Below are positions 1-64,000 of a stretch of DNA of 64,000 bases, piece by piece. The stretch is from a virus, in IMG/VR virus record IMGVR_UViG_3300034198_012226, positions 22,482 to 86,481 of that record; one strand, 5' to 3'. The notes beneath the pieces were generated by a model that searched no databases, had not been told where the DNA came from, and was given only the letters and a program-made list of their open reading frames with translations. The translations under genes were made by a program, and so were the position numbers. Each line of letters starts with the position of its first letter. Position 1 is the stretch's first letter.

Positions 1-2427
1 GATGGCACTGCCGTCGATCACACGATCCGCACCGATGGTAGCGCCGACATCTCGTTCGAGTGGGCCTGGGCGGGTAACGAAGGCGACATCGACGGCTTCC
101 TGGTGTACGTGTTCCAGCGGTCGGCAACGGGGGCATACACCTTCGGCACGACCCCGGCTGAAGAAACCGTCTTCACCGTCCCGGCCAACAAGCGTGCGTT
201 CATCCTGACTGGCGCAGCGGCCAACCTGTACACCACCTTCGGCGTGCAGGCGTATCGCTCGGTGGACAAGGACGTGAATGCTGCGGGCGTTATCAAGTCC
301 ACCCTGGTGAAGCCCTCGCTGGTGGCTGAAAACCCGTACCAGCCCTCATCCAGTGTAGCTTTCGCTGGCAACGTCACCGGCACCATCAACGGCACCGCCG
401 TCGCCACCGTGGTGTCCAACGCCTCTGCCGGTAAGACGGCCAACGACGCCCTGCCTGCCATGAACACGGCGATCACCGGCAAGCTGGCCAAGAACGCCAA
501 CGACACCATCACCGGCCAGATCGCCTTGCAGTCCCAGTACGCCCTCCTGGTCGGCACGGCCAACGACGGCATCTTTTATGGCTCCACCGGCATGTACGGC
601 CGCAAGGGTGGCGTCACCCAGTTAAGCATTGGAGCGGACGGCACGGCCTACTTCGGCGGCACGCTCGGTGCGAACATTGTTGATGCAGGCAACATCAAGG
701 CCGGAGCTGTCCGTGCGTCGCACTTGATCATCCAGGGTGACGTGACGAACCTTATCCGCGATCCGCGTTTTGAAGACCCGAACTGGTGGAGTCTGCCAGG
801 CCACAACTACGGTCGTGGCGACTGGAGTACCACGCAGACAACCGCCTGGAAGGACAACTGCTCGCTGTATCTGTACAGCACCGGCAACCAGGTCAGGGAG
901 TTCTGGACGAAAGAGATGATGATCGAGCCAGGCGCTGAGTATTATTTCGAGTATCAGATCAGTTTTTCCGGCGACTTCGATGGTGATGTGGCGATTCACT
1001 GGTACATGCCGATGGTGTCCTGGTACAACTTCGGCGTGCCGAGTTCGGGCTATGTCTTCTCGGACAATTCTTCGGAGATTCACTACCCGAGCAACAGCCG
1101 TGGCTTCAAGCAAGTCACTGGCAGCGTGTATATTCCAGCCGACCCACGCCTGGTCAAGAGCGCCATCCGTGTGCGCTTCCGCGTCAACACCGGCTCCTTT
1201 GAACTCGGCGGCTTCCGCATCATTCGCAAGCAGGAAACCGTTACGATCCGCGACGGCGTCATCACGGCTTCCAAGATGAACCTGCCATGGGGCGGCTACA
1301 TCAACTCGGGCCAGTGGGGCTTCGACGCGGGTGACGGCTTCTGGCTGCAAGGTGGTGACGACCCTCGCTTCAGTATCGGCGCAGGCAACGCTCGCCTGAC
1401 GTTCCAGAAATCGACCGGCGTGCTCAAGATGCGGGGCGCGATTGAAGGTTCGTCTATCCGCACTTCGGCCTTGGGCATCGAATCGGCGCGCATGATCACC
1501 GACTGGAACATGACAGCTCCGTTCGTTATCTTCGACACCGCAGGCAGCTACAACGCCAACGCGACCAGCAAGACGGTCACGCTGACGGACATCTGCGGCC
1601 CTGCCTACACCGGGGTCGGCTATCACTCCAAGCGCCTTGCCAGCTTCCGTAAGGACATCTTCATCAAGGTTACGGTCAACGGCGACTTCGGGTGGGAGAA
1701 CGTGTACATCGACGTTGAGTACCACAAAAACGGTGGGTGGAATAACATCGCCAGCACCAGTGCAGACTTCAACTACCGAGCAGGAGTCACCATCGTCGTG
1801 CGTTACACCCCATGGTTCGCCGGTTGGGACTGGATTGCATTCCGAGCACGCACCAGCCAGGGACGCACCTACTCGATCACCATGGAAATCCAGGTATTCA
1901 ACTTCAACGAAACGACGTTCAGCGAAAACACCTGCTCCGGCATCAATGGTAGCGACGCAACCTACACGCCACCGCCGCCGACTGAGCGTGAGCCATACTG
2001 CGTGGACTTTGAGACCGCACGCTTCCCGGATGGCACTTATGTTCGTGATGTCCTGGTGGACGACATGGTCGAATGCTGGAACGAAGACCCGATCAATCCA
2101 GCCACCGAATACGCAGCAGCACTGCGGGTTCGCTTCGGTCATGAGGAGAGTTACCGTATCCGCAGCGAGAGCGGAGCCGAGCTGCTGCAATCGAAGTCCA
2201 CCCCGATGACCCTGCGCGACGGCAGGATGATCTACACCCCGGCGCTCCTGGGTGAGGAAATCCTTGTCAAGCGTGGCAATGACTTCGCATGGGAGCGCGT
2301 CGTTACCCTTGAAAACATCGGCGTCCGCAAGGTCGTCAAGCTGTCTCTCGGCGACCGCACGTTCTTCGCAGGTACCGATCCGGAAGCAACCATTGCAACG
2401 CACAACATCCAGCAGATGAAGCCATGA
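1..2427 (+). CDS. Tail tip / central tail fibre protein (C-terminal part) with Hint-like end
   Basis: The reading frame is open from base 1, so the gene begins left of the window and about 808 codons are seen. The first ~90 residues resemble a fibronectin type III fold. They are followed by a segment like the C-terminal part of lambda gpJ-type tail tip proteins (NIVDAGNIKAGAV), then carbohydrate-binding-like beta modules. From codon 1999 the end looks like a Hint/intein fold: a Cys after a PPPP linker, DVLVDDMVECW, SKSTPMTLRDG, LLGEEILVKR, FFAGTDPEA and a terminal THN. Expected role: host recognition at the tail tip. The His of the usual TxxH block is not seen, so autoproteolysis is uncertain. 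It overlaps the next gene by 4 bases. Confidence 0.75.
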   Translation, partial: DGTAVDHTIRTDGSADISFEWAWAGNEGDIDGFLVYVFQRSATGAYTFGTTPAEETVFTVPANKRAFILTGAAANLYTTFGVQAYRSVDKDVNAAGVIKSTLVKPSLVAENPYQPSSSVAFAGNVTGTINGTAVATVVSNASAGKTANDALPAMNTAITGKLAKNANDTITGQIALQSQYALLVGTANDGIFYGSTGMYGRKGGVTQLSIGADGTAYFGGTLGANIVDAGNIKAGAVRASHLIIQGDVTNLIRDPRFEDPNWWSLPGHNYGRGDWSTTQTTAWKDNCSLYLYSTGNQVREFWTKEMMIEPGAEYYFEYQISFSGDFDGDVAIHWYMPMVSWYNFGVPSSGYVFSDNSSEIHYPSNSRGFKQVTGSVYIPADPRLVKSAIRVRFRVNTGSFELGGFRIIRKQETVTIRDGVITASKMNLPWGGYINSGQWGFDAGDGFWLQGGDDPRFSIGAGNARLTFQKSTGVLKMRGAIEGSSIRTSALGIESARMITDWNMTAPFVIFDTAGSYNANATSKTVTLTDICGPAYTGVGYHSKRLASFRKDIFIKVTVNGDFGWENVYIDVEYHKNGGWNNIASTSADFNYRAGVTIVVRYTPWFAGWDWIAFRARTSQGRTYSITMEIQVFNFNETTFSENTCSGINGSDATYTPPPPTEREPYCVDFETARFPDGTYVRDVLVDDMVECWNEDPINPATEYAAALRVRFGHEESYRIRSESGAELLQSKSTPMTLRDGRMIYTPALLGEEILVKRGNDFAWERVVTLENIGVRKVVKLSLGDRTFFAGTDPEATIATHNIQQMKP

Positions 2428-3137
2428 TGAATGAATTGATGCAACTTATGAGCGGGGGAGCGCCGCTCCCCGAGATGGTTCCAACCGTCATCCCGGAGTA
2501 CGTTCCCCCTCCACACGGTATCAGGGAATTTCCGGTGTCCAGGCAGTTCTGCGAGGTAGAGCGGACGACTCGAAACGTGCTGACCACATTCATGCAGGCG
2601 AGCACTCCCGAGGACACCGACGACACGTACTTCGTGGCCACCGACCCGCCACTTGACCTGGACGCCACGCCACGTAGGCGTATGACCCAGGTTTTGCGCC
2701 ACATCGGCGGCACTGAAGTCGGGTGGGAGGAGACCTTGACCCTGGGGCAGATGATCGAGGCGGCTGTGGCCGAGACCTACGTCGATGTCGATAAGGTCTA
2801 CACCGACGCCGTTGGGAACCGCACCATGGAGTACACCATCGCCGAAGCCGAGGCCAGGGCCTACCTGGCGGCTGAAGTGAAGCCGGAGTCCGTGTCGTCG
2901 TTTATAGAGGGGCCTGCCCTCAGCAACCCGACCGGCGAGGTGCAGAGCTACGAGTGGGCCAGCCAGCAGATCGTGGAGCGGGCTGATGCCCTGAAATGGG
3001 CAGTGGGACGTTTGCGGGAAGTAAGGATGGCCAGGCAGAAAGACATGCGGGCGGCTACCAGTGAGATGGAGCTTGCCATGGCCGTCGCCACCTGGATGGA
3101 TTTCATCAGGTGGATCAGAGGGGTGTTGGGAATCTGA
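2424..3137 (+). CDS. Tail-associated protein of unknown function
   Basis: 237 residues starting at an ATG that overlaps the stop of the tail-tip gene (ATGATGA), so it is probably translationally coupled to it. The N-terminus is Pro-rich (PEYVPPPHG). The C-terminal half is acidic-helical, and the last ~20 residues are hydrophobic (ATWMDFIRWIRGVLGI). I recognise no family. Position between the tail tip and a cell-wall-hydrolase-like gene suggests a virion or fibre-attachment role, which is inference. Confidence 0.7.
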   Translation: MMNELMQLMSGGAPLPEMVPTVIPEYVPPPHGIREFPVSRQFCEVERTTRNVLTTFMQASTPEDTDDTYFVATDPPLDLDATPRRRMTQVLRHIGGTEVGWEETLTLGQMIEAAVAETYVDVDKVYTDAVGNRTMEYTIAEAEARAYLAAEVKPESVSSFIEGPALSNPTGEVQSYEWASQQIVERADALKWAVGRLREVRMARQKDMRAATSEMELAMAVATWMDFIRWIRGVLGI

Positions 3138-3139
3138 GA

Positions 3140-3154
3140 CTGCACTCAGTGTAG
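3140..3154. repeat. Dispersed 15-bp palindrome, copy A
   Basis: CTGCACTCAGTGTAG matches the consensus CTACACTSAGTGTAG at 14 of 15 positions. It lies in the gap between two tail genes, 67 bases before the ATG at 3221. Confidence 0.7.
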
Positions 3155-3220
3155 GCAGGAGAAGGTGGCGCGAACTGATGACTTGAAGTAATATTGGCCA
3201 AAGTCAACAAGGAGTTCACC

Positions 3221-3712
3221 ATGGCAAAGTTTCGCGCCGCCTTCTACAAAGGTATCAGGCCAGGCATCGCTGGCATCTACAGTCACGCCGTCCAGAAGTG
3301 GGAGCGCGGCGAATACAGTCACGTCGAGCTGGTCTTCTCGGATGGGATGTCGGCCTCGGCATCGTTCACCGACAAGGGCGTCCGGTTCAAGCAGATCGAC
3401 TACACCAAGGTCGAGGACTGGGACTTCATCGAGCTGCCGGCCGAATTGGAAGCCGGTGCCCGCCAATGGTTCGTGGATCACGACGGCGAGAAGTACGACC
3501 TCCAGGGGAACTTCCACTTGCTGATCGGCTTCATCCCCGAGGATCGCAACCGCAAGTTCTGTTCCGAGGCCGCTGGCTACGCCCTGGGCTTCCCTGAAGC
3601 CTGGCGCTTCGGCCCGAACTGCCTGGCAGCTATCCTGCGCAACCCCAACCTGCGCGCCGTCATGCTCGGTGCGAAGGATCAAACCTTTGGAATCCCATGG
3701 CAGCACGGCTAA
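3221..3712 (+). CDS. Permuted NlpC/P60-like (papain-fold) hydrolase
   Basis: 163 residues. ATG 3221 is chosen over the upstream TTG because AAGGAG lies 6 bases before it. The order of motifs fits a circularly permuted papain fold: a His in EYSHVELVF near residue 34, and a Cys in KFCSEAAGYALG near residue 113. Such enzymes cut peptide or amide bonds and often accompany phage tails, where they may help local wall penetration. An acidic third catalytic residue cannot be assigned. The end overlaps the next gene by 16 bases. Confidence 0.65.
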   Translation: MAKFRAAFYKGIRPGIAGIYSHAVQKWERGEYSHVELVFSDGMSASASFTDKGVRFKQIDYTKVEDWDFIELPAELEAGARQWFVDHDGEKYDLQGNFHLLIGFIPEDRNRKFCSEAAGYALGFPEAWRFGPNCLAAILRNPNLRAVMLGAKDQTFGIPWQHG

Positions 3713-6147
3713 GAATTGTCGCCAAGAATCTGGCGAAAAGCGCCAGCATCGTGGCCACCAGCGAGGTGGGCAACATGCTCGCCTCGAACCTGAAGAAGCC
3801 CTCCAAGAACTCGGTCTGGCGTGCCTCGGGCAAGCTGGCCACCTTGACCCTGTCCTGGGGGGCCGCTGTCGTCCTGAGCGCCCTGGCACTGCCACACTGC
3901 AACCTGTCGCCGACCGCACAGATGCGCGTGCGCGCCACGACCGAGGTCTCGACCACCAACCTACTGCCCAACAGCGACGGGCCGGTCTGGACTTCGCCAG
4001 CGTTCGGTGGCGTCGGCGACGCCCCAGGCTTCGGCTATTTCGCCCAGTCGATCCAGTTCCCGTCTACCAAGAGCGTTGACCTGTACCTGTACAGGAACGC
4101 CACTATCGCGGTCGGAACTTCGGCCACCTTCTCCTGCTTCGTGAAAATGGACGACGGCACCGCGCCGGTCGTTGGCTACAGCAACACCACGGGCGATTTC
4201 CGCATCGTGGTGGCCAACTCCGCGATCACCAGCAGCACGCTGGTCACGATCCAGAACCTGGGCGGCGGTGTCTACAGGGTCACCGGAACCCTGGCCAGCG
4301 GTAACGGCGCAAGTTCCAACTTCGGCATCGTCACCTATGCAACCCAGAGCGGCAAGGCTTTCCGCGTCACCGGCTACCAACTCGAATACGGCACGGTGGC
4401 CACGAGCTACTACCCGTCGAATGACACCTTCACGTCACGCTCGGGCAACGCCACCTATATCGGCGACGATGGCCTGATCAAGACCGCTGCAACCGGCGTG
4501 GCCCGTATGCAGTACGCACCGTTCGACATGGCAGCGCCGCCGCACCTGTTGCTGGAGGATGCTGCCTCGAACTTCACGCGAGGCTCTGCCACCTTGACCA
4601 CCGCGCACTCCTGGACGCACAGCGGCGTGACAGTCGCTGCCGCGACCGGCAAGTTCTATCGTGGCCTCCAGTACCAGAAGATCAGCAAGACCACGACGGC
4701 GGCAGCACAGTCGGCCCGCAGCAATGCGGTGACCACCTCCGCTGGTGCCACGCTGACCTCGTCGTTCGCCATCCGAGCCGACGCTGCGACCAGCGCGGAC
4801 TTCGGCCAATACGACAACACTGCTGCCACCTTCGGCACCGCCGCAGAGAGCATCGCTGCCATCGTTGAAGGCCCCGGCACCATCACGACCGTCCAGGCTG
4901 GTCTGTTCCGGATCAGCGGCCTGTCGGCGACCGAGGACACCATCGTCCAATGCACCAGCTTCTACCCAGTGAACTCCTCGGTCACCCTGAACATCTACCC
5001 AGGCAGCAGCGTCTCGGTGTCGGCTACCGACTCCGTCCTGGTGACCCGTGTGCAGACCGAGTACGGTGCCAAGTTCGATGGCACCGACCTGGTCACCAAC
5101 GGTGCATTCACCACAGACTTGACCGGCTGGACGCTGACGCAGCCTACTGGCGGCACGGTGACCTGGAGTTCGGGTACGGCCTCCCTGGTCAGCGACGGCG
5201 TCGGTATCCCGATCATCGACCGCAGCATTACAACCGTGGCGAACCGGACGTACACCTTGACCTTCTCGTCCACGACGAGTGCGCTCCAGGCATCGGTCGG
5301 CACCACGGCGCGTGCGACGAACCTGGCGAACTTGGCCAACTCCATCGTCGGCAACAACACGCTGACCTTCACGGCCACCGGCACCACGACCTATCTGTCG
5401 TTCCGCAAACCGGCAGCGGGTACCTCTGTCCTGGACAACGTCGTGGTCAAGGCTCACGCCCTGGTGCCGTTCGTGACCTCATACATCGCCACGACGACGG
5501 CCACCGGCACCAGGAACCGTGACGCGCATACCACAGCCCTGGGCACCCGTCCCGAGGGCTACATGGACACCTGGCAGAACTACGGAGTGGACACCGGCTG
5601 GCAGACGGCGTGCGCTGCCCCTGGCATCACCCCGGAAGGTATGGACGACATCGTGGGTGCCAGCGCCTACGCCTACGGTGGAGGCAACACGGCGCGGGCA
5701 TGGTTCCCGCCAGTGGCGGTGAAGGGCGTGTCGGTTTCGATCAGCGATCCGGACAACGTGCAGGGTTATGTGGAAGCGGCGATGCTGGTGGTGGGGGAAT
5801 ATTGGTCTCCGGCCAGGAATCCGTCGTGGGGGAACGGCCTCACTCCGATTGATCGGAGCAAGAACACGGTGACGGAAGGCGGGACACTGAAGTCTGACCG
5901 GAGAACACGGTCGAAGAAGTTGTCCGTGAACTTGAACAACATGGAGGAGGCTGATCGGTCGTACATGGCTGACCTGCTGCTGCGGTGTGGCATCACCGAG
6001 CCGATCTTCTTCTGCCTGTTCCCCGAGTCGGACGACCCGAAGCTGGAGCAGCACTACACGATCATGGGCAAGGTTTCCACCTTGTCAGCAATGACGATGC
6101 CTTATTGGAATGCTGCCAACTCACCACTTGAGCTGGAGCAAGTCTGA
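3697..6147 (+). CDS. Distal-tail-like protein with inserted carbohydrate-binding-like modules
   Basis: 816 residues. The first ~80 (NLAKSASIVATSEVG, ALPHCNLSPTAQMRVR) and the last ~200 (GASAYAYGGGNTARAWF, NVQGYVEAAMLVVGEYWSP) look like two halves of one phage tail domain. Between them lie at least three Thr/Ser/Gly-rich beta modules, beginning near NLLPNSDGP, LLEDAASNFTRG and LVTNGAFTTDLTGW. The last is typical of CBM-like folds. The likely role is a baseplate or distal tail protein decorated with glycan-binding modules. The gene starts inside the preceding one and is followed by a terminator. Confidence 0.7.
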   Translation: MAARLRIVAKNLAKSASIVATSEVGNMLASNLKKPSKNSVWRASGKLATLTLSWGAAVVLSALALPHCNLSPTAQMRVRATTEVSTTNLLPNSDGPVWTSPAFGGVGDAPGFGYFAQSIQFPSTKSVDLYLYRNATIAVGTSATFSCFVKMDDGTAPVVGYSNTTGDFRIVVANSAITSSTLVTIQNLGGGVYRVTGTLASGNGASSNFGIVTYATQSGKAFRVTGYQLEYGTVATSYYPSNDTFTSRSGNATYIGDDGLIKTAATGVARMQYAPFDMAAPPHLLLEDAASNFTRGSATLTTAHSWTHSGVTVAAATGKFYRGLQYQKISKTTTAAAQSARSNAVTTSAGATLTSSFAIRADAATSADFGQYDNTAATFGTAAESIAAIVEGPGTITTVQAGLFRISGLSATEDTIVQCTSFYPVNSSVTLNIYPGSSVSVSATDSVLVTRVQTEYGAKFDGTDLVTNGAFTTDLTGWTLTQPTGGTVTWSSGTASLVSDGVGIPIIDRSITTVANRTYTLTFSSTTSALQASVGTTARATNLANLANSIVGNNTLTFTATGTTTYLSFRKPAAGTSVLDNVVVKAHALVPFVTSYIATTTATGTRNRDAHTTALGTRPEGYMDTWQNYGVDTGWQTACAAPGITPEGMDDIVGASAYAYGGGNTARAWFPPVAVKGVSVSISDPDNVQGYVEAAMLVVGEYWSPARNPSWGNGLTPIDRSKNTVTEGGTLKSDRRTRSKKLSVNLNNMEEADRSYMADLLLRCGITEPIFFCLFPESDDPKLEQHYTIMGKVSTLSAMTMPYWNAANSPLELEQV

Positions 6148-6149
6148 CC

Positions 6150-6164
6150 CTAAAGTCAGTGTAG
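6150..6164. repeat. Dispersed 15-bp palindrome, copy B
   Basis: CTAAAGTCAGTGTAG, 13 of 15 matches. It lies directly after the stop of the distal-tail gene and 5 bases before a terminator hairpin. Confidence 0.6.
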
Positions 6165-6169
6165 TCAGG

Positions 6170-6190
6170 AGGCCCTTCGGGGCCTTTTTT
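6170..6190 (+). terminator. Intrinsic terminator after tail genes
   Basis: AGGCCC, loop TTCG, GGGCCT, then a run of T. This is a textbook Rho-independent terminator and separates the tail unit from the lysis genes. Confidence 0.9.
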
Positions 6191-6218
6191 GTTGCTTGTA
6201 GGAACTCGCCGATATACA
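6189..6218 (+). promoter_or_regulatory. Candidate sigma70-like promoter for lysis genes
   Basis: TTGTTG, 18-base spacer, TATACA, lying just after the terminator and 28 bases before the holin-like start. Matches are moderate, but the placement after a terminator supports the call. Confidence 0.5.
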
Positions 6219-6245
6219 ATTGCCGCAAATCAACGGACAATATCT

Positions 6246-6572
6246 ATGGACATTCAACCGCCAGACGGTACTTCAATTTGGACACTGGGTGCTGGTGCGG
6301 CGGGGGCATTGCTCTACCTGCGCAAGTTCCTCAGCCGACAGGGTGTGGACATCAAAAAAGACAGCGCAGAGGCCAATCTTATCCAGACGCTCCAGGAGGA
6401 GCGGGATAAGGCAATGGCAGCGGCTGAGAAGGCTTGGGAGACTCGTGCCGAGGACGCCAAGCTGATCGGCGAGCTGACCAGTGAGGTGCGCGCATTACGG
6501 GCACAAGTCGCGGAAATGCGCGCTGTCATGGAACGGATCACAAATGCAAACCAAGCTACTCCAGCCGCGTGA
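6246..6572 (+). CDS. Holin-like membrane protein with coiled coil
   Basis: 108 residues from ATG 6246, the start that leaves the N-terminus with one hydrophobic segment (TLGAGAAGALLYLRKFL, residues ~10-27). A long charged helix follows (residues ~35-100) with heptad-like spacing. A single membrane span with a cytoplasmic coiled coil, overlapping the endolysin by 29 bases, fits a holin or spanin-type lysis protein. No strong Shine-Dalgarno site is seen. Confidence 0.55.
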   Translation: MDIQPPDGTSIWTLGAGAAGALLYLRKFLSRQGVDIKKDSAEANLIQTLQEERDKAMAAAEKAWETRAEDAKLIGELTSEVRALRAQVAEMRAVMERITNANQATPAA

Positions 6573-7122
6573 CCTGGTAGCCGCAGCCTTCGAGCTGGAG
6601 TGCGAAGTCGCCGCCATCCAGGCGGTCTGCGAGGTCGAGGCACCTCGCGGCGGCTTCGCCAACGGCGTCTGCCTGACCCTATTCGAGGGTCACATCTTCC
6701 ACAAGTACACGAAGGGCCGCTTCGCCGAGAAGTACCCGACGATCTCGTACAAGTCCTGGACAACGCAGCACTACGGGAAGACCCCGGCCAAAGAGCGTGA
6801 GCGACTTGCCCTGGCCATGACCCTGGACATGAACGCCGCTTTGATGAGCGCCTCCTGGGGCAAGTTCCAGATCATGGGCTTCAACTTCGCCCTGTGCGGC
6901 TACACCAATGTGGTGGACTTCGTCCGAGACATGGAGTTCTCGGAAGACGCACAGCTCGACGCCTTTGTCGAGTACATCAAGAACGTGGGCTTGGCCGACG
7001 AGTTGCAGGAGCACCGCTGGCACGACTTCGCCAGGAAGTACAACGGGCCGGAGTACATGAAGAACAAGTACGCCGACAAGCTGGAAGCGGCCTACAAAAA
7101 GCACCTTGCCTCGGGGATATAA
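6544..7122 (+). CDS. Endolysin, N-acetylmuramidase family
   Basis: 192 residues from ATG 6544. The sequence matches the N-acetylmuramidase family (Pfam PF11860) along its length: a Glu-rich start of the domain (CEVEAPRGGF, residues ~29-38), LFEGHIFHKYT, SASWGKFQIMGFN and FARKYNGPEY. It should cut the glycan backbone of peptidoglycan at the end of infection. No signal peptide is visible, so it needs the holin for release. It starts within the holin-like gene. Confidence 0.85.
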   Translation: MQTKLLQPRDLVAAAFELECEVAAIQAVCEVEAPRGGFANGVCLTLFEGHIFHKYTKGRFAEKYPTISYKSWTTQHYGKTPAKERERLALAMTLDMNAALMSASWGKFQIMGFNFALCGYTNVVDFVRDMEFSEDAQLDAFVEYIKNVGLADELQEHRWHDFARKYNGPEYMKNKYADKLEAAYKKHLASGI

Positions 7123-7123
7123 C

Positions 7124-7153
7124 TTTACGGCAGGAAACTCGTCAGCTTATAAT
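7124..7153 (+). promoter_or_regulatory. Sigma70-like promoter
   Basis: TTTACG, 18-base spacer, TATAAT (perfect -10). It lies in the short gap after the endolysin stop, 26 bases before the next start codon. Confidence 0.65.
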
Positions 7154-7178
7154 CAGGAAATACTTGACGGGTAACAAC

Positions 7179-7523
7179 ATGCCAGCAGCCCCACTCGACC
7201 TGGAAGTCGATCAGTTCGCCGCCTTCCGGAAGACCTCTTTCTACCTCGACGCCGACCGCCAGCCCATCGACATGACGGGCTGGACTGGTCACATGCAGAT
7301 CAGGACGCCAACCGGCGAACTGGTCTACGACCTGTCCACGGCCACCGGCACCATCTCCCTCGGCGCGGACGGCGCTGTCAAGCTGTCGATCCCGGCCGTT
7401 GACACCGCCAAGTTCAAGTTCGTGAAGGCCGAGTACGACCTGGTCGTGACGCCGCCGTCGCAACCGCCCTACCGCCTGCTCGTGGGTGAGGTGACCTTGT
7501 CCAGGGGCGTGACCCGGCCATGA
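7179..7523 (+). CDS. Phage structural protein of unknown function
   Basis: 114 residues from ATG 7179. The sequence is beta-rich (YLDADRQPIDMTGWTG, MQIRTPTGELVYDLST, SIPAVDTAKFKF, YDLVVTPP) and resembles the small N-terminal domains of baseplate or fibre proteins. It starts just after a sigma70-like promoter and its stop overlaps the next gene by 4 bases, so the two are probably co-translated. The family is not certain. Confidence 0.6.
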   Translation: MPAAPLDLEVDQFAAFRKTSFYLDADRQPIDMTGWTGHMQIRTPTGELVYDLSTATGTISLGADGAVKLSIPAVDTAKFKFVKAEYDLVVTPPSQPPYRLLVGEVTLSRGVTRP

Positions 7524-8038
7524 CCGACTGCAACCACATCATCGAAGTCGTCCAGGAGCAGATCGGCACCGTTGTCGATGTCCAGGATCGCACGCTGGTC
7601 GATGTCCAGGAGGTCACCTACATCATCGCCGACGCGAAGATGGGGCCTCCGGGGCCGCAGGGCCTGCCTGGCAATTCGTCGGGCCTGTTCGTGGCCAAGG
7701 CCGCTGCCAACCTGTCTGGGCACCGCGTTGTGCTGCTCAACGCCGACCGGAAGCTGGAGTACGGAAGCTGCGACCAGGAGGCCGACATGGACAGGATCAT
7801 CGGCGTCACCAATGCCGCTGCCGAGGCCAACATGGACTGCCCTGTCGTCTCCAGCGGCGAGATGGTCGAGAACACCTGGGCATGGGATGTCACCTTGCCC
7901 GTGTACCTGGGCACGAACGGCACCTTGACGCAAGTTCCTCCGGAAGCGCCGGGTGCCAAGTTCTGCATGGTGGTGGGGTTCCCGATCTCCAGCACCTCGA
8001 TTTTCATCAAACCTCGGGAACCCATCCTCATCTCTTAA
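7520..8038 (+). CDS. Virion protein with short collagen-like stretch
   Basis: 172 residues; the ATG overlaps the previous stop. Residues ~42-51 read GPPGPQGLPG, a short collagen-like trimerising repeat. The rest resembles DUF2190-type decoration proteins (AANLSGHRVVLLNADR, IIGVTNAAAE, VYLGTNGTLTQ). The N-terminal 40 residues are acidic and Val-rich. The likely role is a trimeric fibre or decoration protein, supported by the neighbouring gene of similar type. Confidence 0.6.
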   Translation: MTDCNHIIEVVQEQIGTVVDVQDRTLVDVQEVTYIIADAKMGPPGPQGLPGNSSGLFVAKAAANLSGHRVVLLNADRKLEYGSCDQEADMDRIIGVTNAAAEANMDCPVVSSGEMVENTWAWDVTLPVYLGTNGTLTQVPPEAPGAKFCMVVGFPISSTSIFIKPREPILIS

Positions 8039-8050
8039 AGGTAAAGCACC

Positions 8051-8659
8051 ATGGCAAACTCGGTAACAAAATTCCTGAAGCAAGCAGGAGGCCGTTTGGC
8101 CGAAGTCTTCGCTGTCGTCTCGTCGGCGGGTGCCGCTGACGCCGACAAAATCCCGGCGCTGAACGGCTCGGGCGTACTCGATCCAACCCTGCTGAACGCC
8201 AAAGCGTCTTCGGCTGGCGCAGGCGATGCCAACAAGGTGGTCATGCTCGGCGCTGACGGCAAGATCGACTCGACCATGTTCAACGCCTCGGGCAACTCGA
8301 ACTCGAAGGATATGACGACCTCGGAAGCCCTGTCCGCTGGCAACTGGGTCAACATCCACGACGTGAGCGGTTCCGCTCGCGTGCGCAAGGCCGATGCAGC
8401 CTCGCCAGGCAAGCCGGTGATGGGCTACGTCCTTGCCGCTGCGGCCTCCGGTGCTACCGTCAAAGTGTACTTCGAGGGCGAGAACACTGGCGTGTCCGGC
8501 ATGACCGCTGGCGACGTGTACCTGTCGGCGACTACACCGGGTGCAGGCCAGGCAGAATCGCCAACCGGCGTGGGCGTCCTGAGCCAGTTCATCGGCGTCG
8601 CCACCTCGGCCACCTCGGTCAACTACCAGCCAGGCCCTGTGGTCGTGCAGGCAGGCTGA
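8051..8659 (+). CDS. Decoration / fibre-like virion protein
   Basis: 202 residues, Ala/Ser/Gly-rich. Two similar segments occur (SSAGAADADKIPALNGSG and SSAGAGDANKVVMLGADG), suggesting an internal duplication of a short beta unit. The C-terminal part (KPVMGYVLAAAASGATVKV, DVYLSATTPG) resembles the preceding gene's decoration-like domain. AAAGGTAAAG precedes the ATG. Role inferred from composition and position. Confidence 0.55.
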   Translation: MANSVTKFLKQAGGRLAEVFAVVSSAGAADADKIPALNGSGVLDPTLLNAKASSAGAGDANKVVMLGADGKIDSTMFNASGNSNSKDMTTSEALSAGNWVNIHDVSGSARVRKADAASPGKPVMGYVLAAAASGATVKVYFEGENTGVSGMTAGDVYLSATTPGAGQAESPTGVGVLSQFIGVATSATSVNYQPGPVVVQAG

Positions 8660-8661
8660 TC

Positions 8662-9048
8662 ATGAGCGCCCCTAGCCTGAAGGTGACCGAGTACCGGAGC
8701 CACGCTGACAGCCCGCTCACGACCTTGTCCATCGAGCCGGGGGCGGTTGTCGTCACCATGTTGTTTGACCAGCCGAACTCCCACACTCGGCTGCACAGCC
8801 ACACGTTCGACCACTGGATGGAGGTCGTGAGCGGCACCGTCCTCATCGAGCTGGATGGTGTGCGCAGCATCAGGCGTGCGGGGGAGCGTTACCTGGTCGA
8901 GGCCCACAAACGCCACAGCGTGGTTCCCTTGTCCCTTGACGCCCTTGTCCGCTGCGTACACGAGAACCCTCAAGTCCATCCAGACAACGTAGACCCTCAC
9001 CTCGGCGTCCCGTATGAATGGGTCGGACGCCTGACCGAGATCGAATAA
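8662..9048 (+). CDS. Small cupin-fold protein
   Basis: 128 residues with a clear single cupin: RLHSHTFDHWMEVVSG (His-x-His and Glu, motif 1), GTVLIELDG, then YLVEAHKRHSVVPLS (motif 2 His). Cupins bind a metal and may act as enzymes or sugar-binding folds; which applies here is unknown. Lying among fibre genes, it may be structural or may modify a tail component. It ends one base into the next start codon. Confidence 0.65.
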   Translation: MSAPSLKVTEYRSHADSPLTTLSIEPGAVVVTMLFDQPNSHTRLHSHTFDHWMEVVSGTVLIELDGVRSIRRAGERYLVEAHKRHSVVPLSLDALVRCVHENPQVHPDNVDPHLGVPYEWVGRLTEIE

Positions 9049-10007
9049 TGCAACGCGCAAACTTTGTAGAAGAAACAGCAGTCTCCATTGCCGGAACCAA
9101 CGGCAATGGCGATGTCACGCTGACGCCGGTTTATGGCTACCCGTCGATTGAACGAGCACTCGGCACCGGCACCGTGTTCATCCCCTACGTCATCGAAGAC
9201 ACCTACAACTTCAAGATGGAGAGCGGGCTTGGCAAGGTGGTCGGGGGTGTGCTCACGCGCCTGAAGCCGCAGACCACCTGGGACGCCGCGACCGACACCT
9301 ACAACAACTTTGCACCAGCTCCCCTGGAGTTCGGCAGCAATCCCGAACCTGGCAGCATCCGGGTGCGTATCGCTCTCACGGCAGAAAACTCCCCGCCGCT
9401 GCACCCCGGCATGGTCAACGCTGGACTCAGCACCGAAGCCTGGAACCAGTACCCTATCAGCCCGCACCTCGGCGCGCAAACCGGCAGTGGTGCAGGTGTC
9501 AGTTCAAGTCCCGGTACGGAGTTCCACACCTACTACAGGCTGGACTACGGCGGCAGGCTCACGGGCTTGCAGATCGACCTGACCGGGAGCTATGCCAACT
9601 CGATCATCCGGCTGGCAGTGTATGACATCGGGCCTGATGCCTTGCCTTCCCGGAAGCTGGCACAAACGCACAACATCGACGCGAGCACTACCGGCCTGCG
9701 GACGCTGAACGATCCGAGCTTGTGGGTGCATGGTCAGAACGTATTCCTGAACCCAGGCTGGTACACCGTCATGTATCAGACGAGCTACGGTATCTCCGTG
9801 CGCGGACTCCTGAACGGCAACTCGGCGGGCACTGGCCCTAGCCCTCTCGGCCGTACCGGGCCTAGCTACGCGGGTTACAAGACGACCTTGACCAACTTCA
9901 GGTCGAACGGTGCTGCCTGGGAGGAGCTTCCGGCAGAGTTCGTTCCGGGTGCCATGGGCATCATGGGTGCGCAGATTGCTTGGGTAGGTATGAGGGTACA
10001 ACCATGA
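9048..10007 (+). CDS. Tail fibre-like protein
   Basis: 319 residues from ATG 9048. The N-terminal ~110 residues look like a tail-attachment domain (SIERALGTGTVFIPYVIEDT). The C-terminal ~190 form a beta-sandwich-like module of the kind seen in receptor-binding fibres (YYRLDYGGRLTGLQIDLTG, NPGWYTVMYQTS). Overlap with the following gene suggests a fibre and its partner. Family assignment is by architecture only. Confidence 0.55.
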   Translation: MQRANFVEETAVSIAGTNGNGDVTLTPVYGYPSIERALGTGTVFIPYVIEDTYNFKMESGLGKVVGGVLTRLKPQTTWDAATDTYNNFAPAPLEFGSNPEPGSIRVRIALTAENSPPLHPGMVNAGLSTEAWNQYPISPHLGAQTGSGAGVSSSPGTEFHTYYRLDYGGRLTGLQIDLTGSYANSIIRLAVYDIGPDALPSRKLAQTHNIDASTTGLRTLNDPSLWVHGQNVFLNPGWYTVMYQTSYGISVRGLLNGNSAGTGPSPLGRTGPSYAGYKTTLTNFRSNGAAWEELPAEFVPGAMGIMGAQIAWVGMRVQP

Positions 10008-10504
10008 TCGACTACATCGAGAAGGGCGCGGGGCTGCATGAGGCCATTCGCCAAGCTGGCCACTGGCTGCGCCAGGAGAACGGAGAGTGGGTCTCCTCCA
10101 ACGACGAGCTGGTGCAGCTCATCATCAACGACTACTCGCTCGTGCAGGCGCGTGCGCGCAAGTGCGCTGAGGTGACGGCACACGCCAAGGTGTTGCGGGA
10201 CAAGGTCGTGTCCACCATCAGCCCAGGCGAGATGGCGAGCTGGTCGCTGAAGGCCCTGGAGGCGACCAAGTTCAGCGCCAGCGGCAATGCCGCTGACTGC
10301 CCCATGCTGTCGCTGGAGGCCCAGGCCCGCAACATCCCACTTGCCGACCTGGTGGCCAAGGTGCATGGCAACACGCAGAGGTTCAGCATGGCCGAGGCCA
10401 TGATCGGTGGTACCGATGGACGCCACCGTGACACCATTACCGCGCTGGACGACTTCGAGGCCATCAACAACTACGACTTCAGCTCCGGCTGGCCGGTGGT
10501 GTAA
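10004..10504 (+). CDS. Tail fibre assembly-like protein (DUF4376-like)
   Basis: 166 residues; ATG 10004 overlaps the previous stop. HWLRQENGEWVSSNDELV, KFSASGNAADCPMLSLEAQ and DTITALDDFEAINNYD fit the DUF4376-like proteins that sit behind tail fibre genes and are thought to assist assembly. Mostly alpha-helical. The assignment rests on pattern and position. Confidence 0.5.
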   Translation: MIDYIEKGAGLHEAIRQAGHWLRQENGEWVSSNDELVQLIINDYSLVQARARKCAEVTAHAKVLRDKVVSTISPGEMASWSLKALEATKFSASGNAADCPMLSLEAQARNIPLADLVAKVHGNTQRFSMAEAMIGGTDGRHRDTITALDDFEAINNYDFSSGWPVV

Positions 10505-10798
10505 GTGAGCTTCGGACGGTCGTCATTCGGCAGCATCCCATTTGGCCTCAATGCCTATGTGGTGGAGCAGCCGCCCCTGGAGGGTGGCCACCGCGCCATC
10601 ATTCTGATGGGCGGCGTGCTGCACCAGATTCCCGACGACCAGATCGGCCTGGGATGGGAACCCGTCACCTTGTGGCGTGGCCAGCTCGTGGAGTATGACC
10701 TGACCAAGTTCCTCCAGGCCGGGGAGCTTGGCATCCCGCTGATCTTCCTGGACGGCAGGCTCCAGACCTTGCCTGAAGGCGAGAACCTGATTCTCTGA
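10505..10798 (+). CDS. Small unknown protein, tail module
   Basis: 97 residues starting at GTG 10505, directly after the preceding stop. The N-terminus is Gly/Ser/Phe-rich (FGRSSFGSIPFG), as in short virion attachment tails; the remainder is beta-rich. No family recognised. Confidence 0.55.
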   Translation: MSFGRSSFGSIPFGLNAYVVEQPPLEGGHRAIILMGGVLHQIPDDQIGLGWEPVTLWRGQLVEYDLTKFLQAGELGIPLIFLDGRLQTLPEGENLIL

Positions 10799-10828
10799 TT
10801 GCCAGACGAGTTTCCGTGTGGATATAAT
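10799..10828 (+). promoter_or_regulatory. Sigma70-like promoter upstream of holin candidate
   Basis: TTGCCA, 18-base spacer, TATAAT (perfect -10), in the 53-base gap before the next gene, which has GGAG at a good distance from its ATG. Confidence 0.65.
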
Positions 10829-10851
10829 GGCTCCAATTTCTGGAGAGCAAC

Positions 10852-11394
10852 ATGGACAAGAACGACGTTTTGGATTTTGCGAAGAAGGCCATCCCCTGGA
10901 TCGGGGCGGCGGCTACCGGCAATGTGCCGGTGCTGGTCGCAATGGCTTCGCAGGCAGTCAGCGATGCGCTCGGCGTCAAGGTCGAGGCTACACCGACTGC
11001 AATCGCGGAAGCAGTGGCAGGCGCGACACCTGAACAGATGATCGCGCTGAAGGCGGCAGAGAACGACTTCGCGCTGAAGATGCGCGAACTCAACTACAAG
11101 GAAGTGACCGAGCTGTACGCTTCAGAGGTGGCCGACCGCAATGGTGCGCGGGAGCGCGAGGCGAAGGTCAACGACCACACCAACCGCAACCTGGCGTACC
11201 TGGTCATCGGTGCGTTCATCGCCATGGTGGCCTGCACCCTGATGGGCTGGACGAAGGCCGAGTCGGTCATGGCGGGCACGCTGATCGGCTACCTGTCGGC
11301 GAAGGCCGAACAGGTGCTGTCGTACTACTTCGGCAGCACGCGAGGCAGCTCGCGGAAGACGGAATTGCTGGCGTCGAAGACGCCGACAAAATAG
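10852..11394 (+). CDS. Holin candidate, GTA-type 3TM family
   Basis: 180 residues. Two hydrophobic segments occur near the C-terminus (NLAYLVIGAFIAMVACTLMGW, SVMAGTLIGYLSAKAEQVLS), with a third possible at residues ~14-33. The end, YYFGSTRGSSRKTELLA, is characteristic of the GTA-holin 3TM family (Pfam PF11351). It has its own promoter and is followed by a bidirectional terminator, so it can be expressed apart from the endolysin. It is the second lysis-membrane candidate in the window. Confidence 0.65.
   Translation: MDKNDVLDFAKKAIPWIGAAATGNVPVLVAMASQAVSDALGVKVEATPTAIAEAVAGATPEQMIALKAAENDFALKMRELNYKEVTELYASEVADRNGAREREAKVNDHTNRNLAYLVIGAFIAMVACTLMGWTKAESVMAGTLIGYLSAKAEQVLSYYFGSTRGSSRKTELLASKTPTK
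10988..11002. repeat. Weak copy of dispersed palindrome
   Basis: CTACACCGACTGCAA, 11 of 15 matches, inside the holin candidate. The identical 15-mer occurs again at 34439-34453 inside the SNF2 helicase gene. Confidence 0.35.
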
Positions 11395-11434
11395 GGATTG
11401 CAACTCAGGAGGAGGTGATTCTCTATCTAGGTCG

Positions 11435-11456
11435 AGGCCCCGTAAGGGGCCTTTAC
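11435..11456. terminator. Bidirectional terminator between convergent units
   Basis: AGGCCCC, GTAA loop, GGGGCCT with short T or A runs on both sides. It sits where the rightward tail unit meets the leftward replication unit. Confidence 0.8.
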
Positions 11457-12006
11457 CTTATGGTGAAGCTATTCCGCTTCGCTCGGTTTGCTACCTGGGT
11501 CAAGACCTGGAAGTTATTCCACACACATGAAGTCCGCAGACGAGGTCTCCACGAAGTGGTATGACATGATCCACCTCCCAGGGTTCGCCAGTCAGCACCT
11601 CAAGCCGAATAGCTAGGTCACAGGCTTCGTAGAATACAAGGTCAGTCAACTCGGACGACCAAGGCATCACGGCCCGCTTCCTGGCGGCTCGCCGCTTGGA
11701 GCTATACCTGCGAACAGCGTCGGGATTTTCCCGCTTATATCGCCTACAGGTCTCACGGTGGGCTTCCTTCTGCTCGACCGTTGCAGACGACTTGTACCTG
11801 TTCCGGATAGCCGCTGACTTCTCTGGGTTCTCCTGTGCCCAACGAACCCTGCGGGCGGTCTCATGAACCTTATTTTCCTGGGCCTTGGCAGACCGGCGAA
11901 GCCTGGCGCAAGGTTTGCAGGCACTGCTATACCCACTGCTCTGGCTCTTGTCCACGTAGAACGACTCGAAGGGTAGAACCTGCTTGCAGGCATAGCAGTT
12001 TTTCAC
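11453..12006 (-). pseudogene. HNH endonuclease, broken by a 2-base slip
   Basis: Starts at GTG 12006. The first ~160 residues are a good HNH protein: Cys pairs at CYACKQVLPF and CKPCARLRR, then WEVDHVIPLRGDLVCGLHV. The frame then stops early at 11500. Near 11520 the coding strand has GTGTGTGG. With one GT removed the frame continues as HVWNNFQVLTQVANRAKRNSF, the normal family ending with the catalytic Asn, to a stop at 11453. This is either a real inactivating slip, a sequencing error, or an unusual programmed shift. Such genes are usually selfish free-standing endonucleases. Confidence 0.75.
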
Positions 12007-12008
12007 GA

Positions 12009-12209
12009 TTAGCTCGCTTCCTGTGGATCGGTGGGCAGCGGCTCCAATTGATCCGGCCCGTAGATGTGCAGTAGCCCCGCAGGCTCGTCCATCTCGAAGA
12101 CGTACCGCTCAAACCCTTTCAGGGTCGTGAACACGCCGACGATGGTGCCGTGGCACTGGTAACTGCCGCCGACCTTCTGGACGCGGTCTCGATCTTTAAA
12201 CTTAGGCAC
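12009..12209 (-). CDS. Small beta-barrel-like protein
   Basis: 66 residues. DRVQKVGGSYQCHGTIVGVF and YVFEMDEPAGLLHIYGPDQLEPL resemble the small KOW/SH3-like barrels common in phages. It overlaps the end of thymidylate synthase by 8 bases, so it belongs to the same operon. Function unknown. Confidence 0.6.
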   Translation of the reverse strand: MPKFKDRDRVQKVGGSYQCHGTIVGVFTTLKGFERYVFEMDEPAGLLHIYGPDQLEPLPTDPQEAS

Positions 12210-13167
12210 TAGGAATCTCCTTGTTGGTAACGGTTGTGGCCATCGGCACCTTGTCCGACTTGAGCCGGTATGGATTATAGCCGTCCAGGACGATCAGGCT
12301 GTGATCGACAGCGGCCAGGCCATTGGCATCGACACCGTACAAGTCCTGCCCCAGGAACAGATGGGGGAAGGGCTTCTCCTCTTTGGTGACGGCGATGTCG
12401 AGCTGCTCCTGCACGGCATCGAACGCCTTGTTGTAGATGTGAGTGTCGTCCAGGTGGTGCGTCAGCCAGCGCGGTTTCAGGCCGGTCGCCGCCGCCACCA
12501 GGTGGAGCAGCAGCGCCGCCCCGGCGATATTCATCGGCACACCCAGGAACATGTCCGACGACCGCTGGTAGAACGACATGTTCAGCTCACCGGCAGCGAC
12601 GTTGACCTGGAAGCGGTATAAGACGTGGCAAGGTGGCAGACACATCTCGGCGAAATGGTCAGGGCGCCAGGCCGAGAGCACGATGCGGCGGCTGTACGGG
12701 TCGTTGCGGATCATGTCCAGGACAACTTGCACCTGGTCGATGCTCTCGTCAACCACCGTGAACAGCGGCTCGTCTGCCGTGTTCTCGTACTCGTGGAGGG
12801 TATGAGCCTCCCAGTGCCTCCACTGGTAACCGTACGCCTTGCCCATGTCGCCAGGGCCTTTGCGGTGCGGGCTGGCCAGCCAGTCGGCATTGCCGTTGGC
12901 GTCCTTCTCCCACCACTTGCAGCCGATGGCAGCGAAGTCGGCGCTGTTGGTGTAGCCGCGCAGGAAGCCGACGATCTCGCCACGGATGCCGGGGAAGTAC
13001 AGCTCTTTCGACCACGGTGCCGGGAAGCCGTTGTTCATGTCGAAGCGCATGATCGAGCCGTAGGGCAAGGTCAGTGCCCACTGGTCGGTGCGGTTGTCCT
13101 GGCGGTAGCCGGTGGCCATGACCTCGCCCAGGAGCATGTGGTATTGGTGCATGGAAGTGTCAAGCAT
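12202..13167 (-). CDS. thyA: Thymidylate synthase
   Basis: 321 residues from ATG 13167, chosen because GGAG lies just before it and homology-like sequence begins there. Family landmarks: GTP-less N-domain with GYQWRHW, catalytic Cys in LPPCHVLYRFQV (~residue 180), FYQRSSDMFLGVPMNIA and HHLDDTHIYN. The Asn in MNIAG agrees with a dUMP substrate rather than dCMP, but a hydroxymethylating relative cannot be excluded. It makes dTMP for phage DNA. The start overlaps the preceding SLOG gene by 8 bases, and a dispersed palindrome abuts its ribosome-binding site. Confidence 0.88.
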   Translation of the reverse strand: MLDTSMHQYHMLLGEVMATGYRQDNRTDQWALTLPYGSIMRFDMNNGFPAPWSKELYFPGIRGEIVGFLRGYTNSADFAAIGCKWWEKDANGNADWLASPHRKGPGDMGKAYGYQWRHWEAHTLHEYENTADEPLFTVVDESIDQVQVVLDMIRNDPYSRRIVLSAWRPDHFAEMCLPPCHVLYRFQVNVAAGELNMSFYQRSSDMFLGVPMNIAGAALLLHLVAAATGLKPRWLTHHLDDTHIYNKAFDAVQEQLDIAVTKEEKPFPHLFLGQDLYGVDANGLAAVDHSLIVLDGYNPYRLKSDKVPMATTVTNKEIPSA

Positions 13168-13714
13168 TGAAGTCTCCAGTGAGTGTAGGGAGTTGGATAT
13201 GGGTCCTGGTACCCCGGCAGGAGTTCCAGGTGTTCTTGGTGCCGCCTTCAGCAGGGACGATACCCGAGGCGAACGTGTAGGCAAGCAACTGCTCACACGC
13301 TGCCACCTTGGCGTTGCGGGCGAACATGCCGCTGTGGCCGCGCCGAAGTGGCTCCATCGTGACCGCAGCACCGCCACAGATCGCCGCAACGATGTCCGCG
13401 AAGGTGTTTCGGCTGATGGTCCGGCTGAACCGGATATGGTAGTAGTTCGAGATGGAACCTGCCGAAGGCCCGCCTCCGGCCTCCTCGAACTTGTGGGTGA
13501 ATGGTGCGGGCAGGTGCAGTGCCAGGCGGGAGGCGTGGCCACGCAGGTACAGCTCCACCGCGAGGTGGTCTGCCCAGGCCGCACCGCCCGACACAAGGTG
13601 AGACCCTACAGGGACACGGGCGACGGCGTCAGCCACCATCCAGTCCCAGAGGGCGCGGGTCATCGGCTTGGTCTTGTCGCGGCCAGCCGTCCCGATGATA
13701 GCGATGCGATCCAT
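13160..13714 (-). CDS. SLOG-like (Rossmann, DprA/LOG-type) protein
   Basis: 184 residues. The N-terminus IAIIGTAGRDK followed by SHLVSGGAAWADHLAVELYL is the glycine-rich nucleotide-binding pattern of the SLOG superfamily. SLOG proteins bind or cleave nucleotide derivatives and include DprA and several defence sensors. Its place between SbcC-like and thymidylate synthase genes suggests a DNA- or nucleotide-related task, but substrate and activity are unknown. Confidence 0.6.
   Translation of the reverse strand: MDRIAIIGTAGRDKTKPMTRALWDWMVADAVARVPVGSHLVSGGAAWADHLAVELYLRGHASRLALHLPAPFTHKFEEAGGGPSAGSISNYYHIRFSRTISRNTFADIVAAICGGAAVTMEPLRRGHSGMFARNAKVAACEQLLAYTFASGIVPAEGGTKNTWNSCRGTRTHIQLPTLTGDFNA
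13174..13188. repeat. Dispersed 15-bp palindrome, copy C
   Basis: CTCCAGTGAGTGTAG, 13 of 15 matches, 7 bases upstream of the thymidylate synthase ATG. On the coding strand it includes the GGAG ribosome-binding site. The identical 15-mer precedes groES at 28519. Confidence 0.7.
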
Positions 13715-13716
13715 GC

Positions 13717-15822
13717 TTACACCATGATCACGTTGTCGGCCACCGCCTCGGCAGCAGCTTCGTGGGTGACCAGGAGGGTCTGCGGGAAGCCGGCCGATGC
13801 GATGAAGCCCATCAGCGACGCCGTGCGGTCATCGTCGCAAGCCGAGGTGGCCTCGTCCAGGACAAGGAACGAGCAGTCCGGGATGAAGGTCTTGAGCATG
13901 GCCACGCGGATCGAGAAGCCCAGGAGGTCAAGTGCGCTGCCGGACAGGCCCTCTGCCGGACGACCGTTGACCAGGAAGCCCTTGGTGCCCTTGGTCACGA
14001 CCGACTGCTCGCCGCGCATCTGGCTGAACATGACCGAGACCGAGGTCAGCACCACGGCCCACAGCTCGGCGGCGACGACTGGCCGCGCTGCCTTGACCTT
14101 CTTGACCAGCGTGTTGTTGAACTCCAGCTCCCGGCGCTCCTCGCGGCGCTCCTCCAGATCGACCTTGACCTGGGCGAACTGGCGCTCGGCGATCCGGAAC
14201 TCGGCCAGGCCACGGGCCTTGACGGTTTCCAGGGCCTGGAGTTCTTCACGGCCCTCGCGCAGTGCCGTGCGCAGCTCGACCACCTTCGTGTCAGCCATCG
14301 CCTTGGCGTGCTGGAGTTCGGCGAGATCGACCGGCACCGGCACCGCCGCCTTCAGTTGCGAGACCAGCAGCTCGTCCGAGGCGATGGCTTCGTCAGCGAC
14401 AGCCAGGCGGGCAACAGCGGCCTGCTTCTTCACCAGCGCGGCCTTCAGCTCGGCGAGCTGGCGGGCCATCTCGGTCGTCGGTGCCGGTGCCGATGGCGCT
14501 GCACCCTTCCAGGTGATGCGCGGCGGGACGTACTGCTCGTCCACCTCGACGTACTGGGCGTGGCGCTGGAGGAACGCATTGAACGGCGCGGCGCTGGCCA
14601 GGACGGCTTCCAAGTCCTTCAGCTCCTCGGCAGCTTCGGTGCCCTGGGCCACCAGGGTGGCACGCTCGGCGGTCATGGTAGCGATGCTGGCGTCCAGCTC
14701 GGCGTTCTTCTTGGCCACGTCAGGGAACTGGGACAAGTCCTGCTGGCAGAAGCCACAGATGGACGAGGTCGTCTTCTGGGACTCAGCCACCTTGATCTTC
14801 GTGTTCAGGTCGCTGACCTTCTCGCGCAGCTCCTGCACCTTGGCACGGCTGGAAGCGATTGCAGCCTCCAGGGAGGGCTTGCCTTCGTCCCACTCGACTT
14901 CCACCGTGGGCAGCTTAGAAAACGCCGTGTGGGCCGATCTGCGGGCTTCCTGGGCCTGTTCGTCACGGATGCCTTCCTCCAGCAGCGGGATGCGGCGCTC
15001 ATCCACCTCGACGGCAGCAGTGACGGCGTCCTGGTCACGAGCGTACTTCTTCCGCTCCAGGGCACCCTGCGCGGCCTCCAGGCTGGCCAGGGCACGGGTG
15101 CGAACGTCGGCAGCGGCCTTCTGCTCGGTGTAGTCGTCGTTCGCCTTCTTCGCCACCTCCTCGGCCATGGTCAAGGTGCGTTGCAGGCCCTGGTCGGCGT
15201 GCGACAGGGCGCTGATCTTCGCATCGACCTCGGTCGTATCGGGTGGCGTCGGGCCACCGGCTTCGAGCTTGGCTTCCAGGTCGCTGACTTCGTTGTCCAG
15301 CTTCGTGGTCGGGCCGGTGGTCAGGCGCTCGTTGAAGGCGTCCATCAGGCGGTCGAACAAGTCCATGCCCGACATGTCTTCGATGTACTGGGAGATCGCC
15401 GTGGGGCCAGCCTGCAAGGCACCGCGGAGTTCACCTTGCGGGGCGAACATCAGCTTCATCGCGGTCTGGGCATCGGCACCCAGGAGGGCCGAGGCGAACT
15501 TGCTGACCTCGTCCTGGCCGGTGACGGTGCCGCCGTCGTGCAGGCACTCGGCACCGTTCTTGTGCCGGGTGAAGCTGTACATGCTGTCGCCCTTCTTCAT
15601 CACCAGGGTGACCTTGGCCTCCTTCTCGGCCAGGCCGTAGGTGACCATCTCGGCCAGCGGCAGCGGCATCGCCTTGATGCCCCACAGGGCGTAGGCGATG
15701 GCCAGCAGCAGGGAGGTTTTGCCGCCCTCGTTCGGGCCGCGCACAGCGTTCAGGCCATTGGAAAACACGATGGTGCGGTCAACGTGTTTGCGCCAGTTCT
15801 TCATGTGGAGGGAGATCAGCAT
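13717..15822 (-). CDS. sbcC: SbcC/Rad50-like recombination nuclease ATPase subunit
   Basis: 701 residues, shorter than bacterial SbcC (~1050) and nearer phage gp46-type proteins. Walker A RGPNEGGKTSLL near residue 30; two long coiled-coil arms; zinc hook CGFC near 356; ABC signature LSGSALDLLG; Walker B FLVLDEAT with D-loop SACDDD near the end. With the SbcD-like partner it should process DNA ends and hairpins and support recombination-dependent replication. Start overlaps the SbcD-like stop by 7 bases. Confidence 0.88.
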   Translation of the reverse strand: MLISLHMKNWRKHVDRTIVFSNGLNAVRGPNEGGKTSLLLAIAYALWGIKAMPLPLAEMVTYGLAEKEAKVTLVMKKGDSMYSFTRHKNGAECLHDGGTVTGQDEVSKFASALLGADAQTAMKLMFAPQGELRGALQAGPTAISQYIEDMSGMDLFDRLMDAFNERLTTGPTTKLDNEVSDLEAKLEAGGPTPPDTTEVDAKISALSHADQGLQRTLTMAEEVAKKANDDYTEQKAAADVRTRALASLEAAQGALERKKYARDQDAVTAAVEVDERRIPLLEEGIRDEQAQEARRSAHTAFSKLPTVEVEWDEGKPSLEAAIASSRAKVQELREKVSDLNTKIKVAESQKTTSSICGFCQQDLSQFPDVAKKNAELDASIATMTAERATLVAQGTEAAEELKDLEAVLASAAPFNAFLQRHAQYVEVDEQYVPPRITWKGAAPSAPAPTTEMARQLAELKAALVKKQAAVARLAVADEAIASDELLVSQLKAAVPVPVDLAELQHAKAMADTKVVELRTALREGREELQALETVKARGLAEFRIAERQFAQVKVDLEERREERRELEFNNTLVKKVKAARPVVAAELWAVVLTSVSVMFSQMRGEQSVVTKGTKGFLVNGRPAEGLSGSALDLLGFSIRVAMLKTFIPDCSFLVLDEATSACDDDRTASLMGFIASAGFPQTLLVTHEAAAEAVADNVIMV

Positions 15823-16949
15823 TTTCCTTCTTCCTTCTTTTCTGCGGGTTCGAGCATTTTGTGGACGACTTCGGCTTCAGGCTTGGTCAGCTTGGCGCAC
15901 AGCGACTTGAGCACGTCCACCTTCTGGAGGCTCTCGATGTTCACCTGGGCCATCTCACTGACACCGGCAATGCCCGACACGTTGACCGAGTTGGTGACGA
16001 TCAGGGCCTTGCTGTTCTGGCGGTAGCGAGCGACAGCGTTCATCACGTCGGCAGCTTCGGCGGCGGTGGCGGTGCCCTCGATCCGGACGAACCTACACTG
16101 GGTAGGGGCAAGGTCCGTCCAGTTCATGACGGCGAAGTCGCCCTCAGCCTGCCAGGTCGGCTCTGGCAGGGCACGGATCGTGACCGTGGTCTGCTCGGTG
16201 CCGAAGTCCTCCTGAGTCTCGATGAAGTGGGCGAACTTCTTGCCGTCCTTCTGGGCCTGGCCATGGGCAAGGCAGTCGGCAATCGAGGTTGGCCACTGGT
16301 TGCCCAGGATGATGACCTGGCCAGCCATGGCGGTGCGGCGCTGGTGCTCGTGGGCGAAGACCAGCGTCCAGCCCGACTTGATCAGGGCACGCGCCCACTC
16401 CTCGCTCACGTTCAGCGAGTGGTCGGATTCGACGGCGAAGTTGTTGTCGAAGTTGGCGTGCAGCAGGAGGAGGCCAGGCTCGGTGACATCCTCCAGGGCG
16501 CGGCGCAGCTCGACATCGAAAGCGTCCTGGTTCAAGCAGTGTGGGATCACCCATACTTTGTGGCCGATCTGCTCCAGACCCTTGTCGCGGACGTTGACCT
16601 GGGCCGGGAAGTTGGCGGTCAGCAGGGCGCACAGCATGGCGAACGAGCTGGTGCGCTGGCTGTTCTTGGCGATGTCGTGGTTGCCCAGGACGAGGTCGAG
16701 GATGCGCTCACGGTCAGCGGAGAGCCAGGCGTGCAGGATCATGTACAGGGCCAGGAGCTGGCCGGAGTCCACGTCGAATGCGTCGAACAGGTCGCCGTTG
16801 ACAATCAGTTCCTTGTACGCCTGGATCAGCTTCTCCAGCTCGTCCAGCAGGTACTGCTGGATCGCGGCGCGGGTGGCGAGGGTGGTGCCGGTGGTACGCA
16901 CGGCACCGATGTGAACGTCGTTCAAGACGAGGGCATTAACTTGGCGCAT
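15816..16949 (-). CDS. sbcD: SbcD/Mre11-like metallophosphoesterase nuclease
   Basis: 377 residues from ATG 16949. Calcineurin-like metal-binding motifs appear in order: NDVHIG, NGDLFD, GNHDI, LLLHANF and AHEHQ. The last replaces the usual GHxH but keeps both His residues. It is the nuclease partner of the overlapping SbcC-like gene. The N-terminus overlaps the DUF4326 gene by 14 bases. A weak copy of the dispersed palindrome lies inside at 16093-16107. Confidence 0.87.
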   Translation of the reverse strand: MRQVNALVLNDVHIGAVRTTGTTLATRAAIQQYLLDELEKLIQAYKELIVNGDLFDAFDVDSGQLLALYMILHAWLSADRERILDLVLGNHDIAKNSQRTSSFAMLCALLTANFPAQVNVRDKGLEQIGHKVWVIPHCLNQDAFDVELRRALEDVTEPGLLLLHANFDNNFAVESDHSLNVSEEWARALIKSGWTLVFAHEHQRRTAMAGQVIILGNQWPTSIADCLAHGQAQKDGKKFAHFIETQEDFGTEQTTVTIRALPEPTWQAEGDFAVMNWTDLAPTQCRFVRIEGTATAAEAADVMNAVARYRQNSKALIVTNSVNVSGIAGVSEMAQVNIESLQKVDVLKSLCAKLTKPEAEVVHKMLEPAEKKEEGKC

Positions 16950-17274
16950 TGTCCTTCTCCAGGTAGATTTCGATGTGCTTCTTGATGATGTCGGCGTGGC
17001 AGCGGCGTGGCGCACAGGTGCAGGCCAGGGCAAGGTGCTCGCCCCGGCGCACCCGCTCGACCAGCTCCAGGAACGCGGTCTTGGCGACGTTGTCCTTGTG
17101 GGCCAGGCGGGCGAGCAGCCAGGGTTCGTACCGATCCACCATCATCCCGCGCTGGCTCTCCGTCATGATGCGGAACGGATTACCCAGGGCGGTCGGACGG
17201 CCAACGTACACGGCCACCTCGGGGAGGCGGGCCTGGGTCGTGGCCTTGTTGATGACGCGGACGGTGCCGACCAT
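16936..17274 (-). CDS. DUF4326 family protein
   Basis: 112 residues from ATG 17274, which overlaps the ligase stop (TAATG). VYVGRPTALGNPF and the Cys-rich LALACTCAPRRCHADIIKKHIE are the two hallmarks of DUF4326 proteins, frequent in phages. Biochemical role unknown; the conserved Cys/His suggests metal binding. Confidence 0.75.
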   Translation of the reverse strand: MVGTVRVINKATTQARLPEVAVYVGRPTALGNPFRIMTESQRGMMVDRYEPWLLARLAHKDNVAKTAFLELVERVRRGEHLALACTCAPRRCHADIIKKHIEIYLEKDNAPS

Positions 17275-18227
17275 TACATGTCTTCCTTCGAGCGCAGGCA
17301 CTGGAAGGTCGGGAAGCGCGGCTTGGTGAAGTTGCCGGTGCCCTTGTTGAACACCTTGTACTTGCCGATCTGACCCTTGTAGATCGCGTCGAAATTCTCG
17401 AAGCCGTCCTTGGCTTCCTTCTTCGTCAGCTTACCGGCTGCGACCTTGATCGGTTGCTTGGTCTCCAGGTCGTAGCCGAGGAAGGCACCGATCTCACCGT
17501 TCGGCACCATACCGGCCTTGGCGCTGCTGCGCTCGGTCTGGCCCAGGGAGTTCTTCTTGGCCTCGTTCTGGTTGGTCTCACCCTCCTCGCAGCCGGTGAT
17601 CATGAACTCGCGCTCCTCGAAACGCTTGAAGCGCAGGAAGGACATCTCCTTGGCCGTGGCACGGCCGAACTTGTAGGGTGCCTGCATGGAGCGACCGATC
17701 AGACCCTCGTGACCTTCATCGTCGGCGCGATCCCACAGCGCCAGCAGCTCCTCCTTGTTCTGGACGATGTGCATCTCGGCCATCTCGAAGCGGTCTTCAG
17801 GCGGGAGCGCCGCGACACGGGCCTTGGCCAGGTTGTAGCGGTCGATGTAGGGCAAGGTCGGATCGGTGAAGTCATCGAATACGTAGAAGTGGGCATCCAC
17901 GTCCACGAACTTGCCTTCCTTCGGCTTGTCGCTGCGGCGGGAGAAGCCACCGCTCGACACGCTAATGCAGTTCGTCGCCAGAGGGTCGCCCACGATGCCT
18001 TCGGAATCGAAGCCGAAGTGGCGCGGCTTGTTGAAGCGTTCCTGGAGCACCGGGTTCTTGTGCAAGTCCATGCTGCGCCCGAAGTTGCCGTTGGCGTGCA
18101 GGGTGCGGACGCCGTCGTACTTGATGAACATGGCCATCGGGTACGGCAGACTGTCGAGCTGCGATTCGTCAACGTCGCAGGCCAGCATGGGTTTGAATTT
18201 TGGATGGGAGGGGTGAACCAGTTTCAT
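17274..18227 (-). CDS. ATP-dependent DNA ligase
   Basis: 317 residues, near the size of the compact T7 ligase. The adenylation Lys lies in FIKYDGVR (~residue 36). Further nucleotidyltransferase motifs: FDSEGI (III), EGLIGRS (IV) and FLRFKRF (V). A C-terminal OB-like part follows (GEIGAFLGYD). It should seal nicks during replication and recombination. Downstream overlap with DUF4326; preceded by a hairpin that separates it from the reductase gene. Confidence 0.88.
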   Translation of the reverse strand: MKLVHPSHPKFKPMLACDVDESQLDSLPYPMAMFIKYDGVRTLHANGNFGRSMDLHKNPVLQERFNKPRHFGFDSEGIVGDPLATNCISVSSGGFSRRSDKPKEGKFVDVDAHFYVFDDFTDPTLPYIDRYNLAKARVAALPPEDRFEMAEMHIVQNKEELLALWDRADDEGHEGLIGRSMQAPYKFGRATAKEMSFLRFKRFEEREFMITGCEEGETNQNEAKKNSLGQTERSSAKAGMVPNGEIGAFLGYDLETKQPIKVAAGKLTKKEAKDGFENFDAIYKGQIGKYKVFNKGTGNFTKPRFPTFQCLRSKEDM

Positions 18228-18252
18228 TTTTATGTTCCTTCAGGTTGAATAA

Positions 18253-18274
18253 GAGGCCCCTCGAAAGGGGCCTC
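18253..18274 (-). terminator. Hairpin, probable terminator after reductase gene
   Basis: GAGGCCCC, 6-base loop, GGGGCCTC, then TTATTC on the minus strand. Strong stem, weak T run. The 115-base gap also holds a possible 15-codon frame beginning MKLPPINLW, too short to call. Confidence 0.6.
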
Positions 18275-18342
18275 AGCTACTTCAGTCGTGGAGCATTCCA
18301 CAGATTGATCGGCGGGAGTTTCATCTCCGGCCAGTCAGGCTT

Positions 18343-20283
18343 TCAGAGGATTTCGCACACCCCTGCGGTGCAGGCCAGCTCGCGCACTTTGACGGAGGTG
18401 TCATCGCGCTCGAACTCGGCCAGGGCGTCCCAGTCGAAGGCTGGCATACGGGCCAGCAGCGCCTCGTATTCTTCCTTCGTACACTCGGTGTAGGGTGCCT
18501 GGCGATAGGTGTGATCGCTGTGCGGCAGGAACGAGACACCGGCCAGCTTGTCGAAGTTCTGGTACACCCAGTCGCCGACAGCCATCCACTCGTGATCACG
18601 CACGTAGATCGTGTTCGACACGTTGTGCTCCGACCAGTAGGTCTGGAACATCAGGTAGTGTTCGAGCTGCTGAATCGCGGTACGGTCGTTGCGGAAGACC
18701 GACTTGGCTGGCGCCTTGACCGGGAAGCTGAACACGTCCGTGGTCTCGGGCTTGTTGACGCAGGATTCGACCGGGAAGCCGAGCTTGTGCATGAGCTGCG
18801 CCAGCGGGTCTTTCTTGTCGCCGCGAACGGTACGGATGTAATACTCGGCATAACGCTCGTGCTTGCCGCTGGCGCTGTCCACCAGTTGCGAGACGGTGCC
18901 GGAAGGCTTGACGGTCGTGATAGCCACGGACTGGTTGATGCCGAGCTTCGCGGCCCATTCCTTGTTCACTTCGATGGCGTACAGCTTCAGCTCGGTCAGC
19001 CAGGCTTTGGCTTCGTCGGAGACGTAGGCAAGGACTTCGTGATCCATGATGCCGGTCAGCGACACGCCCAGGAGGCGTTCTTCTTCCTGGTTCGCCTTCC
19101 ATTCCGGACGGACGTAGCGGAAGTCGGTGAGCATCGACTGGTAGGTGCCCATGATGACAGCGACGCGAACCTTTTCCTTGACATCGGCAAGGGTGTCGCC
19201 GTGGCGCAGGACGACCTCGGACAGGTTGCACAGGCCCTTGCTGCGCAGGGCGATCTCGGCGCACGGGTTGGTGCCGACGACTTGGCTGGCATCGCGGCGG
19301 CCGGATTCCAGGGCCTTGTTGATCACGGCCTGGCGGTTGAAGATACCGCGCTCGCCGGACTTCGATTCGATCAGCGACAGCCATTCCTTCATGAACAGCT
19401 CCATCGACGGGCGTTCGGTGTAGGCGGCGCTGTTGTTGGCCAGGGCACGGTGCGGGTTGGTGTTCCACCACTGGCCGTTCTTCGCGCCGCGCATCCGGTC
19501 ATCGGACAGGTTCGACAGCGAGATCAGGGCACTGCGGCGCACACCACCGACGACGACGATGTCTGCGATCTTGCAAGTCAGATCGTGGCATTCGATGGAG
19601 GTGAGCTTGCGGCCCACGGCATTGGAGAAGGTCTCGACCGCGAAGTTGAACAGGTCGATCAGGGGTTGCGGGCCGGAGGCGCGACCACCGAAGGTCTTCA
19701 GCTTGGCACCGTGAGGACGGACGCCCGAGACATCCCACTTCGGGATGTAGCCTTCGTACAGGTAGGCCAGGAGCTGACGGAAGGCATCCGACCAGCCGCC
19801 CTTACTGTCGCGCACCTTGATCGTGTGGTCGATCTTGGTCAGCTTATCGACGGTCTCGACGTGCTGGACACCATCGGTGCCGGTGACGATGCGAGCGCCG
19901 ATGATCGGCAGCTTGGTCACGAACTGGCGCTCGACCGAGAAGCCGACGCCGGTACCGCACATGCTGATGTACAGGATTTCATCGAAAGCGCGGACGTTGT
20001 CGATGGCGACGAAGGAACAGTTGAAGCCCGCCATCGGGTCACGTTCCAGCGCAGGGCCAGCGGTCATCAGGGCACGCATCGAAGGCATGGCCTTCAGATT
20101 CAGGATCGCGTCGTAGATTTCGTCGGCGGGGTAGTGGGCGAATTTGCCGTAGAAGTAATCGACGTATCGCTTGACCGTTTCCGGCCAGGTTTCGCGGCGA
20201 CCGAGATCGTCACGCCAGCGGGCGTAGCGGCTTTTGTGGACATACTCCTGCAATGGAGTGGGGAGGTGGGCTGAGGCGGTCAT
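18343..20283 (-). CDS. Adenosylcobalamin-type (class II) ribonucleotide reductase
   Basis: 646 residues. First redox Cys in GFNCSF (~residue 89), catalytic NPCAEIAL (~339), and a C-terminal Cys pair (CTAGVC, residues 638 and 643) that would relay electrons from thioredoxin. YISMCGTGVGFSVERQ and GGVRRSALISL also fit. No small NrdB-type subunit lies nearby, and the compact single chain resembles the monomeric B12-dependent triphosphate reductases. It supplies deoxynucleotides. GGAAA precedes the ATG. A dispersed palindrome copy lies at 18479. Confidence 0.83.
   Translation of the reverse strand: MTASAHLPTPLQEYVHKSRYARWRDDLGRRETWPETVKRYVDYFYGKFAHYPADEIYDAILNLKAMPSMRALMTAGPALERDPMAGFNCSFVAIDNVRAFDEILYISMCGTGVGFSVERQFVTKLPIIGARIVTGTDGVQHVETVDKLTKIDHTIKVRDSKGGWSDAFRQLLAYLYEGYIPKWDVSGVRPHGAKLKTFGGRASGPQPLIDLFNFAVETFSNAVGRKLTSIECHDLTCKIADIVVVGGVRRSALISLSNLSDDRMRGAKNGQWWNTNPHRALANNSAAYTERPSMELFMKEWLSLIESKSGERGIFNRQAVINKALESGRRDASQVVGTNPCAEIALRSKGLCNLSEVVLRHGDTLADVKEKVRVAVIMGTYQSMLTDFRYVRPEWKANQEEERLLGVSLTGIMDHEVLAYVSDEAKAWLTELKLYAIEVNKEWAAKLGINQSVAITTVKPSGTVSQLVDSASGKHERYAEYYIRTVRGDKKDPLAQLMHKLGFPVESCVNKPETTDVFSFPVKAPAKSVFRNDRTAIQQLEHYLMFQTYWSEHNVSNTIYVRDHEWMAVGDWVYQNFDKLAGVSFLPHSDHTYRQAPYTECTKEEYEALLARMPAFDWDALAEFERDDTSVKVRELACTAGVCEIL
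18479..18493. repeat. Dispersed 15-bp palindrome, copy D
   Basis: GTACACTCGGTGTAG, 13 of 15 matches, inside the reductase coding sequence near its 3' end. Confidence 0.5.
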
Positions 20284-20314
20284 GGTTTCCTATTTGGGAG
20301 CTTGGTATCGGAAG

Positions 20315-20334
20315 CCCCGCGACATTGCGCGGGG
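20315..20334 (-). terminator. GC-rich hairpin upstream of reductase gene
   Basis: CCCCGCG and CGCGGGG arms with a 6-base loop, in the 86-base gap between the nuclease stop and the reductase start. The T run on the minus strand is poor, so it may be an attenuator or processing site. Confidence 0.45.
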
Positions 20335-20369
20335 GCACTAATTTTACACTGGCAAGTTGCCTCGTGGCA

Positions 20370-20900
20370 CTAGGTCATCGGAAAGAATCCGGTTGACTGT
20401 AACGCGGCCTTTGCTGTAGGAAATTCGGGGCAATCCCGCATGTCCCAGGAGGTGACGCCGGACTCGAAGTATTCGACCGGGGCGACCCGCCACATGCCGG
20501 TGGCCTTGAACAACACCAGGACGAAAGGATCGGCACCGGCCATGGCAAGTTTGCGCAGGTTCGGGAGCTGATCCAGAGCGTCCTTGGACAGCAGGTAGCT
20601 GCCGTTCTTGGTCTTGTGCTCCGTGGACTTGACCTCCAGCGGGATCGAGACTCGGCGCAGCTCGGGGTGCCGGTACCAGATGTAGAAGTCAGCGATGGCC
20701 GACTTCATCCGGCCCATGGCAGCTCGGGCATCTGGCGGTCGATCCCAGGCGAAAGCGGCCAGGTTGTTCCACTCGGTGAGCACCTCGATCACCAGCTTCT
20801 CGGCCGTCTTGCCGCGTTGGCCGACCTCCTCTTTCTTGATCGGCTTCGGCCTGGCGATGGCACTGGCACCGAGGACGCGGGGTTTCTTCATTCCGACCAT
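20370..20900 (-). CDS. PD-(D/E)xK-type endonuclease
   Basis: 176 residues; ATG 20900 has AGGGG at good spacing, while ATG 20891 is an alternative overlapping the previous stop. GQRGKTAEKLVIEVLTEWN, then IADFYIWY and IPLEVKSTEH (Asp, then Glu-x-Lys), then QLPNLRKLAMAGADPFVLVLF follow the core of PD-(D/E)xK nucleases such as phage resolvase- or RecB-like proteins. Probably acts on branched or damaged DNA. Exact family not certain. Confidence 0.6.
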   Translation of the reverse strand: MVGMKKPRVLGASAIARPKPIKKEEVGQRGKTAEKLVIEVLTEWNNLAAFAWDRPPDARAAMGRMKSAIADFYIWYRHPELRRVSIPLEVKSTEHKTKNGSYLLSKDALDQLPNLRKLAMAGADPFVLVLFKATGMWRVAPVEYFESGVTSWDMRDCPEFPTAKAALQSTGFFPMT

Positions 20901-21274
20901 GGTGGCCCCTCTTTCTTCGCGGGGTGACCTTCAGGCAGCATGGCCTGGGCCACCTTCTGCGCCGCCTTCTTTCGCCCGCCACCCTTCTGTGCCGGTGGCG
21001 TCCAGGTCGGCCCCATGATGCGAACCAGGGACTCGGTGTTGAGGGTGTCTTTCCAGGCCGGAGGTGGCAGGCCATTGGCCATGGCCACCACGTCCTCCAG
21101 GTGGCAGGCGATGATGCCTTCCTTCGCACCTTTCACATGCGCCGAACGGTTCTTCGAGAAAGGCCACCAGTTGACCATGGTGGCGCTGCCGGTGACCTGG
21201 AAATGGCCGGGACTCGGCTCTTTCAGCTCGACTCCGAGCTGCTTCAGTGCCGAGCGAATCTGCTCGTCGTTCAT
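20888..21274 (-). CDS. Protein of unknown function beside polymerase
   Basis: 128 residues; ATG 21274 overlaps the polymerase stop. The N-terminus (NDEQIRSALKQLGVEL) is helical, the middle holds VNWWPFSKNRSAHV, and the C-terminus is Lys-rich and basic. The centre resembles small phage proteins that carry a WWP-type core. No function can be assigned. Confidence 0.65.
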   Translation of the reverse strand: MNDEQIRSALKQLGVELKEPSPGHFQVTGSATMVNWWPFSKNRSAHVKGAKEGIIACHLEDVVAMANGLPPPAWKDTLNTESLVRIMGPTWTPPAQKGGGRKKAAQKVAQAMLPEGHPAKKEGPPWSE

Positions 21275-23556
21275 GCTGCCTCCAACATGGTTGCCTTGGC
21301 CTTGCTGAACACCTCGTCCAGCGCCGCCTTGATGTTTTCTTCGATGAACCAGTCGCCGCATTCGATCTGCTCGCCGAAGTTCGGGCCGAGGGAGATCGAG
21401 GACATGCAAGGGACGGTCATGTCGTGGTACTGCTTCGTCATGCACTCGTGGATGATGCGGATCGCTTCCACGGCGTGATCCTTGTGGATCGAGAAAACCA
21501 GCTCGTCGTGAATCGGCGCGATGAAGCGGCAGTCGAAGTCGAACAGCACGCCGCTGTCCCAGACACGAGCCATGGCAAGTTTGGTCTGCTCTGCCGACGA
21601 ACCCTGGATTTCAAAGTTCGGACCTTGACGACCGGCCTTGTTCGCGGTCGAGCGATCCTGCAACAGCTTGGCCAGGTGGCGACGGGCACCCATCAGGGTC
21701 ATGGCGTAGCCGGTCTCCTCGACACGGGCACGCACGCTGTCCTTCCACTCGGTCACGCCGGGGAACATCTTCTCGCGGGCATCCAGGAAGTCCTGGGCGT
21801 CCTTCACCGGGATCACAATCGTGTACGCCAGGGTCAGCGCCTGGGCGTCATACTGTGCGCCGAAGTTCACGTTCTTCGCCACCTTGCGGAGGTCGTCGGC
21901 CATCTTGGCGATGGCTTCCTCGTCCCACTTGCGCAGCTTGATGAAGACGGTGTATTCGATCTCCTCGGCGGTGCCGGTGAAGTTGGCCGCGCCGACCATC
22001 GACTTCAGCTCCTCAACCTTGTCCTTGCCCCACTTCTTGAGCATGGCACCGGCAGCGGTGATGGAGTGCGGGTCTTTCAGGTTGTCGCCGATGTAGCAGG
22101 CGAGCATGTTGCGATCCTGGGACATGTGGGCCGCGAGCCTCAGCTCCTGACCCGAGAAGTCCAGCGACACGATCACGGCGTCCTTGTGGTGCGGCACGAT
22201 GATCTCGCGCACCTTGATGCCTTCACCCTTCTTCGGGAGCTGCTGCAAGTTCGGGCCGGACGACGAGTAGCGGCGCGTCACCGTCGCGCACTGATTCATG
22301 GACGAGTGCAGCTTGCCGTCCTTCCAGTGCTTCAGGTACGGGTACGGGTTGTAGTACAGGCCGCGCTTCGTCATGACCTTCTTCATCGCGGAGATGCAGT
22401 TCAGGATCACTTCGAGGTCGGGGTCTTTGTCCTTGTCGTACAGCAGGGCGAAGTCGATGGCGGTGTCGTCGGTGGACGCTTTCGTCCGCACCAGTGCCCA
22501 CTCCTCCGGCGAGAGCTGTGGCTCCTCGCCAGCCATCAGGAACTTCTTGAATTTGCTGACGGCCTTCACCAGGTCGCGGTTGAACTTGTAGTTGTCCTCG
22601 GTCAGCGCCGACGTGACGCGGATCGGCAGCTTCAGGATGTCGTACATGAAGACCTTCATCTTCTTGGCCGACTTCACGTCGATGGCAGGCTCGGACTTGT
22701 ACTTGTTGAACAGCAGGCTGTTGATGTAGCGGACATCGCCGCGCTCGACCGCATCGCAGAAGTTGGCAAGTCCTGCGTCGCTGCCGTCCGTGCCCGACTC
22801 GGTCATGATGTCCATGGCCAGGACGTTCAGCTTGTGCTTCTTCGACGTGGGCCGGAAGCCGAACAGGTCTTCGCAGGCGTCCTTCACGGTGGCGTTGGTG
22901 CATTCCGTGAACGGCTTCCAGAGCTGATCCAGGATGCCCTTCTGCACCAGGACATCAGTCAGTGTAGCCCTGGCCCTCTCGAAGGCTTTGTCGTCCTCGC
23001 GCTCCAGTTGCTTGAGGCGCTCGACCGAGACGTTACAGCCCTGGACATACGAGTGTGCGGTCATGTAGGCAGGCTTCACCTCGACCTGTTCGTACACGCC
23101 CATGGTCTTCTCGATCTCCATCACGAGGCCATAGAAGTTGTAGAGCGCAGCGGTGCAGATGGTGTCGTCGGCACCGTAGGCCAGCACGTCCTCGGCTTCC
23201 AGCTCGTTCATGCGGTACTGCTTGGAGACGATGCGATCCTTGAACGCCATCTTCAGCTCGTGCATGTCCTCGTAGCCGTGCTTCTCAAGGGCCTGCTTCT
23301 GCTTCTTCGGCGGCATCTCGGCGATGCGGTCGATGTTGATCTTCCAGGTATCCTCCACGATCTTGCCGCCCACTGGCAAGTCGTAGAGCCGGCCGGTCTT
23401 GGTCGTCACTTCCTTGTACGAGACCTGGTCGTAGTTCAGCCAGAGCTTGGAATTCTGCTTCAGGCCATTGCTCCAGTTCTCGTCCACGTAGGACGACATG
23501 ATCTTCGTGTCGTGGGCGTTCGACATGAAGCCACGGTAATCGGCGGCACCCATCAC
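21271..23556 (-). CDS. polA: DNA polymerase I-type, polymerase part with half of the proofreading domain
   Basis: 761 residues. Begins just after the Exo II region: DTKIMSSYV, then the Exo III motif YGADD (Tyr127, Asp131). Family A motifs: A at DFSGQELR (~464), B at KNVNFGAQYD (~560, Phe on the O-helix) and C at IHDELVF (~681). The Exo I and Exo II motifs are missing here and are found at the end of the flap-exonuclease gene at 24759-26120. The two proteins would have to assemble for proofreading. It overlaps both neighbours. A dispersed palindrome copy lies at 22953. Confidence 0.88.
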   Translation of the reverse strand: MMGAADYRGFMSNAHDTKIMSSYVDENWSNGLKQNSKLWLNYDQVSYKEVTTKTGRLYDLPVGGKIVEDTWKINIDRIAEMPPKKQKQALEKHGYEDMHELKMAFKDRIVSKQYRMNELEAEDVLAYGADDTICTAALYNFYGLVMEIEKTMGVYEQVEVKPAYMTAHSYVQGCNVSVERLKQLEREDDKAFERARATLTDVLVQKGILDQLWKPFTECTNATVKDACEDLFGFRPTSKKHKLNVLAMDIMTESGTDGSDAGLANFCDAVERGDVRYINSLLFNKYKSEPAIDVKSAKKMKVFMYDILKLPIRVTSALTEDNYKFNRDLVKAVSKFKKFLMAGEEPQLSPEEWALVRTKASTDDTAIDFALLYDKDKDPDLEVILNCISAMKKVMTKRGLYYNPYPYLKHWKDGKLHSSMNQCATVTRRYSSSGPNLQQLPKKGEGIKVREIIVPHHKDAVIVSLDFSGQELRLAAHMSQDRNMLACYIGDNLKDPHSITAAGAMLKKWGKDKVEELKSMVGAANFTGTAEEIEYTVFIKLRKWDEEAIAKMADDLRKVAKNVNFGAQYDAQALTLAYTIVIPVKDAQDFLDAREKMFPGVTEWKDSVRARVEETGYAMTLMGARRHLAKLLQDRSTANKAGRQGPNFEIQGSSAEQTKLAMARVWDSGVLFDFDCRFIAPIHDELVFSIHKDHAVEAIRIIHECMTKQYHDMTVPCMSSISLGPNFGEQIECGDWFIEENIKAALDEVFSKAKATMLEAA
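22953..22967. repeat. Dispersed 15-bp palindrome, copy E
   Basis: CATCAGTCAGTGTAG, 12 of 15 matches, inside the polymerase gene; on the coding strand it reads through Ala-Thr-Leu-Thr with ACA and ACT codons. Confidence 0.45.
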
Positions 23557-24158
23557 TGGCCTCCCTTTACGTGGTCACGGATCAAGCCGGTCACCATGGC
23601 CGCGTCCTCGGCACCCAGGTCGCGGCGGCGTGCGGCGCTGACGATCTCGATGATGCGGGACAGGCGGTACGGCAGCTTCCAGCGGTCGATCACTTCCATG
23701 GCCGTCAGACGCGCCACGCGGCGCTCCACGGGCCTCACGACCGTTTCCGGCTCTGGCTCCCACCCGCCGCGCCTGAGCACATCCACGGCCTCCTCCGGCG
23801 AAAGCACGGGGGCTACGACCAGCTCGGCCACGACCGAGTCCGTTGGGGCTTTCTCCGCTGCGATCAGTTCGCGCTCGGGTTCCGGTGCCGGTGCCAGGTT
23901 GGCGTGGGTCGGGGCTTCGTCAAGGCGATGCCCGCCGACCGTGTGGGTGTACAGCGAGAAGAAGACGTAGAAGAAACGACCGTTGCCGCCCTTGACCGAG
24001 ACGCGGTTGATGCGCCGGTCGTCAAACAGTTCCTTGGTCGCAGCCTTCAGGTCTTCAACGTCGAACATGTGCATGTCCTCGGCCATGACCGTCATGGGCA
24101 CGCCGTTACGCATACTGTCCAGATAGTCAACGATATTTTTGTGGATGTCGGTCATCAT
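23553..24158 (-). CDS. Winged-helix-like protein inserted between PolA halves
   Basis: 201 residues, with a 4-base overlap to the polymerase start. Residues 1-70 look like a winged helix (IHKNIVDYLDSM, DVEDLKAATKELFDDRRINRVSVKG, FFYVFFSLY). A Pro/Glu-rich linker follows and then a helical C-terminal domain (AMEVIDRWKLPYRLSRIIEIVSAAR). It may bind DNA. It is one of three genes lying between the exonuclease and polymerase parts; whether it bridges them is untested. Confidence 0.65.
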   Translation of the reverse strand: MMTDIHKNIVDYLDSMRNGVPMTVMAEDMHMFDVEDLKAATKELFDDRRINRVSVKGGNGRFFYVFFSLYTHTVGGHRLDEAPTHANLAPAPEPERELIAAEKAPTDSVVAELVVAPVLSPEEAVDVLRRGGWEPEPETVVRPVERRVARLTAMEVIDRWKLPYRLSRIIEIVSAARRRDLGAEDAAMVTGLIRDHVKGGQ

Positions 24159-24382
24159 TTCTCCAGCAGCGCACGGAACTTGCGCTTGCAGATGGTGCAG
24201 TTGTTGTGACTGTTGTGCTTGTCGTTCTCAGTGGTGCCGGTCAGCCTCGACCAGTTGCCACAGACCGACCGGCCATTCGCTTTGATGAGGTGCCACCTGG
24301 CCCTGCCGTTGGGAGCACCAGGCTTCCACCACCCGAGGAACCCCTCGGGCAGCGGGGCATCGTTGAATTCGGTATCGGTCAC
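24155..24382 (-). CDS. Small zinc-ribbon-like protein
   Basis: 75 residues. One Cys in SVCGNWSRL and a CxxC in NCTICKRKF, with nearby His residues, suggest a small metal site. GWWKPGAPNGRARWHLI precedes it. It overlaps the next gene by 4 bases and belongs to the insert within the split polymerase locus. Function unknown. Confidence 0.6.
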   Translation of the reverse strand: MTDTEFNDAPLPEGFLGWWKPGAPNGRARWHLIKANGRSVCGNWSRLTGTTENDKHNSHNNCTICKRKFRALLEK

Positions 24383-24384
24383 GA

Positions 24385-24771
24385 CTAGTCCTTCGTCACG
24401 ATGGTTTCGGTGTGCTGCTCGGTCTTCGTGCAGTTCTTACCGCAGGACTTCTTCACCTCGTAGTTCCGGTCGGTCGTGACCATACCGGCGCAGCGGGTGA
24501 AGTAGTGCTCCTTGCTGCCAGCCGTGAAGGCATACACCTTGCAGCCGTCAGCCTCGCGGATCACATGCGGGATTCGGGCACGGCGCTCGGCTTCGGCGGT
24601 GGCGCGGCGCTTCGCCTCGGCTTCCGGCGTGGTCTCGCAGTAGGTGATCGCCGACAGGACGACCACAACGACCCCGAAACCAGCCGCCAGAGACTTGTCC
24701 CGCCACATGCCCAGGCCCATGATCACCAGGCCGATAGCGACTCCGATCAGTGGCCCGTTCATTCGTCGCAC
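24385..24771 (-). CDS. Two-span membrane protein
   Basis: 128 residues. Two hydrophobic segments at residues ~7-22 and ~27-45 (GVAIGLVIMGLGMW, AAGFGVVVVVLSAITYC), then a charged helix and a soluble part with several Cys (DGCKVYAFTAGSKEHYF, KKSCGKNC). The latter resembles DUF4884-like small phage proteins. It overlaps the end of the flap-exonuclease gene by 13 bases. An unexpected membrane gene inside a polymerase locus. Confidence 0.6.
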   Translation of the reverse strand: MRRMNGPLIGVAIGLVIMGLGMWRDKSLAAGFGVVVVVLSAITYCETTPEAEAKRRATAEAERRARIPHVIREADGCKVYAFTAGSKEHYFTRCAGMVTTDRNYEVKKSCGKNCTKTEQHTETIVTKD

Positions 24772-26120
24772 TCCTGGAGTGGGCCGAGCTGCGCCATGAT
24801 GATCGGCAGCTCGAAGGACACGTTCTGGATCGCCTTGACCTTCGACTTGGGCAAGGCTTCGAGCACCTGCTTGGCCTGGGCCTTGCTGATGTTCTTGATC
24901 TTGTCCGTCTCGCGGTGATTGACCGTGAAGAAGCAGGTGTACTGCATGTTGCGACCGAACGTCAGCGAGAACGAAGTCAGCTCGGCACCGAACACGTCAA
25001 CCGATTCAGCATCCTTGGACTCGTTGGACTTGGTCTTGGCCGTCTCCAGCCACTGCTCGGCGGTGTCGGTGGCACTGGTCTCGATGTCGAACGAGATGAA
25101 CGGGGATTCGCTGATGTGCTGCTTCATCCAGTCGAACGCTTGCTGGAAGTTCGCGGCGTGTACCAGGCGCACCGCACCGGCCCAGTGATTCAGGCGTTCG
25201 TCCTGGATCAGGCCACGCGGCTTGACCATGCCTGGCGTCCATTGCAGCGGCCTGCGCACGGTGTTCACCAGGTTCGGGTACAGCCTGGCACAGCGATACG
25301 ACTTGTAGACCATCTCGCGGTTGTCCAGGATTTTCTGAAGCGGCTTGAAGTTCGGCACGTCTTCTTCGAGGGCGCTCAACTGCTTCGTCAGGATCAACTG
25401 CTCGATGGTGGCAAGGTCGTTGTCGTCGTAGTTGCAGAGGAAGTCCAGCCAGGTCTTTTCGCCGAAGCCCTTGGCACCGGGAATCTTGTCGCCGGTGTCG
25501 CCGACGATGGCTTTGTAGATCGGGACGTAGCGGCAAGCGAACGGGCCGTATGGGTTCTCGACCACGCGCTGACCCTTGCTCTGCTTCCAGATCGTCACGT
25601 CCTTAGTCAGTGTAGTCCCGTCCGACAGTGCCGTCGCCAAGTCGCCGTCGTTGGAGTCGATGATCTTCTCGCCGTCCAGGTGCATACACAGGTACATGAT
25701 CACGTCGTCGGCCTCGATACCGTCCTGGGTGACCGCGATGGCACCGAGCGAGGTGAAGACCTGGATGATCATGTCGCGCAGCTTCTGGAACTCGATGTAC
25801 GCCTCGTCGGGGCGATCACGACCGGCTTTGTACTGCGGCAGGATGTTCTGGCGCATCAGCTTGCTGTTCAAGCCTTCGACCACCAGGATCATGTCCATCG
25901 GCCCCATCTCGAACTGGTTCAGCACCGAGACGAAGTGGTTGATCAGGTTCTCGTAGCCGTACTGGGCGCTGTTGACCAGCACCTTCTTCGGCTCGGGCTT
26001 CGGATTCTTTTCGGTAGGCTCAGGGGTGAACATCACTTCGATGCCGAACTCCTTGTCCTTACCCGCCAGGAGGGCCGTCCACAGCATGGACGACATGTCA
26101 ACGATCAGGCGCTTTCGCAT
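24759..26120 (-). CDS. 5'-3' flap exonuclease fused to first half of a proofreading domain
   Basis: 453 residues; GGAG precedes the ATG. Residues 1-~290 are a PolA-type 5' nuclease: IVDMSSMLW, IEADDVIMY (~135), DGDLATALSD (~157) and the helix-3-turn-helix GDTGDKIPGAKGFGEKT (~206). The C-terminal part carries Exo I (FISFDIETS, ~343) and Exo II (QNVSFELPI, ~430, with Glu in place of the usual Asp), and stops there. The rest of the proofreading domain and the polymerase are in the gene at 21271-23556. A full PolA has thus become two chains. Confidence 0.85.
   Translation of the reverse strand: MRKRLIVDMSSMLWTALLAGKDKEFGIEVMFTPEPTEKNPKPEPKKVLVNSAQYGYENLINHFVSVLNQFEMGPMDMILVVEGLNSKLMRQNILPQYKAGRDRPDEAYIEFQKLRDMIIQVFTSLGAIAVTQDGIEADDVIMYLCMHLDGEKIIDSNDGDLATALSDGTTLTKDVTIWKQSKGQRVVENPYGPFACRYVPIYKAIVGDTGDKIPGAKGFGEKTWLDFLCNYDDNDLATIEQLILTKQLSALEEDVPNFKPLQKILDNREMVYKSYRCARLYPNLVNTVRRPLQWTPGMVKPRGLIQDERLNHWAGAVRLVHAANFQQAFDWMKQHISESPFISFDIETSATDTAEQWLETAKTKSNESKDAESVDVFGAELTSFSLTFGRNMQYTCFFTVNHRETDKIKNISKAQAKQVLEALPKSKVKAIQNVSFELPIIMAQLGPLQECDE
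25601..25615. repeat. Weak copy of dispersed palindrome
   Basis: CCTTAGTCAGTGTAG, 11 of 15 matches with a perfect AGTGTAG half, inside the flap-exonuclease gene. Confidence 0.4.
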
Positions 26121-26137
26121 TTCTTTTCTCCAAGTTT

Positions 26138-26158
26138 AGGGCCGCTGTTTGCGGCCCT
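26138..26158 (-). other. Strong hairpin between genes
   Basis: AGGGCCGC and GCGGCCCT arms with a 5-base loop, in the 42-base gap before the flap-exonuclease gene. No T run, so it is more likely an mRNA processing or attenuation site than a full terminator. Confidence 0.5.
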
Positions 26159-26162
26159 GGTT

Positions 26163-26462
26163 TCAACGTCGTTTTGGTTCTCGCTTGGACTGGCAGTCCA
26201 CGCAGCGTATCCGGCCCATCTCCATCCGGAGGCGGGGGAGCGGCTCGCCGCAGTCGTCCTCGACGCAGTCGGGGATCGGGAAGACGCCGGTCGCTTCGTC
26301 CTTGCGCTGATAAATCCAGCCGCCCTCGCCGTCAGGGATGCGCTCAGGCTGCGACGCCTCGCGGGCACGCTTGACGTGCTCGGCGGTGTCGCGCATGGCG
26401 ATCTCGGTGCCACGGTCGATGTCGTCGGTGCGGCTCATGTCGCCGAATTCGTCCATGCTCAT
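26163..26462 (-). CDS. TraR/DksA-type zinc finger protein
   Basis: 99 residues. A helical N-terminal half is followed by PDCVEDDCGEPLP and IRCVDCQSKRE, the four-Cys zinc finger of TraR/DksA-type proteins. These bind the RNA polymerase secondary channel and change promoter response, so the phage may use it to redirect host transcription. It overlaps the diphosphohydrolase gene by 4 bases. Confidence 0.75.
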   Translation of the reverse strand: MSMDEFGDMSRTDDIDRGTEIAMRDTAEHVKRAREASQPERIPDGEGGWIYQRKDEATGVFPIPDCVEDDCGEPLPRLRMEMGRIRCVDCQSKREPKRR

Positions 26463-27133
26463 GGCTGGAACCCTCCGATGCAGGTGCCGTTGTCGGTGCC
26501 GATGCGCAGGCCACCGCTGAAGGGGATCGAGATGCCGTGGACATAGGCGTCCCTGGCCTGGACACCCGAAACGGTGTTGACGCCAGCGATGGCCGCAGCA
26601 GTGCGCTGGCCGATCTGGGAGGCGATAATGCTGCCACTGACGGTCAGACCACCAGGACCGACCTGGAAGGACATGGCGGGCTTTTCCTGGGTCACCAGGA
26701 CGTGGTCGCCGATGGTGTAGTGCTTCGGCTTGCGATCCGCATACTGGGCTTCCAGCTTCGGGATCAGGTGGTTCCAGTCGTTCAGACCGGCGACGACCTT
26801 GGTGCCATTGAACTGGCGGTCGTCAATCAGGGTGCCGCAGACCTTGGCGTCGATGATGATGGCAAGGCAGGCCAGGCAGTTGCCCAGGTGCGGGGTGCCA
26901 TCTTCAGGATCGGTCTCCTCGCCTTCCCACCACTTGTAGCCGTGGCGAATGAATGCGTCGAAGTAGATCGAGGCGTAGACCGGGGTGGCACGCCAGTTGG
27001 TGCGGCCATACTTGGTCTTGCCTGCGAACAGCGCCATAGCGCCCTGGAGGATCGCCGAGACTGGGAACAGAGCCAGGGGCGGCTTGGTGCGACCGATCAG
27101 GTCTTTGGGATTGCGTGGATCAGGGGTTGTCAT
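26459..27133 (-). CDS. dATP/dGTP diphosphohydrolase-like protein (DUF5664)
   Basis: 224 residues from ATG 27133. The N-terminal ~120 match the phage DUF5664 / dATP-dGTP diphosphohydrolase family: DLIGRTKPPLALFPVSAIL, GKTKYGRTNWR, FIRHGYKWWEGEETDPEDG and HLGNCLACLAIIIDA, an all-alpha MazG-like metal site with Glu and Asp residues. The C-terminal 60 residues are unrelated and Gly-rich. In diaminopurine phages such enzymes remove dATP or dGTP, but no PurZ is visible here. Has its own promoter and a structured leader. Confidence 0.75.
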   Translation of the reverse strand: MTTPDPRNPKDLIGRTKPPLALFPVSAILQGAMALFAGKTKYGRTNWRATPVYASIYFDAFIRHGYKWWEGEETDPEDGTPHLGNCLACLAIIIDAKVCGTLIDDRQFNGTKVVAGLNDWNHLIPKLEAQYADRKPKHYTIGDHVLVTQEKPAMSFQVGPGGLTVSGSIIASQIGQRTAAAIAGVNTVSGVQARDAYVHGISIPFSGGLRIGTDNGTCIGGFQP

Positions 27134-27149
27134 TATTTCTTCTCGTCTC

Positions 27150-27212
27150 GGGTAATAAAAATCGCGGCCGAAATTCCCGTAGGAATCGTTGCCGCGAGGA
27201 AGCATATTACCC
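27150..27212 (-). promoter_or_regulatory. Nested inverted repeats in promoter-leader region
   Basis: Three arm pairs are nested: GGGTAATA/TATTACCC (27150-27157 with 27205-27212), TCGCGG/CCGCGA (27162-27167 with 27192-27197) and ATTCC/GGAAT (27173-27177 with 27182-27186). The outer arm overlaps the -10 box. This may be an operator or a leader RNA fold controlling the diphosphohydrolase gene. Confidence 0.55.
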
Positions 27213-27231
27213 GAATTTTTCTTCAGTGCAA
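27204..27231 (-). promoter_or_regulatory. Sigma70-like promoter
   Basis: On the minus strand TTGCAC, 16-base spacer, TAATAT, about 70 bases before the diphosphohydrolase start. Confidence 0.6.
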
Positions 27232-27237
27232 GGGCTT

Positions 27238-27528
27238 TCAGCGTGTACGCCACACTCGGACGCCGTCCTGCTCGCCCTTGTCTTCCTGCCCAGGCACGAC
27301 CTCGGCCAGGCTGCGGATCGTGAAGTCCTTGCCATGGCCCTTGTCGGACTTCTTGTAGCGTGTGATGGCCGAGTTGATCGTGTTCGTGTTCGCCCCGGCG
27401 ATGAAGAACGAGTGCTCAACTTCCATCGAGTCGAACGGGTAGATCGGGCGGCGACCGCCGTGATGCGGGATCGGCGGGATGGGCACGCCGGACTGGACGA
27501 TGACCGTGCCAGCTTCGTGATTAGACAT
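27238..27528 (-). CDS. Conserved small phage protein of unknown function
   Basis: 96 residues. FDSMEVEHSFFIAGANTNTINSAITRYKKS is a pattern I associate with small uncharacterised phage proteins; the last part is polar (VVPGQEDKGEQDGVRVWRTR). It overlaps the DEDDh exonuclease gene by 8 bases. It may bind nucleic acid through the basic helix (AITRYKKSDKGHGK), which is inference. Confidence 0.65.
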   Translation of the reverse strand: MSNHEAGTVIVQSGVPIPPIPHHGGRRPIYPFDSMEVEHSFFIAGANTNTINSAITRYKKSDKGHGKDFTIRSLAEVVPGQEDKGEQDGVRVWRTR

Positions 27529-28249
27529 TCGGTTTCTCCTTCAAAATGATGTGTGGATGCAACAGCTTGACGCTGTAGGCCAGGTCGGAATCGACCCCTT
27601 CGCCATCCTGGCGCTGGAGCCACTGCCAGAACGATACAGGCACTTCTTCGAGAGGCTTGCCCTTGTACTTGGCCGAGAACGGCATGACGGCGACCCTGGT
27701 CGGCTGGTACTGATAGTCCAGCAGCTCACGGACGGTCATGCCGGTCTCGCGGACGATCAGGCGCAGGAGATCGACGGTGTCCTCGACATCATCAAGTGCC
27801 GAGTGCGAGGTGCCGTCCCGGCGACCCAGGCCGAACATGAACTTGAGCGTGGCCAGCTTGTGGTTCTCGGCCTCGGGCCAGACCTTGCGAGCCAGGCGCA
27901 AGGTGCAAAGAGCCACCGAGTTCGGCCCGAACTTGTGCTTGACCTTCGGGAAATCGAACGGCGCATTGTGGCAGACGATGATCGTATCCACACCCTCGAA
28001 ATGCCCGTCGAGCACCTGGTCGAAGTATTCGTCCAGGGTCGGCTCATTGGCGACCATCTCGTTGGTGATCCGGTGAACACCCATGGCACCGAACGAGATT
28101 TTGACCTCGGGGTCGATCAGCGAACGAAGGCGATGCACCTCGTGCAAGGTGTCTTCGTCCAGCTCAATGATGCCGATCTCACAGACACCGACAGGTTCTT
28201 CGAGGCCGGAGGTTTCGGTGTCGAGGACGACGAGCTTTTCGAGTTCCAT
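27521..28249 (-). CDS. DEDDh exonuclease with C-terminal DUF3820
   Basis: 242 residues. Exonuclease motifs: VVLDTETSG (Asp10, Glu12), CHNAPFDFPKV (~94) and HSALDDVED (~149), giving DnaQ or ExoX-type 3'-5' activity. From ~residue 188 the sequence (VMPFSAKYKGKPLEEVPVSFWQWL) is a DUF3820 domain, a frequent tail of such phage nucleases. It may proofread, or degrade host DNA. Start overlaps the groES stop by one base. Confidence 0.8.
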   Translation of the reverse strand: MELEKLVVLDTETSGLEEPVGVCEIGIIELDEDTLHEVHRLRSLIDPEVKISFGAMGVHRITNEMVANEPTLDEYFDQVLDGHFEGVDTIIVCHNAPFDFPKVKHKFGPNSVALCTLRLARKVWPEAENHKLATLKFMFGLGRRDGTSHSALDDVEDTVDLLRLIVRETGMTVRELLDYQYQPTRVAVMPFSAKYKGKPLEEVPVSFWQWLQRQDGEGVDSDLAYSVKLLHPHIILKEKPNV

Positions 28250-28512
28250 CAGCCCTCCACGACAGCCAGGATGTCGTCGCTCTGCACGACCAGGAAGTCT
28301 TCGCCTTCGACCTTGATCGACTGGCCGCTGTAGATGCCGAAGATGATGGTGTCGCCGACACCGACCTCGGTCACGCCAGCGCCAACGGCGACGATGGTGC
28401 CCTGGTCGTGCTGCTGTTTCGTCGGGGCCGACAGGATGATGCCCGAGGCGGTCTGGGTTTCAGGGGCGATGCGTTTGACGACGATGCGTCCGGCAAGTGG
28501 TTTCAGGTTCAT
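28249..28512 (-). CDS. groES: GroES-like co-chaperonin
   Basis: 87 residues, the length of bacterial GroES. LKPLAGRIVVKRI, ASGIILSA (mobile loop), GTIVAVGAG and DDILAVVEG fit throughout. No GroEL is in the window, so it probably acts with the host chaperonin, as T4 gp31 does for capsid protein. A terminator lies upstream, and a dispersed palindrome copy abuts its ribosome-binding site. Confidence 0.85.
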   Translation of the reverse strand: MNLKPLAGRIVVKRIAPETQTASGIILSAPTKQQHDQGTIVAVGAGVTEVGVGDTIIFGIYSGQSIKVEGEDFLVVQSDDILAVVEG

Positions 28513-28518
28513 TCAGGA

Positions 28519-28533
28519 CTCCAGTGAGTGTAG
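28519..28533. repeat. Dispersed 15-bp palindrome, copy F
   Basis: CTCCAGTGAGTGTAG, identical to the copy before thymidylate synthase, 7 bases upstream of the groES ATG and just after a terminator. Confidence 0.7.
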
Positions 28534-28543
28534 TGGTCAGAGA

Positions 28544-28566
28544 AAAGGCCCCACGAGGGGGCCTTT
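28544..28566 (-). terminator. Intrinsic terminator
   Basis: AAAGGCCCC, 5-base loop, GGGGCCTTTTC on the minus strand. It closes the single-gene unit at 28588-29463. Confidence 0.85.
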
Positions 28567-28587
28567 CCGTTTTACAGCAGCAGCCGA

Positions 28588-29463
28588 TTACTTGGCGTCG
28601 AAGTTGATCAGGGCGAAAGTCTTGTTGCCGCCCTTCTGCTTCGACTGGCGGCAGACGACGATGTCGCTTGCCTCGACCGTACCGCGTTGCACCTTGATGC
28701 CATGCGTCACCTGGTGGCGGGTGAACAGGGCGCGGGATTGCGGCGGCACTTGCAGCGCGACGATCTCGAAGTCTTCCGGCGCGATGTCGGCGTCGTTGGC
28801 GTAGGTCAGGAAACCGTAGATGGTCTGGTATTCCTTCAGCGCCGCGTCCTTGTAGCCGTGCAGTTCCTTCAGCTCGCCGATGTAGGCTTGAACGGACATG
28901 CCGTTGTCGTCGCCCGACGAGTCGATGGTCTTGCCGTCCAGCGAGTAGCGGACGTGCTTCTTGGCCGCTTCGTCGTCGGTGCCAGGCGAGGCCACGAAAC
29001 GAGCGTTGTACGACATGACTTCGATCTTGATGGTCTTGCCCAGGTCACGGCCGGTGTCATCGCTGAAACCATCCAGACCCACGGTCACGCGGGGGAATGT
29101 GTTGAAGTCGAGGGAACCCGGCTCGAAGACGTTTTCTTTATCCGAGAGGTGTCCGACGAATTTCTTGGAGACCGCCAGCGCGCCCTTTTCCTTGGCGATT
29201 GCAACCGCCGTGGTCGTGGCTTCCTTGACCGCTTCAGCCGATGGGCGGGTCGCCTCACGGGTGTCGGCGGCGGCGTCGGCTTCCGAGCCAGGTTCCAGGT
29301 GTGTGGTCGATGCAGGTGCCGATTCAGCGTTGTCGAGGACGGCGCCAGCCAGCACGTCAGCCGGTTTGTCCATCACTGCGGTTTCGGTACCGGCTTCCAT
29401 TTCCTCGAACTTGGTGTCGGTTGCTTGTGCTGCTGCTGCTTGGGTTTTTTTGCTCAGTGCCAT
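28588..29463 (-). CDS. Probably abundant replication-module protein, function unknown
   Basis: 291 residues from ATG 29463, which has GGAG. The first ~100 residues are Ala/Glu/Thr-rich and acidic, probably disordered. The folded part (GSLDFNTFPRVTVGLDGF, KIEVMSYNARFVASPG, AYIGELKELHGYKDAALKEY, SRALFTRHQVTHGIKVQRG) is alpha/beta and I cannot place it. A dedicated promoter, 5' stem-loop and terminator indicate high separate expression, as for a DNA-binding or annealing protein. That role is inference. Confidence 0.65.
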   Translation of the reverse strand: MALSKKTQAAAAQATDTKFEEMEAGTETAVMDKPADVLAGAVLDNAESAPASTTHLEPGSEADAAADTREATRPSAEAVKEATTTAVAIAKEKGALAVSKKFVGHLSDKENVFEPGSLDFNTFPRVTVGLDGFSDDTGRDLGKTIKIEVMSYNARFVASPGTDDEAAKKHVRYSLDGKTIDSSGDDNGMSVQAYIGELKELHGYKDAALKEYQTIYGFLTYANDADIAPEDFEIVALQVPPQSRALFTRHQVTHGIKVQRGTVEASDIVVCRQSKQKGGNKTFALINFDAK

Positions 29464-29508
29464 TTGAAGCTCCATTTAAGGTTGCATTGCCATTGTCAGT
29501 CTGCATAG

Positions 29509-29580
29509 ACGGAATGCCTATACAGTCGTAATCACGGAATGTGATCACTAAATGAACCGTTCTTTTTGGAAGTACGGTTC
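29509..29580 (-). promoter_or_regulatory. Leader with 5' stem-loop and direct repeats
   Basis: Arms GAACCGT (29554-29560) and ACGGTTC (29574-29580) form a stem that would sit at the very 5' end of the transcript. Two copies of ACGGAATG (29509 and 29534) are 25 bases apart, next to the palindrome GTGATCAC (29541-29548). Possible mRNA stabiliser and operator. Confidence 0.5.
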
Positions 29581-29589
29581 AGGGGTACT

Positions 29590-29618
29590 ACTCTAACTGC
29601 TCTATTTACGGAAGTCAA
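29590..29618 (-). promoter_or_regulatory. Strong sigma70-like promoter
   Basis: On the minus strand TTGACT, 17-base spacer, TAGAGT, upstream of the gene at 28588-29463. Confidence 0.7.
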
Positions 29619-29626
29619 CACCTGTT

Positions 29627-32473
29627 TTACCGGCGTTGTTTGAATTCTTCCACGTTGTCCTTCGCAAGGTGCGTCACGCTGAACTCGAAGACGGCGGTCG
29701 ATGCCGAATCCTTCAGCGGCGACTCGCTGCACAGGGTGTCCACTGTGCCTGGGTAGGTGGACATGGCGTTGAAGTACGCCTCGAAGCTGTCGTACAGCAC
29801 CTCCTCGCCGAGCGACCGCTTGTGCTTGACGTACTTGGTGAAGCAGTTCCGCAGGCGCAGGAACAGCGCATTGCCGTCCACCACGTAGTCCTCGCCCTCC
29901 AGGAGCTGGACGCTCTCGTTGTCGCCGTAACGCGACAGGAAAGCCATGGCGTCGAGCACCTTGGCGGCTTCGGACACGACCTTCGGGATCAAGGTCTCGG
30001 CGGTGTCGGTGACAGCTTCCTTCATCGCCCTGAAGTCGTCATCGAACTCGTTGCCGAAGACCTCGCGCATCATGAGCTGGCCGAAGTCCAAGCCGGTCAG
30101 CAGCACCGCGACGTTGTACAGCGGCCGGTCGTTGTCGTCGGCCTTGCTGCCCACCTTGGAACGCACCACCTCCATGTTCCGTTCGATCTGCTTGCGCAGG
30201 CCGTCAGGTGGCATGGCGCGGGCACCGTCGATGCAGCGGCGACCGAGCATCGACAGGTACTGGCGGTTGGCCTGGCAGTAGACGAACTTCTCGCGGCGAT
30301 CCTTCTTGCCCTCCTTGGTGATCGGCACAGCCACGCAGCGGTCAAGGATCGCGGTCTGGCTGATGATCGCCTCGCCCATGACCACCATCGGCGAGCGGTT
30401 CGAGACACGGGTCAGCATCAGCTTGCTCTGGCCGGTCGTGGAGCTGACCGAACCCTTGCCGATGGTGTCGCCGTTGTAGTTCGAGCGCAGGATGCCCTTC
30501 GACTTCTCCAGCAGGCGCTTGTCCATCTCACGCGGCTTGTACTCCTCCAGGATGAACGGCATCGAGCCGGAGCACGTCGCCATTTCCTCGAACACGAACT
30601 TGGTCGAGTCCAGGGCCGACGACATCAGCGGCTCCTGGTGGAAGTAGTGGAGCCGCGCCAGCAGCTTGATCGTCTCGGACTTGCCGGAGCCTGCCGGGCC
30701 GTACACCTGGAGGAAGGGGTACTTGTTGTACAGGTGCCGGATCATCTGGGACAGGAAGGTGGACAGCATGAAGCCGAACACCCGCGCCACCACCTCGCGC
30801 TTGTTGATCTGGAACAGGTTGCGGAAGAACTCCCGAGCCTCCTCGCTGTCCTCCAGCTCCGGTGCCATGCGCAAGTCCGTCCGGAACTGCAAGTCGTCCG
30901 TCATGCTGCCAGTCAGCCTGTAGTTGATACCCAGGCTGCTGGTGACGCCGAACTGGTCGGCCCAGATGATGTCGGTCTCGCCTGTCGGGGTGGTGACCAG
31001 GTCGATGCCCTCCCTGCGGACGGTATAGACTTGCTGATTGTTTTTCATGGTACGGACTCGGAAGATGTCGGCCAACGCGCCGATCTGGGCGTCGGTCAAA
31101 GCGATGTTGCAGCTACCTGCACTCAGTGTAAATTTCAAAAAACTGCTGCGGGATGCGAAGGCGTCCATCCCGATAATTTTCGGCCGGCTCGGGCCACCTT
31201 CGATGCTCACGTCCACTTCGTAGCCGTGGACTTCCCCGGTCACCAGGTCGAGGAGCTGCTTCGGGTTGGCCAGGCCCAGGGCCGAAGCCTTGAGCACCTG
31301 GCCATCCTTCTTGATGTAGATGCCGCTGCCGGTGACACGGATGCCCTGGGACAGCGAGAACTCCTCCTCCTCGGCCAGCACCTCGTCGCCGCCTTCCTCC
31401 TCGGCGATGGCACCCATGTCCAGGTCGGGCGCTCGCACGTCCTTGTCCATCAGGTGCTTGATGCCGCCGACCGAGAACGAGTACCCAGGGTTCCCGTTCA
31501 TGTAGGCGTACATCCTGGACAGCTCGCGGCGGCGCTTCACCGGGTTGCCGTAACGGTCGCTGTTGCCCTGGTGGTTCTGGATCAGGCCAGCGCACGCCTC
31601 CAGGAACTCGTCCTCCTTCATGTTCATCGCGTGGGCCGCGATGGCAAGTTGGGTGGCGATGGCCTGGAAGCCCACGTCGCCGTTCAGGTACTCGCCGTTC
31701 ATGACCGCCAGCAGCGTCGGGGGAATCTTCCCGCCGAAGCTGGCCAGGATGTTCTGGTCGGCCTTTGCGTTCTTCCGGCGCTTGAGGGCCTGGTCGATCT
31801 TGGTCTGGGCCTTAGCGAAGATCAGACCCAGGTCAGGGTTGTACGTCGCCGGGTTCGGCGGTGCCATGTGGCGCGGCGTCGAGCACAGCGTCTGGTACTG
31901 CTCCAGGGTCAGGTTCAGGGCCTCCTCGACCGTGATCTGTACCTTGTGGCGACCAGTGCCCTTGCCGTCCTTCTGGCGCTCGATGTTCTTGACCCGCCAC
32001 ATACGGCCCTTCTTGGCCGAGTAGATGTTCAAGTCGAGCGTGTCCACGAACAGCTCGTTGGCCATCTCGCGGTAGATCAGCGGCAGCGCAGGCATCCCGC
32101 GAGGGGGCACCTTCGACATGAACATGTTCGGGTTGAACTCGATGTGGAAGCCCCGACCGCCCGTGATGAACAGCGCGAGCTGTTCCAAGTCCACGTTCTG
32201 GTCGTCGCGCAGGTTGGCCAGCAGCTTCTTGAACTGGGCGATGACGTTCTCCGCGTCCTCGTCGTCCAGGTCAATGTAAAAAGGCCCACGATAGTGAACC
32301 TTTGCCAGCTCGTCAGCAGTCAGCTCGGTCTCGAAGCTGTTGTCGGTGTCGAGGACGGTGACGAAGGCGGGGCGCTTGTCCTTGATGACACGCTCGCGCT
32401 CGCTGGCCAAGCCCAGGAACCACTTCCCGTCGCCCTCGTGCGTCTTCTTGTATTGGAAATACCAGGTTGTCAC
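29627..32473 (-). CDS. AEP-type primase fused to superfamily 3-like helicase
   Basis: About 948 residues. GTG 32473 is chosen because GGGAGG lies just before it and it overlaps a small upstream frame; a TTG at 32506 is an alternative. The N-terminal part has the archaeo-eukaryotic primase pattern: FYIDLDDED (~68) and FITGGRGFHIEF (~108). The C-terminal ATPase has VYGPAGSGKSET (~594), then FILEEYKP and SSTTGQSKLMLTR. It should prime and unwind the phage origin. Transcribed leftward from upstream genes. Confidence 0.8.
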   Translation of the reverse strand: MTTWYFQYKKTHEGDGKWFLGLASERERVIKDKRPAFVTVLDTDNSFETELTADELAKVHYRGPFYIDLDDEDAENVIAQFKKLLANLRDDQNVDLEQLALFITGGRGFHIEFNPNMFMSKVPPRGMPALPLIYREMANELFVDTLDLNIYSAKKGRMWRVKNIERQKDGKGTGRHKVQITVEEALNLTLEQYQTLCSTPRHMAPPNPATYNPDLGLIFAKAQTKIDQALKRRKNAKADQNILASFGGKIPPTLLAVMNGEYLNGDVGFQAIATQLAIAAHAMNMKEDEFLEACAGLIQNHQGNSDRYGNPVKRRRELSRMYAYMNGNPGYSFSVGGIKHLMDKDVRAPDLDMGAIAEEEGGDEVLAEEEEFSLSQGIRVTGSGIYIKKDGQVLKASALGLANPKQLLDLVTGEVHGYEVDVSIEGGPSRPKIIGMDAFASRSSFLKFTLSAGSCNIALTDAQIGALADIFRVRTMKNNQQVYTVRREGIDLVTTPTGETDIIWADQFGVTSSLGINYRLTGSMTDDLQFRTDLRMAPELEDSEEAREFFRNLFQINKREVVARVFGFMLSTFLSQMIRHLYNKYPFLQVYGPAGSGKSETIKLLARLHYFHQEPLMSSALDSTKFVFEEMATCSGSMPFILEEYKPREMDKRLLEKSKGILRSNYNGDTIGKGSVSSTTGQSKLMLTRVSNRSPMVVMGEAIISQTAILDRCVAVPITKEGKKDRREKFVYCQANRQYLSMLGRRCIDGARAMPPDGLRKQIERNMEVVRSKVGSKADDNDRPLYNVAVLLTGLDFGQLMMREVFGNEFDDDFRAMKEAVTDTAETLIPKVVSEAAKVLDAMAFLSRYGDNESVQLLEGEDYVVDGNALFLRLRNCFTKYVKHKRSLGEEVLYDSFEAYFNAMSTYPGTVDTLCSESPLKDSASTAVFEFSVTHLAKDNVEEFKQRR
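31117..31131. repeat. Dispersed 15-bp palindrome, copy G
   Basis: CTGCACTCAGTGTAA, 13 of 15 matches, inside the primase-helicase gene, in a short stretch poorer in GC than its surroundings. Confidence 0.5.
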
Positions 32474-32535
32474 ATGCCCTCCCAGGGGGCAGGCGACATG
32501 GAGCAACCGCAGTGTGCGGTCTTGATGGCGCTCAT
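32470..32535 (-). CDS. 21-codon leader frame overlapping primase start
   Basis: MSAIKTAHCGCSMSPAPWEGM, preceded by AAGGGG. Its stop overlaps the primase GTG (ATGTGA). It includes the inverted repeat ACCGCA/TGCGGT. Likely a translational coupling or leader peptide for the primase-helicase. Confidence 0.4.
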   Translation of the reverse strand: MSAIKTAHCGCSMSPAPWEGM

Positions 32536-32545
32536 GCTGAACCCC

Positions 32546-33073
32546 TTAATTATTGATCAACGTCAGATTTACTTCTGGGTACAGCGCCCGGAAGTTCGCA
32601 GGGGTTTCCACTGCGGTGACTCCGGAGCTGTAGTAGTCGGCCTTCGACCGCACCTTGATGAGTGCTTGGAACGACATGGCCCGTTTGATACCACCGCGAA
32701 CGCTCTGGGCGTCCCAGTGGACTCGTTGTTTTGGCGGCACAGACACGAAGGCGTCGTAGTGGAACAGACGCTTCGGGATGTACGTCACAGTCATGACCTG
32801 GCGGGTGCCGAGGTCTTCCAGCGTGATCTCCGCGCCGGACTCTGCATTGGCGTGGAAACCCCGGACTTTGATCTGGGTGAGGATTTTGGGAGCGCGGTGA
32901 CCACCGGCTGCGTCGAGTCCGTCAGGCTTGTACACGACGAAGATGCGGTCGATGAAGCACTGCTCCACCTTCAGGTGCTGGAAGTCGGCGCAGACCTCGC
33001 GGTCGGGCGACTCCATGCGTTTGAACAAGTCTTCCAGCGAGGCCGCGTCGGACAGGTTAAAGGGGGAACTCAT
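32546..33073 (-). CDS. Unknown protein upstream of primase
   Basis: 175 residues from ATG 33073 with GGAG. Mixed alpha/beta: LEDLFKRMESPDREVCADFQHL, RIFVVYKPDG, QVMTVTYIPKRLFHYDAFVS. No family is evident. A promoter lies in the gap upstream, so this gene may begin the primase transcription unit. Confidence 0.65.
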   Translation of the reverse strand: MSSPFNLSDAASLEDLFKRMESPDREVCADFQHLKVEQCFIDRIFVVYKPDGLDAAGGHRAPKILTQIKVRGFHANAESGAEITLEDLGTRQVMTVTYIPKRLFHYDAFVSVPPKQRVHWDAQSVRGGIKRAMSFQALIKVRSKADYYSSGVTAVETPANFRALYPEVNLTLINN

Positions 33074-33107
33074 GCTGCATCTCCGGTCAGGTTTCTTCGA
33101 GGAAGCA

Positions 33108-33137
33108 ATTCTACGAGGAAACAAGTCCGGAGGTAAA
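33108..33137 (-). promoter_or_regulatory. Sigma70-like promoter
   Basis: On the minus strand TTTACC, 18-base spacer, TAGAAT, in the 70-base gap between the SNF2 helicase stop and the next start. Confidence 0.6.
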
Positions 33138-33143
33138 GCACAA

Positions 33144-34565
33144 TCAGCGCCCGAACAGCGCGTCCCGAATGTCCTTGTGGTTTCTTACCACACGGTTGAC
33201 CAGCTCGTCCTTCTTCATGAGGATGTCGAGCAGTCGGAGCTGGATGGTGCCCTCGGCGATCCCCACCCGGATATGCACCTTGCGCTTCTGGCCATTCCGG
33301 TACACCCGGCCCACAGCCTGCTCGAACTGGGTCGGGATCAGCGGCGCTTCCATGAACAGCACGTCCGAGCAGCAGTCCTGGAGGTTCAAGCCGTAGCCCG
33401 CCGACTGCACCTGGGCCACCAGCACCCGGCACTTCGGATCGGTCATGAAGCGGTCGATGTTCTTCTGCTGCTGACCGGCGCTGATGTCGCCGAACACGGC
33501 CACCGACCCGTGCTTCCGGGTGTGCTCGGTGACGTGGCGGCTGGTCAGCTTGTAGTTCGTGAAGATGATCAACTTCTTGTGGTGGCCACCGGCATCCAGC
33601 TCCTCCTGCTCGGCCTCCAGGTCTTCGAGTACCTGGTCGATCAGGTCGAAGCCAGCGGACAGGTTCGCCGGGTCGTCGCTGAAGTGGTCGTAGTTCATGA
33701 CCAACTGCTGGAGTGCGTGCCAGAGCCGGGTCGTCTGGGTGGCATCGAACTTGTGACCGTCCTCGTACTCCAGCAGCTTCTCCTCGGCGAGCTGGTGGTA
33801 CAGCTTCATGTGCTTGGGGTCAAGCTCATAGTGCATCGGCGAGTACGTGATGTCCGGCAGCTCGGTCAACACGTCCTCCTTCAGGATACGCACCGAGTTC
33901 ACCCGCATGTTCTTGTTGAGCATGTCGAGGTTCTTGTACGTCTGGGGAATCCCGAAGAAGTCGTAGGTATCGACGTGGATGCCTTCGTACTGCGTGTAGC
34001 TGCGGTAGATCGAGGGGGCCAGCAGCTTGACGTAAGCGTAGCCGTCCAGGATTTTGGCGAGCGGGGTGCCGGTGAGGAGCATCAGGTGGCCGGTCATGCT
34101 GAAGTCGCGCACCCGCTGATAGTTCTTCGACTCGTAGTTCTTGACGGCGGTCGCCTCGTCGGCGATGACGCAAGTCCTCTCGTGGTCGAAGGCCATGCAG
34201 ATGCGGTCGTAATCCCGCTTGAAGATGTCGTAGCTCATCAGGATGAAGTCGGTCTCGAACGTCATCGCTGCGCGCTTCTTCGGCGACCCGGCGTAGATCA
34301 TCGCCGTGACACCTCGGATGCTCTTGAGCCAACGGTACCAGGCCATCAGCAGGATCGGCGGCATCAGCACGATCACCCTGTCGATCTCCCCAACCTCCTT
34401 CTTGTAGAGGGCGCTGACAGTGGACGTTGCCGTCTTGCCTACACCGACTGCAAGGTAGTGCCCGGTCTTCTGCCGTGGGGCCAAAGCATCGACCGTCTGG
34501 ATTTGATAACCGTAGAGGGTGAAAGGCAAGCCGTACCGGCTCGCCACGAGTTCATAGGGGGTCAT
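33144..34565 (-). CDS. SNF2-family DNA helicase
   Basis: 473 residues. Motif I VGVGKTATS (~42), motif II CVIADEATAVKN (~135), motif III LLTGTPL, and the C-terminal lobe with IIFTNYK, QVQSAGYGLNLQ and motif VI QAVGRVYRNGQK (~422). Size and motifs fit the compact phage SF2/SNF2 helicases such as those acting in recombination and replication restart. GAGG precedes the ATG. A weak copy of the dispersed palindrome lies at 34439. Confidence 0.85.
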   Translation of the reverse strand: MTPYELVASRYGLPFTLYGYQIQTVDALAPRQKTGHYLAVGVGKTATSTVSALYKKEVGEIDRVIVLMPPILLMAWYRWLKSIRGVTAMIYAGSPKKRAAMTFETDFILMSYDIFKRDYDRICMAFDHERTCVIADEATAVKNYESKNYQRVRDFSMTGHLMLLTGTPLAKILDGYAYVKLLAPSIYRSYTQYEGIHVDTYDFFGIPQTYKNLDMLNKNMRVNSVRILKEDVLTELPDITYSPMHYELDPKHMKLYHQLAEEKLLEYEDGHKFDATQTTRLWHALQQLVMNYDHFSDDPANLSAGFDLIDQVLEDLEAEQEELDAGGHHKKLIIFTNYKLTSRHVTEHTRKHGSVAVFGDISAGQQQKNIDRFMTDPKCRVLVAQVQSAGYGLNLQDCCSDVLFMEAPLIPTQFEQAVGRVYRNGQKRKVHIRVGIAEGTIQLRLLDILMKKDELVNRVVRNHKDIRDALFGR

Positions 34566-34566
34566 T

Positions 34567-35049
34567 TTAGTACCTCACTCCGAGAAGTTGCGCAAAATCA
34601 CTAGATTCTGCACTGCAACGGAGGAGTCGTGCAAGGTCAATCTTGGCTGAAGCCTCGATTGTTGCGACCTTGGAGATCACGATGTCGATCCAGTTGGGAA
34701 TCGTCCGGACATGGGGAAGGTTCGCCCAGGGCATCTGGGTCAACGCATTCATGAACACCGTGGGGTGTTGCTTTAGCGCGTCGCGCAGGCCGGGAAACAG
34801 TTCCCTGCAATTGGCGCCGTTCAGCGCCGCTTGCGAAGTGTAGAGCGCAGCGAGGTCACGGTTGACCAGAACGTGGGCATAATCGTCCGACGATGGGTCT
34901 CGGTGATCCTCGATGCTCTCACACGACAAGTACAGCAAATTCCACAACTGGACATCGTCGCGGCAGCTTATGCCCAGCCCCAGATGGGGCCTGGCATACC
35001 GGCTCGGGGGAACCGGAGAGTAGCAGAGCTGGCCACTAATCTTAATCAT
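34567..35049 (-). CDS. Unknown helical protein
   Basis: 160 residues, ATG overlapping the dUTPase stop. Mostly helical, with HLGLGISCRDDVQLWNLLYLSCESIED and a C-terminal SSDFAQLLGVRY. No motif recognised. Tight packing between dUTPase and helicase genes suggests co-expression with them. Confidence 0.65.
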   Translation of the reverse strand: MIKISGQLCYSPVPPSRYARPHLGLGISCRDDVQLWNLLYLSCESIEDHRDPSSDDYAHVLVNRDLAALYTSQAALNGANCRELFPGLRDALKQHPTVFMNALTQMPWANLPHVRTIPNWIDIVISKVATIEASAKIDLARLLRCSAESSDFAQLLGVRY

Positions 35050-35861
35050 ACACTAACTTTTTCCATTCCGGTGCTGCCGAAACCGCCCGAGCCGCGCTCG
35101 GTCTGTTCCAAATCAGTCACAACTTCCCAGTTCGGGATGATGACCGGCACCACCATGAACTGGGCAATGCGATCCATCGGCTTGACCGTGAAGCTGGCCT
35201 GGCCACGGTTTTCGAGGATGACGCCGAGTTCCCCGGTGTAGCCGCTGTCGATCAGGCCAGGGCCGTTGGCGACCGCCACCAGGAACTTGTTGGCCAGGCC
35301 GCTGCGAGACATCACGTAGCCTGCGGTGCCGGGGGCGAGCTTCACGGCGATGCCGGTCATGATCAGCAGCTTGCTGCCCGGTTCGATGACGGTCGGCTCG
35401 GTCACCGACGAGGCCACCAGGTCGAACGCGGCGTCGCCAGGCTTGGCGTAGGCAAGCTGCACCTCGGGGTTGATGAACTTGACCTTGAAGGGCAAGTCCG
35501 AATTGGCGTGAGCCGGACGGATCGTGACGCCGCTCGGGGTCAGGAAGTTCGCAGGGGTGCCGTCCTGGTAGTCGAAGGAGCCGTCGCCCAGGACGATCAG
35601 GGCAGGCTTCGCAGTGGCCACGGTGGCAGCGTCGGCCATCTCAGCCTTCTCGAAACGAAAGCCGCCCTTCTTGATCGCGGTGTTGACGAACACACCGACG
35701 CTCTGGGCCTGGCACAGTTCGAGGAACGTGTTGACCGGCACGTCGAAGTATTTGTAGGTGCCGCCCTTCATCTGGAGGTAAAGGTCGGTGCCATCGTGGA
35801 CGGCGCGTTGGATGTTCGATGAGTTGCGGAATTCGACTACACTCAGTGTTGGGTTGTTCAC
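35046..35861 (-). CDS. dut: KTSC domain fused to dUTPase
   Basis: 271 residues from GTG 35861, which has AAGGAG 6 bases upstream. Residues 1-~65 (SSNIQRAVHDGTDLYL, GGTYKYFDVPVNTFLELCQA) are a KTSC domain. After a linker come the five motifs of trimeric dUTPases: KPGDAAFDL (~139), MSRSGLANK (~184), GLIDSGYTGELGV (~205), DRIAQFMV and GSGGFGSTG (~262). It hydrolyses dUTP, supplying dUMP to thymidylate synthase. The KTSC extension may bind nucleic acid. A dispersed palindrome covers codons 4-8. Confidence 0.87.
   Translation of the reverse strand: MNNPTLSVVEFRNSSNIQRAVHDGTDLYLQMKGGTYKYFDVPVNTFLELCQAQSVGVFVNTAIKKGGFRFEKAEMADAATVATAKPALIVLGDGSFDYQDGTPANFLTPSGVTIRPAHANSDLPFKVKFINPEVQLAYAKPGDAAFDLVASSVTEPTVIEPGSKLLIMTGIAVKLAPGTAGYVMSRSGLANKFLVAVANGPGLIDSGYTGELGVILENRGQASFTVKPMDRIAQFMVVPVIIPNWEVVTDLEQTERGSGGFGSTGMEKVSV
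35837..35851. repeat. Dispersed 15-bp palindrome, copy H
   Basis: CTACACTCAGTGTTG, 14 of 15 matches and nearly a perfect palindrome, inside the first codons of the dUTPase gene. It forces ACA, AGT and GTA codons. Confidence 0.7.
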
Positions 35862-35862
35862 T

Positions 35863-36120
35863 TCACTCTCCTTGAGAATTGCGGCCGTGCTTTCGGTTGA
35901 TGTCGGCCATTGTTTGGGACGGAGACCGAGGGTCGGCCTCCGTGTCTTTCTTGATCGCGCCACGGGTGTCCTGCTCGAACCACTGGACGCACCCCTCACG
36001 GGTGATCGTCACGATCTGGGTGTCTACACGCAGGAGCACCCCGGCGATGTCAGCTTCCGGATTGGTCCGGAGTAGCTGGTCCAGCTTCTGCGTGGCCAGC
36101 CTCGTCAACTTGGGGTCCAT
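35863..36120 (-). CDS. Small unknown protein
   Basis: 85 residues from ATG 36120. Helical N-terminus (RLATQKLDQLLRT), a beta pair (ADIAGVLLRVDTQIVTITREG) and a charged tail. It starts 71 bases inside the preceding gene and ends one base from the dUTPase start. No family recognised. Confidence 0.55.
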   Translation of the reverse strand: MDPKLTRLATQKLDQLLRTNPEADIAGVLLRVDTQIVTITREGCVQWFEQDTRGAIKKDTEADPRSPSQTMADINRKHGRNSQGE

Positions 36121-36586
36121 CGGCCACCTTCGGCTTATACAGTGGGTCAGCCCCGATGTAGATCGCCTCGGGGGCTTCTGGGTAATTGCGACGGATGTAG
36201 TCGAAGTCACCTTCGTTCCACCTGCGGAGGAGATCTACCTTCTCGTCATCGTCGTCCATAAAGCTGCCCTCACCCCCCAGGATGAACTGGATGATGGCTA
36301 CGGCTGCGTCAGTGCCTGTGTAGCTGACCACCGGGGCCTGTCCCTGCTTCATCCGATAGTCGTTGGCACGCTGGAAGGCGTTGCTCGCTGCGTCCATGAC
36401 CTGGGCGTCGGTGCCCAGGGCAGTGGCCATGTAGACGAAGTGCTCGACCACATCAGCAAGGGTCTTCTCCGGGGTGGCCGGAACCCTGGCCAGCGGTGAG
36501 TTGCTACGGTAGTCACCCTTGGTACTGCCGCCGCCCTCAAACTTGAACGTGAATTGGACGCGCACGTCCTTGAATTTATCGCTCAC
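36050..36586 (-). CDS. Unknown protein, acidic C-terminus
   Basis: 178 residues from GTG 36586, beside the ParB-like stop. The N-terminus is beta-rich (VRVQFTFKFEGGG) and followed by helices (ADVVEHFVYMATALG, DAASNAFQRANDYR). An acidic patch DDDDEKVDLL and a disordered tail end it. The role is unknown. Confidence 0.6.
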   Translation of the reverse strand: MSDKFKDVRVQFTFKFEGGGSTKGDYRSNSPLARVPATPEKTLADVVEHFVYMATALGTDAQVMDAASNAFQRANDYRMKQGQAPVVSYTGTDAAVAIIQFILGGEGSFMDDDDEKVDLLRRWNEGDFDYIRRNYPEAPEAIYIGADPLYKPKVADGPQVDEAGHAEAGPATPDQSGS

Positions 36587-36588
36587 GA

Positions 36589-37626
36589 TCAAGCAGCCTT
36601 CTGCTGTGGGGTGGCCACGCCAGCGCGTTCAGCAGCGATGGCTTCCTCGATCTCCGGGGTGAACTTGTCCTGGAGCTGGAGCATCAGCTTAATCGCCGCG
36701 CCGGTCAACTCCACCGGGTACATCTCGGTGTCCACGATATTGCGCGGCTTCTTGATCTTGTCCGGCAAGGCGAAGGCAAGGTCACGCGCCGTCTTGGCCT
36801 GGGCTTCCTGGCGCTTCTTCAGGGCCTTGGCTGCGGCCTTCGCAGCGGCCTCCTGTTCGGCTTTCTGGGCGGCGGTGACACTTCCCTCGTCCTCGCCCTC
36901 GTTTTCGCCGCCTGCGTCGTTCTGGGCGGTCTGCTCGTGCTTCGGCGTGACCTTGGTCTCACCCTTGCCCGCAGCCTTGTCCAGCGCGGCCATGATTTCT
37001 TCGTAGGCTTTCTCGCCGTGCTTCTTGTGGTACTTGACCGCTTCCTCGGCGGCGATCTTGTTGGCGCGCACCAGAGCCTTCACGTCGTCCGGCAGCTTCG
37101 AGATCACGATCAGACGGTCGATCCAGCCGACCGACTTGTTCAGTTCCTTGGCGATCTCCTCACGGGTGCAGCCGTCTTCACGGTACCAGATCGTGTGGTC
37201 AGCCTGTTCGATTGGCGTGAGGTGCTCGCCCTGGTTGGCCTTGAAGGACAGGCTGCGGGCCTGGCGTTCGGTGCCGGTGAAGCGGATCACTTCGTATTCG
37301 GTGATGCCCTTCTCGCCGCGTTCACGCATGGCTTTGTCAGCGCGGCACGCTGCGGTGTAGCGGCACTCGCCGTCAACGATCTCGGCGGTGTTGCCGTCCA
37401 TGGCCATGCGGACGATTGGGAGCGGGACGAAGTCGCCAGCCTCGTAGGCAGCTTGCAGCTCGGCGATCTTGGCCTGGGTCTCGGGCTTTTGCAGATCGCG
37501 GGGGTTGAAGCCCTGCTTGACGCTGATGCGATTCAGCGGCAGCTTGAGGTGCTCGGCCTTCTTCACGTCTTCGTTCTCACGCTCGAACTCGCGGAAGTTT
37601 TTGGCTGGCTTGGTATTTGCGGACAT
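36589..37626 (-). CDS. ParB-like DNA-binding protein
   Basis: 345 residues from ATG 37626. ParB/Srx core: LKLPLNRISVKQGFNPR, FVPLPIVRMAM, VDGECRYTAACRA (~86-98), then a helix-turn-helix (TREEIAKELNKSVGWIDRLIVI, ~145-170). A long Lys/Ala/Glu coiled segment and a C-terminal helix follow. ParB proteins bind short palindromes and clamp DNA using CTP; lytic phages also carry relatives. No ParA is visible. It is a candidate binder for the dispersed 15-bp palindrome, which is only a hypothesis. Confidence 0.78.
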   Translation of the reverse strand: MSANTKPAKNFREFERENEDVKKAEHLKLPLNRISVKQGFNPRDLQKPETQAKIAELQAAYEAGDFVPLPIVRMAMDGNTAEIVDGECRYTAACRADKAMRERGEKGITEYEVIRFTGTERQARSLSFKANQGEHLTPIEQADHTIWYREDGCTREEIAKELNKSVGWIDRLIVISKLPDDVKALVRANKIAAEEAVKYHKKHGEKAYEEIMAALDKAAGKGETKVTPKHEQTAQNDAGGENEGEDEGSVTAAQKAEQEAAAKAAAKALKKRQEAQAKTARDLAFALPDKIKKPRNIVDTEMYPVELTGAAIKLMLQLQDKFTPEIEEAIAAERAGVATPQQKAA

Positions 37627-37682
37627 GGTGGTATCTCTCATGATTTGAGGTTGGATGGGTACTGCGGGAAGGGTGCTGCGGG

Positions 37683-37904
37683 TTACTGCTTGGACTGGCT
37701 GTCCGGAACGTCGGGATCGAACTCCACGAAGTAACCGTTGCCCTCGACACGCTTCTTCTCGTGGCACTGGGACGGTTTGAAATCGTGGGTGCCCATCAGG
37801 ACGAAGCACAGGGCATTGGCAAGTCGCAGTGCCCTGGTACGGCTGCTTGGGTAGTAGTGCTTGACCACCTTATCGTCCGAGCGTCCGAAGTGGATGGCGT
37901 ACAT
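37683..37904 (-). CDS. Small unknown protein
   Basis: 73 residues with GAGGAAA before the ATG. A basic N-terminus (YAIHFGRSDDKVVKHYYPSS) and CFVLMGTHDFKPSQCHEKK. Transcription probably restarts before it because a strong terminator sits just upstream. Confidence 0.6.
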   Translation of the reverse strand: MYAIHFGRSDDKVVKHYYPSSRTRALRLANALCFVLMGTHDFKPSQCHEKKRVEGNGYFVEFDPDVPDSQSKQ

Positions 37905-37924
37905 GGGTTTCCTCGGTAGGGCTG

Positions 37925-37952
37925 AAAAAAGACCACCCGGTGAGGGGTGGTC
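37925..37952 (-). terminator. Strong intrinsic terminator
   Basis: On the minus strand GACCACCC, 6-base loop, GGGTGGTC, TTTTTT. It separates the small-gene block to the right from the ParB-like gene. Confidence 0.92.
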
Positions 37953-37984
37953 GAAAGTCCAAAACTAGGGATGTCCTGAAAGAG

Positions 37985-37999
37985 ACGCACTCAGTGTAG
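37985..37999. repeat. Dispersed 15-bp palindrome, copy I
   Basis: ACGCACTCAGTGTAG, 12 of 15 matches, intergenic, 33 bases before the strong terminator on the minus strand. Confidence 0.5.
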
Positions 38000-38018
38000 G
38001 ACATTCCTGCCGGAAAGT

Positions 38019-38246
38019 CTAGCGACCGGCTGCAATGGACGTGACGGAGGCCACACCATTATCGGCTGGAGCAGGCTCCAGGCGGCGCACGCGGGCCTTC
38101 AGGGTCTGCACCTGGGCAGTCCAGTGTTCGAGTGCGGCCTGGGCTTCCAGGAGGTCGAGCTGCGCCTGGTGGTGCTGGTCGGCGGCGACCTGGGCGACCG
38201 GCGTGCGACCAAACTTGGCGGTGAGCCATGCGATGAGGTTTTTCAT
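38019..38246 (-). CDS. Small coiled-coil protein
   Basis: 75 residues from ATG 38246. Residues ~5-55 form a probable coiled coil (DQHHQAQLDLLEAQAALEHW, QVQTLKARVRRLE). N-terminal MKNLIAWLTAKFG is amphipathic. It overlaps the upstream gene by 4 bases. Function unknown. Confidence 0.6.
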   Translation of the reverse strand: MKNLIAWLTAKFGRTPVAQVAADQHHQAQLDLLEAQAALEHWTAQVQTLKARVRRLEPAPADNGVASVTSIAAGR

Positions 38247-38539
38247 TTGGGTTCCTTGTTGTACTTCCGGTTCAAGATGGCCACGATTTCCAGGGCCTCG
38301 TACTTGCGGTGCCAGCCGCGCCGCACGGCGACGTTGTAGTGCGGGTGGTGGCGGCGCGGCACGTCGGGACGGGCCACGATTTTGATGACGCGGTTCGGCT
38401 CGCGTCCGAACACATACCAGCCAGGCCCCTCGGCAGGCGAGCGATCCACGAAGAACTCCTCCGTGAAGCTGCGCTCTACGCCATAGCGGGTGTCGGTCAT
38501 GGCGTACTCGGTTGGGGTCTCGGTCTTCCACTTAGGCAT
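38243..38539 (-). CDS. Small basic unknown protein
   Basis: 98 residues. TRYGVERSFTEEFFVDRSP, GWYVFGREPNRVIKIVARP and a basic His-rich stretch (RRHHPHYNVAVRRGWHRKY). Overlaps genes on both sides, as expected of an operon of small phage genes. No family recognised. Confidence 0.6.
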   Translation of the reverse strand: MPKWKTETPTEYAMTDTRYGVERSFTEEFFVDRSPAEGPGWYVFGREPNRVIKIVARPDVPRRHHPHYNVAVRRGWHRKYEALEIVAILNRKYNKEPK

Positions 38540-39227
38540 GGGGCTTCTCCTGTTTCAGTTCAATGACGCGCTGCGCCACCTTGAAGCGAGCGCCGTGGAC
38601 TGTGAACCCGACGATGGCCTTGCGATTCGGGTCTTGACAGAGCTGGCACACCGAGCACGTCATGTACTCGACGGTCTGGGCAGGGCACACCGTGATCTTG
38701 CGGCCGGCTGGTGTCGTCTTCCCTTTCCAGCCTCGCGGCAGCATGGTCACGACCGGGCCTACACCCAGTGCAGCCAGCTCGTCGGCTTCCTCGACGGTGT
38801 CAGCCGAGAGGTTGACCGTGAAGCCGAGCTGGTTGGCGAGCTGCACCACGCGCTGGTTGTGCGGCGTCATCGGGTAGTGGGTGTAGGTGAAGCCCCGACG
38901 CCCTACGTTCGCTGCGGTCAGGCCAGCCAGGTAGAACTCGTCAATGACGTTGTCGGTGCCGATGAGATCGCCAGCCTGGTTGTGACGCCAGATTTGGTTC
39001 TTCTTCAGCTCCTTGATCCGGAACAGGAAGCCGTCCCAGGTGTAGCCCTTCTCACCACGGGTCACCTTGTCCCAGTGGATTTTCATGGGGAAGTTGTCGG
39101 CGTAGCAGCCGTTCCCCTTCAGTTGGCAAGCGTCGGGGCAAGTCTGTCGCCCCGACGTGGAGACCGGGATCGGCCCCGTCTTGCTGTTGCCCGACTCGCG
39201 CCGGAAGTACACCGTGATTTCGGTCAT
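38532..39227 (-). CDS. Cys-rich phage protein (DUF7227-like)
   Basis: 231 residues. STSGRQTCPDACQLKGNGCYA holds a CxxxCx(6)C cluster, and CPAQTVEYMTCSVCQLCQDP adds four Cys. GFTYTHYPMTPHNQRVV and FTVNLSADTVEEADEL resemble a TIM-barrel core. This layout is known from phage proteins distantly like radical-SAM or Gp37/Gp68 enzymes. It may hold an iron-sulphur or zinc site; the activity is unknown. Confidence 0.65.
   Translation of the reverse strand: MTEITVYFRRESGNSKTGPIPVSTSGRQTCPDACQLKGNGCYADNFPMKIHWDKVTRGEKGYTWDGFLFRIKELKKNQIWRHNQAGDLIGTDNVIDEFYLAGLTAANVGRRGFTYTHYPMTPHNQRVVQLANQLGFTVNLSADTVEEADELAALGVGPVVTMLPRGWKGKTTPAGRKITVCPAQTVEYMTCSVCQLCQDPNRKAIVGFTVHGARFKVAQRVIELKQEKPHA
38759..38773. 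repeat. Dispersed 15-bp palindrome, variant copy J
   Basis: CTACACCCAGTGCAG, 13 of 15 matches and itself a good palindrome with C/G substitutions on both arms, inside the Cys-rich gene. Confidence 0.45.
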
Positions 39228-39269
39228 TGCTTTCCTTTCGCCCCGCTATGTGCGGGGTCGTTGCGGGTG

Positions 39270-40094
39270 CTAGGCACCCTTGGTGAAGAATTTGCGGGAG
39301 TCGTAGTTCAGGGTGACGCCGTCGCGGTGCGTGAGGCCGGTGGCGCTGTCGTTGTGCTTGAACACGACCAGCCAATCGTACTTGCCCTTGATGACGCTGT
39401 AGCCGGTGTTCGCCCAGTAGACGGTGTCTCCGGCCTCGACCCGCTGCTTGATCTCGTCCACGGTCATGCCGACCTTGTGCTGGAGGCGCTTCCGGTAGGA
39501 GTCCTCGACGGCGTCCTCGTACTTGTCCCACGACTGCTTCGAGAGCTGCTGGCCGCAGTGAGACATGCAGCGGTACTGCTGGCCGTCAGGAACGATGTGG
39601 AAGCCGTCTTCTTCGAGACGCTCCTGCATGAACTCGGTGCGCAGCCAGGAGGCCGGGACGCCGTAGGCGAGGTAGTCACCGCTGTCGTCCAGGTTCCCGG
39701 CGTTCGGCACGCACGGGGAGCAGCGACCGCACTCGGTCAGGACAGGCGACTCGAACACGTACAGGTGCTGTGCGCCGCCGAGCCAGGACGTGCGGTACTT
39801 GACGCCTTCGTGCTCGCCTTCGTAGATCGGCTCGTTTGGTTCATAGCTGTCGTTGAAGTCCTGCTTGATCTGGTCTTCATCGAACTCAGGCGGCTCGCCG
39901 TCGTTGTCCTCGGCAGCTTCGACCAGGGCGTCGTGGGCACGCTTCATCTCGGCCAGGTGGTCTTCCCAGGCCGACTCGTAGTGCGCGTCCTTGCCGTGCT
40001 TGTAGCACAGGTCGTCCCACAGGTCAGGGTCGATGCCGAAGGCATGGATGTAGCCGTAGGCGAAGCCGGTTTGGGGGTGGAGGTTGGCAAACAT
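39270..40094 (-). CDS. Conserved phage protein of unknown function
   Basis: 274 residues. TECGRCSPCVPNAGNLDD (Cys cluster), YLAYGVPASWL, YRCMSHCG and a C-terminal KVGMTVDEIKQRVEAGDTVYWAN. The first half is strongly acidic. I associate the CSPCVPNAGNLD pattern with uncharacterised proteins of large phages. One-base join to the DnaJ-like gene. Confidence 0.65.
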   Translation of the reverse strand: MFANLHPQTGFAYGYIHAFGIDPDLWDDLCYKHGKDAHYESAWEDHLAEMKRAHDALVEAAEDNDGEPPEFDEDQIKQDFNDSYEPNEPIYEGEHEGVKYRTSWLGGAQHLYVFESPVLTECGRCSPCVPNAGNLDDSGDYLAYGVPASWLRTEFMQERLEEDGFHIVPDGQQYRCMSHCGQQLSKQSWDKYEDAVEDSYRKRLQHKVGMTVDEIKQRVEAGDTVYWANTGYSVIKGKYDWLVVFKHNDSATGLTHRDGVTLNYDSRKFFTKGA

Positions 40095-40774
40095 TAGCGC
40101 ATCCCCCCGAACATCCGACCCAGGGCCTCGCCGATCATGTCCTCGGCCCGCTTCTGCTTGGCCTTCTCCATCTTGGCAAGTACGGCCGGGGTTGGCGGCT
40201 CGATCTCGTACTCGTGGTTGTTCAGCACCTCGACCATGCGGTCGGCGACCTTCAGGTGCATCTCGCTCTTGTCGATCATGCCCTGGACTTCGGACATGAC
40301 GCTGGCCATCAGGCCCGCCGCCTGGTTCTCGCCGGTCTTCGCGGTCGTGCGCTTCATGGCCTTCTCGATCTTGTCCCGCATCTTGACGTGGCCGTCGCGC
40401 TCCTCCTTCGTGTCGCGGTGGATTTCGCGCACCTTGCCGGTGATCTCGTCCAGGATGTCGGTGTGTTCGACGTACTCGGTGTCCCGGATGATGAGGGCGA
40501 TCACGTTGCGCAGCGCCTGCATCGCGGTGGAGTTGATCTTCTCCTCCTCGGTGGCGCGGCCATCGTGGCGGTAGGTGCCGGTGGCGTCGTAGCGGGTACG
40601 GCGCTCGATGTCGGACAGCACGTCGTAGGCTTCCTGGATCATCTGGAAGCGCATCTTGTCGCCGTCAGGCTTGTCGGGGTGGTGCTGCTGCGCCAGCTTG
40701 CGGTATGCCTTCTTGATTTCGGCCTTGCTCGCGTCGCGGGCTACACCGAGTGTTTCGTACAGATCGTGTTCCAT
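40094..40774 (-). CDS. DnaJ-like protein (J domain plus unique C-terminus)
   Basis: 226 residues from ATG 40774. J domain at residues 1-~70: [29 protein letters not shown] (HPD 32-34), [11 protein letters not shown]. No Gly/Phe or zinc region; the rest is helical and ends in [19 protein letters not shown]. It should recruit the host DnaK. No DnaK is in the window. Codons 7-11 contain a palindrome variant (40741-40755). Confidence 0.82.
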
Positions 40775-40776
40775 GC

Positions 40777-40947
40777 TCAACCCTTCTTGAGTTGTTGGTA
40801 AGCCTGCGTGATGACGTGCCGCATTTTGCGACCCGAGATGATCACGCAGTTATCGGAGGTGCGGGTGGCCTGCCACCCTGGCTTGGTGCATTTGACTATG
40901 ACGCCGAGCTGCACCAGCTCTCGACGCATTTGGGTCACGTCCGGCAT
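40777..40947 (-). CDS. 56-residue basic protein
   Basis: ATG 40947 overlaps the previous stop (TGATG) and the stop lies 2 bases before the DnaJ-like ATG, so it fits the operon exactly. [36 protein letters not shown] and [16 protein letters not shown] suggest an alpha-beta-beta-alpha fold. Function unknown. Confidence 0.6.
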
Positions 40948-41807
40948 CAGGTTCGATTCCGGCGCTTGGACTTCTTGGCCAGCTTCTTCTTGGCCCGATT
41001 CTCGGCGCTGCGGTACTTCTTGTTGTTGCCGTAACGCTGCGGTGTACCGGCCCAGGTCTGGAACGGTGGCGGTGCCGGTGCCGGGGAGGATTCCCAGGCC
41101 GTTGCCGCTTCTCCCCAGGAGGCAAGTGCTGCGGTGGCCAGCACCGACGCTATGCCAGCCTTGTTGAAGCTCCTGCCGATCCTGGAACCTCCGGTGACGA
41201 CCATGGTGCGGTCATGCACGCGCTGCATTGCTTCGGAGTCGTAGACGATCCTGGTAACTGCGCTCCGGATGTACTCCACGTCGTGAGGAATCTCGGCCCC
41301 GTGGAACTTGCCGTCCAGGATTCGGATCGGCGGGCCTTCCGGCCTGATCGAAGCGATCCTGGCCTCCAGGTCGCTGAAGTCCATGGCTTCGACCCGCCTC
41401 GCCCACTCCTCGCGGCTGATGCCCCAGTATTCCGGGGTGTCCATGCCGAGGGTGCAGACCATCGGCTCACCGAGCGGCACCTCGTGGAAGTTGGGCATGT
41501 CGCCCGGTGGCCACTCCATCTGGATCAGGTGCCAGGGGCCTTCCCCTCCCGAGTTGAACAGGTCTCGGATGCGCTGGCCGTCGTCCGGCCCGTTCGGGGT
41601 GTGCAGCACGAACTGCGGTGTGCCATAGGCTTCCAGGAACCGGGCATTCTTCAGCGCGGCACGCTCCTCGCTGGTCATCCGGCCAGTGACGCTGCGCATC
41701 TGGTCTTCGGCAGTCTGCATGAGCCGCCGCCATTCCGCGTCAGGGTCAATGAACCGGCCCGTGACGGTGCCCTGGAGCTTGAATTCCTTGTCGTCTTTAT
41801 CGTCCAC
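40947..41807 (-). CDS. Unknown protein with basic C-terminal tail
   Basis: 286 residues. Acidic N-terminus (DDKDDKEFKL), a folded middle (WHLIQMEWPPGDMPNFHEVPLG, TPEYWGISREEWARRVEAMD, RILDGKFHGAEIP), an Ala/Pro-rich linker and a Lys/Arg-rich end (RAKKKLAKKSKRRNRT) that could bind nucleic acid. No family recognised. Confidence 0.6.
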   Translation of the reverse strand: MDDKDDKEFKLQGTVTGRFIDPDAEWRRLMQTAEDQMRSVTGRMTSEERAALKNARFLEAYGTPQFVLHTPNGPDDGQRIRDLFNSGGEGPWHLIQMEWPPGDMPNFHEVPLGEPMVCTLGMDTPEYWGISREEWARRVEAMDFSDLEARIASIRPEGPPIRILDGKFHGAEIPHDVEYIRSAVTRIVYDSEAMQRVHDRTMVVTGGSRIGRSFNKAGIASVLATAALASWGEAATAWESSPAPAPPPFQTWAGTPQRYGNNKKYRSAENRAKKKLAKKSKRRNRT

Positions 41808-41985
41808 CGCGCACCTCCTTCATGGCCCACTTGCCGACGTGGTTGCCGTTCGAGTCCTTGATGTTGCCGCTGGTGCGGCCGGACTCGACCTTGGTGACGA
41901 TCTCGCGCAGGATCGTGGCGACCTCAGCCGCCTGGTTCCCGTTCTTGAACGCCTCGTTGCCTTCGCTGTCGAATCGAATGATCAT
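41797..41985 (-). CDS. Small unknown protein
   Basis: 62 residues, overlapping both neighbours. IIRFDSEGNEAFKNGNQAAEVATILREIVTKV... has the look of a small ferredoxin-like alpha/beta fold: a short strand, a helix and a glycine-rich hairpin (GNIKDSNGNHVGKW). Function unknown. Confidence 0.6.
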   Translation of the reverse strand: MIIRFDSEGNEAFKNGNQAAEVATILREIVTKVESGRTSGNIKDSNGNHVGKWAMKEVRGGR

Positions 41986-42296
41986 CCCTGCCCCCCATTA
42001 TGTTGCCAGCCATGGTATTTGGCTTCGATGTGCCCCTCAAACAGAGCAATGAAAATGTACTCGTCGGTGTCGAGCTGCATCCGGCGCATGAAGTCCTTCC
42101 CCAGTTCCCTCTGGTCGGCCTCCAGCACCTGCTGCTTCGCCGCCTTGACGGCCTCCTCGTAGCCCGTGGCCTTGACGTGTGCGATGTAGCTGTCGGTCTC
42201 AGGCTCGCCGTCCCACTCCGGGATGTCGGCGAACCTGTACGAGCGCATCAGCACCACCGTGTAAGGCAAGGGCAGCTTCGTCACGCTGCCGCTCAT
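41982..42296 (-). CDS. Small unknown protein
   Basis: 104 residues. YTVVLMRSYRFADIPEW, AHVKATGYEEAVKAAKQQVL and DTDEYIFIALFEGHIEAKYHGW form a beta-alpha-beta pattern that I associate with short uncharacterised phage proteins. ATGA overlap with its neighbours. Function unknown. Confidence 0.6.
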   Translation of the reverse strand: MSGSVTKLPLPYTVVLMRSYRFADIPEWDGEPETDSYIAHVKATGYEEAVKAAKQQVLEADQRELGKDFMRRMQLDTDEYIFIALFEGHIEAKYHGWQHNGGQG

Positions 42297-42994
42297 GGCC
42301 GCATCCTTTCACCCTTCATGAAGCCGACCCAACGGGCAGCAGCTTCCTTGTTCTTGAACCTGGCGTGCGGATCACCGCTGCCGTCGATATGCACCGCGGC
42401 CTTCAGGCCGTTCACGTCGCATGGCTTGATCTCGTAGTCGCGCTCCCAGTAGCTCGGGTGGCGGTAGAGTTCCATGCCGGTGTTGGTCATGATCCGGATC
42501 ACGAAACGATCCAGCACCCCGCCGCCACCGTGGTCTCCCGGCACGACCAGGAGGGGAATCTTGAAGATGCCGGACGAGCGACCGATGCGGCCGTACACGT
42601 CGTTCTCCTCCGGCCACGGACGGCCATAGCCAGGCTTCTCCGGGTCGGTGTTGCCGTACCAGATGCGGACGATGCCTTTGCCCTGGATCAGGCGATCCAG
42701 CACCGTCTTGACCTTCTCGTCGGTGTGGATGCTGTACCAGGTCGGCAAGTTGATCCGGTTGTCGCTGATGTACTTGATCAGGTCACGGTAGAACTGGTAC
42801 ATGGCGAGGGTGCCGAAGTGCTCGGGGCCTGGCGCAACAGCTCCGGGAACGAACGGCAGCATCTGAGTCACCTGGTCAGCGACGTACTGGAAGCCAGCGG
42901 TGGTATAGCCGTCGCCGCAGGGGATCACGTAGAGCTTCTGCTCCTCGTTGATGGTGATCTCGGCGATGTCAGGCTTGACGGTTGGAGTGGTCAT
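42293..42994 (-). CDS. Unknown protein
   Basis: 233 residues from ATG 42994. FVPGAVAPGPEHFGTLAMYQFYRDL, GKGIVRIWYGNTDPEKPGYG, GRIGRSSGIFKIPLLVVPGD and KNKEAAARWVGFMKGERMRP. The GRIGRSSGIFKIPLL segment is the most distinctive and looks like a conserved core. It overlaps the upstream gene by 26 bases. Function unknown. Confidence 0.6.
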   Translation of the reverse strand: MTTPTVKPDIAEITINEEQKLYVIPCGDGYTTAGFQYVADQVTQMLPFVPGAVAPGPEHFGTLAMYQFYRDLIKYISDNRINLPTWYSIHTDEKVKTVLDRLIQGKGIVRIWYGNTDPEKPGYGRPWPEENDVYGRIGRSSGIFKIPLLVVPGDHGGGGVLDRFVIRIMTNTGMELYRHPSYWERDYEIKPCDVNGLKAAVHIDGSGDPHARFKNKEAAARWVGFMKGERMRP

Positions 42995-43355
42995 GATTTC
43001 CTTTCTTGTTGAAGACGGTGTCTCCACGTTTTTGGGTCTGGAGGGCGGCAAGGGTTCGGTAACCCCAGACTGCCGCGAGCAGCTCCAGGCAATGGCTGTT
43101 CTTCACGCTGCGCTGACACAAGTCCTTCAGCTTGTGGGCGTGGCGCTTGAACTTGTCGTAGCTCATCTGGTTCTGCTTCTCGAACTCGACCAGGAACAGC
43201 ATCACTTCGCTGTCCTCGGGGATGCTCTCGATCACGAACCCGTTGAGGTTGTTGGCCGACATGAACGCGGCCAGGCGATCCTTGAAATCCCTGGCCGGGT
43301 GTCGAGCTGTAAGGGGCTTTGGTTCCGGCCCCGGTGGCAGCTCGACGTACTTCAC
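42969..43355 (-). CDS. Unknown helical protein
   Basis: 128 residues from GTG 43355 (GTGA overlap with the previous stop). AAFMSANNLNGFVIESIPED, then long helices (FEKQNQMSYDKFKRHAHKL, LCQRSVKNSHCLELLAAVWGYRTLAALQ). No motif recognised. Confidence 0.55.
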   Translation of the reverse strand: MKYVELPPGPEPKPLTARHPARDFKDRLAAFMSANNLNGFVIESIPEDSEVMLFLVEFEKQNQMSYDKFKRHAHKLKDLCQRSVKNSHCLELLAAVWGYRTLAALQTQKRGDTVFNKKGNHDHSNRQA

Positions 43356-43993
43356 TTGATCCCCGCCAGGGCCTTCAGCTCGGCCTTGATGCGCTTCGCG
43401 TCTTCGCCGCGCCAGGTCGCCGCATTCGACAGGAAGTAGATCACCTGGGTCTTCCCGTCCTCGCAGCCGTAGCGGCTGTTGACGGTGTCCACGCAGAGCA
43501 TGGCGTCCAGGTAGGGCACCGCGCCGAAATATGGTTTCGGCCACACCTGTTTGATCTCACGGGCGATCTCGCGGATCGTGCGCTGCGCGCCGACCAGCTT
43601 CATGGCCGAGCCGTACTTGGCGATGACGCGATCCAGCACCGATTTGAAGTGCAGCTCCATCACCGACTGGTGCTGCCCGTTGACGAGCTTGTCAGTGCAG
43701 CGGCCCTTGGTATTGGCCAGGGTCTCGCGGAAGTCGCCGTCAGCCGACAGCCCGAAGATGTGCTGCTCGCTCTCGTAGCCGTCGCGCTTCTCGTAGCGGC
43801 AGACCGAGGTCGTGGTCGTGATCAGGCCATCGGTGTGGCGCTTGTAGGTCGTGAAGTACAAGCGGTGCTGCTCGGGCAAGTCCCAGTGCGACTTGCGCTC
43901 CCAGGTGCCCTTGCCGTCGCGGCCCTTCCAGAGGATGTCGCCGGTTGGGTTGGTCACGAGGGTCGATTCGATAACGCTTTTTGCGGTGTTCAT
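43352..43993 (-). CDS. Unknown protein
   Basis: 213 residues from ATG 43993 with GGAG. GDILWKGRDGKGTWERKSHW, RLYFTTYKRHTDGLITTTTS, LDRVIAKYGSAMKLVGAQRT and a Cys near the C-terminus (SRYGCEDGKTQVIYFL). A mixed alpha/beta protein with no recognised family. Confidence 0.6.
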   Translation of the reverse strand: MNTAKSVIESTLVTNPTGDILWKGRDGKGTWERKSHWDLPEQHRLYFTTYKRHTDGLITTTTSVCRYEKRDGYESEQHIFGLSADGDFRETLANTKGRCTDKLVNGQHQSVMELHFKSVLDRVIAKYGSAMKLVGAQRTIREIAREIKQVWPKPYFGAVPYLDAMLCVDTVNSRYGCEDGKTQVIYFLSNAATWRGEDAKRIKAELKALAGIK

Positions 43994-44033
43994 GGTGCTC
44001 TCCAATGATTTTGGGGTTTGTACTGCGAAGGGT

Positions 44034-44510
44034 TTATTCTGCTGCGGGCTTCTCGCCCCAGACGCCGACCGAGGTGTGGTTGACCTCGGGGATGGAATCA
44101 AGTGGGACGAAGCCAAGCCACGGGTTGGCGATCATGGCGCGGTCGGTGGCGACGACCAGGGCGACCCCATAGGGTTCCCACGGGATGACCTTGAGGGCCG
44201 CGAGGCCGTCGATGCACAGGCGGGAGACGTTGGCGAGCACGTCCTCCTTCACCTTGACGTGGAGACTGCCGCCGCCGACCGGCTTGGCGATCCAGGTCTT
44301 GATGCGCGGGTCTTCCGACGACATGAAGTAAAAGCCGGGAACACGCGGGGTTTCGATCCGGTGGTCTTTCGTGAAGCCACCGTAGCCGTCGCTGCGACGC
44401 ACCGGCACCTTGACCTCACGGATGTAGGTGAACGCCTCGAAGAAGTACGAGAGGTCGGCCACCTGGCCGTAGAGGGTCTTCTTCAGGACATCAGCGCCGA
44501 GTTCCTTCAT
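44034..44510 (-). CDS. Unknown beta-rich protein
   Basis: 158 residues from ATG 44510. FFEAFTYIREVKVPVRRSDG, VPGFYFMSSEDPRIKTWIAK, CIDGLAALKVIPWEPYGVAL. Overlaps the upstream gene by 4 bases. No family recognised. Confidence 0.6.
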   Translation of the reverse strand: MKELGADVLKKTLYGQVADLSYFFEAFTYIREVKVPVRRSDGYGGFTKDHRIETPRVPGFYFMSSEDPRIKTWIAKPVGGGSLHVKVKEDVLANVSRLCIDGLAALKVIPWEPYGVALVVATDRAMIANPWLGFVPLDSIPEVNHTSVGVWGEKPAAE

Positions 44511-45145
44511 ACGCCCTCCGGCCAGTCGATGCGCAGCTTGTGGGCCTCGGCGAGGGCTTCCATGATCGCGTTGTACACCTGGAGCCGCTCCAGCTTCCAC
44601 TTCTTGCTGGAGACCGCGTCCTTGAACTCGGTGCGAATCTGGGAAGCCAGGGCAAACTCCCGCGTCGGGATGCCCTCGTTCATGCGCTTCTCGATGAACG
44701 GGCCGTCCTCGGTCAGCTCGCGGAACAGGAAGATGCCGAGCTTGTCGCCGTGCATCTCGGTCTCGAACGCCCCGGCGATGTCGCCGGTATCGTACAGGGC
44801 CTGAAGCGCGTCCACGATCACCGGCCTGGTCAAGTCCTTCATCGGTATCGACAGCTTGACCGTGATCTCGGTCTTGCCTGGCTTGCGCTTCCCTTCCGGT
44901 GCCGGTGGTGCGCCGAAGATGCTGCCGAAGATGTCCAGGAAGCTGTCACGGGTCTGGAACTTAACACCGGCCAGCAGCGCCATGCCATTGAAGACGATGT
45001 GGGCAAGTTCGAGCTTGTCCACGACGTGCTGGTTGCCGGTGCCAGGGTACTGGTTGTGGGCCGCAGCCCAGGCGCTGGCGACGTTGCTGAACTCGCCGAT
45101 GGGGTGGACGGTGCCGTCCTTAATGATGTTGAAGTAGGGTTTCAC
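44507..45145 (-). CDS. Unknown protein
   Basis: 212 residues from GTG 45145 with GGAGAG. AWAAAHNQYPGTGNQHVVDK, a Pro/Lys linker near the middle (APPAPEGKRKPGKTEIT), then a helical C-terminus. The start lies 17 bases after a palindrome variant at 45162-45176. Function unknown. Confidence 0.6.
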   Translation of the reverse strand: MKPYFNIIKDGTVHPIGEFSNVASAWAAAHNQYPGTGNQHVVDKLELAHIVFNGMALLAGVKFQTRDSFLDIFGSIFGAPPAPEGKRKPGKTEITVKLSIPMKDLTRPVIVDALQALYDTGDIAGAFETEMHGDKLGIFLFRELTEDGPFIEKRMNEGIPTREFALASQIRTEFKDAVSSKKWKLERLQVYNAIMEALAEAHKLRIDWPEGV

Positions 45146-45161
45146 GGTCTCTCCAGGTGGC

Positions 45162-45314
45162 CTACACCGGGTGCAGGCAGGGTTTCGGCTCGACGGCCAG
45201 GAGGCGCAGCTCTGCGGGGAGCTGGCCGGCATTGCGTTGCTGGCGCTTGCGGCGGCGCATGTGGGCCACAGGGTGCTTGCGGTCGTTATACGCTTTCGGG
45301 TTTCGCGTCTTCAC
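45162..45314 (-). CDS. 50-residue basic protein
   Basis: GTG 45314 with AGGAGA 6-7 bases upstream. VKTRNPKAYNDRKHPVAHMR, then RRKRQQRNAGQLPAELRLLA. Very Arg-rich, so nucleic-acid binding is plausible. Its last codons and TAG stop form a palindrome variant, CTACACCGGGTGCAG on the plus strand, identical to one at 8532-8546. Confidence 0.5.
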   Translation of the reverse strand: MKTRNPKAYNDRKHPVAHMRRRKRQQRNAGQLPAELRLLAVEPKPCLHPV

Positions 45315-45774
45315 TATCTTCTCCTAGTTTCAGTTTGGTGGCGGGTTCCCAACGACGGTCAGCTTTCGGCACAGCGCCGACCAGGTAGTGCTGGAAGCCG
45401 GTCGGGATGCCGTCTTCCATGCGCTTGATGACCGTCTCCCGATCCCGGAAGTCGCTCATCATGAACTCCAGCAGGCGGGCTGGAACGTGCGGTGTCGATC
45501 GGATCACCCAGGCCGGGTCGATCCAGCGTTCAGCCGCGCTGTCGCACGTCGGCATGATGACCGCCGCGACGATGTGGCCCTTGATCTCGGGGATCACCCA
45601 GTCCAAGGTATCGACCACGCAGATGGCGCGGCCGGTGTGGATATGGTCTTCGCCAGGCATCCGGAATTGAATCCAGTAACCGGGCCTGACGTAGCCCACG
45701 TCGTGGCCGATCCAGCTCGCGGTCGGCACCTTCACTTCGCGGTGGCTGTACCGCACGTCCTTACGATTGCTCAT
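45286..45774 (-). CDS. Unknown protein
   Basis: 162 residues. YSHREVKVPTASWIGHDVGYVRPGYWIQF, HTGRAICVVDTLDWVIPEIKGHIVAAVIM and DRETVIKRMEDGIPTGFQHYL. Beta-rich with a helical end. Overlaps neighbours on both sides. No family recognised. Confidence 0.6.
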   Translation of the reverse strand: MSNRKDVRYSHREVKVPTASWIGHDVGYVRPGYWIQFRMPGEDHIHTGRAICVVDTLDWVIPEIKGHIVAAVIMPTCDSAAERWIDPAWVIRSTPHVPARLLEFMMSDFRDRETVIKRMEDGIPTGFQHYLVGAVPKADRRWEPATKLKLGEDSEDAKPESV

Positions 45775-45935
45775 TGCGTCTCCAGGTTGCGGCGCTCGGC
45801 CTCGTTCTCGGCCAGCTCGACGTAGTCTTCACGTCCGGCACTGCGCTCTTTTTCCAGAACACCGAGAACCTGGTTGTCGGTGCAGTTGCGGAGGTAGCTC
45901 TTGAACTCCTCCCGGTCTTTTTTGCTGATGCTCAT
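45771..45935 (-). CDS. 54-residue helical protein
   Basis: From ATG 45935, within overlaps to both neighbours. MSISKKDREEFKSYLRNC, NQVLGVLEKERSAGREDYVE. Two charged helices; function unknown. Confidence 0.5.
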   Translation of the reverse strand: MSISKKDREEFKSYLRNCTDNQVLGVLEKERSAGREDYVELAENEAERRNLETQ

Positions 45936-46147
45936 GCGAACCCCAATCGGTTGGAAGGCCACACCGACTTGTGGGTCGGCCCCATGACTTCGACCCAGAT
46001 ATAGTCGCCACCGTTCGGGTGGTTGTTGACGATAGCCTGGTCGAGGTTTTCAGTCCGGACGGTGCCGGTGAAACCGGCTGAACCCCGGTCTGGCGGGCAG
46101 CTCACGCGCTGCCCATACTTCAGTTTCTTTGCTTGATCGACTCGCAC
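45932..46147 (-). CDS. Small beta-barrel-like protein
   Basis: 71 residues from GTG 46147. AKKLKYGQRVSCPPDRGSAGFTG, YIWVEVMGPTHKSVWPSN resemble small SH3/KOW-like barrels, comparable to the protein at 12009-12209. Function unknown. Confidence 0.55.
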   Translation of the reverse strand: MRVDQAKKLKYGQRVSCPPDRGSAGFTGTVRTENLDQAIVNNHPNGGDYIWVEVMGPTHKSVWPSNRLGFA

Positions 46148-46353
46148 AAGTTGTCCTTGAAAAGAGGTTCGGACAGCAGGATGTAGACGCTGCCGTCAGG
46201 TCGAGAGAAGCCCTTGTACATCCGGTTCTCGTGCATGTAGTTGTCGTAGCCATGCGCCGTGAAGGGCTGCTGTTTGAAGGTAGCGAGCACCGGCCCGTCC
46301 TTGTCGTCCTGGTGGACGGTGACGGTGTCCTCAGCCTTGTACTGGCGATCCAT
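46120..46353 (-). CDS. Small unknown protein
   Basis: 77 residues from ATG 46353, overlapping genes on both sides by 23-28 bases. DTVTVHQDDKDGPVLATF, FSRPDGSVYILLSEPLFKDN. Probably an all-beta fold with a helical end. Function unknown. Confidence 0.5.
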   Translation of the reverse strand: MDRQYKAEDTVTVHQDDKDGPVLATFKQQPFTAHGYDNYMHENRMYKGFSRPDGSVYILLSEPLFKDNLCESIKQRN

Positions 46354-46828
46354 GTTTGCTCCGGATGTTGGCAAGGTCTTCTTCGAGGATGGTGATCTCG
46401 TTCTCCACGTCCATGAGCTGCTCCTCGAAGTCATCGTCGCCCTGGGCGTCGAGCCGGTCACGGTAGTTCTGGAGGAACTTGATCGTCTGCTCGATGATCG
46501 ACCCGGTCTCGGGCAGGAACTTGGCCGTCTTGTAGTCGCGCTTGACGACCTCCATGGCCTCGTCACGGCTGCTGGCCCTGATGAAGTAGCGGGCGATGGT
46601 GGTGCCGGTGATCGGGGTCGTGAAGTCCGCGAGCCAGAGGTCGTCCGGCGTGCCCCAGTATGCGCCGCCGCAGTCGTAGCCGCCATCGGTCAGCGGCACG
46701 CGTTCGAGCTGGAACTGGGGATCGGTCAGGCCGACGCGGTGAAAGTAGTGGCGACCCATCGGAGCGCCGTACTTGATGTTGACCTCGGCCAGGGTCAAGG
46801 GTGGTGGGGTTTTCGGCTTCGATGCCAT
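46331..46828 (-). CDS. Unknown protein with conserved Gly-Tyr-Asp core
   Basis: 165 residues from ATG 46828. QFQLERVPLTDGGYDCGGAY, then WGTPDDLWLADF, then a helix of Arg/Glu residues and a C-terminal coiled coil (EEQLMDVENEITILEEDLAN). The GGYDxGGAYWG core is a pattern I have seen in phage proteins of unknown function. Confidence 0.6.
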   Translation of the reverse strand: MASKPKTPPPLTLAEVNIKYGAPMGRHYFHRVGLTDPQFQLERVPLTDGGYDCGGAYWGTPDDLWLADFTTPITGTTIARYFIRASSRDEAMEVVKRDYKTAKFLPETGSIIEQTIKFLQNYRDRLDAQGDDDFEEQLMDVENEITILEEDLANIRSKHGSPVQG

Positions 46829-46829
46829 G

Positions 46830-47219
46830 TCAGTTTCCGTAGAGGTCGATGACAGCCTTGGCCGCGTCAGCCGGGATGTCGAAGGTTGCTGGGCTGTCCT
46901 CGACCCAGTTGCGGGCCTTAAACATGTAGTAGTCGGACTCGGTGTCCTTGACGATGTCGAACCCGAGTTCGTTCGCCCTGGCGATCTCCTGCTCGAACTG
47001 ACGGGCCACGGCGCGGCCACGCTGGTATATCGTGTCGAAGTCACGCGGGCCTTCGTAGCTGCGCGGCCCCAGGTTCTTGAAGCCGCGACGCCAGTCTTCA
47101 CGAGCGCCCTGGGTGCAGAACGGGTTCAGTTCGATGTTGTTCTCGCGGTACCGGCGAATATCCTCAGCCGCTACCTTCTCGGCCCAGGCCAGGACTTCCT
47201 CAGGGGTGTTGAAGCGCAT
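46830..47219 (-). CDS. Unknown helical protein
   Basis: 129 residues. NTPEEVLAWAEKVAAEDIRRY, NPFCTQGAREDWRRGFKNLG, AVARQFEQEIARANELGFDIV. Small ordered alpha-helical protein, nearly abutting both neighbours. Function unknown. Confidence 0.6.
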   Translation of the reverse strand: MRFNTPEEVLAWAEKVAAEDIRRYRENNIELNPFCTQGAREDWRRGFKNLGPRSYEGPRDFDTIYQRGRAVARQFEQEIARANELGFDIVKDTESDYYMFKARNWVEDSPATFDIPADAAKAVIDLYGN

Positions 47220-47220
47220 G

Positions 47221-47493
47221 TCAGTAGCCCTCCCGCTCGGTGGAGATGACCCAACGACCTTTGTCGTTGATCCAGGCGTGCAGCGGGCGCAGCTTCATGC
47301 CAGCCGGGAACACCTCGCGGAAGTGTTCACGCAGTGCCGAAGCGCGGCGCACATCGAGCTGGTAGAGGTAGCCGCCCACGTCGATCTTGTTGGCCTTCGC
47401 CTCGCGGATCACGTACTGGCTTCCTTCGTGGTCGGGGTTCTTGTCGATGAAGGTATCGACCTTGGCAAGTAGGGTTGTCCAGAGCTGTTTCAT
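47221..47493 (-). CDS. Small unknown protein
   Basis: 90 residues from ATG 47493. MKQLWTTLLAKVDTFIDKNP, then GGYLYQLDVRRASALREHFRE and LRPLHAWINDKGRWVIST. No family recognised. Confidence 0.55.
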   Translation of the reverse strand: MKQLWTTLLAKVDTFIDKNPDHEGSQYVIREAKANKIDVGGYLYQLDVRRASALREHFREVFPAGMKLRPLHAWINDKGRWVISTEREGY

Positions 47494-47494
47494 T

Positions 47495-47797
47495 TCAGTC
47501 CTCGATGTTGGTGACGCAGACAGGGCGGGTAACGTCGCGCTCGAATTGAACCTTGAACGACTCACCGATGAAGTAGGTGGCAACGAGCAGCAGCTCGCCG
47601 TACTCGGTGTCCTCGACGGACGCAACGACAGCGCCGTCCAGGTTGCGCACCATGCGGCGGGTGACGTTGGGCAGGGCCTCCAGCGGGTTGCTGCCGTAGG
47701 TGACCTTGACGACCGGCTTCTTGCCGCCCTTGCGCTCGGGCTGGCCGTAGTAGGTGGTCTTGATGATGCGCGGGCCGATGACGGTGCCGGTGCTCAT
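47495..47797 (-). CDS. Small beta-rich protein
   Basis: 100 residues. VIGPRIIKTTYYGQPERKGG, VVKVTYGSNPLEALPNVTRRM, ELLLVATYFIGESFKVQFER. Strand-rich throughout. Start overlaps the upstream gene by 4 bases. Function unknown. Confidence 0.6.
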   Translation of the reverse strand: MSTGTVIGPRIIKTTYYGQPERKGGKKPVVKVTYGSNPLEALPNVTRRMVRNLDGAVVASVEDTEYGELLLVATYFIGESFKVQFERDVTRPVCVTNIED

Positions 47798-48222
47798 TCC
47801 TTACCCTCCGCAATGCGGTCGGCCATGGCGGTGACTGCGGCCAGGTCGGCTTCCAGGGAAGTGCTGTTGTCGGCGATCACGTCGTGGCCGTCGTTGCCGT
47901 AGACGAAGTTGACGACGCCACGGTAGGTGCCGTCCGGCAGGTACACGTAGAGGTCTTCCTCGTCGGTAGCGAACATCGCGGCCTTGAGGTACTTCACGTC
48001 GGTGCTTTTCTCGGTGGCCCAGTCTTCGCCGTCGTGGACGCGGAGGACGAAGCCTTCTTCGACTAAGTCGGTGATGACCTTGAACACGATGCGGCGCTCG
48101 ATCACCTGGCGGTTGTGGACGACCAGCTCCTCGGGGGTCAAGTTCTCCTTGCGGCGCGGACGCTTCGGGCCATCTTCGGATTTCGGACGGCCTGGCTTTT
48201 TCAACTCTACTTGGGGGGTCAT
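47794..48222 (-). CDS. Unknown protein with AT-hook-like N-terminus
   Basis: 142 residues from ATG 48222, preceded by GGAG. Residues ~8-26 (KKPGRPKSEDGPKRPRRK) contain a PGRPK element like an AT-hook, suggesting minor-groove DNA binding. The rest is alpha/beta (VIERRIVFKVITDLVEEGFV, YVYLPDGTYRGVVNFVYG). The leader holds two hairpins and a dispersed palindrome. Confidence 0.6.
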   Translation of the reverse strand: MTPQVELKKPGRPKSEDGPKRPRRKENLTPEELVVHNRQVIERRIVFKVITDLVEEGFVLRVHDGEDWATEKSTDVKYLKAAMFATDEEDLYVYLPDGTYRGVVNFVYGNDGHDVIADNSTSLEADLAAVTAMADRIAEGKE

Positions 48223-48246
48223 GGATTCTCCAGTTGGAGGGTTTTC

Positions 48247-48314
48247 GCCGACCGGGATTGGTCGGCTACAGTGGGTGTAGCACCGCACGACACAGCCCTG
48301 ACTCGCAGGGCTGT
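48247..48314 (-). promoter_or_regulatory. Structured leader: two hairpins flanking a palindrome
   Basis: Arms GCCGACC/GGTCGGC (48247-48266) and ACAGCCCTG/CAGGGCTGT (48292-48314, 5-base loop) lie on each side of the 15-bp palindrome at 48266-48280, in the 103-base gap between genes. Neither hairpin has a T run. Probably a control site for the gene at 47794. Confidence 0.55.
48266..48280. repeat. Dispersed 15-bp palindrome, copy K
   Basis: CTACAGTGGGTGTAG, 13 of 15 matches, intergenic, 44 bases before the ATG at 48222. Confidence 0.65.
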
Positions 48315-48325
48315 AGCTTGAGGTG

Positions 48326-48559
48326 TCAGCTCGGAGGAGTGCTCATCCTCCAGTGGTACCGGGCGTTCGCTTCGGCGTGGGTCTCGATGTGCCACATCTT
48401 CGACTTCCGGCGATGGTACGGCAGCGCCAGGTATTCACGGCGCAGGCGCTTCAGGGTCGGGTGGTAGCCCTCCTTCTGTGCCCACGGGTCTTTGTGGTGC
48501 TGCGCTCGCACCGTCTGGTAGGCGGCGCGGCGCAGGCGCTTGGCGACCTTGCCGTTCAT
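48326..48559 (-). CDS. Small Arg-rich protein
   Basis: 77 residues. MNGKVAKRLRRAAYQTVRAQ, HPTLKRLRREYLALPYHRRK. Strongly basic and helical, consistent with RNA or DNA binding. ATGA overlap with the upstream gene. Confidence 0.55.
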   Translation of the reverse strand: MNGKVAKRLRRAAYQTVRAQHHKDPWAQKEGYHPTLKRLRREYLALPYHRRKSKMWHIETHAEANARYHWRMSTPPS

Positions 48560-48957
48560 GACTTGCGCACCTTGAAGCGTTCATTGCGGTGCGGGCGCTT
48601 GTCGTCGGCGGTGACCATGGCCACGGTCACGTCGGTACCGCCTTCCACCATGACCGCTGTCACGAACCAATGGCGGTTGTCGTGGGTGACTTCCTCGCGC
48701 ACCTGGTAGTGGCCAGGCGGCAGGGTCTCGCGCAGCTCGCGGCCCTTGCGCTGCTGGTCGCGCATCTGGTGGTTGTGCCACCATTCATCGAAGTCCTTCT
48801 TCGTGATCCCGGCCTCCTCCCAGTCGATTTCCTGGAAGGCAGTGGTACTGATCGCCCCGATACGCATCAGCGCACAGAGCATGGCGCTCGGCACCTTCTG
48901 GTTTAAGACTTCCTCGCGGCTTGGTGGGAATGGGACGCCGCCGTCAGTGCATGGCAT
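48556..48957 (-). CDS. Unknown protein
   Basis: 133 residues from ATG 48957. PPSREEVLNQKVPSAMLCAL, DFDEWWHNHQMRDQQRKGREL, then GHYQVREEVTHDNRHWFVTAVM as a beta domain. No family recognised. Confidence 0.55.
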   Translation of the reverse strand: MPCTDGGVPFPPSREEVLNQKVPSAMLCALMRIGAISTTAFQEIDWEEAGITKKDFDEWWHNHQMRDQQRKGRELRETLPPGHYQVREEVTHDNRHWFVTAVMVEGGTDVTVAMVTADDKRPHRNERFKVRKS

Positions 48958-48958
48958 G

Positions 48959-49168
48959 TTAAATCTCCTCGATAATGTAGCGGCCAGTGCGCTTCTCCAC
49001 GAGGAGCTTCTGGGTCGCTTTGTTGTAGGTGGGTTCGCCGATTTTGATCCGGCCCTCGGCAAGTGCCGACTCCACGTCGCCGTTGAAGTTGCGATCCGCG
49101 AAGGAGCGGGCCATGTAGTGGGCGGTGCCGACGCGGACGCCCTTCAGTGGATTTTTGGACTTTGCCAC
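48959..49168 (-). CDS. Small unknown protein
   Basis: 69 residues from GTG 49168. AKSKNPLKGVRVGTAHYMAR, SALAEGRIKIGEPTYNKATQ. Basic N-terminus, beta-rich centre. GGA of the preceding stop region may serve as ribosome-binding site. Function unknown. Confidence 0.5.
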   Translation of the reverse strand: MAKSKNPLKGVRVGTAHYMARSFADRNFNGDVESALAEGRIKIGEPTYNKATQKLLVEKRTGRYIIEEI

Positions 49169-49170
49169 GA

Positions 49171-49635
49171 TTATCCGATCATGTTGATGCTGCACATTTT
49201 GAAGCCATGGCGTCGGGTCAACGACGCTGCCTGGATTCGGTTTCGAGCGAGGACTTCAATCGCTCCGGACATGCCACGCCCCAGGTCGATCTCGACCCGG
49301 TAGACGTGACCCTTGGGATGACGGGTGCCGATGGTGCAGGTGTCGTCCAGCAGCAGACGCCGCTCGATCATGTCCTTGTGCATCGGCAGGATGTGCCAGG
49401 CTTCCGTCTTGAGCACCTGCTCGATGGCGTTCATGACGGCGATCCCATTCGCATGGGCCATCTCGTCGGCCATCTCGAAGACGCAGTCCAGAATCCGGCC
49501 GTAGTTCTTCGTGCGGTCAGCCGTCTTGTGGATTTCGGTGGACAGCAGGATGAAGCGTTCCGGCACGATGTAGAAGGGCAGGCAGTTGCGCTCGGTGTAG
49601 ATCGGCTCCTGGCGGGGCGCTACGAATTCAGCCAC
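49171..49635 (-). CDS. Unknown protein
   Basis: 154 residues from GTG 49635. NCLPFYIVPERFILLSTEIH, HANGIAVMNAIEQVLKTEAW, TIGTRHPKGHVYRVEIDLG. Mixed alpha/beta. It overlaps the coiled-coil gene by 8 bases. Function unknown. Confidence 0.55.
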   Translation of the reverse strand: MAEFVAPRQEPIYTERNCLPFYIVPERFILLSTEIHKTADRTKNYGRILDCVFEMADEMAHANGIAVMNAIEQVLKTEAWHILPMHKDMIERRLLLDDTCTIGTRHPKGHVYRVEIDLGRGMSGAIEVLARNRIQAASLTRRHGFKMCSINMIG

Positions 49636-51286
49636 GATGTTTGTCCTTGTGCTCGAACCAGCAGATTTCCTTGTGGGTGCCCCATTCGATCTGGGTGACC
49701 ATGACCACGTCGCTCGGGTTGGCCTCGTTCTCAGCCAGCCAGGCCATCAGGAGCTTGTCCCGGTTCTTGTTGATGTAGGCCGTTACCTCGGCGACCGTCT
49801 TCATGATCGGGTCGGCAGGCTTCACCGCAGGGCCGCGATAGTCCTGGCGAATGATCTTCATGAGCTGCTCCGCGACAGAGTCGCCGAAGGCTTGGCGCTG
49901 GCAGGCGTCCTTCAGCAAGTCGGTGAAGTATTCCAGGTCGGTGGCAGGGAACATCATCATCTTCGACTTCAGGTCGTCGCGCTCCTGGGCCAGGGTGTGG
50001 AACTCGTTCTTGAGCGATTCCAGCTCGGTCTCAGCCTTCAACAGGTCGTGGTTGATGATCGTGATCGAACCGTCGCCTTCGTGCTTGACCTCCAGGCCGT
50101 CCAGCTCCAGGGAACCCTGGAGCACGGAGTATTTGTGGTTGGCGTTGCGGGATTCCTGCATCGCCGTGTTGCACTCGTTGCGCAGCTCCTGGTTGGTGGC
50201 CAGGAGCTTTTCGATCTCCAGCCTGCGGGCCTCCGACTGGTCACGGTACGCCTTGCGCTCGGCAGTGGCGATGTTCAGTTCCGTCTTGAGGCGATCACGC
50301 TCCAGAACGAAGCGGTCACGTTCTTCCAGCAGGGTCTCGAAGTCCGACCTGGCCACGGCCAGCTCAGTCTGGAGCTTCTGGCGTTCGGCCTGCACCACGT
50401 TCACGCTTTCCTTCACGTTCTGGAGGTCGGCATAGACCTCCTTCATGGACAGGGCCTCGCGCCGGGTCTTGGACAGGCGCTCCAGCAGGAATTTGAGGTG
50501 CCGTTGGGTGTCCTCGTTGAACCAGCCGATCTGGTCGCGCAGCCACAGCTCCATCGCGTCGTCCTGCTGGTCTGGCGTCAGCTCGGACATGCGCTTGTCC
50601 TGGATCGCGGCACGGTCTGGTTCCGAGAGGCTTTCCCGCGTCTTGTTCAGCAGGGCGGCGCGATCCTTGGCTTCAGCCGAAGCCTTCCAGTTGACCGAAG
50701 CGGTGTAGTAGCGGTCGATCTCGTCGGCACCCTGGGTCAGGATCGTCTTGACCGCAGCGTAGGCTGGCTGTGCCGCGAGCGTCCGCATCCGTTGGGACAG
50801 GTCGGTGTTCTTCATTTCCTTGCCTGGACGGACAGTCAGGTTGGTCACATAGAAGTCCGTCTCATCCCGACGAACCTTGGCCGAAAGGTTGTACCAACCA
50901 GTGCCAGTCTCGAACTCCTTCGGCAGCGCGTCCTTCAGTGCCAGGCCCAGACGCAGCATCGGGTCGCCGGGGATCGACAGGGAAGCGACGTTGGGCCAGT
51001 GGTCAATCACGACCGTCAGCGAGCCGTCGTCCTGGTGCTCGACGCGCTTCACCTTCGCTGCCTGCTTGCCGGTCAGACCGCCGCCGCTGGTCTCGAACTC
51101 GGCGTGGATCACAGGCAGGAGCCGCGCCGAGATTCCGTCCGGCTCCGGTGCCCGGAACAGGTCGATCAGCGGGGCATCACCCTTCAGGTAGGCGATGACA
51201 TCTTCGGCCACCTCCTCGTAGGAAGTGTGGATGCCACGGGCGAAGGCTTGCTTGATGGTCTGGGCTATGTCGTTTTTCAGGTTCAT
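49628..51286 (-). CDS. Large coiled-coil protein
   Basis: 552 residues, the largest protein of the small-gene block. Residues ~1-180 are alpha/beta (SLTVVIDHWPNVASLSIPGD, TDFYVTNLTVRPG). Residues ~200-430 form a long coiled coil (VVQAERQKLQTELAVARSDF, LLEERDRFVLERDRLKTEL). The C-terminus is compact. It could be a scaffold or act on DNA organisation; no ATPase or nuclease motif is visible. Confidence 0.65.
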   Translation of the reverse strand: MNLKNDIAQTIKQAFARGIHTSYEEVAEDVIAYLKGDAPLIDLFRAPEPDGISARLLPVIHAEFETSGGGLTGKQAAKVKRVEHQDDGSLTVVIDHWPNVASLSIPGDPMLRLGLALKDALPKEFETGTGWYNLSAKVRRDETDFYVTNLTVRPGKEMKNTDLSQRMRTLAAQPAYAAVKTILTQGADEIDRYYTASVNWKASAEAKDRAALLNKTRESLSEPDRAAIQDKRMSELTPDQQDDAMELWLRDQIGWFNEDTQRHLKFLLERLSKTRREALSMKEVYADLQNVKESVNVVQAERQKLQTELAVARSDFETLLEERDRFVLERDRLKTELNIATAERKAYRDQSEARRLEIEKLLATNQELRNECNTAMQESRNANHKYSVLQGSLELDGLEVKHEGDGSITIINHDLLKAETELESLKNEFHTLAQERDDLKSKMMMFPATDLEYFTDLLKDACQRQAFGDSVAEQLMKIIRQDYRGPAVKPADPIMKTVAEVTAYINKNRDKLLMAWLAENEANPSDVVMVTQIEWGTHKEICWFEHKDKHRG

Positions 51287-51295
51287 GATTCGCTT

Positions 51296-52210
51296 TCAGA
51301 GTTCGTCGGAGCGGGTGTCAGGTGGGCAGTGCCGACCAGTTGCGGCCGGCTCGTTGTCACGGAGCTGCGGGCACTGGGAATGGCGGCACTCACCGTCGCG
51401 GCCCGCCGCGCAGCCGGTGAGAGGGCGCTCGGGCTTCGGTGGTTTGAAGTCCTTGAGCCTGCCGTGGAACGTGCAGTTGTAGCAGTCGGTGACGCTGTCG
51501 CCGTCCCATTCGGTGTCGCCTTGAATGTCCACCAGCTCGTGATCGCCCTCGGCTTTGAACACGACCACGGCGGTCTTCACGACCTTGATGTTGAGCATGA
51601 CGCTACCGCACTGCGGGCACTGGTACTGCGCGCCGGTCGGTACCACGACCAGTGCCGGTGGCGCTGCCAGCTCGGCGCACGGGTTGCCCCTGGCCAGGTT
51701 CGCAGCCATGGCCACGGCCAGCGGCCCGGTCACGGTGCCCTCGGCGCTGATCTTGGAACCGTCAGGGAATTCGGTACCTTCTGGCGTGATCCGCAGTGCC
51801 GGTGGCAGCACCTCGTCCAGGTCGGCCAGCATTCGTGCGACCCATGCGCTGCGACCGGCGACCATGATCCAGTTGGGCGTCGGGAAGGCCAGCTCGAAGC
51901 CTGGGCTGGTCAGCCGGATCGAATTGGATTCGACGGTGGCCGCGAGCCATTCGCCGAAGTAGTTGAACTCGGCGATGCGGTCGGAGCGCAGCTCGAACAT
52001 GACGTGGGAACGCAAGTCGGACTGGGCCTCGGCCCACGGTGCCCACTCGTCGGAGCCGGACAGGAAGTAGGCGGCGCTCTCCATCGACGTGCAGATTTTG
52101 CGGCCGTTGCCGACGTACTCCAGGCACTGCACCAGGATGGCGCGCATCTTGCGCAGCTTGTGGTGATCGTCTTCCCACAGCAGGAAGGGGTTTTCGTAGG
52201 TACGGTTCAC
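51296..52210 (-). CDS. Zinc-finger protein of unknown function
   Basis: 304 residues from GTG 52210 (GTGA overlap with the previous stop, GAGGAG upstream). The middle carries YQCPQCGSVML and later DCYNCTFHG, giving a four-Cys zinc site near residues ~200-245. A second Cys-rich end follows (TGCAAGRDGECRHSQCPQL). Role unknown. Confidence 0.6.
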   Translation of the reverse strand: MNRTYENPFLLWEDDHHKLRKMRAILVQCLEYVGNGRKICTSMESAAYFLSGSDEWAPWAEAQSDLRSHVMFELRSDRIAEFNYFGEWLAATVESNSIRLTSPGFELAFPTPNWIMVAGRSAWVARMLADLDEVLPPALRITPEGTEFPDGSKISAEGTVTGPLAVAMAANLARGNPCAELAAPPALVVVPTGAQYQCPQCGSVMLNIKVVKTAVVVFKAEGDHELVDIQGDTEWDGDSVTDCYNCTFHGRLKDFKPPKPERPLTGCAAGRDGECRHSQCPQLRDNEPAATGRHCPPDTRSDEL

Positions 52211-52464
52211 AGCTTCTCCTCGGGTAAGGGAATGAATTCGACCACGCCCAGGCGGTTGGCGATCTGGATGATCTGGGTATCGACCTGGTCGTAGAAGGCG
52301 CGGCAGCACGTCTTGCCGTCGCCATAGAGGGAGGACTTGTGGCAGACGAAGTAGCTGCCCTCGGCCTTGCACTCCTTGATGATGTCGGCGGCGCGGGTGC
52401 CAGGGACGATGCGATCCTTCGAGAGCAGGCACTGCTCGCAGGCTTCCTCATACACCTGGAACAT
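52207..52464 (-). CDS. Small Cys-rich (zinc-binding) protein
   Basis: 85 residues. EACEQCLLSKDRIV (CxxC) and SYFVCHKSSLYGDGKTCCRAF give at least five Cys plus a His, a probable zinc fold like a pattern I associate with short phage and prophage proteins. Function unknown. Confidence 0.6.
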   Translation of the reverse strand: MFQVYEEACEQCLLSKDRIVPGTRAADIIKECKAEGSYFVCHKSSLYGDGKTCCRAFYDQVDTQIIQIANRLGVVEFIPLPEEKL

Positions 52465-53020
52465 CGTAGGGCCTCAGCTCATGTGGTTGGAAGTAGGCGA
52501 TGCCGTCCTTGTACAACGGGTGCTTCTCGGCATCGTCCAGCTTGACGCCATAGCGCCCGGTGTGAACCATGCGCGGCTCGTACCCTACGGGCCGGTCATT
52601 GGCCAGCTCCTCGTTGACGATCTCGCCCAGGCCGTGAGTCTTCGTATCGACGCGGTCACCGATTCGCTTCTGCTTCACGTCGGCGATCATGCGGTCGAGC
52701 CAGGCCAGGCGAATCTGCTTCTGGATGAAGGAATCCTCGCGGGTCGAGTACGCCAGGTCAGGGTGGCCAGCGTCGCGGAGCTGGACGAACAACCATTCGC
52801 CCAGGTAGCCCTCGTCGGCGACGCCCTCGACCACGAAGTCCCGGATGATGTCCTCGACTACGCGCTCCTGGTCACGCCGGTCGTTGCGGCACGGGAAGGC
52901 TTCGATGAGGGCGAAGCAGATGTAGTGCTCCTTGCCCTCGGCGATCAGATTGCGAATGATGGGCAGGTACTGCCTGGCGATGCCGCGCTGCGCGGCGGTC
53001 ATGTGTTCGGAGAGATTCAT
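52448..53020 (-). CDS. Unknown helical protein
   Basis: 190 residues. AAQRGIARQYLPIIRNLIAEG, HYICFALIEAFPCRNDRRDQERVVEDII, EDSFIQKQIRLAWLDRMIAD. It overlaps the Cys-rich gene by 17 bases. Function unknown. Confidence 0.6.
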   Translation of the reverse strand: MNLSEHMTAAQRGIARQYLPIIRNLIAEGKEHYICFALIEAFPCRNDRRDQERVVEDIIRDFVVEGVADEGYLGEWLFVQLRDAGHPDLAYSTREDSFIQKQIRLAWLDRMIADVKQKRIGDRVDTKTHGLGEIVNEELANDRPVGYEPRMVHTGRYGVKLDDAEKHPLYKDGIAYFQPHELRPYDVPGV

Positions 53021-53262
53021 TGCGGGCCTTTATGGCGTGGACGGCACAGGTTTTCGATGCGCCGGGTGATGTTGGGATTGCGCTCACGGTCGAAGTCGGG
53101 CGGGATTCCTTCCAGCTCCAGCTCGATGATGGCGGTGCAGCGGGCGGTGCCCTCCAGGGGCCGGTGGTCGTAGCCGGGGCTGCGCTTGATCAGCGCCACC
53201 ACGGCCAGCAGCACGGCCAGGAACAGGGCAAGTTGGACGAGCAGGGGCATCGAACGTTTCAT
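53017..53262 (-). CDS. Single-span membrane protein
   Basis: 81 residues from ATG 53262. Signal-anchor at residues ~5-24 (PLLVQLALFLAVLLAVVAL), then a charged soluble part with two Cys (GTARCTAIIELELEG, RIENLCRPRH). With the next gene it resembles a pair of small inner-membrane proteins. Function unknown. Confidence 0.55.
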   Translation of the reverse strand: MKRSMPLLVQLALFLAVLLAVVALIKRSPGYDHRPLEGTARCTAIIELELEGIPPDFDRERNPNITRRIENLCRPRHKGPQ

Positions 53263-53600
53263 GGCTTGCACTGCTCCACGATGGATTCGATCTCGGCCTC
53301 GATCTCGGCCTTGCTGTGGGCGACGTGGCCGGACTTCTTGATCTTGGCGATCTGCTTGTCGCGGGCCACGTTGCACTCCTGGGTGTCGTACTGTGGCCGG
53401 TCGTCCAGGATGTCTACGACCAGGTAACCGCAGATGGCGGACACGGAGATCAGGAACACTGCCAGTGCCAGGCCCGCCAGCAGGCCAGATCGGCCCGTGG
53501 CGGGGTTTTTGAAGGGTTGGCCACAGGTGGCGAAGGATACGGGCACGCGGGCCTCCAGGCGGCTGGTACGGGTCTCGGTGAAGGTCTTGGTATTTTTCAT
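53259..53600 (-). CDS. Single-span membrane protein
   Basis: 113 residues. Hydrophobic segment at ~40-63 (LLAGLALAVFLISVSAICGYLVV shortened here), soluble tail with Cys pair (QECNVARDKQIAKIKKSG, IVEQCKP). It overlaps the membrane gene at 53017 by 4 bases. The two may act together; role unknown. Confidence 0.55.
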   Translation of the reverse strand: MKNTKTFTETRTSRLEARVPVSFATCGQPFKNPATGRSGLLAGLALAVFLISVSAICGYLVVDILDDRPQYDTQECNVARDKQIAKIKKSGHVAHSKAEIEAEIESIVEQCKP

Positions 53601-53602
53601 TT

Positions 53603-53818
53603 TCAGGTCTCGGATTGGACTTCGGTCACAGACAGGATCGAGATGTGCTCGAACTCGTCGTACAGCTTGATGCGGGCATTGCGCTCGCTGGTGCCGGTGC
53701 GGCGGGCGACGTGGGTCTCGATCACACCCAGGGAGTTGACGCGGGTGCCGGTGAAGCGGAACTCGAACGTCTTATCAGGCGGTGGATCGGCAAGGTGGAT
53801 GTGCAGGTCAGTGCTCAT
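53603..53818 (-). CDS. Small beta-rich protein
   Basis: 71 residues from ATG 53818. DKTFEFRFTGTRVNSLGVIE, RRTGTSERNARIKLYDEFEH. Probably a small beta-sheet protein. Function unknown. Confidence 0.5.
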   Translation of the reverse strand: MSTDLHIHLADPPPDKTFEFRFTGTRVNSLGVIETHVARRTGTSERNARIKLYDEFEHISILSVTEVQSET

Positions 53819-53820
53819 AA

Positions 53821-54024
53821 TCAGCTCCGGCTCGGTTCGATGGAGATGACCAGGCACAGGGCATTGTTGGCGTCCTCATGGGCCTCGTCGCTCATGTCTG
53901 GGTCGTCGCAGGTTTCCTGGGCATCGGCACGGCCGGATGCAATCAGCATTTCCAGGAGGTCTTGGGTTTCCTGGCGCGGGAAGTCAGAAGCGACGGTGAC
54001 GGTGAAGGTGTGTTCGGTTTTCAT
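53821..54024 (-). CDS. Small acidic protein
   Basis: 67 residues from ATG 54024, overlapping the PAPS-reductase-like stop by 4 bases. HTFTVTVASDFPRQETQDLL, CDDPDMSDEAHEDANNALCL. Strongly acidic, possibly DNA-mimic-like, though this is speculation. Confidence 0.5.
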   Translation of the reverse strand: MKTEHTFTVTVASDFPRQETQDLLEMLIASGRADAQETCDDPDMSDEAHEDANNALCLVISIEPSRS

Positions 54025-54809
54025 GGTTGGACTCCGGTTATATCGACAAGGGAACGCTTGACCCCGTTCTTGGGCATCATCATGACCTGGCCAGTGCTGC
54101 GCTCCAGGCCGACCATGGTCTTGTAGATCGTGGGATCGTTGACCAGCTCGGGATACTTCGTGGACAGCTTCGCGGCCAGTGTCAGGGAAGCGTCGTCGGC
54201 ATAGATGCAGAACACGCACGAGAACCGCTTCATGCCCAGGAGGTAGACACGGTGCGGCGACTGGCCAGCCATCTTGATCGTGGCGAAGACGCGGCCCTCG
54301 TCCCAGTCGTGGATCGGGAGCCAGTCGTACCACTCGCGGCCCGCCTTGCTGTTCTTCTTGTTCAGGGCGAAGGGCCGCAGCTTGGCACGGTTCCGGGATT
54401 CGTCAGCACGCAGGCCCATGCAGTTGACGACCAGGTTCCAGGCCGGGTGGCCCGCCTTCTTGCGCTCGTAGGTCAAGTGTCGGATGACCTTTTCGATTGG
54501 GCCTCGCTTTAAGTCGGAGGTGCATTGGCGCACGTCCGGCGACGGGAACATGCCGCGATCCTCGACCATCTGGAGGAACCCGCGCACCGGCTCGCACTTG
54601 ATGACGCGGTTGGCGTTGGTCGTGGCCTCGATGTGGGCCATGGCTCCCGACCACTCGACGCGGCCCAGATCGGCATGGACGACCACGAGCTGATCCCGTG
54701 GGATGAAGCGCATGGCAATGTCCATGGCCTGGCTATCCTTGCCTCCGCTGTGGTTGATGACGAACAGGGCACCACGGGCCACGAGTTCAGCAATGGTCGG
54801 GAGCGTCAC
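54021..54809 (-). CDS. PAPS reductase / adenine nucleotide alpha hydrolase-like protein
   Basis: 262 residues. PP-loop INHSGGKDSQAMDIAM (SGGKDS 21-26), VVVHADLGRVEW, CMGLRADESRNRAKL, and a C-terminal RFSCVFCIYADD. This fits phage PAPS-reductase-like proteins of the PP-loop ATPase group, which also contains tRNA and DNA thiolation enzymes (DndC type). The CxxC may be catalytic or bind metal. Real substrate unknown. Confidence 0.75.
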   Translation of the reverse strand: MTLPTIAELVARGALFVINHSGGKDSQAMDIAMRFIPRDQLVVVHADLGRVEWSGAMAHIEATTNANRVIKCEPVRGFLQMVEDRGMFPSPDVRQCTSDLKRGPIEKVIRHLTYERKKAGHPAWNLVVNCMGLRADESRNRAKLRPFALNKKNSKAGREWYDWLPIHDWDEGRVFATIKMAGQSPHRVYLLGMKRFSCVFCIYADDASLTLAAKLSTKYPELVNDPTIYKTMVGLERSTGQVMMMPKNGVKRSLVDITGVQP

Positions 54810-54812
54810 GGA

Positions 54813-55052
54813 TCAGCCCTCCATCCGGACGGAGAGACGGCCGATGCCGAAGGCGAAGACCACGGCCACGCAAGGCAGCGCCACACCGATCCAGCCCATG
54901 AACGGGGAATACTGCTCCTCGGTCAGGCAGAACTGGTAAGCCTGGGTGCCGACCAGGAACAGGATTGCGCCCATGATGATGGTGATGCCGACTGCCTGGA
55001 TTGCGGCGATGCGGCGTTCGGTGCGGATACGGCGTGCGGTTGCGGTGGACAT
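54813..55052 (-). CDS. Two-span membrane protein
   Basis: 79 residues from ATG 55052. Hydrophobic segments at ~17-38 (IQAVGITIIMGAILFLVGTQ) and ~50-70 (FMGWIGVALPCVAVVFAFGI). Basic N-terminus. Function unknown. Confidence 0.55.
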   Translation of the reverse strand: MSTATARRIRTERRIAAIQAVGITIIMGAILFLVGTQAYQFCLTEEQYSPFMGWIGVALPCVAVVFAFGIGRLSVRMEG

Positions 55053-55065
55053 GGTGTTGCCTTTC

Positions 55066-55512
55066 TTATTTGGGTTGTGGTTGTGGGCGACGGCGACCGA
55101 ACAGGTGCCAGGTATTGCAAAACGGGCAGGCTTCGTACTCCTGCCCCAGTTCCCCGGCCACGACTCGGGCCTGGGTACCGTTCGGGAACTGGCGCTTGCC
55201 AGCACACACGAGCGGTGGTTTCGATACGCACGGTGCCCAGATCATGTTGAGCACGCGGCGGGTGGTGGAACCGTAGGACGGCAGCGACAGGCGGGGCCGA
55301 CCGGCCAGGTGCAGTACCCATTCGGTTGCGATGCGGGTGGACTTGCTCATGGCCTCGACACCGTACTCGGCATCCAGCTCGGCGGCGAATCCTTCCGGGG
55401 TATCGGGCCTGGGGCCGTGGCCCCGCACCAGCAGCGCCTTGGTTCGTGCATTCGGCGGGCCGTACAGGCGCAGGAAGTAGCCCTGCCGGTGGATGGATTT
55501 CTGCTTGGGCAT
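55066..55512 (-). CDS. Unknown protein with C-terminal zinc-ribbon half
   Basis: 148 residues from ATG 55512. RQGYFLRLYGPPNARTKALL, EYGVEAMSKSTRIATEWVLH and a C-terminal YEACPFCNTWHLFGRRR. One CxxC with nearby His suggests metal binding. Function unknown. Confidence 0.55.
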   Translation of the reverse strand: MPKQKSIHRQGYFLRLYGPPNARTKALLVRGHGPRPDTPEGFAAELDAEYGVEAMSKSTRIATEWVLHLAGRPRLSLPSYGSTTRRVLNMIWAPCVSKPPLVCAGKRQFPNGTQARVVAGELGQEYEACPFCNTWHLFGRRRPQPQPK

Positions 55513-55516
55513 GGGA

Positions 55517-55939
55517 TCAGTTCCAGTTGGCGTAGGGTTCACCGCCCATGGTCGTCAAATGGACGGCGTCGAGGTACAGCTCGGGGTGCTTCATGGTGCG
55601 GGTGGCCTGGACAACGTCCTCGCGCAGCTCCGGGTAGTTGGGCCAGCACATGACGAGCGGACGGCAGGCGTCCAGGATGCGGAAAGCGAAGGGAACCTCA
55701 CGCTCTATCAGGTAGATGTACGAGAAGGGGCGCTTGTACAGGGCCACGCCTTCATCCTGGAGCTTTCCGCACATCGGCTCCGGCCAGCGCCAGCACGGGC
55801 GACCCTCGATCATGAAGGTGCCGACCTCGCCCTTGAGGAGACCCTCGGAGACGGTGCCGACGTGGACGATGTAGACGGAGCCGTTGTACTCGACACCGTA
55901 GACCCTAACGTCAGTGTAGCCTGGGAATGTGGTCTTCAT
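55517..55939 (-). CDS. Unknown beta-rich protein
   Basis: 140 residues. VRVYGVEYNGSVYIVHVGTV, FMIEGRPCWRWPEPMCGKL, VPFAFRILDACRPLVMCWPN. Overlaps the upstream gene by 4 bases. A palindrome copy covers codons 7-12. Function unknown. Confidence 0.6.
   Translation of the reverse strand: MKTTFPGYTDVRVYGVEYNGSVYIVHVGTVSEGLLKGEVGTFMIEGRPCWRWPEPMCGKLQDEGVALYKRPFSYIYLIEREVPFAFRILDACRPLVMCWPNYPELREDVVQATRTMKHPELYLDAVHLTTMGGEPYANWN
55905..55919. repeat. Dispersed 15-bp palindrome, copy L
   Basis: CTAACGTCAGTGTAG, 12 of 15 matches, about 20 bases inside the gene starting at 55939. Confidence 0.5.
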
Positions 55940-56247
55940 GCCAGGGCCACTCCCAGTGCCGATGCGTAGCGACGGGCCGACAGGTCAGCCAGGAAGTTTG
56001 CCTTCTGCACGTCCCAGGACGGACGGCGACGGGCACCGGCACGCTCTTGCGCCTTGGCCCAGGCCAGGTCGATGCGGGTGCCGCCGAACATGGCCACGTC
56101 AGCATCGTGGACAGCCTGGCGGGCGATGAACTCCGGGTTGGTGCGGTAATACTCGTAGTCGGCGGCGATGCGGGTGGCCTCGGCGCTCGGGTCGATAGTG
56201 ACGATGGCGGTGGCGAGGGCGTTGACGTGGATGATGGTAGCGGACAT
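55936..56247 (-). CDS. Small unknown protein
   Basis: 103 residues with GGAAGG before the ATG. IIHVNALATAIVTIDPSAEAT, DYEYYRTNPEFIARQAVHDA, RRRPSWDVQKANFLADLSARR. Helical, Ala-rich. Function unknown. Confidence 0.6.
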   Translation of the reverse strand: MSATIIHVNALATAIVTIDPSAEATRIAADYEYYRTNPEFIARQAVHDADVAMFGGTRIDLAWAKAQERAGARRRPSWDVQKANFLADLSARRYASALGVALA

Positions 56248-56323
56248 GGGATTTCCTTCCAGTTAGGAATTGGATTTCAGATTGGATTTGAATCTGGCAA
56301 GGGCGGTGCCGGTGCCAGGGATA

Positions 56324-57037
56324 TTAAGCGCCGCCGTTACGCTGCCAAATGGTTTGCTTTTCGACAGGGATTCGCTGGCGATCCAGGGCAGCACATAATG
56401 CGGCTTCACGTTCGTTTTCCAAACGCTCGGCAGCGCCATATTCACGGACAGGGGCAAGTAAATCGAGACCCTTCTGATAACGGCGGCGCAGCTCGTGCAA
56501 TTTGATCGGTTGAATCGTGGTGAGTGGAACTCGGCGACGTACAGGCTTTCCGGTTTCCACGTCGATCTCGGTAATCATAATGCGATGGATCGTGGCACCC
56601 TCGGGTAAATCCTCACCGGCATTATCGGCCAGGTATTTCTCCAATTGCTTGAGCGTCCAGCCCTTGCCATGGATCGTATCGACCAATATGGTTTTGGGTT
56701 GAATCTCGGCAGCTTCACGCAGGCCGACCCAGGCCACGTTCTTGGGATTGAAGCCGGACTTCAGGTTAATGCGCTTGATGAATTGGCGGCGCAGTCCCAG
56801 GGGTTTGGACGGATCAAAGTCCGACTCGAAGAACTCCTCGTTGTCGTCCACGAAGTTATCGAAGTCGTACCAGCGGTGCATGACGGTGATGCCCCTGGCA
56901 CCGACCAGGTGGAACAGCTTGTGGTTGGGATCGTCGCAGGAGTCGAGCATCTTCTTCCACTGCTTGTACATGGGATGGGACTTGTAGCCGTAACGGATGA
57001 CGCGAGCGGGCCGGTCATCCAGGTCAAGGTCGAGCAT
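56324..57037 (-). CDS. AP2/HNH-associated DNA-binding-like protein
   Basis: 237 residues, the first gene of the long leftward block. Residues ~18-60 (SHPMYKQWKKMLDSCDDP, GARGITVMHRWYDFDNFVDD) match the N-terminal region of phage homing-endonuclease-like and AP2-domain DNA-binding proteins. The HNH catalytic triad is not seen, so it may bind DNA without cutting. A repeated Arg-rich middle (RRRVPLTTIQPIKLHELRRR) follows. Being promoter-proximal, it may be an early regulator. Confidence 0.55.
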   Translation of the reverse strand: MLDLDLDDRPARVIRYGYKSHPMYKQWKKMLDSCDDPNHKLFHLVGARGITVMHRWYDFDNFVDDNEEFFESDFDPSKPLGLRRQFIKRINLKSGFNPKNVAWVGLREAAEIQPKTILVDTIHGKGWTLKQLEKYLADNAGEDLPEGATIHRIMITEIDVETGKPVRRRVPLTTIQPIKLHELRRRYQKGLDLLAPVREYGAAERLENEREAALCAALDRQRIPVEKQTIWQRNGGA

Positions 57038-57484
57038 GGCGGTTTCCGTTAGTAGTGTGTGGGAATCGTGATTCTACACGTCAATCAAGGATTCCAGAAG
57101 AAAGAGATTCTGAAGTACAAAAAATTTCGTTTAGCAGTCCAAAAATAAAATTTGGATTTGTTTAGACTACTAGGTAAAAACTACCTTGCAGTAAAGCTCC
57201 TCCTATGAGGAGAGGCCGCACTTGCATAAGGTTTAGGCAGTATTCCCTTAAATGATGTGGCAAAGTTCTACGCATTTGGTAGATGTGTTACGCCACTTGC
57301 AGTGCGGGTGCCAATGAGCATTCCAATTGGAACACGCATTGGCACCGGCACTGATCCACGCCGTACCCCGTTGGTTGGGGGTCGAGATGGTCATCAGGCG
57401 GTGCTGGCCTCCGGTTGTTGTATCCCCTTTGGCCTTCCCTCGCGTCGAACTGGTCTCGCATCCATTGTGGGCCTCATTGCGGGC

Positions 57485-57499
57485 CTACACTGGGTGCTG
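57485..57499. repeat. Dispersed 15-bp palindrome, copy M
   Basis: CTACACTGGGTGCTG, 12 of 15 matches, in the non-coding control region. Confidence 0.5.
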
Positions 57500-58135
57500 T
57501 CGTCATCTGTACACTGGCGCAGGGCACAACCCCTGTCTTTACCCCTGGGATGCGCTCCCAGTTATCACGGTGAGAATACTGCGCAGGAGGGTATTGCTAT
57601 ATGTCCCTCACTCCTACACTCGTCATTGCCGATCACCCTTACCAGAGGGAACCATTACGGCCGTTTGCCTGCATGACTCTGGTATGTGTACAGTTTGTCC
57701 CTGTGCGCTCCTGATGGGATATAAAAACGGGGCGCTCAAGCGATACCACCCGCGAACGGTAAATGGGGCGCTAGACTGCGATGCCGTTGCACCTGGTGAG
57801 GCACAACGCACAGGGTAGAAACTGTTCGCCGCGTCATCACCAGGCGTAATTCGGCCTGGGACAATCGCGGGAATGTTGCTTTATTCGGTAAATGCCACCG
57901 GCAGCGGATACGCCAGGCTTATCAGAATGTGCGAGTAATGCCAGGGGCATCACCGCGCCATTACTAATGAGCGGGTATCTTTTCGGGTGGCATGTTGTTA
58001 ATGAACCGATCCTATCGAATCACCATGGGCGAGTAATGACAAAGCATCACCGCACAGCATGAGTAATCCGGCAGGATTCGGCGCGCATGGGCGCACCGGG
58101 CAAATTGGCATCGTTTTGTGCCGGTCTGCACTTCA

Positions 58136-58174
58136 GGATTTAAAGGCCCTGCCTATAGCAAGGCCCTTAAATCC
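58136..58174 (-). terminator. Long hairpin after the Ala-rich gene
   Basis: GGATTTAA...GGCC...TGC pairs with GCA...GGCC...TTAAATCC (two mismatches, CTATA loop). It lies 35 bases past the stop of the gene at 58209, so it probably ends that transcript. Confidence 0.6.
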
Positions 58175-58208
58175 TGCCCCGTCACCAGGGCAGGCAGGAA
58201 ACTACAGG

Positions 58209-58970
58209 TTAGGCAGCGGCAGGGGCAGCGGCGCGGCGCGCTTTACCTTTACCGGCTGGCTTGCCTTGCTCGGCAGGGGCAGGGGCAGGGGCAGGGGCAG
58301 GGGCACCGGCAGCGGCACCGGCGGCAGCGATAGCGGCACCGGCTTGCTTGTCGGCGAACTCAGCCAGGGCAGCGGCTTTGCCCTCAGCGAACGATTGCGC
58401 CAGGGCGGCAGGCACGCCCAAAGCATTGCGGAAATCGTCCATCAAGCCAGGGGCAGCGCGGCCGGTCACCAGCAAAGCCAGGGCAGCGCGCAGAACGTCG
58501 GAATCCGTCATGATGGAATCAGCCGCCACCAGCCCACGTTCGGCAATTTCTTTCTCGACGGCAACCTTTACGGCAGCGGCTTGCTCCTCGGCCTTCTTGG
58601 CTTTGGCTTGCTCTTTCTCGGCCTCGGTTTTCTCGGCAGGCAGGGCGGCAAGATAGGCAGTCTCGAACACGTTCGCCAGGCGCTCGGCCTCGGCCTCATT
58701 GCGTGCGGCGCGCTCCTCGGCAGTGATTTGCTCTTGCGGCTTGATGAACAGGGCAATGTAACCCACGGCAACAAAGCCAGCGTGAAGGGCCTTGCCCTGG
58801 ATGCTCTTGCTTTTTGCTGCCTCGGCAGCGCCAGCCAGCCAGTATTTATCCGTGCCCTTTACAGCGGTGAGGGCAGCGGTAAAGATGATGTTCAGGCGAA
58901 GGGCGGCACCGGCTTGCTTGTTACCAGCCAGGGCGGCGATTTGAGTTTGAAAGTCAAGATTCTGTTTCAT
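58209..58970 (-). CDS. Ala-rich protein with (Pro-Ala) linker and basic tail
   Basis: 253 residues; GGAG precedes the ATG. Ala is by far the commonest residue. Helical segments (NIIFTAALTAVKGTDKYWLAG, EAERLANVFETAYLAALPAE) lead to a Pro-Ala repeat (APAPAPAPAPA) and a basic end (GKPAGKGKARRAAAPAAA) like a histone-H1-type tail. It may bind DNA at the origin. Codon use is odd: the Pro-Ala part is encoded by five perfect GGGGCA hexamers on the plus strand, and word use matches the non-coding arrays nearby. Confidence 0.65.
   Translation of the reverse strand: MKQNLDFQTQIAALAGNKQAGAALRLNIIFTAALTAVKGTDKYWLAGAAEAAKSKSIQGKALHAGFVAVGYIALFIKPQEQITAEERAARNEAEAERLANVFETAYLAALPAEKTEAEKEQAKAKKAEEQAAAVKVAVEKEIAERGLVAADSIMTDSDVLRAALALLVTGRAAPGLMDDFRNALGVPAALAQSFAEGKAAALAEFADKQAGAAIAAAGAAAGAPAPAPAPAPAEQGKPAGKGKARRAAAPAAA
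58276..58305 (+). repeat. Five tandem GGGGCA hexamers (G-quadruplex-prone)
   Basis: Five exact GGGGCA units in a row on the plus strand, inside the minus-strand Ala-rich gene. Four or more G4 runs with 2-base loops are a strong G-quadruplex motif. The tract could slip by whole hexamers without changing frame. Confidence 0.85.
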
Positions 58971-59048
58971 GGTTTGATGCTCCTATTTGGAGTGCCCTAC
59001 AGGGCGGGTTATCCGGATCAACAATGCGTTGTCCGTTTGAGAGATTCC

Positions 59049-59077
59049 ATTCTCGCAGAACTCATATACGTTTGCAA
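59049..59077 (-). promoter_or_regulatory. Candidate sigma70-like promoter for the Ala-rich gene
   Basis: On the minus strand TTGCAA, 17-base spacer, GAGAAT, about 80 bases before the ATG at 58970. Confidence 0.5.
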
Positions 59078-59170
59078 GTGTTTTCTTTGAAGTGTACGGA
59101 ATATGTTGTTCGTTGTTTCGCCGCCACATTCCCATGTTGCTATCCGGCAACATGTACGAGGGCACTAATA

Positions 59171-59187
59171 GTTGTCACTCTGACAAC
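59171..59187. repeat. Inverted repeat bordering the GC array
   Basis: GTTGTCA-CTC-TGACAAC, a perfect 7-bp inverted repeat. A 14/15 direct copy of its left 15 bases lies at 59477-59491, so the GC-rich array between is bracketed by direct repeats. Confidence 0.65.
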
Positions 59188-59190
59188 ATG

Positions 59191-59476
59191 GGCACCGGCA
59201 CTGGCCATGGCAGCGCCAGGGCAGGCGGCAGGGGCACCGGCACCGGCAGTGCCAGGGCAGGCGGCAGCGGCAGGGGCAGCGCCAGGGGCACCGGCAGTGC
59301 CAGGGCAGGCGGCAGGGGCAGCGCCTATATAGGAGGGCAGCGCCAGGGGCACCGGCAGTGCCAGGGGCAGGGGCACCGGCAGTGCCTATATAGGAGGGCA
59401 GCGCCAGGGGCACCGGCAGTGCCAGGGGCACCGGCACCGGCAGTGCCTAAGCCAGGGGCAGCGGCAGCGCCTATGT
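59191..59476. repeat. GC-rich GGCA-type repeat array 1
   Basis: Low-complexity DNA built from GGCACCGGCA, GTGCCAGGGCA, GGCGGCA and GGGGCAGCGCC words. It includes a 61-bp direct repeat (about 59322-59370 and 59383-59431) that begins around CTATATAG. Frames across it are compositional artefacts, not genes. Confidence 0.8.
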
Positions 59477-59489
59477 GTTGTTACTCTGA

Positions 59490-59580
59490 CACTCTTATAT
59501 AAGACTTACAGGCACTCTTATATAAGACTTACAGGCACTCTTATATAAGACTTAGGGGCACTCTTATATAAGACTTCACA
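59490..59580. repeat. Four tandem 23-bp iterons (candidate replication origin)
   Basis: Four head-to-tail units at 59490, 59513, 59536 and 59559, exact period 23, core CACTCTTATATAAGACTTA. Each holds the 10-bp palindrome CTTATATAAG. Units 1 and 2 are identical; 3 and 4 differ only in the last few bases. Iterons of this size bind replication initiators in plasmids and some phages. Confidence 0.85.
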
Positions 59581-59595
59581 CTTTTTAACACAAAG

Positions 59596-59604
59596 TTATC
59601 CACA
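59596..59604 (+). promoter_or_regulatory. DnaA box 1
   Basis: TTATCCACA, a perfect consensus DnaA box, 16 bases after the last iteron. Confidence 0.8.
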
Positions 59605-59645
59605 ATTGGCACCCCTCAAAACGCATCAGATCGGCCTGTATTGAG

Positions 59646-59654
59646 TTATCCACA
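59646..59654 (+). promoter_or_regulatory. DnaA box 2
   Basis: TTATCCACA again, same orientation, exactly 50 bases from box 1. Confidence 0.8.
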
Positions 59655-59706
59655 GGCACCCTACCCTACCCCTTACCAGGGCGGCGAACGTGGCACCAGG
59701 ACGTTT

Positions 59707-59726
59707 TACTGTATATTTATACAGTA
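59707..59726. promoter_or_regulatory. LexA-type (SOS) box
   Basis: TACTGTATATTTATACAGTA: CTGT-N8-ACAG with 9-bp perfect arms, as in the gammaproteobacterial LexA consensus. It lies in an AT-rich stretch (59700-59785) next to the iterons and DnaA boxes. That stretch may also serve as the unwinding element. Confidence 0.7.
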
Positions 59727-59788
59727 GTTTTTGCTTAAAAAATAGGCAGTTTTGGCACCGGATTTGCCTATTATTTAGGCAGCAAACA

Positions 59789-59945
59789 GGGCAGCGCCAG
59801 GGGCACCGGCACCGGCACCGGCAGTGCCAGGGCAGGCGGCAGGGGCAGCGCCAGGGGCACCCGTGCTTAAATTTTAGGCAGGGCAGGCAGCGCCAGGGCA
59901 GGCGGCAGCGCCAGGGGCACCGGCAGTGCCAGGGCAGGTGACGGG
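59789..59945. repeat. GC-rich GGCA-type repeat array 2
   Basis: Same word set as array 1 (GGCACCGGCA, GTGCCAGGGCAGG, GGCAGCGCCAGGGGCA), interrupted by a short AT-rich TTAAATTTTAGG. No gene. Confidence 0.75.
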
Positions 59946-60046
59946 GCAGTCTTTAGCGCGCTGGACGGTGCCGGTGGCGATCCTACCCGCTCAAAAATTC
60001 CCGGCGCATTTTCCAAAAATTCGATGCAATTCCGACAACACCGGCA

Positions 60047-60061
60047 CCGCAGTCGGTGTAG
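60047..60061. repeat. Weak copy of dispersed palindrome
   Basis: CCGCAGTCGGTGTAG, 11 of 15 matches with an intact GTGTAG end, 46 bases upstream of the rightward promoter. Confidence 0.4.
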
Positions 60062-60077
60062 GACATGACGCCGCCCC

Positions 60078-60136
60078 TGTGTCATCCAGGACACACGGGA
60101 TTTCCAGATGACAAGTGGAACGAACTCATCTATGAT
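60078..60136 (+). promoter_or_regulatory. Rightward promoter with upstream inverted repeat
   Basis: ATGACA (60108-60113), 17-base spacer, TATGAT (60131-60136). The inverted repeat TGTGTC/GACACA (60078-60095) lies just upstream and could be an operator. It drives the rightward block leading to terminase. Confidence 0.6.
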
Positions 60137-60170
60137 TGCCCCCAGTCAAAACAACAGGGGAATCGGAAAC

Positions 60171-60359
60171 ATGTTCAGGCCAACGTCAAACGTCGGGAAA
60201 GCGGCAAAGCGGTCAGCACTGTCCATCATCGCTGGCACCGCCATCGCCACCTCCTACCACGTCGTCATGGGCCAGAACCCTGTCGCCACCCTATCTCTGG
60301 GCGTCGGCGCTCTCATCGGCATCGCCACCCTCATCGCCTACTACAAGCCAGCCAAATGA
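60171..60359 (+). CDS. Small two-span membrane protein
   Basis: 62 residues from ATG 60171; an upstream ATG lies within the -10 box and cannot be used. Basic start (MFRPTSNVGKAAKRS), then SALSIIAGTAIATSYHVVMG and LSLGVGALIGIATLIAYY as probable membrane spans. First gene of the rightward unit. Function unknown. Confidence 0.6.
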   Translation: MFRPTSNVGKAAKRSALSIIAGTAIATSYHVVMGQNPVATLSLGVGALIGIATLIAYYKPAK

Positions 60360-60808
60360 ACATCTTCGCCCATACCGAACCCACCGGCCCGTACCCCGCC
60401 TACGTCTCGATCAACGACCGGCACAACGACCACGTCACGATCACGGTGCGCAGCCGTGGCAACGACGGGCGCGACATCGGTGCCATGACCATGCCCACCT
60501 GGAAGCTCCGTGAAATGGCCACCAAGCTCCTGGAGCACTGCGACGCCGTCGATGAAACGAACGGCAAACTGAAACAGGCACCGGCACAGCTCCCGAAACC
60601 GCCCCTGGGCAGCTCCCACTTCCCGAGCGTGGACGAGATGGTCAACCGCTTCCTGGGCTGGAAACTGCCCGAAGACTTCTACCCCGACTGCGGCATCCAG
60701 TTCGCCAAGCCCGCTGACCAGCTCTCCTGGCCGACCGGCACCAACCTGCTGCACGCTGGCCAGGCCAAGGGAATGATCCTGCACATCCTGACGGGCGGTG
60801 CCAAGTGA
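60356..60808 (+). CDS. Unknown protein
   Basis: 150 residues from ATG 60356 overlapping the previous stop. PYPAYVSINDRHNDHVTITV, REMATKLLEHCDAVDETNGK, FLGWKLPEDFYPDCGIQF and PTGTNLLHAGQAKGMILHIL. The WKLPEDFxPDCGI core is a pattern I associate with small proteins of many phages. Function unknown. Confidence 0.65.
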   Translation: MNIFAHTEPTGPYPAYVSINDRHNDHVTITVRSRGNDGRDIGAMTMPTWKLREMATKLLEHCDAVDETNGKLKQAPAQLPKPPLGSSHFPSVDEMVNRFLGWKLPEDFYPDCGIQFAKPADQLSWPTGTNLLHAGQAKGMILHILTGGAK

Positions 60809-60876
60809 GCTTCCTCGCCATTTTCATGATCCTGACGGGCCTGGGTGCCCCGAAACCACCGGAGCCAAAGCCGTGA
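60805..60876 (+). CDS. 23-residue hydrophobic peptide
   Basis: GTG 60805 overlaps the previous stop and its own stop overlaps the next GTG. VSFLAIFMILTGLGAPKPPE is a short membrane segment with a Pro-rich end. Real translation is plausible from the coupling but not certain. Confidence 0.4.
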   Translation: MSFLAIFMILTGLGAPKPPEPKP

Positions 60877-61058
60877 ACACCGACACCATCAACCTGCTGC
60901 CCTTCCTGTACTACCTGGCCCTGGGCCTGGGTTGCTACGCCTACGGCCACAAGGCCGGTCGCAAGGACGGCATCAAGGAAGTCTTCGAGAGCGTCCGCAA
61001 GGGCGACTCCTACGAGACCGCCAGCGAAGTCATCTACGGCGAGGTGCTGCCAACATGA
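60873..61058 (+). CDS. Small membrane-anchored protein
   Basis: 61 residues from GTG 60873 with GGAG upstream. One hydrophobic segment (LLPFLYYLALGLGCYAYG) and a charged tail (KAGRKDGIKEVFESVRKGD). Function unknown. Confidence 0.55.
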   Translation: MNTDTINLLPFLYYLALGLGCYAYGHKAGRKDGIKEVFESVRKGDSYETASEVIYGEVLPT

Positions 61059-61312
61059 TCGCCACCACCCACAACGGTGGCTGCGCGGCCATCAAGGAAG
61101 TCCGGATCGACGGCAAGGTCGTCAAGCACGTCGTGTACGCCGACACCGCCAATGGCTTCGCCATCGTCCACAAGACCGATGAAGCGGGCCGGATCGTGAC
61201 CAAGGACGACTGCATCGTCATCGAGCCGGTCATCGGCACCGTCAGCCTCGTCCTCAATCCGGACTGGGCCTACAACCGCGAGCACGCCGCCTTCGAGCCG
61301 GTGAGGAGCTGA
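61055..61312 (+). CDS. Small beta-rich protein
   Basis: 85 residues, ATGA overlap with the previous stop. CAAIKEVRIDGKVVKHVVYA, GFAIVHKTDEAGRIVTKDDC. A beta-meander of the kind found in short phage proteins. Function unknown. Confidence 0.6.
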   Translation: MIATTHNGGCAAIKEVRIDGKVVKHVVYADTANGFAIVHKTDEAGRIVTKDDCIVIEPVIGTVSLVLNPDWAYNREHAAFEPVRS

Positions 61313-61315
61313 CTG

Positions 61316-61441
61316 ATGTTCAACTGGCTTGACCTTACCTGCGTCCACCGCGAGCGGGCCTTCGTCCAGAAGGCTTGCCGCCGCTTCGCCCTGATTGCTC
61401 TGCCCGCGCTGGCACTTGCCTGTGCGGTAACCTTACTGTGA
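61316..61441 (+). CDS. 41-residue single-span membrane protein
   Basis: From ATG 61316, three bases after the preceding stop. MFNWLDLTCVHRERAFVQKA, then the membrane segment FALIALPALALACAVTLL at the very end. GAGGAG precedes. Function unknown. Confidence 0.5.
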   Translation: MFNWLDLTCVHRERAFVQKACRRFALIALPALALACAVTLL

Positions 61442-61449
61442 GACCCGAC

Positions 61450-62220
61450 ATGAAACACTTCGTCAGCGCCACCCTGTGGTTTTCCGTTGCCCAGTTCGTT
61501 ATCCTGTTGATCACCGGCCTGTTCGGCATCACGCCGATCCAGGAAACCTTCTTCCCTACACTGGGTATGGTGGCCTTCTTCGGCGTCTGGAACGCCATCC
61601 TGCGTGAGCGCCAGAAGAAGCGCGACTGGGTCGAGGCCAATGCCCGTCACCGTGAAGCCATGCTCGCGGGCGGCAAGCGCGCATCGTGGCCACCGAAGCG
61701 CCCTGCCGACGCCGGGGGCGAGTTCCACGTCGATGTCGATATGGATCGCCTGCGCAAGACCCTGTTCAAGACCACCGGCATGGGCCGCACCGAGATGCCC
61801 GTGGGCGACGGCTATGTCGATCCGGCCAAGGGCGTGAACCCGACGAAGCCGTGGCCCCGCTCGAACCCGCACCGCAACGAACAGTTCTTCGATGAACAGC
61901 TCGGCAAGCGCCAGACGACCCGCACGCCCGACCAGTATTCGCGCCGCACCGACCCGAAGCCGGCCGACACCGTGACCGTCACGCCTGACCCGCTGCCGAT
62001 CACCAGTCCAGCCCACCCGCTGCACGCCCAGACCTATGGTTCGACCTTCGGCAACACGAACGAGGACTCCTACCGCGCCCCGTGCGCCCCGGCACCGTCT
62101 TCGCACTCGTCGTCGCACTCGACCTACGACAGTTCGCCGTCGTACTCGTGCAGCAGCGACAGCGGCTCGTCCAGCTCCTCGGACAGCGGCTCCTGCGGTG
62201 GTGGCGGCGGCTGCGACTGA
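61450..62220 (+). CDS. Membrane protein with Ser/Cys/Gly-rich tail
   Basis: 256 residues. Two membrane spans (FVSATLWFSVAQFVILLITG; FFPTLGMVAFFGVWNAIL), a basic helix, a Pro-rich region and a final tail SSDSGSCGGGGGCD. Such tails occur on secreted or membrane proteins, not usually on phage early proteins. A palindrome copy covers codons 36-41. Function unknown. Confidence 0.6.
   Translation: MKHFVSATLWFSVAQFVILLITGLFGITPIQETFFPTLGMVAFFGVWNAILRERQKKRDWVEANARHREAMLAGGKRASWPPKRPADAGGEFHVDVDMDRLRKTLFKTTGMGRTEMPVGDGYVDPAKGVNPTKPWPRSNPHRNEQFFDEQLGKRQTTRTPDQYSRRTDPKPADTVTVTPDPLPITSPAHPLHAQTYGSTFGNTNEDSYRAPCAPAPSSHSSSHSTYDSSPSYSCSSDSGSSSSSDSGSCGGGGGCD
61556..61570. repeat. Dispersed 15-bp palindrome, copy N
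   Basis: CTACACTGGGTATGG, 12 of 15 matches, inside the membrane protein gene, using an ACA codon. Confidence 0.45.
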
Positions 62221-62235
62221 CCTGGAGGCTCGCCG

Positions 62236-62481
62236 ATGAAGACCTTATCCCTTCCTCGGCGGGCCAACCGCCATAGGAAATGCCCGAAACGGCTTGAAAT
62301 GTGCATGAAACGGTTGAAAAAGGCCCGAAAAGCACAGGAAACCGAAGAAAAACGTGTGGAATTGGCCGAAATGGTGAACAAATCGGCCCTTTCCATCAAA
62401 AAAGCCGCAGAAAAGTGCGGTATCACCCACAGACAGATGGCCCGGTACGTGGCTGCTGCATCAAGGAACAGCCATGTTTGA
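62236..62481 (+). CDS. Small helix-turn-helix protein
   Basis: 81 residues with GGAGG before the ATG. Very basic. The C-terminal half SIKKAAEKCGITHRQMARYV is a psq/homeodomain-like helix-turn-helix. Codon choice is less GC-rich than in neighbours. It may regulate the packaging operon or act as a terminase partner. Confidence 0.6.
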   Translation: MKTLSLPRRANRHRKCPKRLEMCMKRLKKARKAQETEEKRVELAEMVNKSALSIKKAAEKCGITHRQMARYVAAASRNSHV

Positions 62482-62920
62482 AGGCGAAGGCGGGGAGTTC
62501 CCCCGCAAACCCGTTGCACCACTTGACGGAGCGCACATCCCGGTTTCCTCCGTGGACGTGTCGCTCTACAACACCATGGAGCTGCTGACGCTCCGGAACA
62601 AGATCGACGCCAGGCTCCCGCCCATGTCCATGGCCGAGCTGAACCTGGAGGAGGAGGTCGTGCGCCAGTTCATGACCGTCAAGGCGCTCCAGGCCACGAC
62701 CCTGGAAGGCAACGAGGAGGGCAACAAGAAGGCCGCGGTGGTCAACGCCTGCGCCGCCGCCCTCCAGCAGCTCGCCAAGCTCCAGATCGAAATCCACACC
62801 GCCGAGCGATTCAAGAAGATCGAAAACCTGCTCATCAAGCACCTGAAGCTGCTCCCGAAAGAGGCCGCTGAAGCATTCCTCTCGGCCTATGCCGAACTCA
62901 TTCTGGAGCCAAACTCATGA
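62474..62920 (+). CDS. Candidate terminase-associated helical protein
   Basis: 148 residues. SLYNTMELLTLRNKIDARLP, LEEEVVRQFMTVKALQATTL, KKIENLLIKHLKLLPKEAAE are almost all helical. Its position two genes before the large terminase and the all-alpha nature suggest a small terminase subunit or related protein, without clear sequence proof. Confidence 0.4.
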   Translation: MFEGEGGEFPRKPVAPLDGAHIPVSSVDVSLYNTMELLTLRNKIDARLPPMSMAELNLEEEVVRQFMTVKALQATTLEGNEEGNKKAAVVNACAAALQQLAKLQIEIHTAERFKKIENLLIKHLKLLPKEAAEAFLSAYAELILEPNS

Positions 62921-63117
62921 CCGCCCAAATCCACCCTGAAGAAGCCCAGGTACTGGCCTTAATCCACATGGAAATCCTGACCCTCTCGCCGGACAAGCAG
63001 CAGAAGGTCACCAACACCGCCGCTGCCCTGCGCGAGTTCATCCGTGCAAATGGGCCGGAGGCATACATGGCACTGGCGCTGGTCGGCGCGGAGATGGCCG
63101 CAACGGGGATCGTATGA
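62917..63117 (+). CDS. Small helical protein
   Basis: 66 residues, ATGA overlap on both sides. EEAQVLALIHMEILTLSPDK, TNTAAALREFIRANGPEAYM. Function unknown; part of the packaging operon. Confidence 0.55.
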   Translation: MTAQIHPEEAQVLALIHMEILTLSPDKQQKVTNTAAALREFIRANGPEAYMALALVGAEMAATGIV

Positions 63118-63224
63118 CCCAGTTGATCGCCTACGTCCTCCAGTACGCCAGCTACAAACGCTGGTCGCTCAAGCTCAAGACCATCATGCTGATCGACTCG
63201 GATCGCCGGAGTCGCAATGACTGA
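63114..63224 (+). CDS. 36-residue basic peptide before terminase
   Basis: ATG 63114 overlaps the previous stop and its own stop lies inside the terminase start region. MTQLIAYVLQYASYKRWSLK, ending in DRRSRND. Coupling on both sides supports translation. Confidence 0.5.
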   Translation: MTQLIAYVLQYASYKRWSLKLKTIMLIDSDRRSRND

Positions 63225-64000
63225 CCTGATGCGCGAGCTGGAAAAGCTCGACCCTACACTGGCTTCAGTATTGCGCAATCCCATGTGCAGCGATCCGGCG
63301 TTCCAACGCCATATCGCTCGTATGCTGGCGTCGATGTCGGCCCATGGCCGCGACACAATCTCCGAGTTCATCACGACCAACACCTACCTCAAGGGCGAGC
63401 CGTTCTCGTTCCAGGATCACGAGTACCAGGACTTCATCCTGCGCGATCCGTCGAAGGAGAAGGTCATCATCAAGTCGGCGCAGATGGGCATCTCCGAGAT
63501 GAGCGCCCGCATGGCACTTGCCATGGGCAACCTCATCTCCGGGTTCTCGACCATCTACACCTTGCCTTCGGCGAAGGCGGCGCAGAACTTCATGAAGACC
63601 CGTATCGACCCGATCATCGCCGGGTCGCCGTACCTGAAGGACGCGGTCTCCAAGGCGGTGGACAACACCGAGATGAAGCAGTTCGGCGACTCCTACCTGT
63701 ACCTGAAGGGTGCCCAGGTGGACAGCCAGGCTATTTCCGTCCCGGCTGACATGCTGATCGGCGACGAGGTGGACAACTCGAACCAGGAGGTGTTGACGCT
63801 GTTCGAGTCGCGCCTGATCCACTCGAAACACCAGCTCAACGTGAAGCTGTCCACGCCGTCCGTGCCTGGCTATGGCATCGACAAGGCGTACAAGGAGTCC
63901 CGCCGCCACATCCACTTCTGCAAGTGCAAGCACTGCAACAACTGGTTCGAGCCGGACTACTTCGAGCACGTCAAGATTCCGGACTTCAAGGGCGACATCG
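63217..64000 (+). CDS. terL: Terminase large subunit (5' part)
   Basis: The frame runs open to the window end; 261 codons are seen. After a helical start come the packaging-ATPase motifs: Walker A-like VIIKSAQMGISE (~84-93), coupling-like IYTLPSAKAAQNF, Walker B MLIGDEVDN (~181-188) with the acidic pair, and a zinc-like CKCKHCNNW (~235). This pattern resembles the GpA-type large terminases that translocate and cut DNA. Capsid genes should follow to the right. Confidence 0.88.
   Translation, partial: MTDLMRELEKLDPTLASVLRNPMCSDPAFQRHIARMLASMSAHGRDTISEFITTNTYLKGEPFSFQDHEYQDFILRDPSKEKVIIKSAQMGISEMSARMALAMGNLISGFSTIYTLPSAKAAQNFMKTRIDPIIAGSPYLKDAVSKAVDNTEMKQFGDSYLYLKGAQVDSQAISVPADMLIGDEVDNSNQEVLTLFESRLIHSKHQLNVKLSTPSVPGYGIDKAYKESRRHIHFCKCKHCNNWFEPDYFEHVKIPDFKGDI

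Follow-up and report, generated by a model that had tools for sequence, protein, structure and literature searches.

The question raised by this locus is whether a tandem array of repeats, followed by DnaA boxes and located between two divergent gene blocks of a virus that encodes its own DNA polymerase, acts as a replication origin, as a transcriptional control region, or as both. The virus record analyzed here (IMG/VR IMGVR_UViG_3300034198_012226) comprises 86,481 bp, and the window, i.e., the whole stretch of 64,000 nucleotides to which the coordinates below refer, corresponds to bases 22482-86481 of that record. The record ends repeat over approximately 88 bp, hence the genome is probably complete and either circular or terminally redundant. 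A non-coding gap of about 1.1 kb (58971-60107) separates a leftward (early/replication) gene block, encoding DNA polymerase A, primase, helicase, ribonucleotide reductase and ligase, as well as SbcC-, SbcD- and ParB-like proteins, from a rightward block that runs toward structural genes, including portal. The location between divergent blocks, as given in the initial annotation, was confirmed by the first genes of the leftward (58209-58970, minus strand) and rightward (60108-60359, plus strand) blocks. The former gene is conserved beside the array in the related phage G001; the structure prediction for its product is of low confidence, and protein look-ups among viral contigs and phages yielded no relative besides the G001 copy, which is known by synteny. 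The early block also encodes a DnaJ-domain protein (40094-40774, minus strand), and the 100 bp with the highest AT content in the genome lie in a second ORF-poor gap (57050-58200). No Rfam match was found in the region 56900-60400.

From left to right, the gap contains the palindrome GTTGTCACTCTGACAAC, a first tract of GGCA hexamers, the array of four 23-bp repeats, the two TTATCCACA boxes, a LexA-type palindrome inside an AT-rich stretch, and another GGCA tract. The four iterons with an exact 23-bp period, described previously, were found at 59490-59575 (unstranded), and each of them holds CTTATATAAG (at 59494, 59517, 59540, and 59563); no further copy occurs in the 86,481-bp record, the Markov expectation being 0.0006 per genome. 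The "iterons" turned out to be dyads of the GTCTTATATAAGAC type, with cores (TCTTATATAAGA) at 59493-59504, 59516-59527, 59539-59550, and 59562-59573. Both DnaA boxes, 50 bp apart and perfect, were also confirmed (59596-59604 and 59646-59654, plus strand); they are the only TTATCCACA sequences of the genome, and two were reached in none of 100 shuffles. The adjoining AT-rich stretch (59700-59785), a candidate unwinding element and/or promoter, is the second most AT-rich of this 62% GC genome (minimum of 32% GC per 100 bp within 59434-59817), after the lowest 100 bp (29% GC) within 57010-57347. The initial annotation overlooked the LexA-type palindrome, GTTGTCACTCTGACAAC, and the GGCA/TGCC tracts. 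The first of these, TACTGTATATTTATACAGTA (59707-59726), is a perfect palindrome matching exactly the pattern TACTGTN8ACAGTA and a predicted LexA (SOS) box; a LexA-type site, with one mismatch allowed, was seen in 2 of 100 shuffles. The palindrome GTTGTCACTCTGACAAC (59171-59187) is single and conserved in G001 (at 16653), with an imperfect second copy at 59477-59491. The hexamer-repeat tracts span 59190-59470 (left; 37 GGCA/TGCC per 300 bp vs a mean of 4.4) and 59785-59945 (right), and at the matching place G001 carries a (CACTGC)n tract.

The dyad of the array is the predicted operator dyad of SdhR, a betaproteobacterial regulator of the HutC subfamily of GntR proteins, whose motif is TCTTATGTCTTATATAAGACATAAGA (Suvorova et al. 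2015, PMC4494728). Each of the four sites in the window has the sequence CTCTTATATAAGAC and thus contains the SdhR core dyad, (G)TCTTATATAAGA(C), whereas the SdhR outer half-site (TCTTAT/ATAAGA), searched for in register, is absent from them. This half-site was found in 30 of the 44 array loci; TCTTAT occupies the exact register in 69 of 264 phage array flanks, a frequency equal to that of the bacterial flanks (113 of 415), while at each shifted register it occurs at most twice in phages. The same register in phages and bacteria supports the action of one kind of protein at both. In Comamonadaceae-type genomes, the dyad was found upstream of sdhR-sdhCDAB and of aceA, and in Comamonadaceae a HutC/GntR-type gene with the dyad upstream precedes sdhC. 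A scan of bacterial genomes yielded at least 119 loci; among the matches listed, aceA (isocitrate lyase) is placed beside a paired dyad in 99 of 119, and most names are those of Comamonadaceae or Burkholderiales, with some Prochlorococcus. In contrast to the phage sites, arranged in 23-bp arrays, the host chromosomal dyads are single or mostly 30 bp apart, and no 23-bp array was found in 201 genomes of the same bacterial family (Comamonadaceae). In Prochlorococcus (L211, L217, L169, and other loci), pairs of TCTTATATAAGA lie 35 bp apart, beside a gene with a ribbon-helix-helix-like start, and the dyad may have a different reader there. As no GntR gene is present in the window phage or in G001, the reader of the array would be a protein of the host.

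These findings bear directly on the earlier description of the locus as a plasmid-like origin. Iteron plasmid origins (P1 oriR, F ori2, and pSC101) combine tandem repeats near helical phase with DnaA boxes and an AT-rich stretch, and the window region shows the same three elements; it differs in that its repeats are dyads that correspond to a host operator and no Rep gene was found among approximately 43 proteins scanned. The lambda origin, placed inside the initiator gene, likewise has four dyad iterons beside an AT-rich stretch, but the window array is intergenic (gap 58970-60108), with DnaA boxes adjoining it. Such an anatomy of helically phased dyads, DnaA boxes and AT-rich stretch, together with the phage specificity of the 23-bp arrays, would suit a classical iteron origin, in which an unrecognised phage-coded, dyad-binding initiator similar to lambda O reads the repeats and DnaA helps. 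We consider this unlikely, since no Rep family was detected among the scanned proteins (mostly the larger ones), no protein is common to all array phages, and the motif equals a host operator, in related arrays with the outer half-site included. The plasmid-like iteron part of the earlier description is therefore not supported. The origin-like character of the locus is supported, because in several phage lineages that are unrelated to each other such arrays are likewise accompanied by clustered DnaA boxes. A comparable case is the lytic Pseudomonas phage vB_PseuGesM_254, which has its own polymerase and a divergent gap in which Ori-Finder predicted DnaA boxes (PMC11512268); unlike the gap of the window phage, it showed no array, no TTATNCACA, and no LexA box in our scan.

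The distribution of the array was analyzed using IMG/VR, in which a scan for tandem CTTATATAAG indicated 114 stretches, 44 of them with at least two near-exact GTCTTATATAAGAC sites, and a second pattern indicated 68 stretches. The commonest dyad spacing in these arrays is 23 bp, and the 44 non-identical array loci represent 16 DNA-level lineages. When 16 diverse phage contigs were searched whole, exact matches formed one cluster in each. The clusters are intergenic, often at a divergent junction, with terminase/portal genes adjoining many of them and the array often just upstream of the terminase genes; in G002, G005, G008, and G012, it lies between co-directional genes. The only proteins shared by most array phages are DNA polymerase A and other common enzymes, and BLAST searches with an idealised array, as well as with the gap DNA of the array phage G003, retrieved no cultured phage. 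The module is not unique to the window phage and, contrary to what had been proposed, not unusual in a phage with its own polymerase, as many such phages carry it.

At least two DnaA boxes were found near the array in 6 of the 16 lineages. Around the 44 array loci (up to a distance of 700 bp), the density of TTATNCACA was 28 times that in the rest of the same contigs (52 vs 34 occurrences), and three control motifs gave 0.4-3.8-fold values. The AT-richness of the gaps could explain part of this enrichment, which is why these control motifs and a Markov null calculated for each gap matter. Inside the gap lie 7 of 9 DnaA boxes in G003, 4 of 4 in both G014 and G015, and 6 of 9 in G012, and the null means for these gaps do not exceed 0.08. 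Strict LexA boxes (TACTGTN8ACAG) occur at the array loci of the window phage (G000), G003, G006, and L117, vs one match elsewhere. The presence of DnaA boxes in several lineages, in a fixed place beside the dyad array and an AT-rich stretch, is better explained by an origin than by chance or plain promoter control.

The several DnaA boxes found in single gaps of other array phages, and multiple sites gathered in one place, as in the datA locus of Escherichia coli, would also be compatible with a titration decoy, i.e., replicating phage DNA soaking up SdhR, DnaA or LexA, with derepression of host metabolism and a block of host initiation. This explanation seems highly improbable, given that a constant 23-bp period and a constant position where the gene blocks meet argue for a local function and that two DnaA boxes, as in the window, are few for titration.

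The same junction was compared in relatives of the window phage. In G001 (86,761 bp; polymerase 80% and primase 77% identical to those of the window phage), the layout of the gap is conserved: it sits between homologous genes on both array sides and contains the palindrome, the TGCC tract and degenerate copies of the dyad, and it has neither a DnaA box nor a LexA box. Pseudomonas phages Lana and PMBT3, whose primases mark them as distant kin, have the same divergent layout, and their junctions carry neither the array nor DnaA boxes; the array is also absent from the cultured relatives PA11 and PseuGesM_254. At the junctions of Lana and PMBT3 (L020, L022), the early block has a long leader, in which a boxA-like GCTCTTTAACA occurs on the leftward strand, and similar boxA-like sites occur in the gaps of G003, G006, and G012. 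Moreover, among 399 genomes of the order Burkholderiales, a prophage-like relative (G437:C1, approximately 2,202,300-2,284,100; L356-L361, L364-L367) was found in the chromosome of one. It is syntenic across the replication and structural genes, has a recombinase-like gene at one of its ends, and carries transposase-like insertions. The chromosome that harbors it also carries the dyad at sdhR and aceA. The prophage junction has no DnaA box, its palindromes are different ones (ATAACACAAGTGTTAT), and it contains seven repeats of AGGCGGACCAG, which indicates that the sites turn over.

Because every site in the gap is also a site of a host regulator, an alternative in which the SdhR-type, DnaA and LexA sites form only an operator hub, timing the divergent blocks by host physiology while replication starts elsewhere, has to be considered. 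It is in line with the nature of the three motifs, all of them sites of host transcription regulators and LexA boxes being operators by nature, with the position of arrays at a divergent promoter gap and often close to terminase genes, and with the lack of DnaA boxes in G001. On the other hand, the 4-7 strong DnaA boxes counted in single gaps exceed the usual need of transcription control by DnaA, and the arrays placed between co-directional genes do not fit divergent control. We regard the hub without an origin as less probable than a hub combined with an origin, but as the most probable of the alternatives.

GC skew, proposed in the initial annotation as a check, was rejected as evidence on the origin. 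The cumulative maximum (59976) coincides with the transcription divide and follows the direction of transcription; as C prevails at the third and fourfold sites of the coding strands in both arms, the skew says nothing about the origin here. A replication term fitted to the skew did not peak at the array in any of the five genomes fitted.

Our preferred reading, to which we assign an even chance, is that the region 59171-59945 is a divergent control region combined with a probable DnaA-assisted origin, predicted from its motifs to be read by host SdhR-type, DnaA and LexA proteins. In this control region and origin, a host HutC/GntR regulator of the SdhR type would occupy the four dyads as tandem dimers, and host DnaA would bind the two adjoining boxes and open the AT-rich stretch, onto which the phage-coded primase-helicase and polymerase could then load. 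LexA and the array would gate the divergent promoters, and such gating would tie replication and early transcription to the metabolic and SOS state of the host. The points against this reading are the G001 gap, with degenerate iterons and devoid of DnaA and LexA boxes, the 10 of 16 lineages without two DnaA boxes near the array, the lack of the SdhR outer half-site in the window's own sites, the different spacing of the host dyads, the prophage junction without a DnaA box, and the missing skew signal.

The recurrence of the cluster in many unrelated phages suggests that it marks a replication start or a switch of gene expression operated through host control proteins. It is conceivable, though we hold it with some doubt, that the cluster is a transferable origin/control module placing replication and early transcription together under an SdhR-type regulator of the TCA cycle, DnaA, and LexA. 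If so, a single switch would let the phage sense the metabolism, the replication state and the DNA damage of its host. The choice of origin is rarely known in lytic phages with their own polymerase, and a recurrent, sequence-defined module of host-regulator sites provides testable origins for many uncultured phages. It also suggests that such phages may sense the metabolism and DNA damage of their hosts via the host's own proteins.
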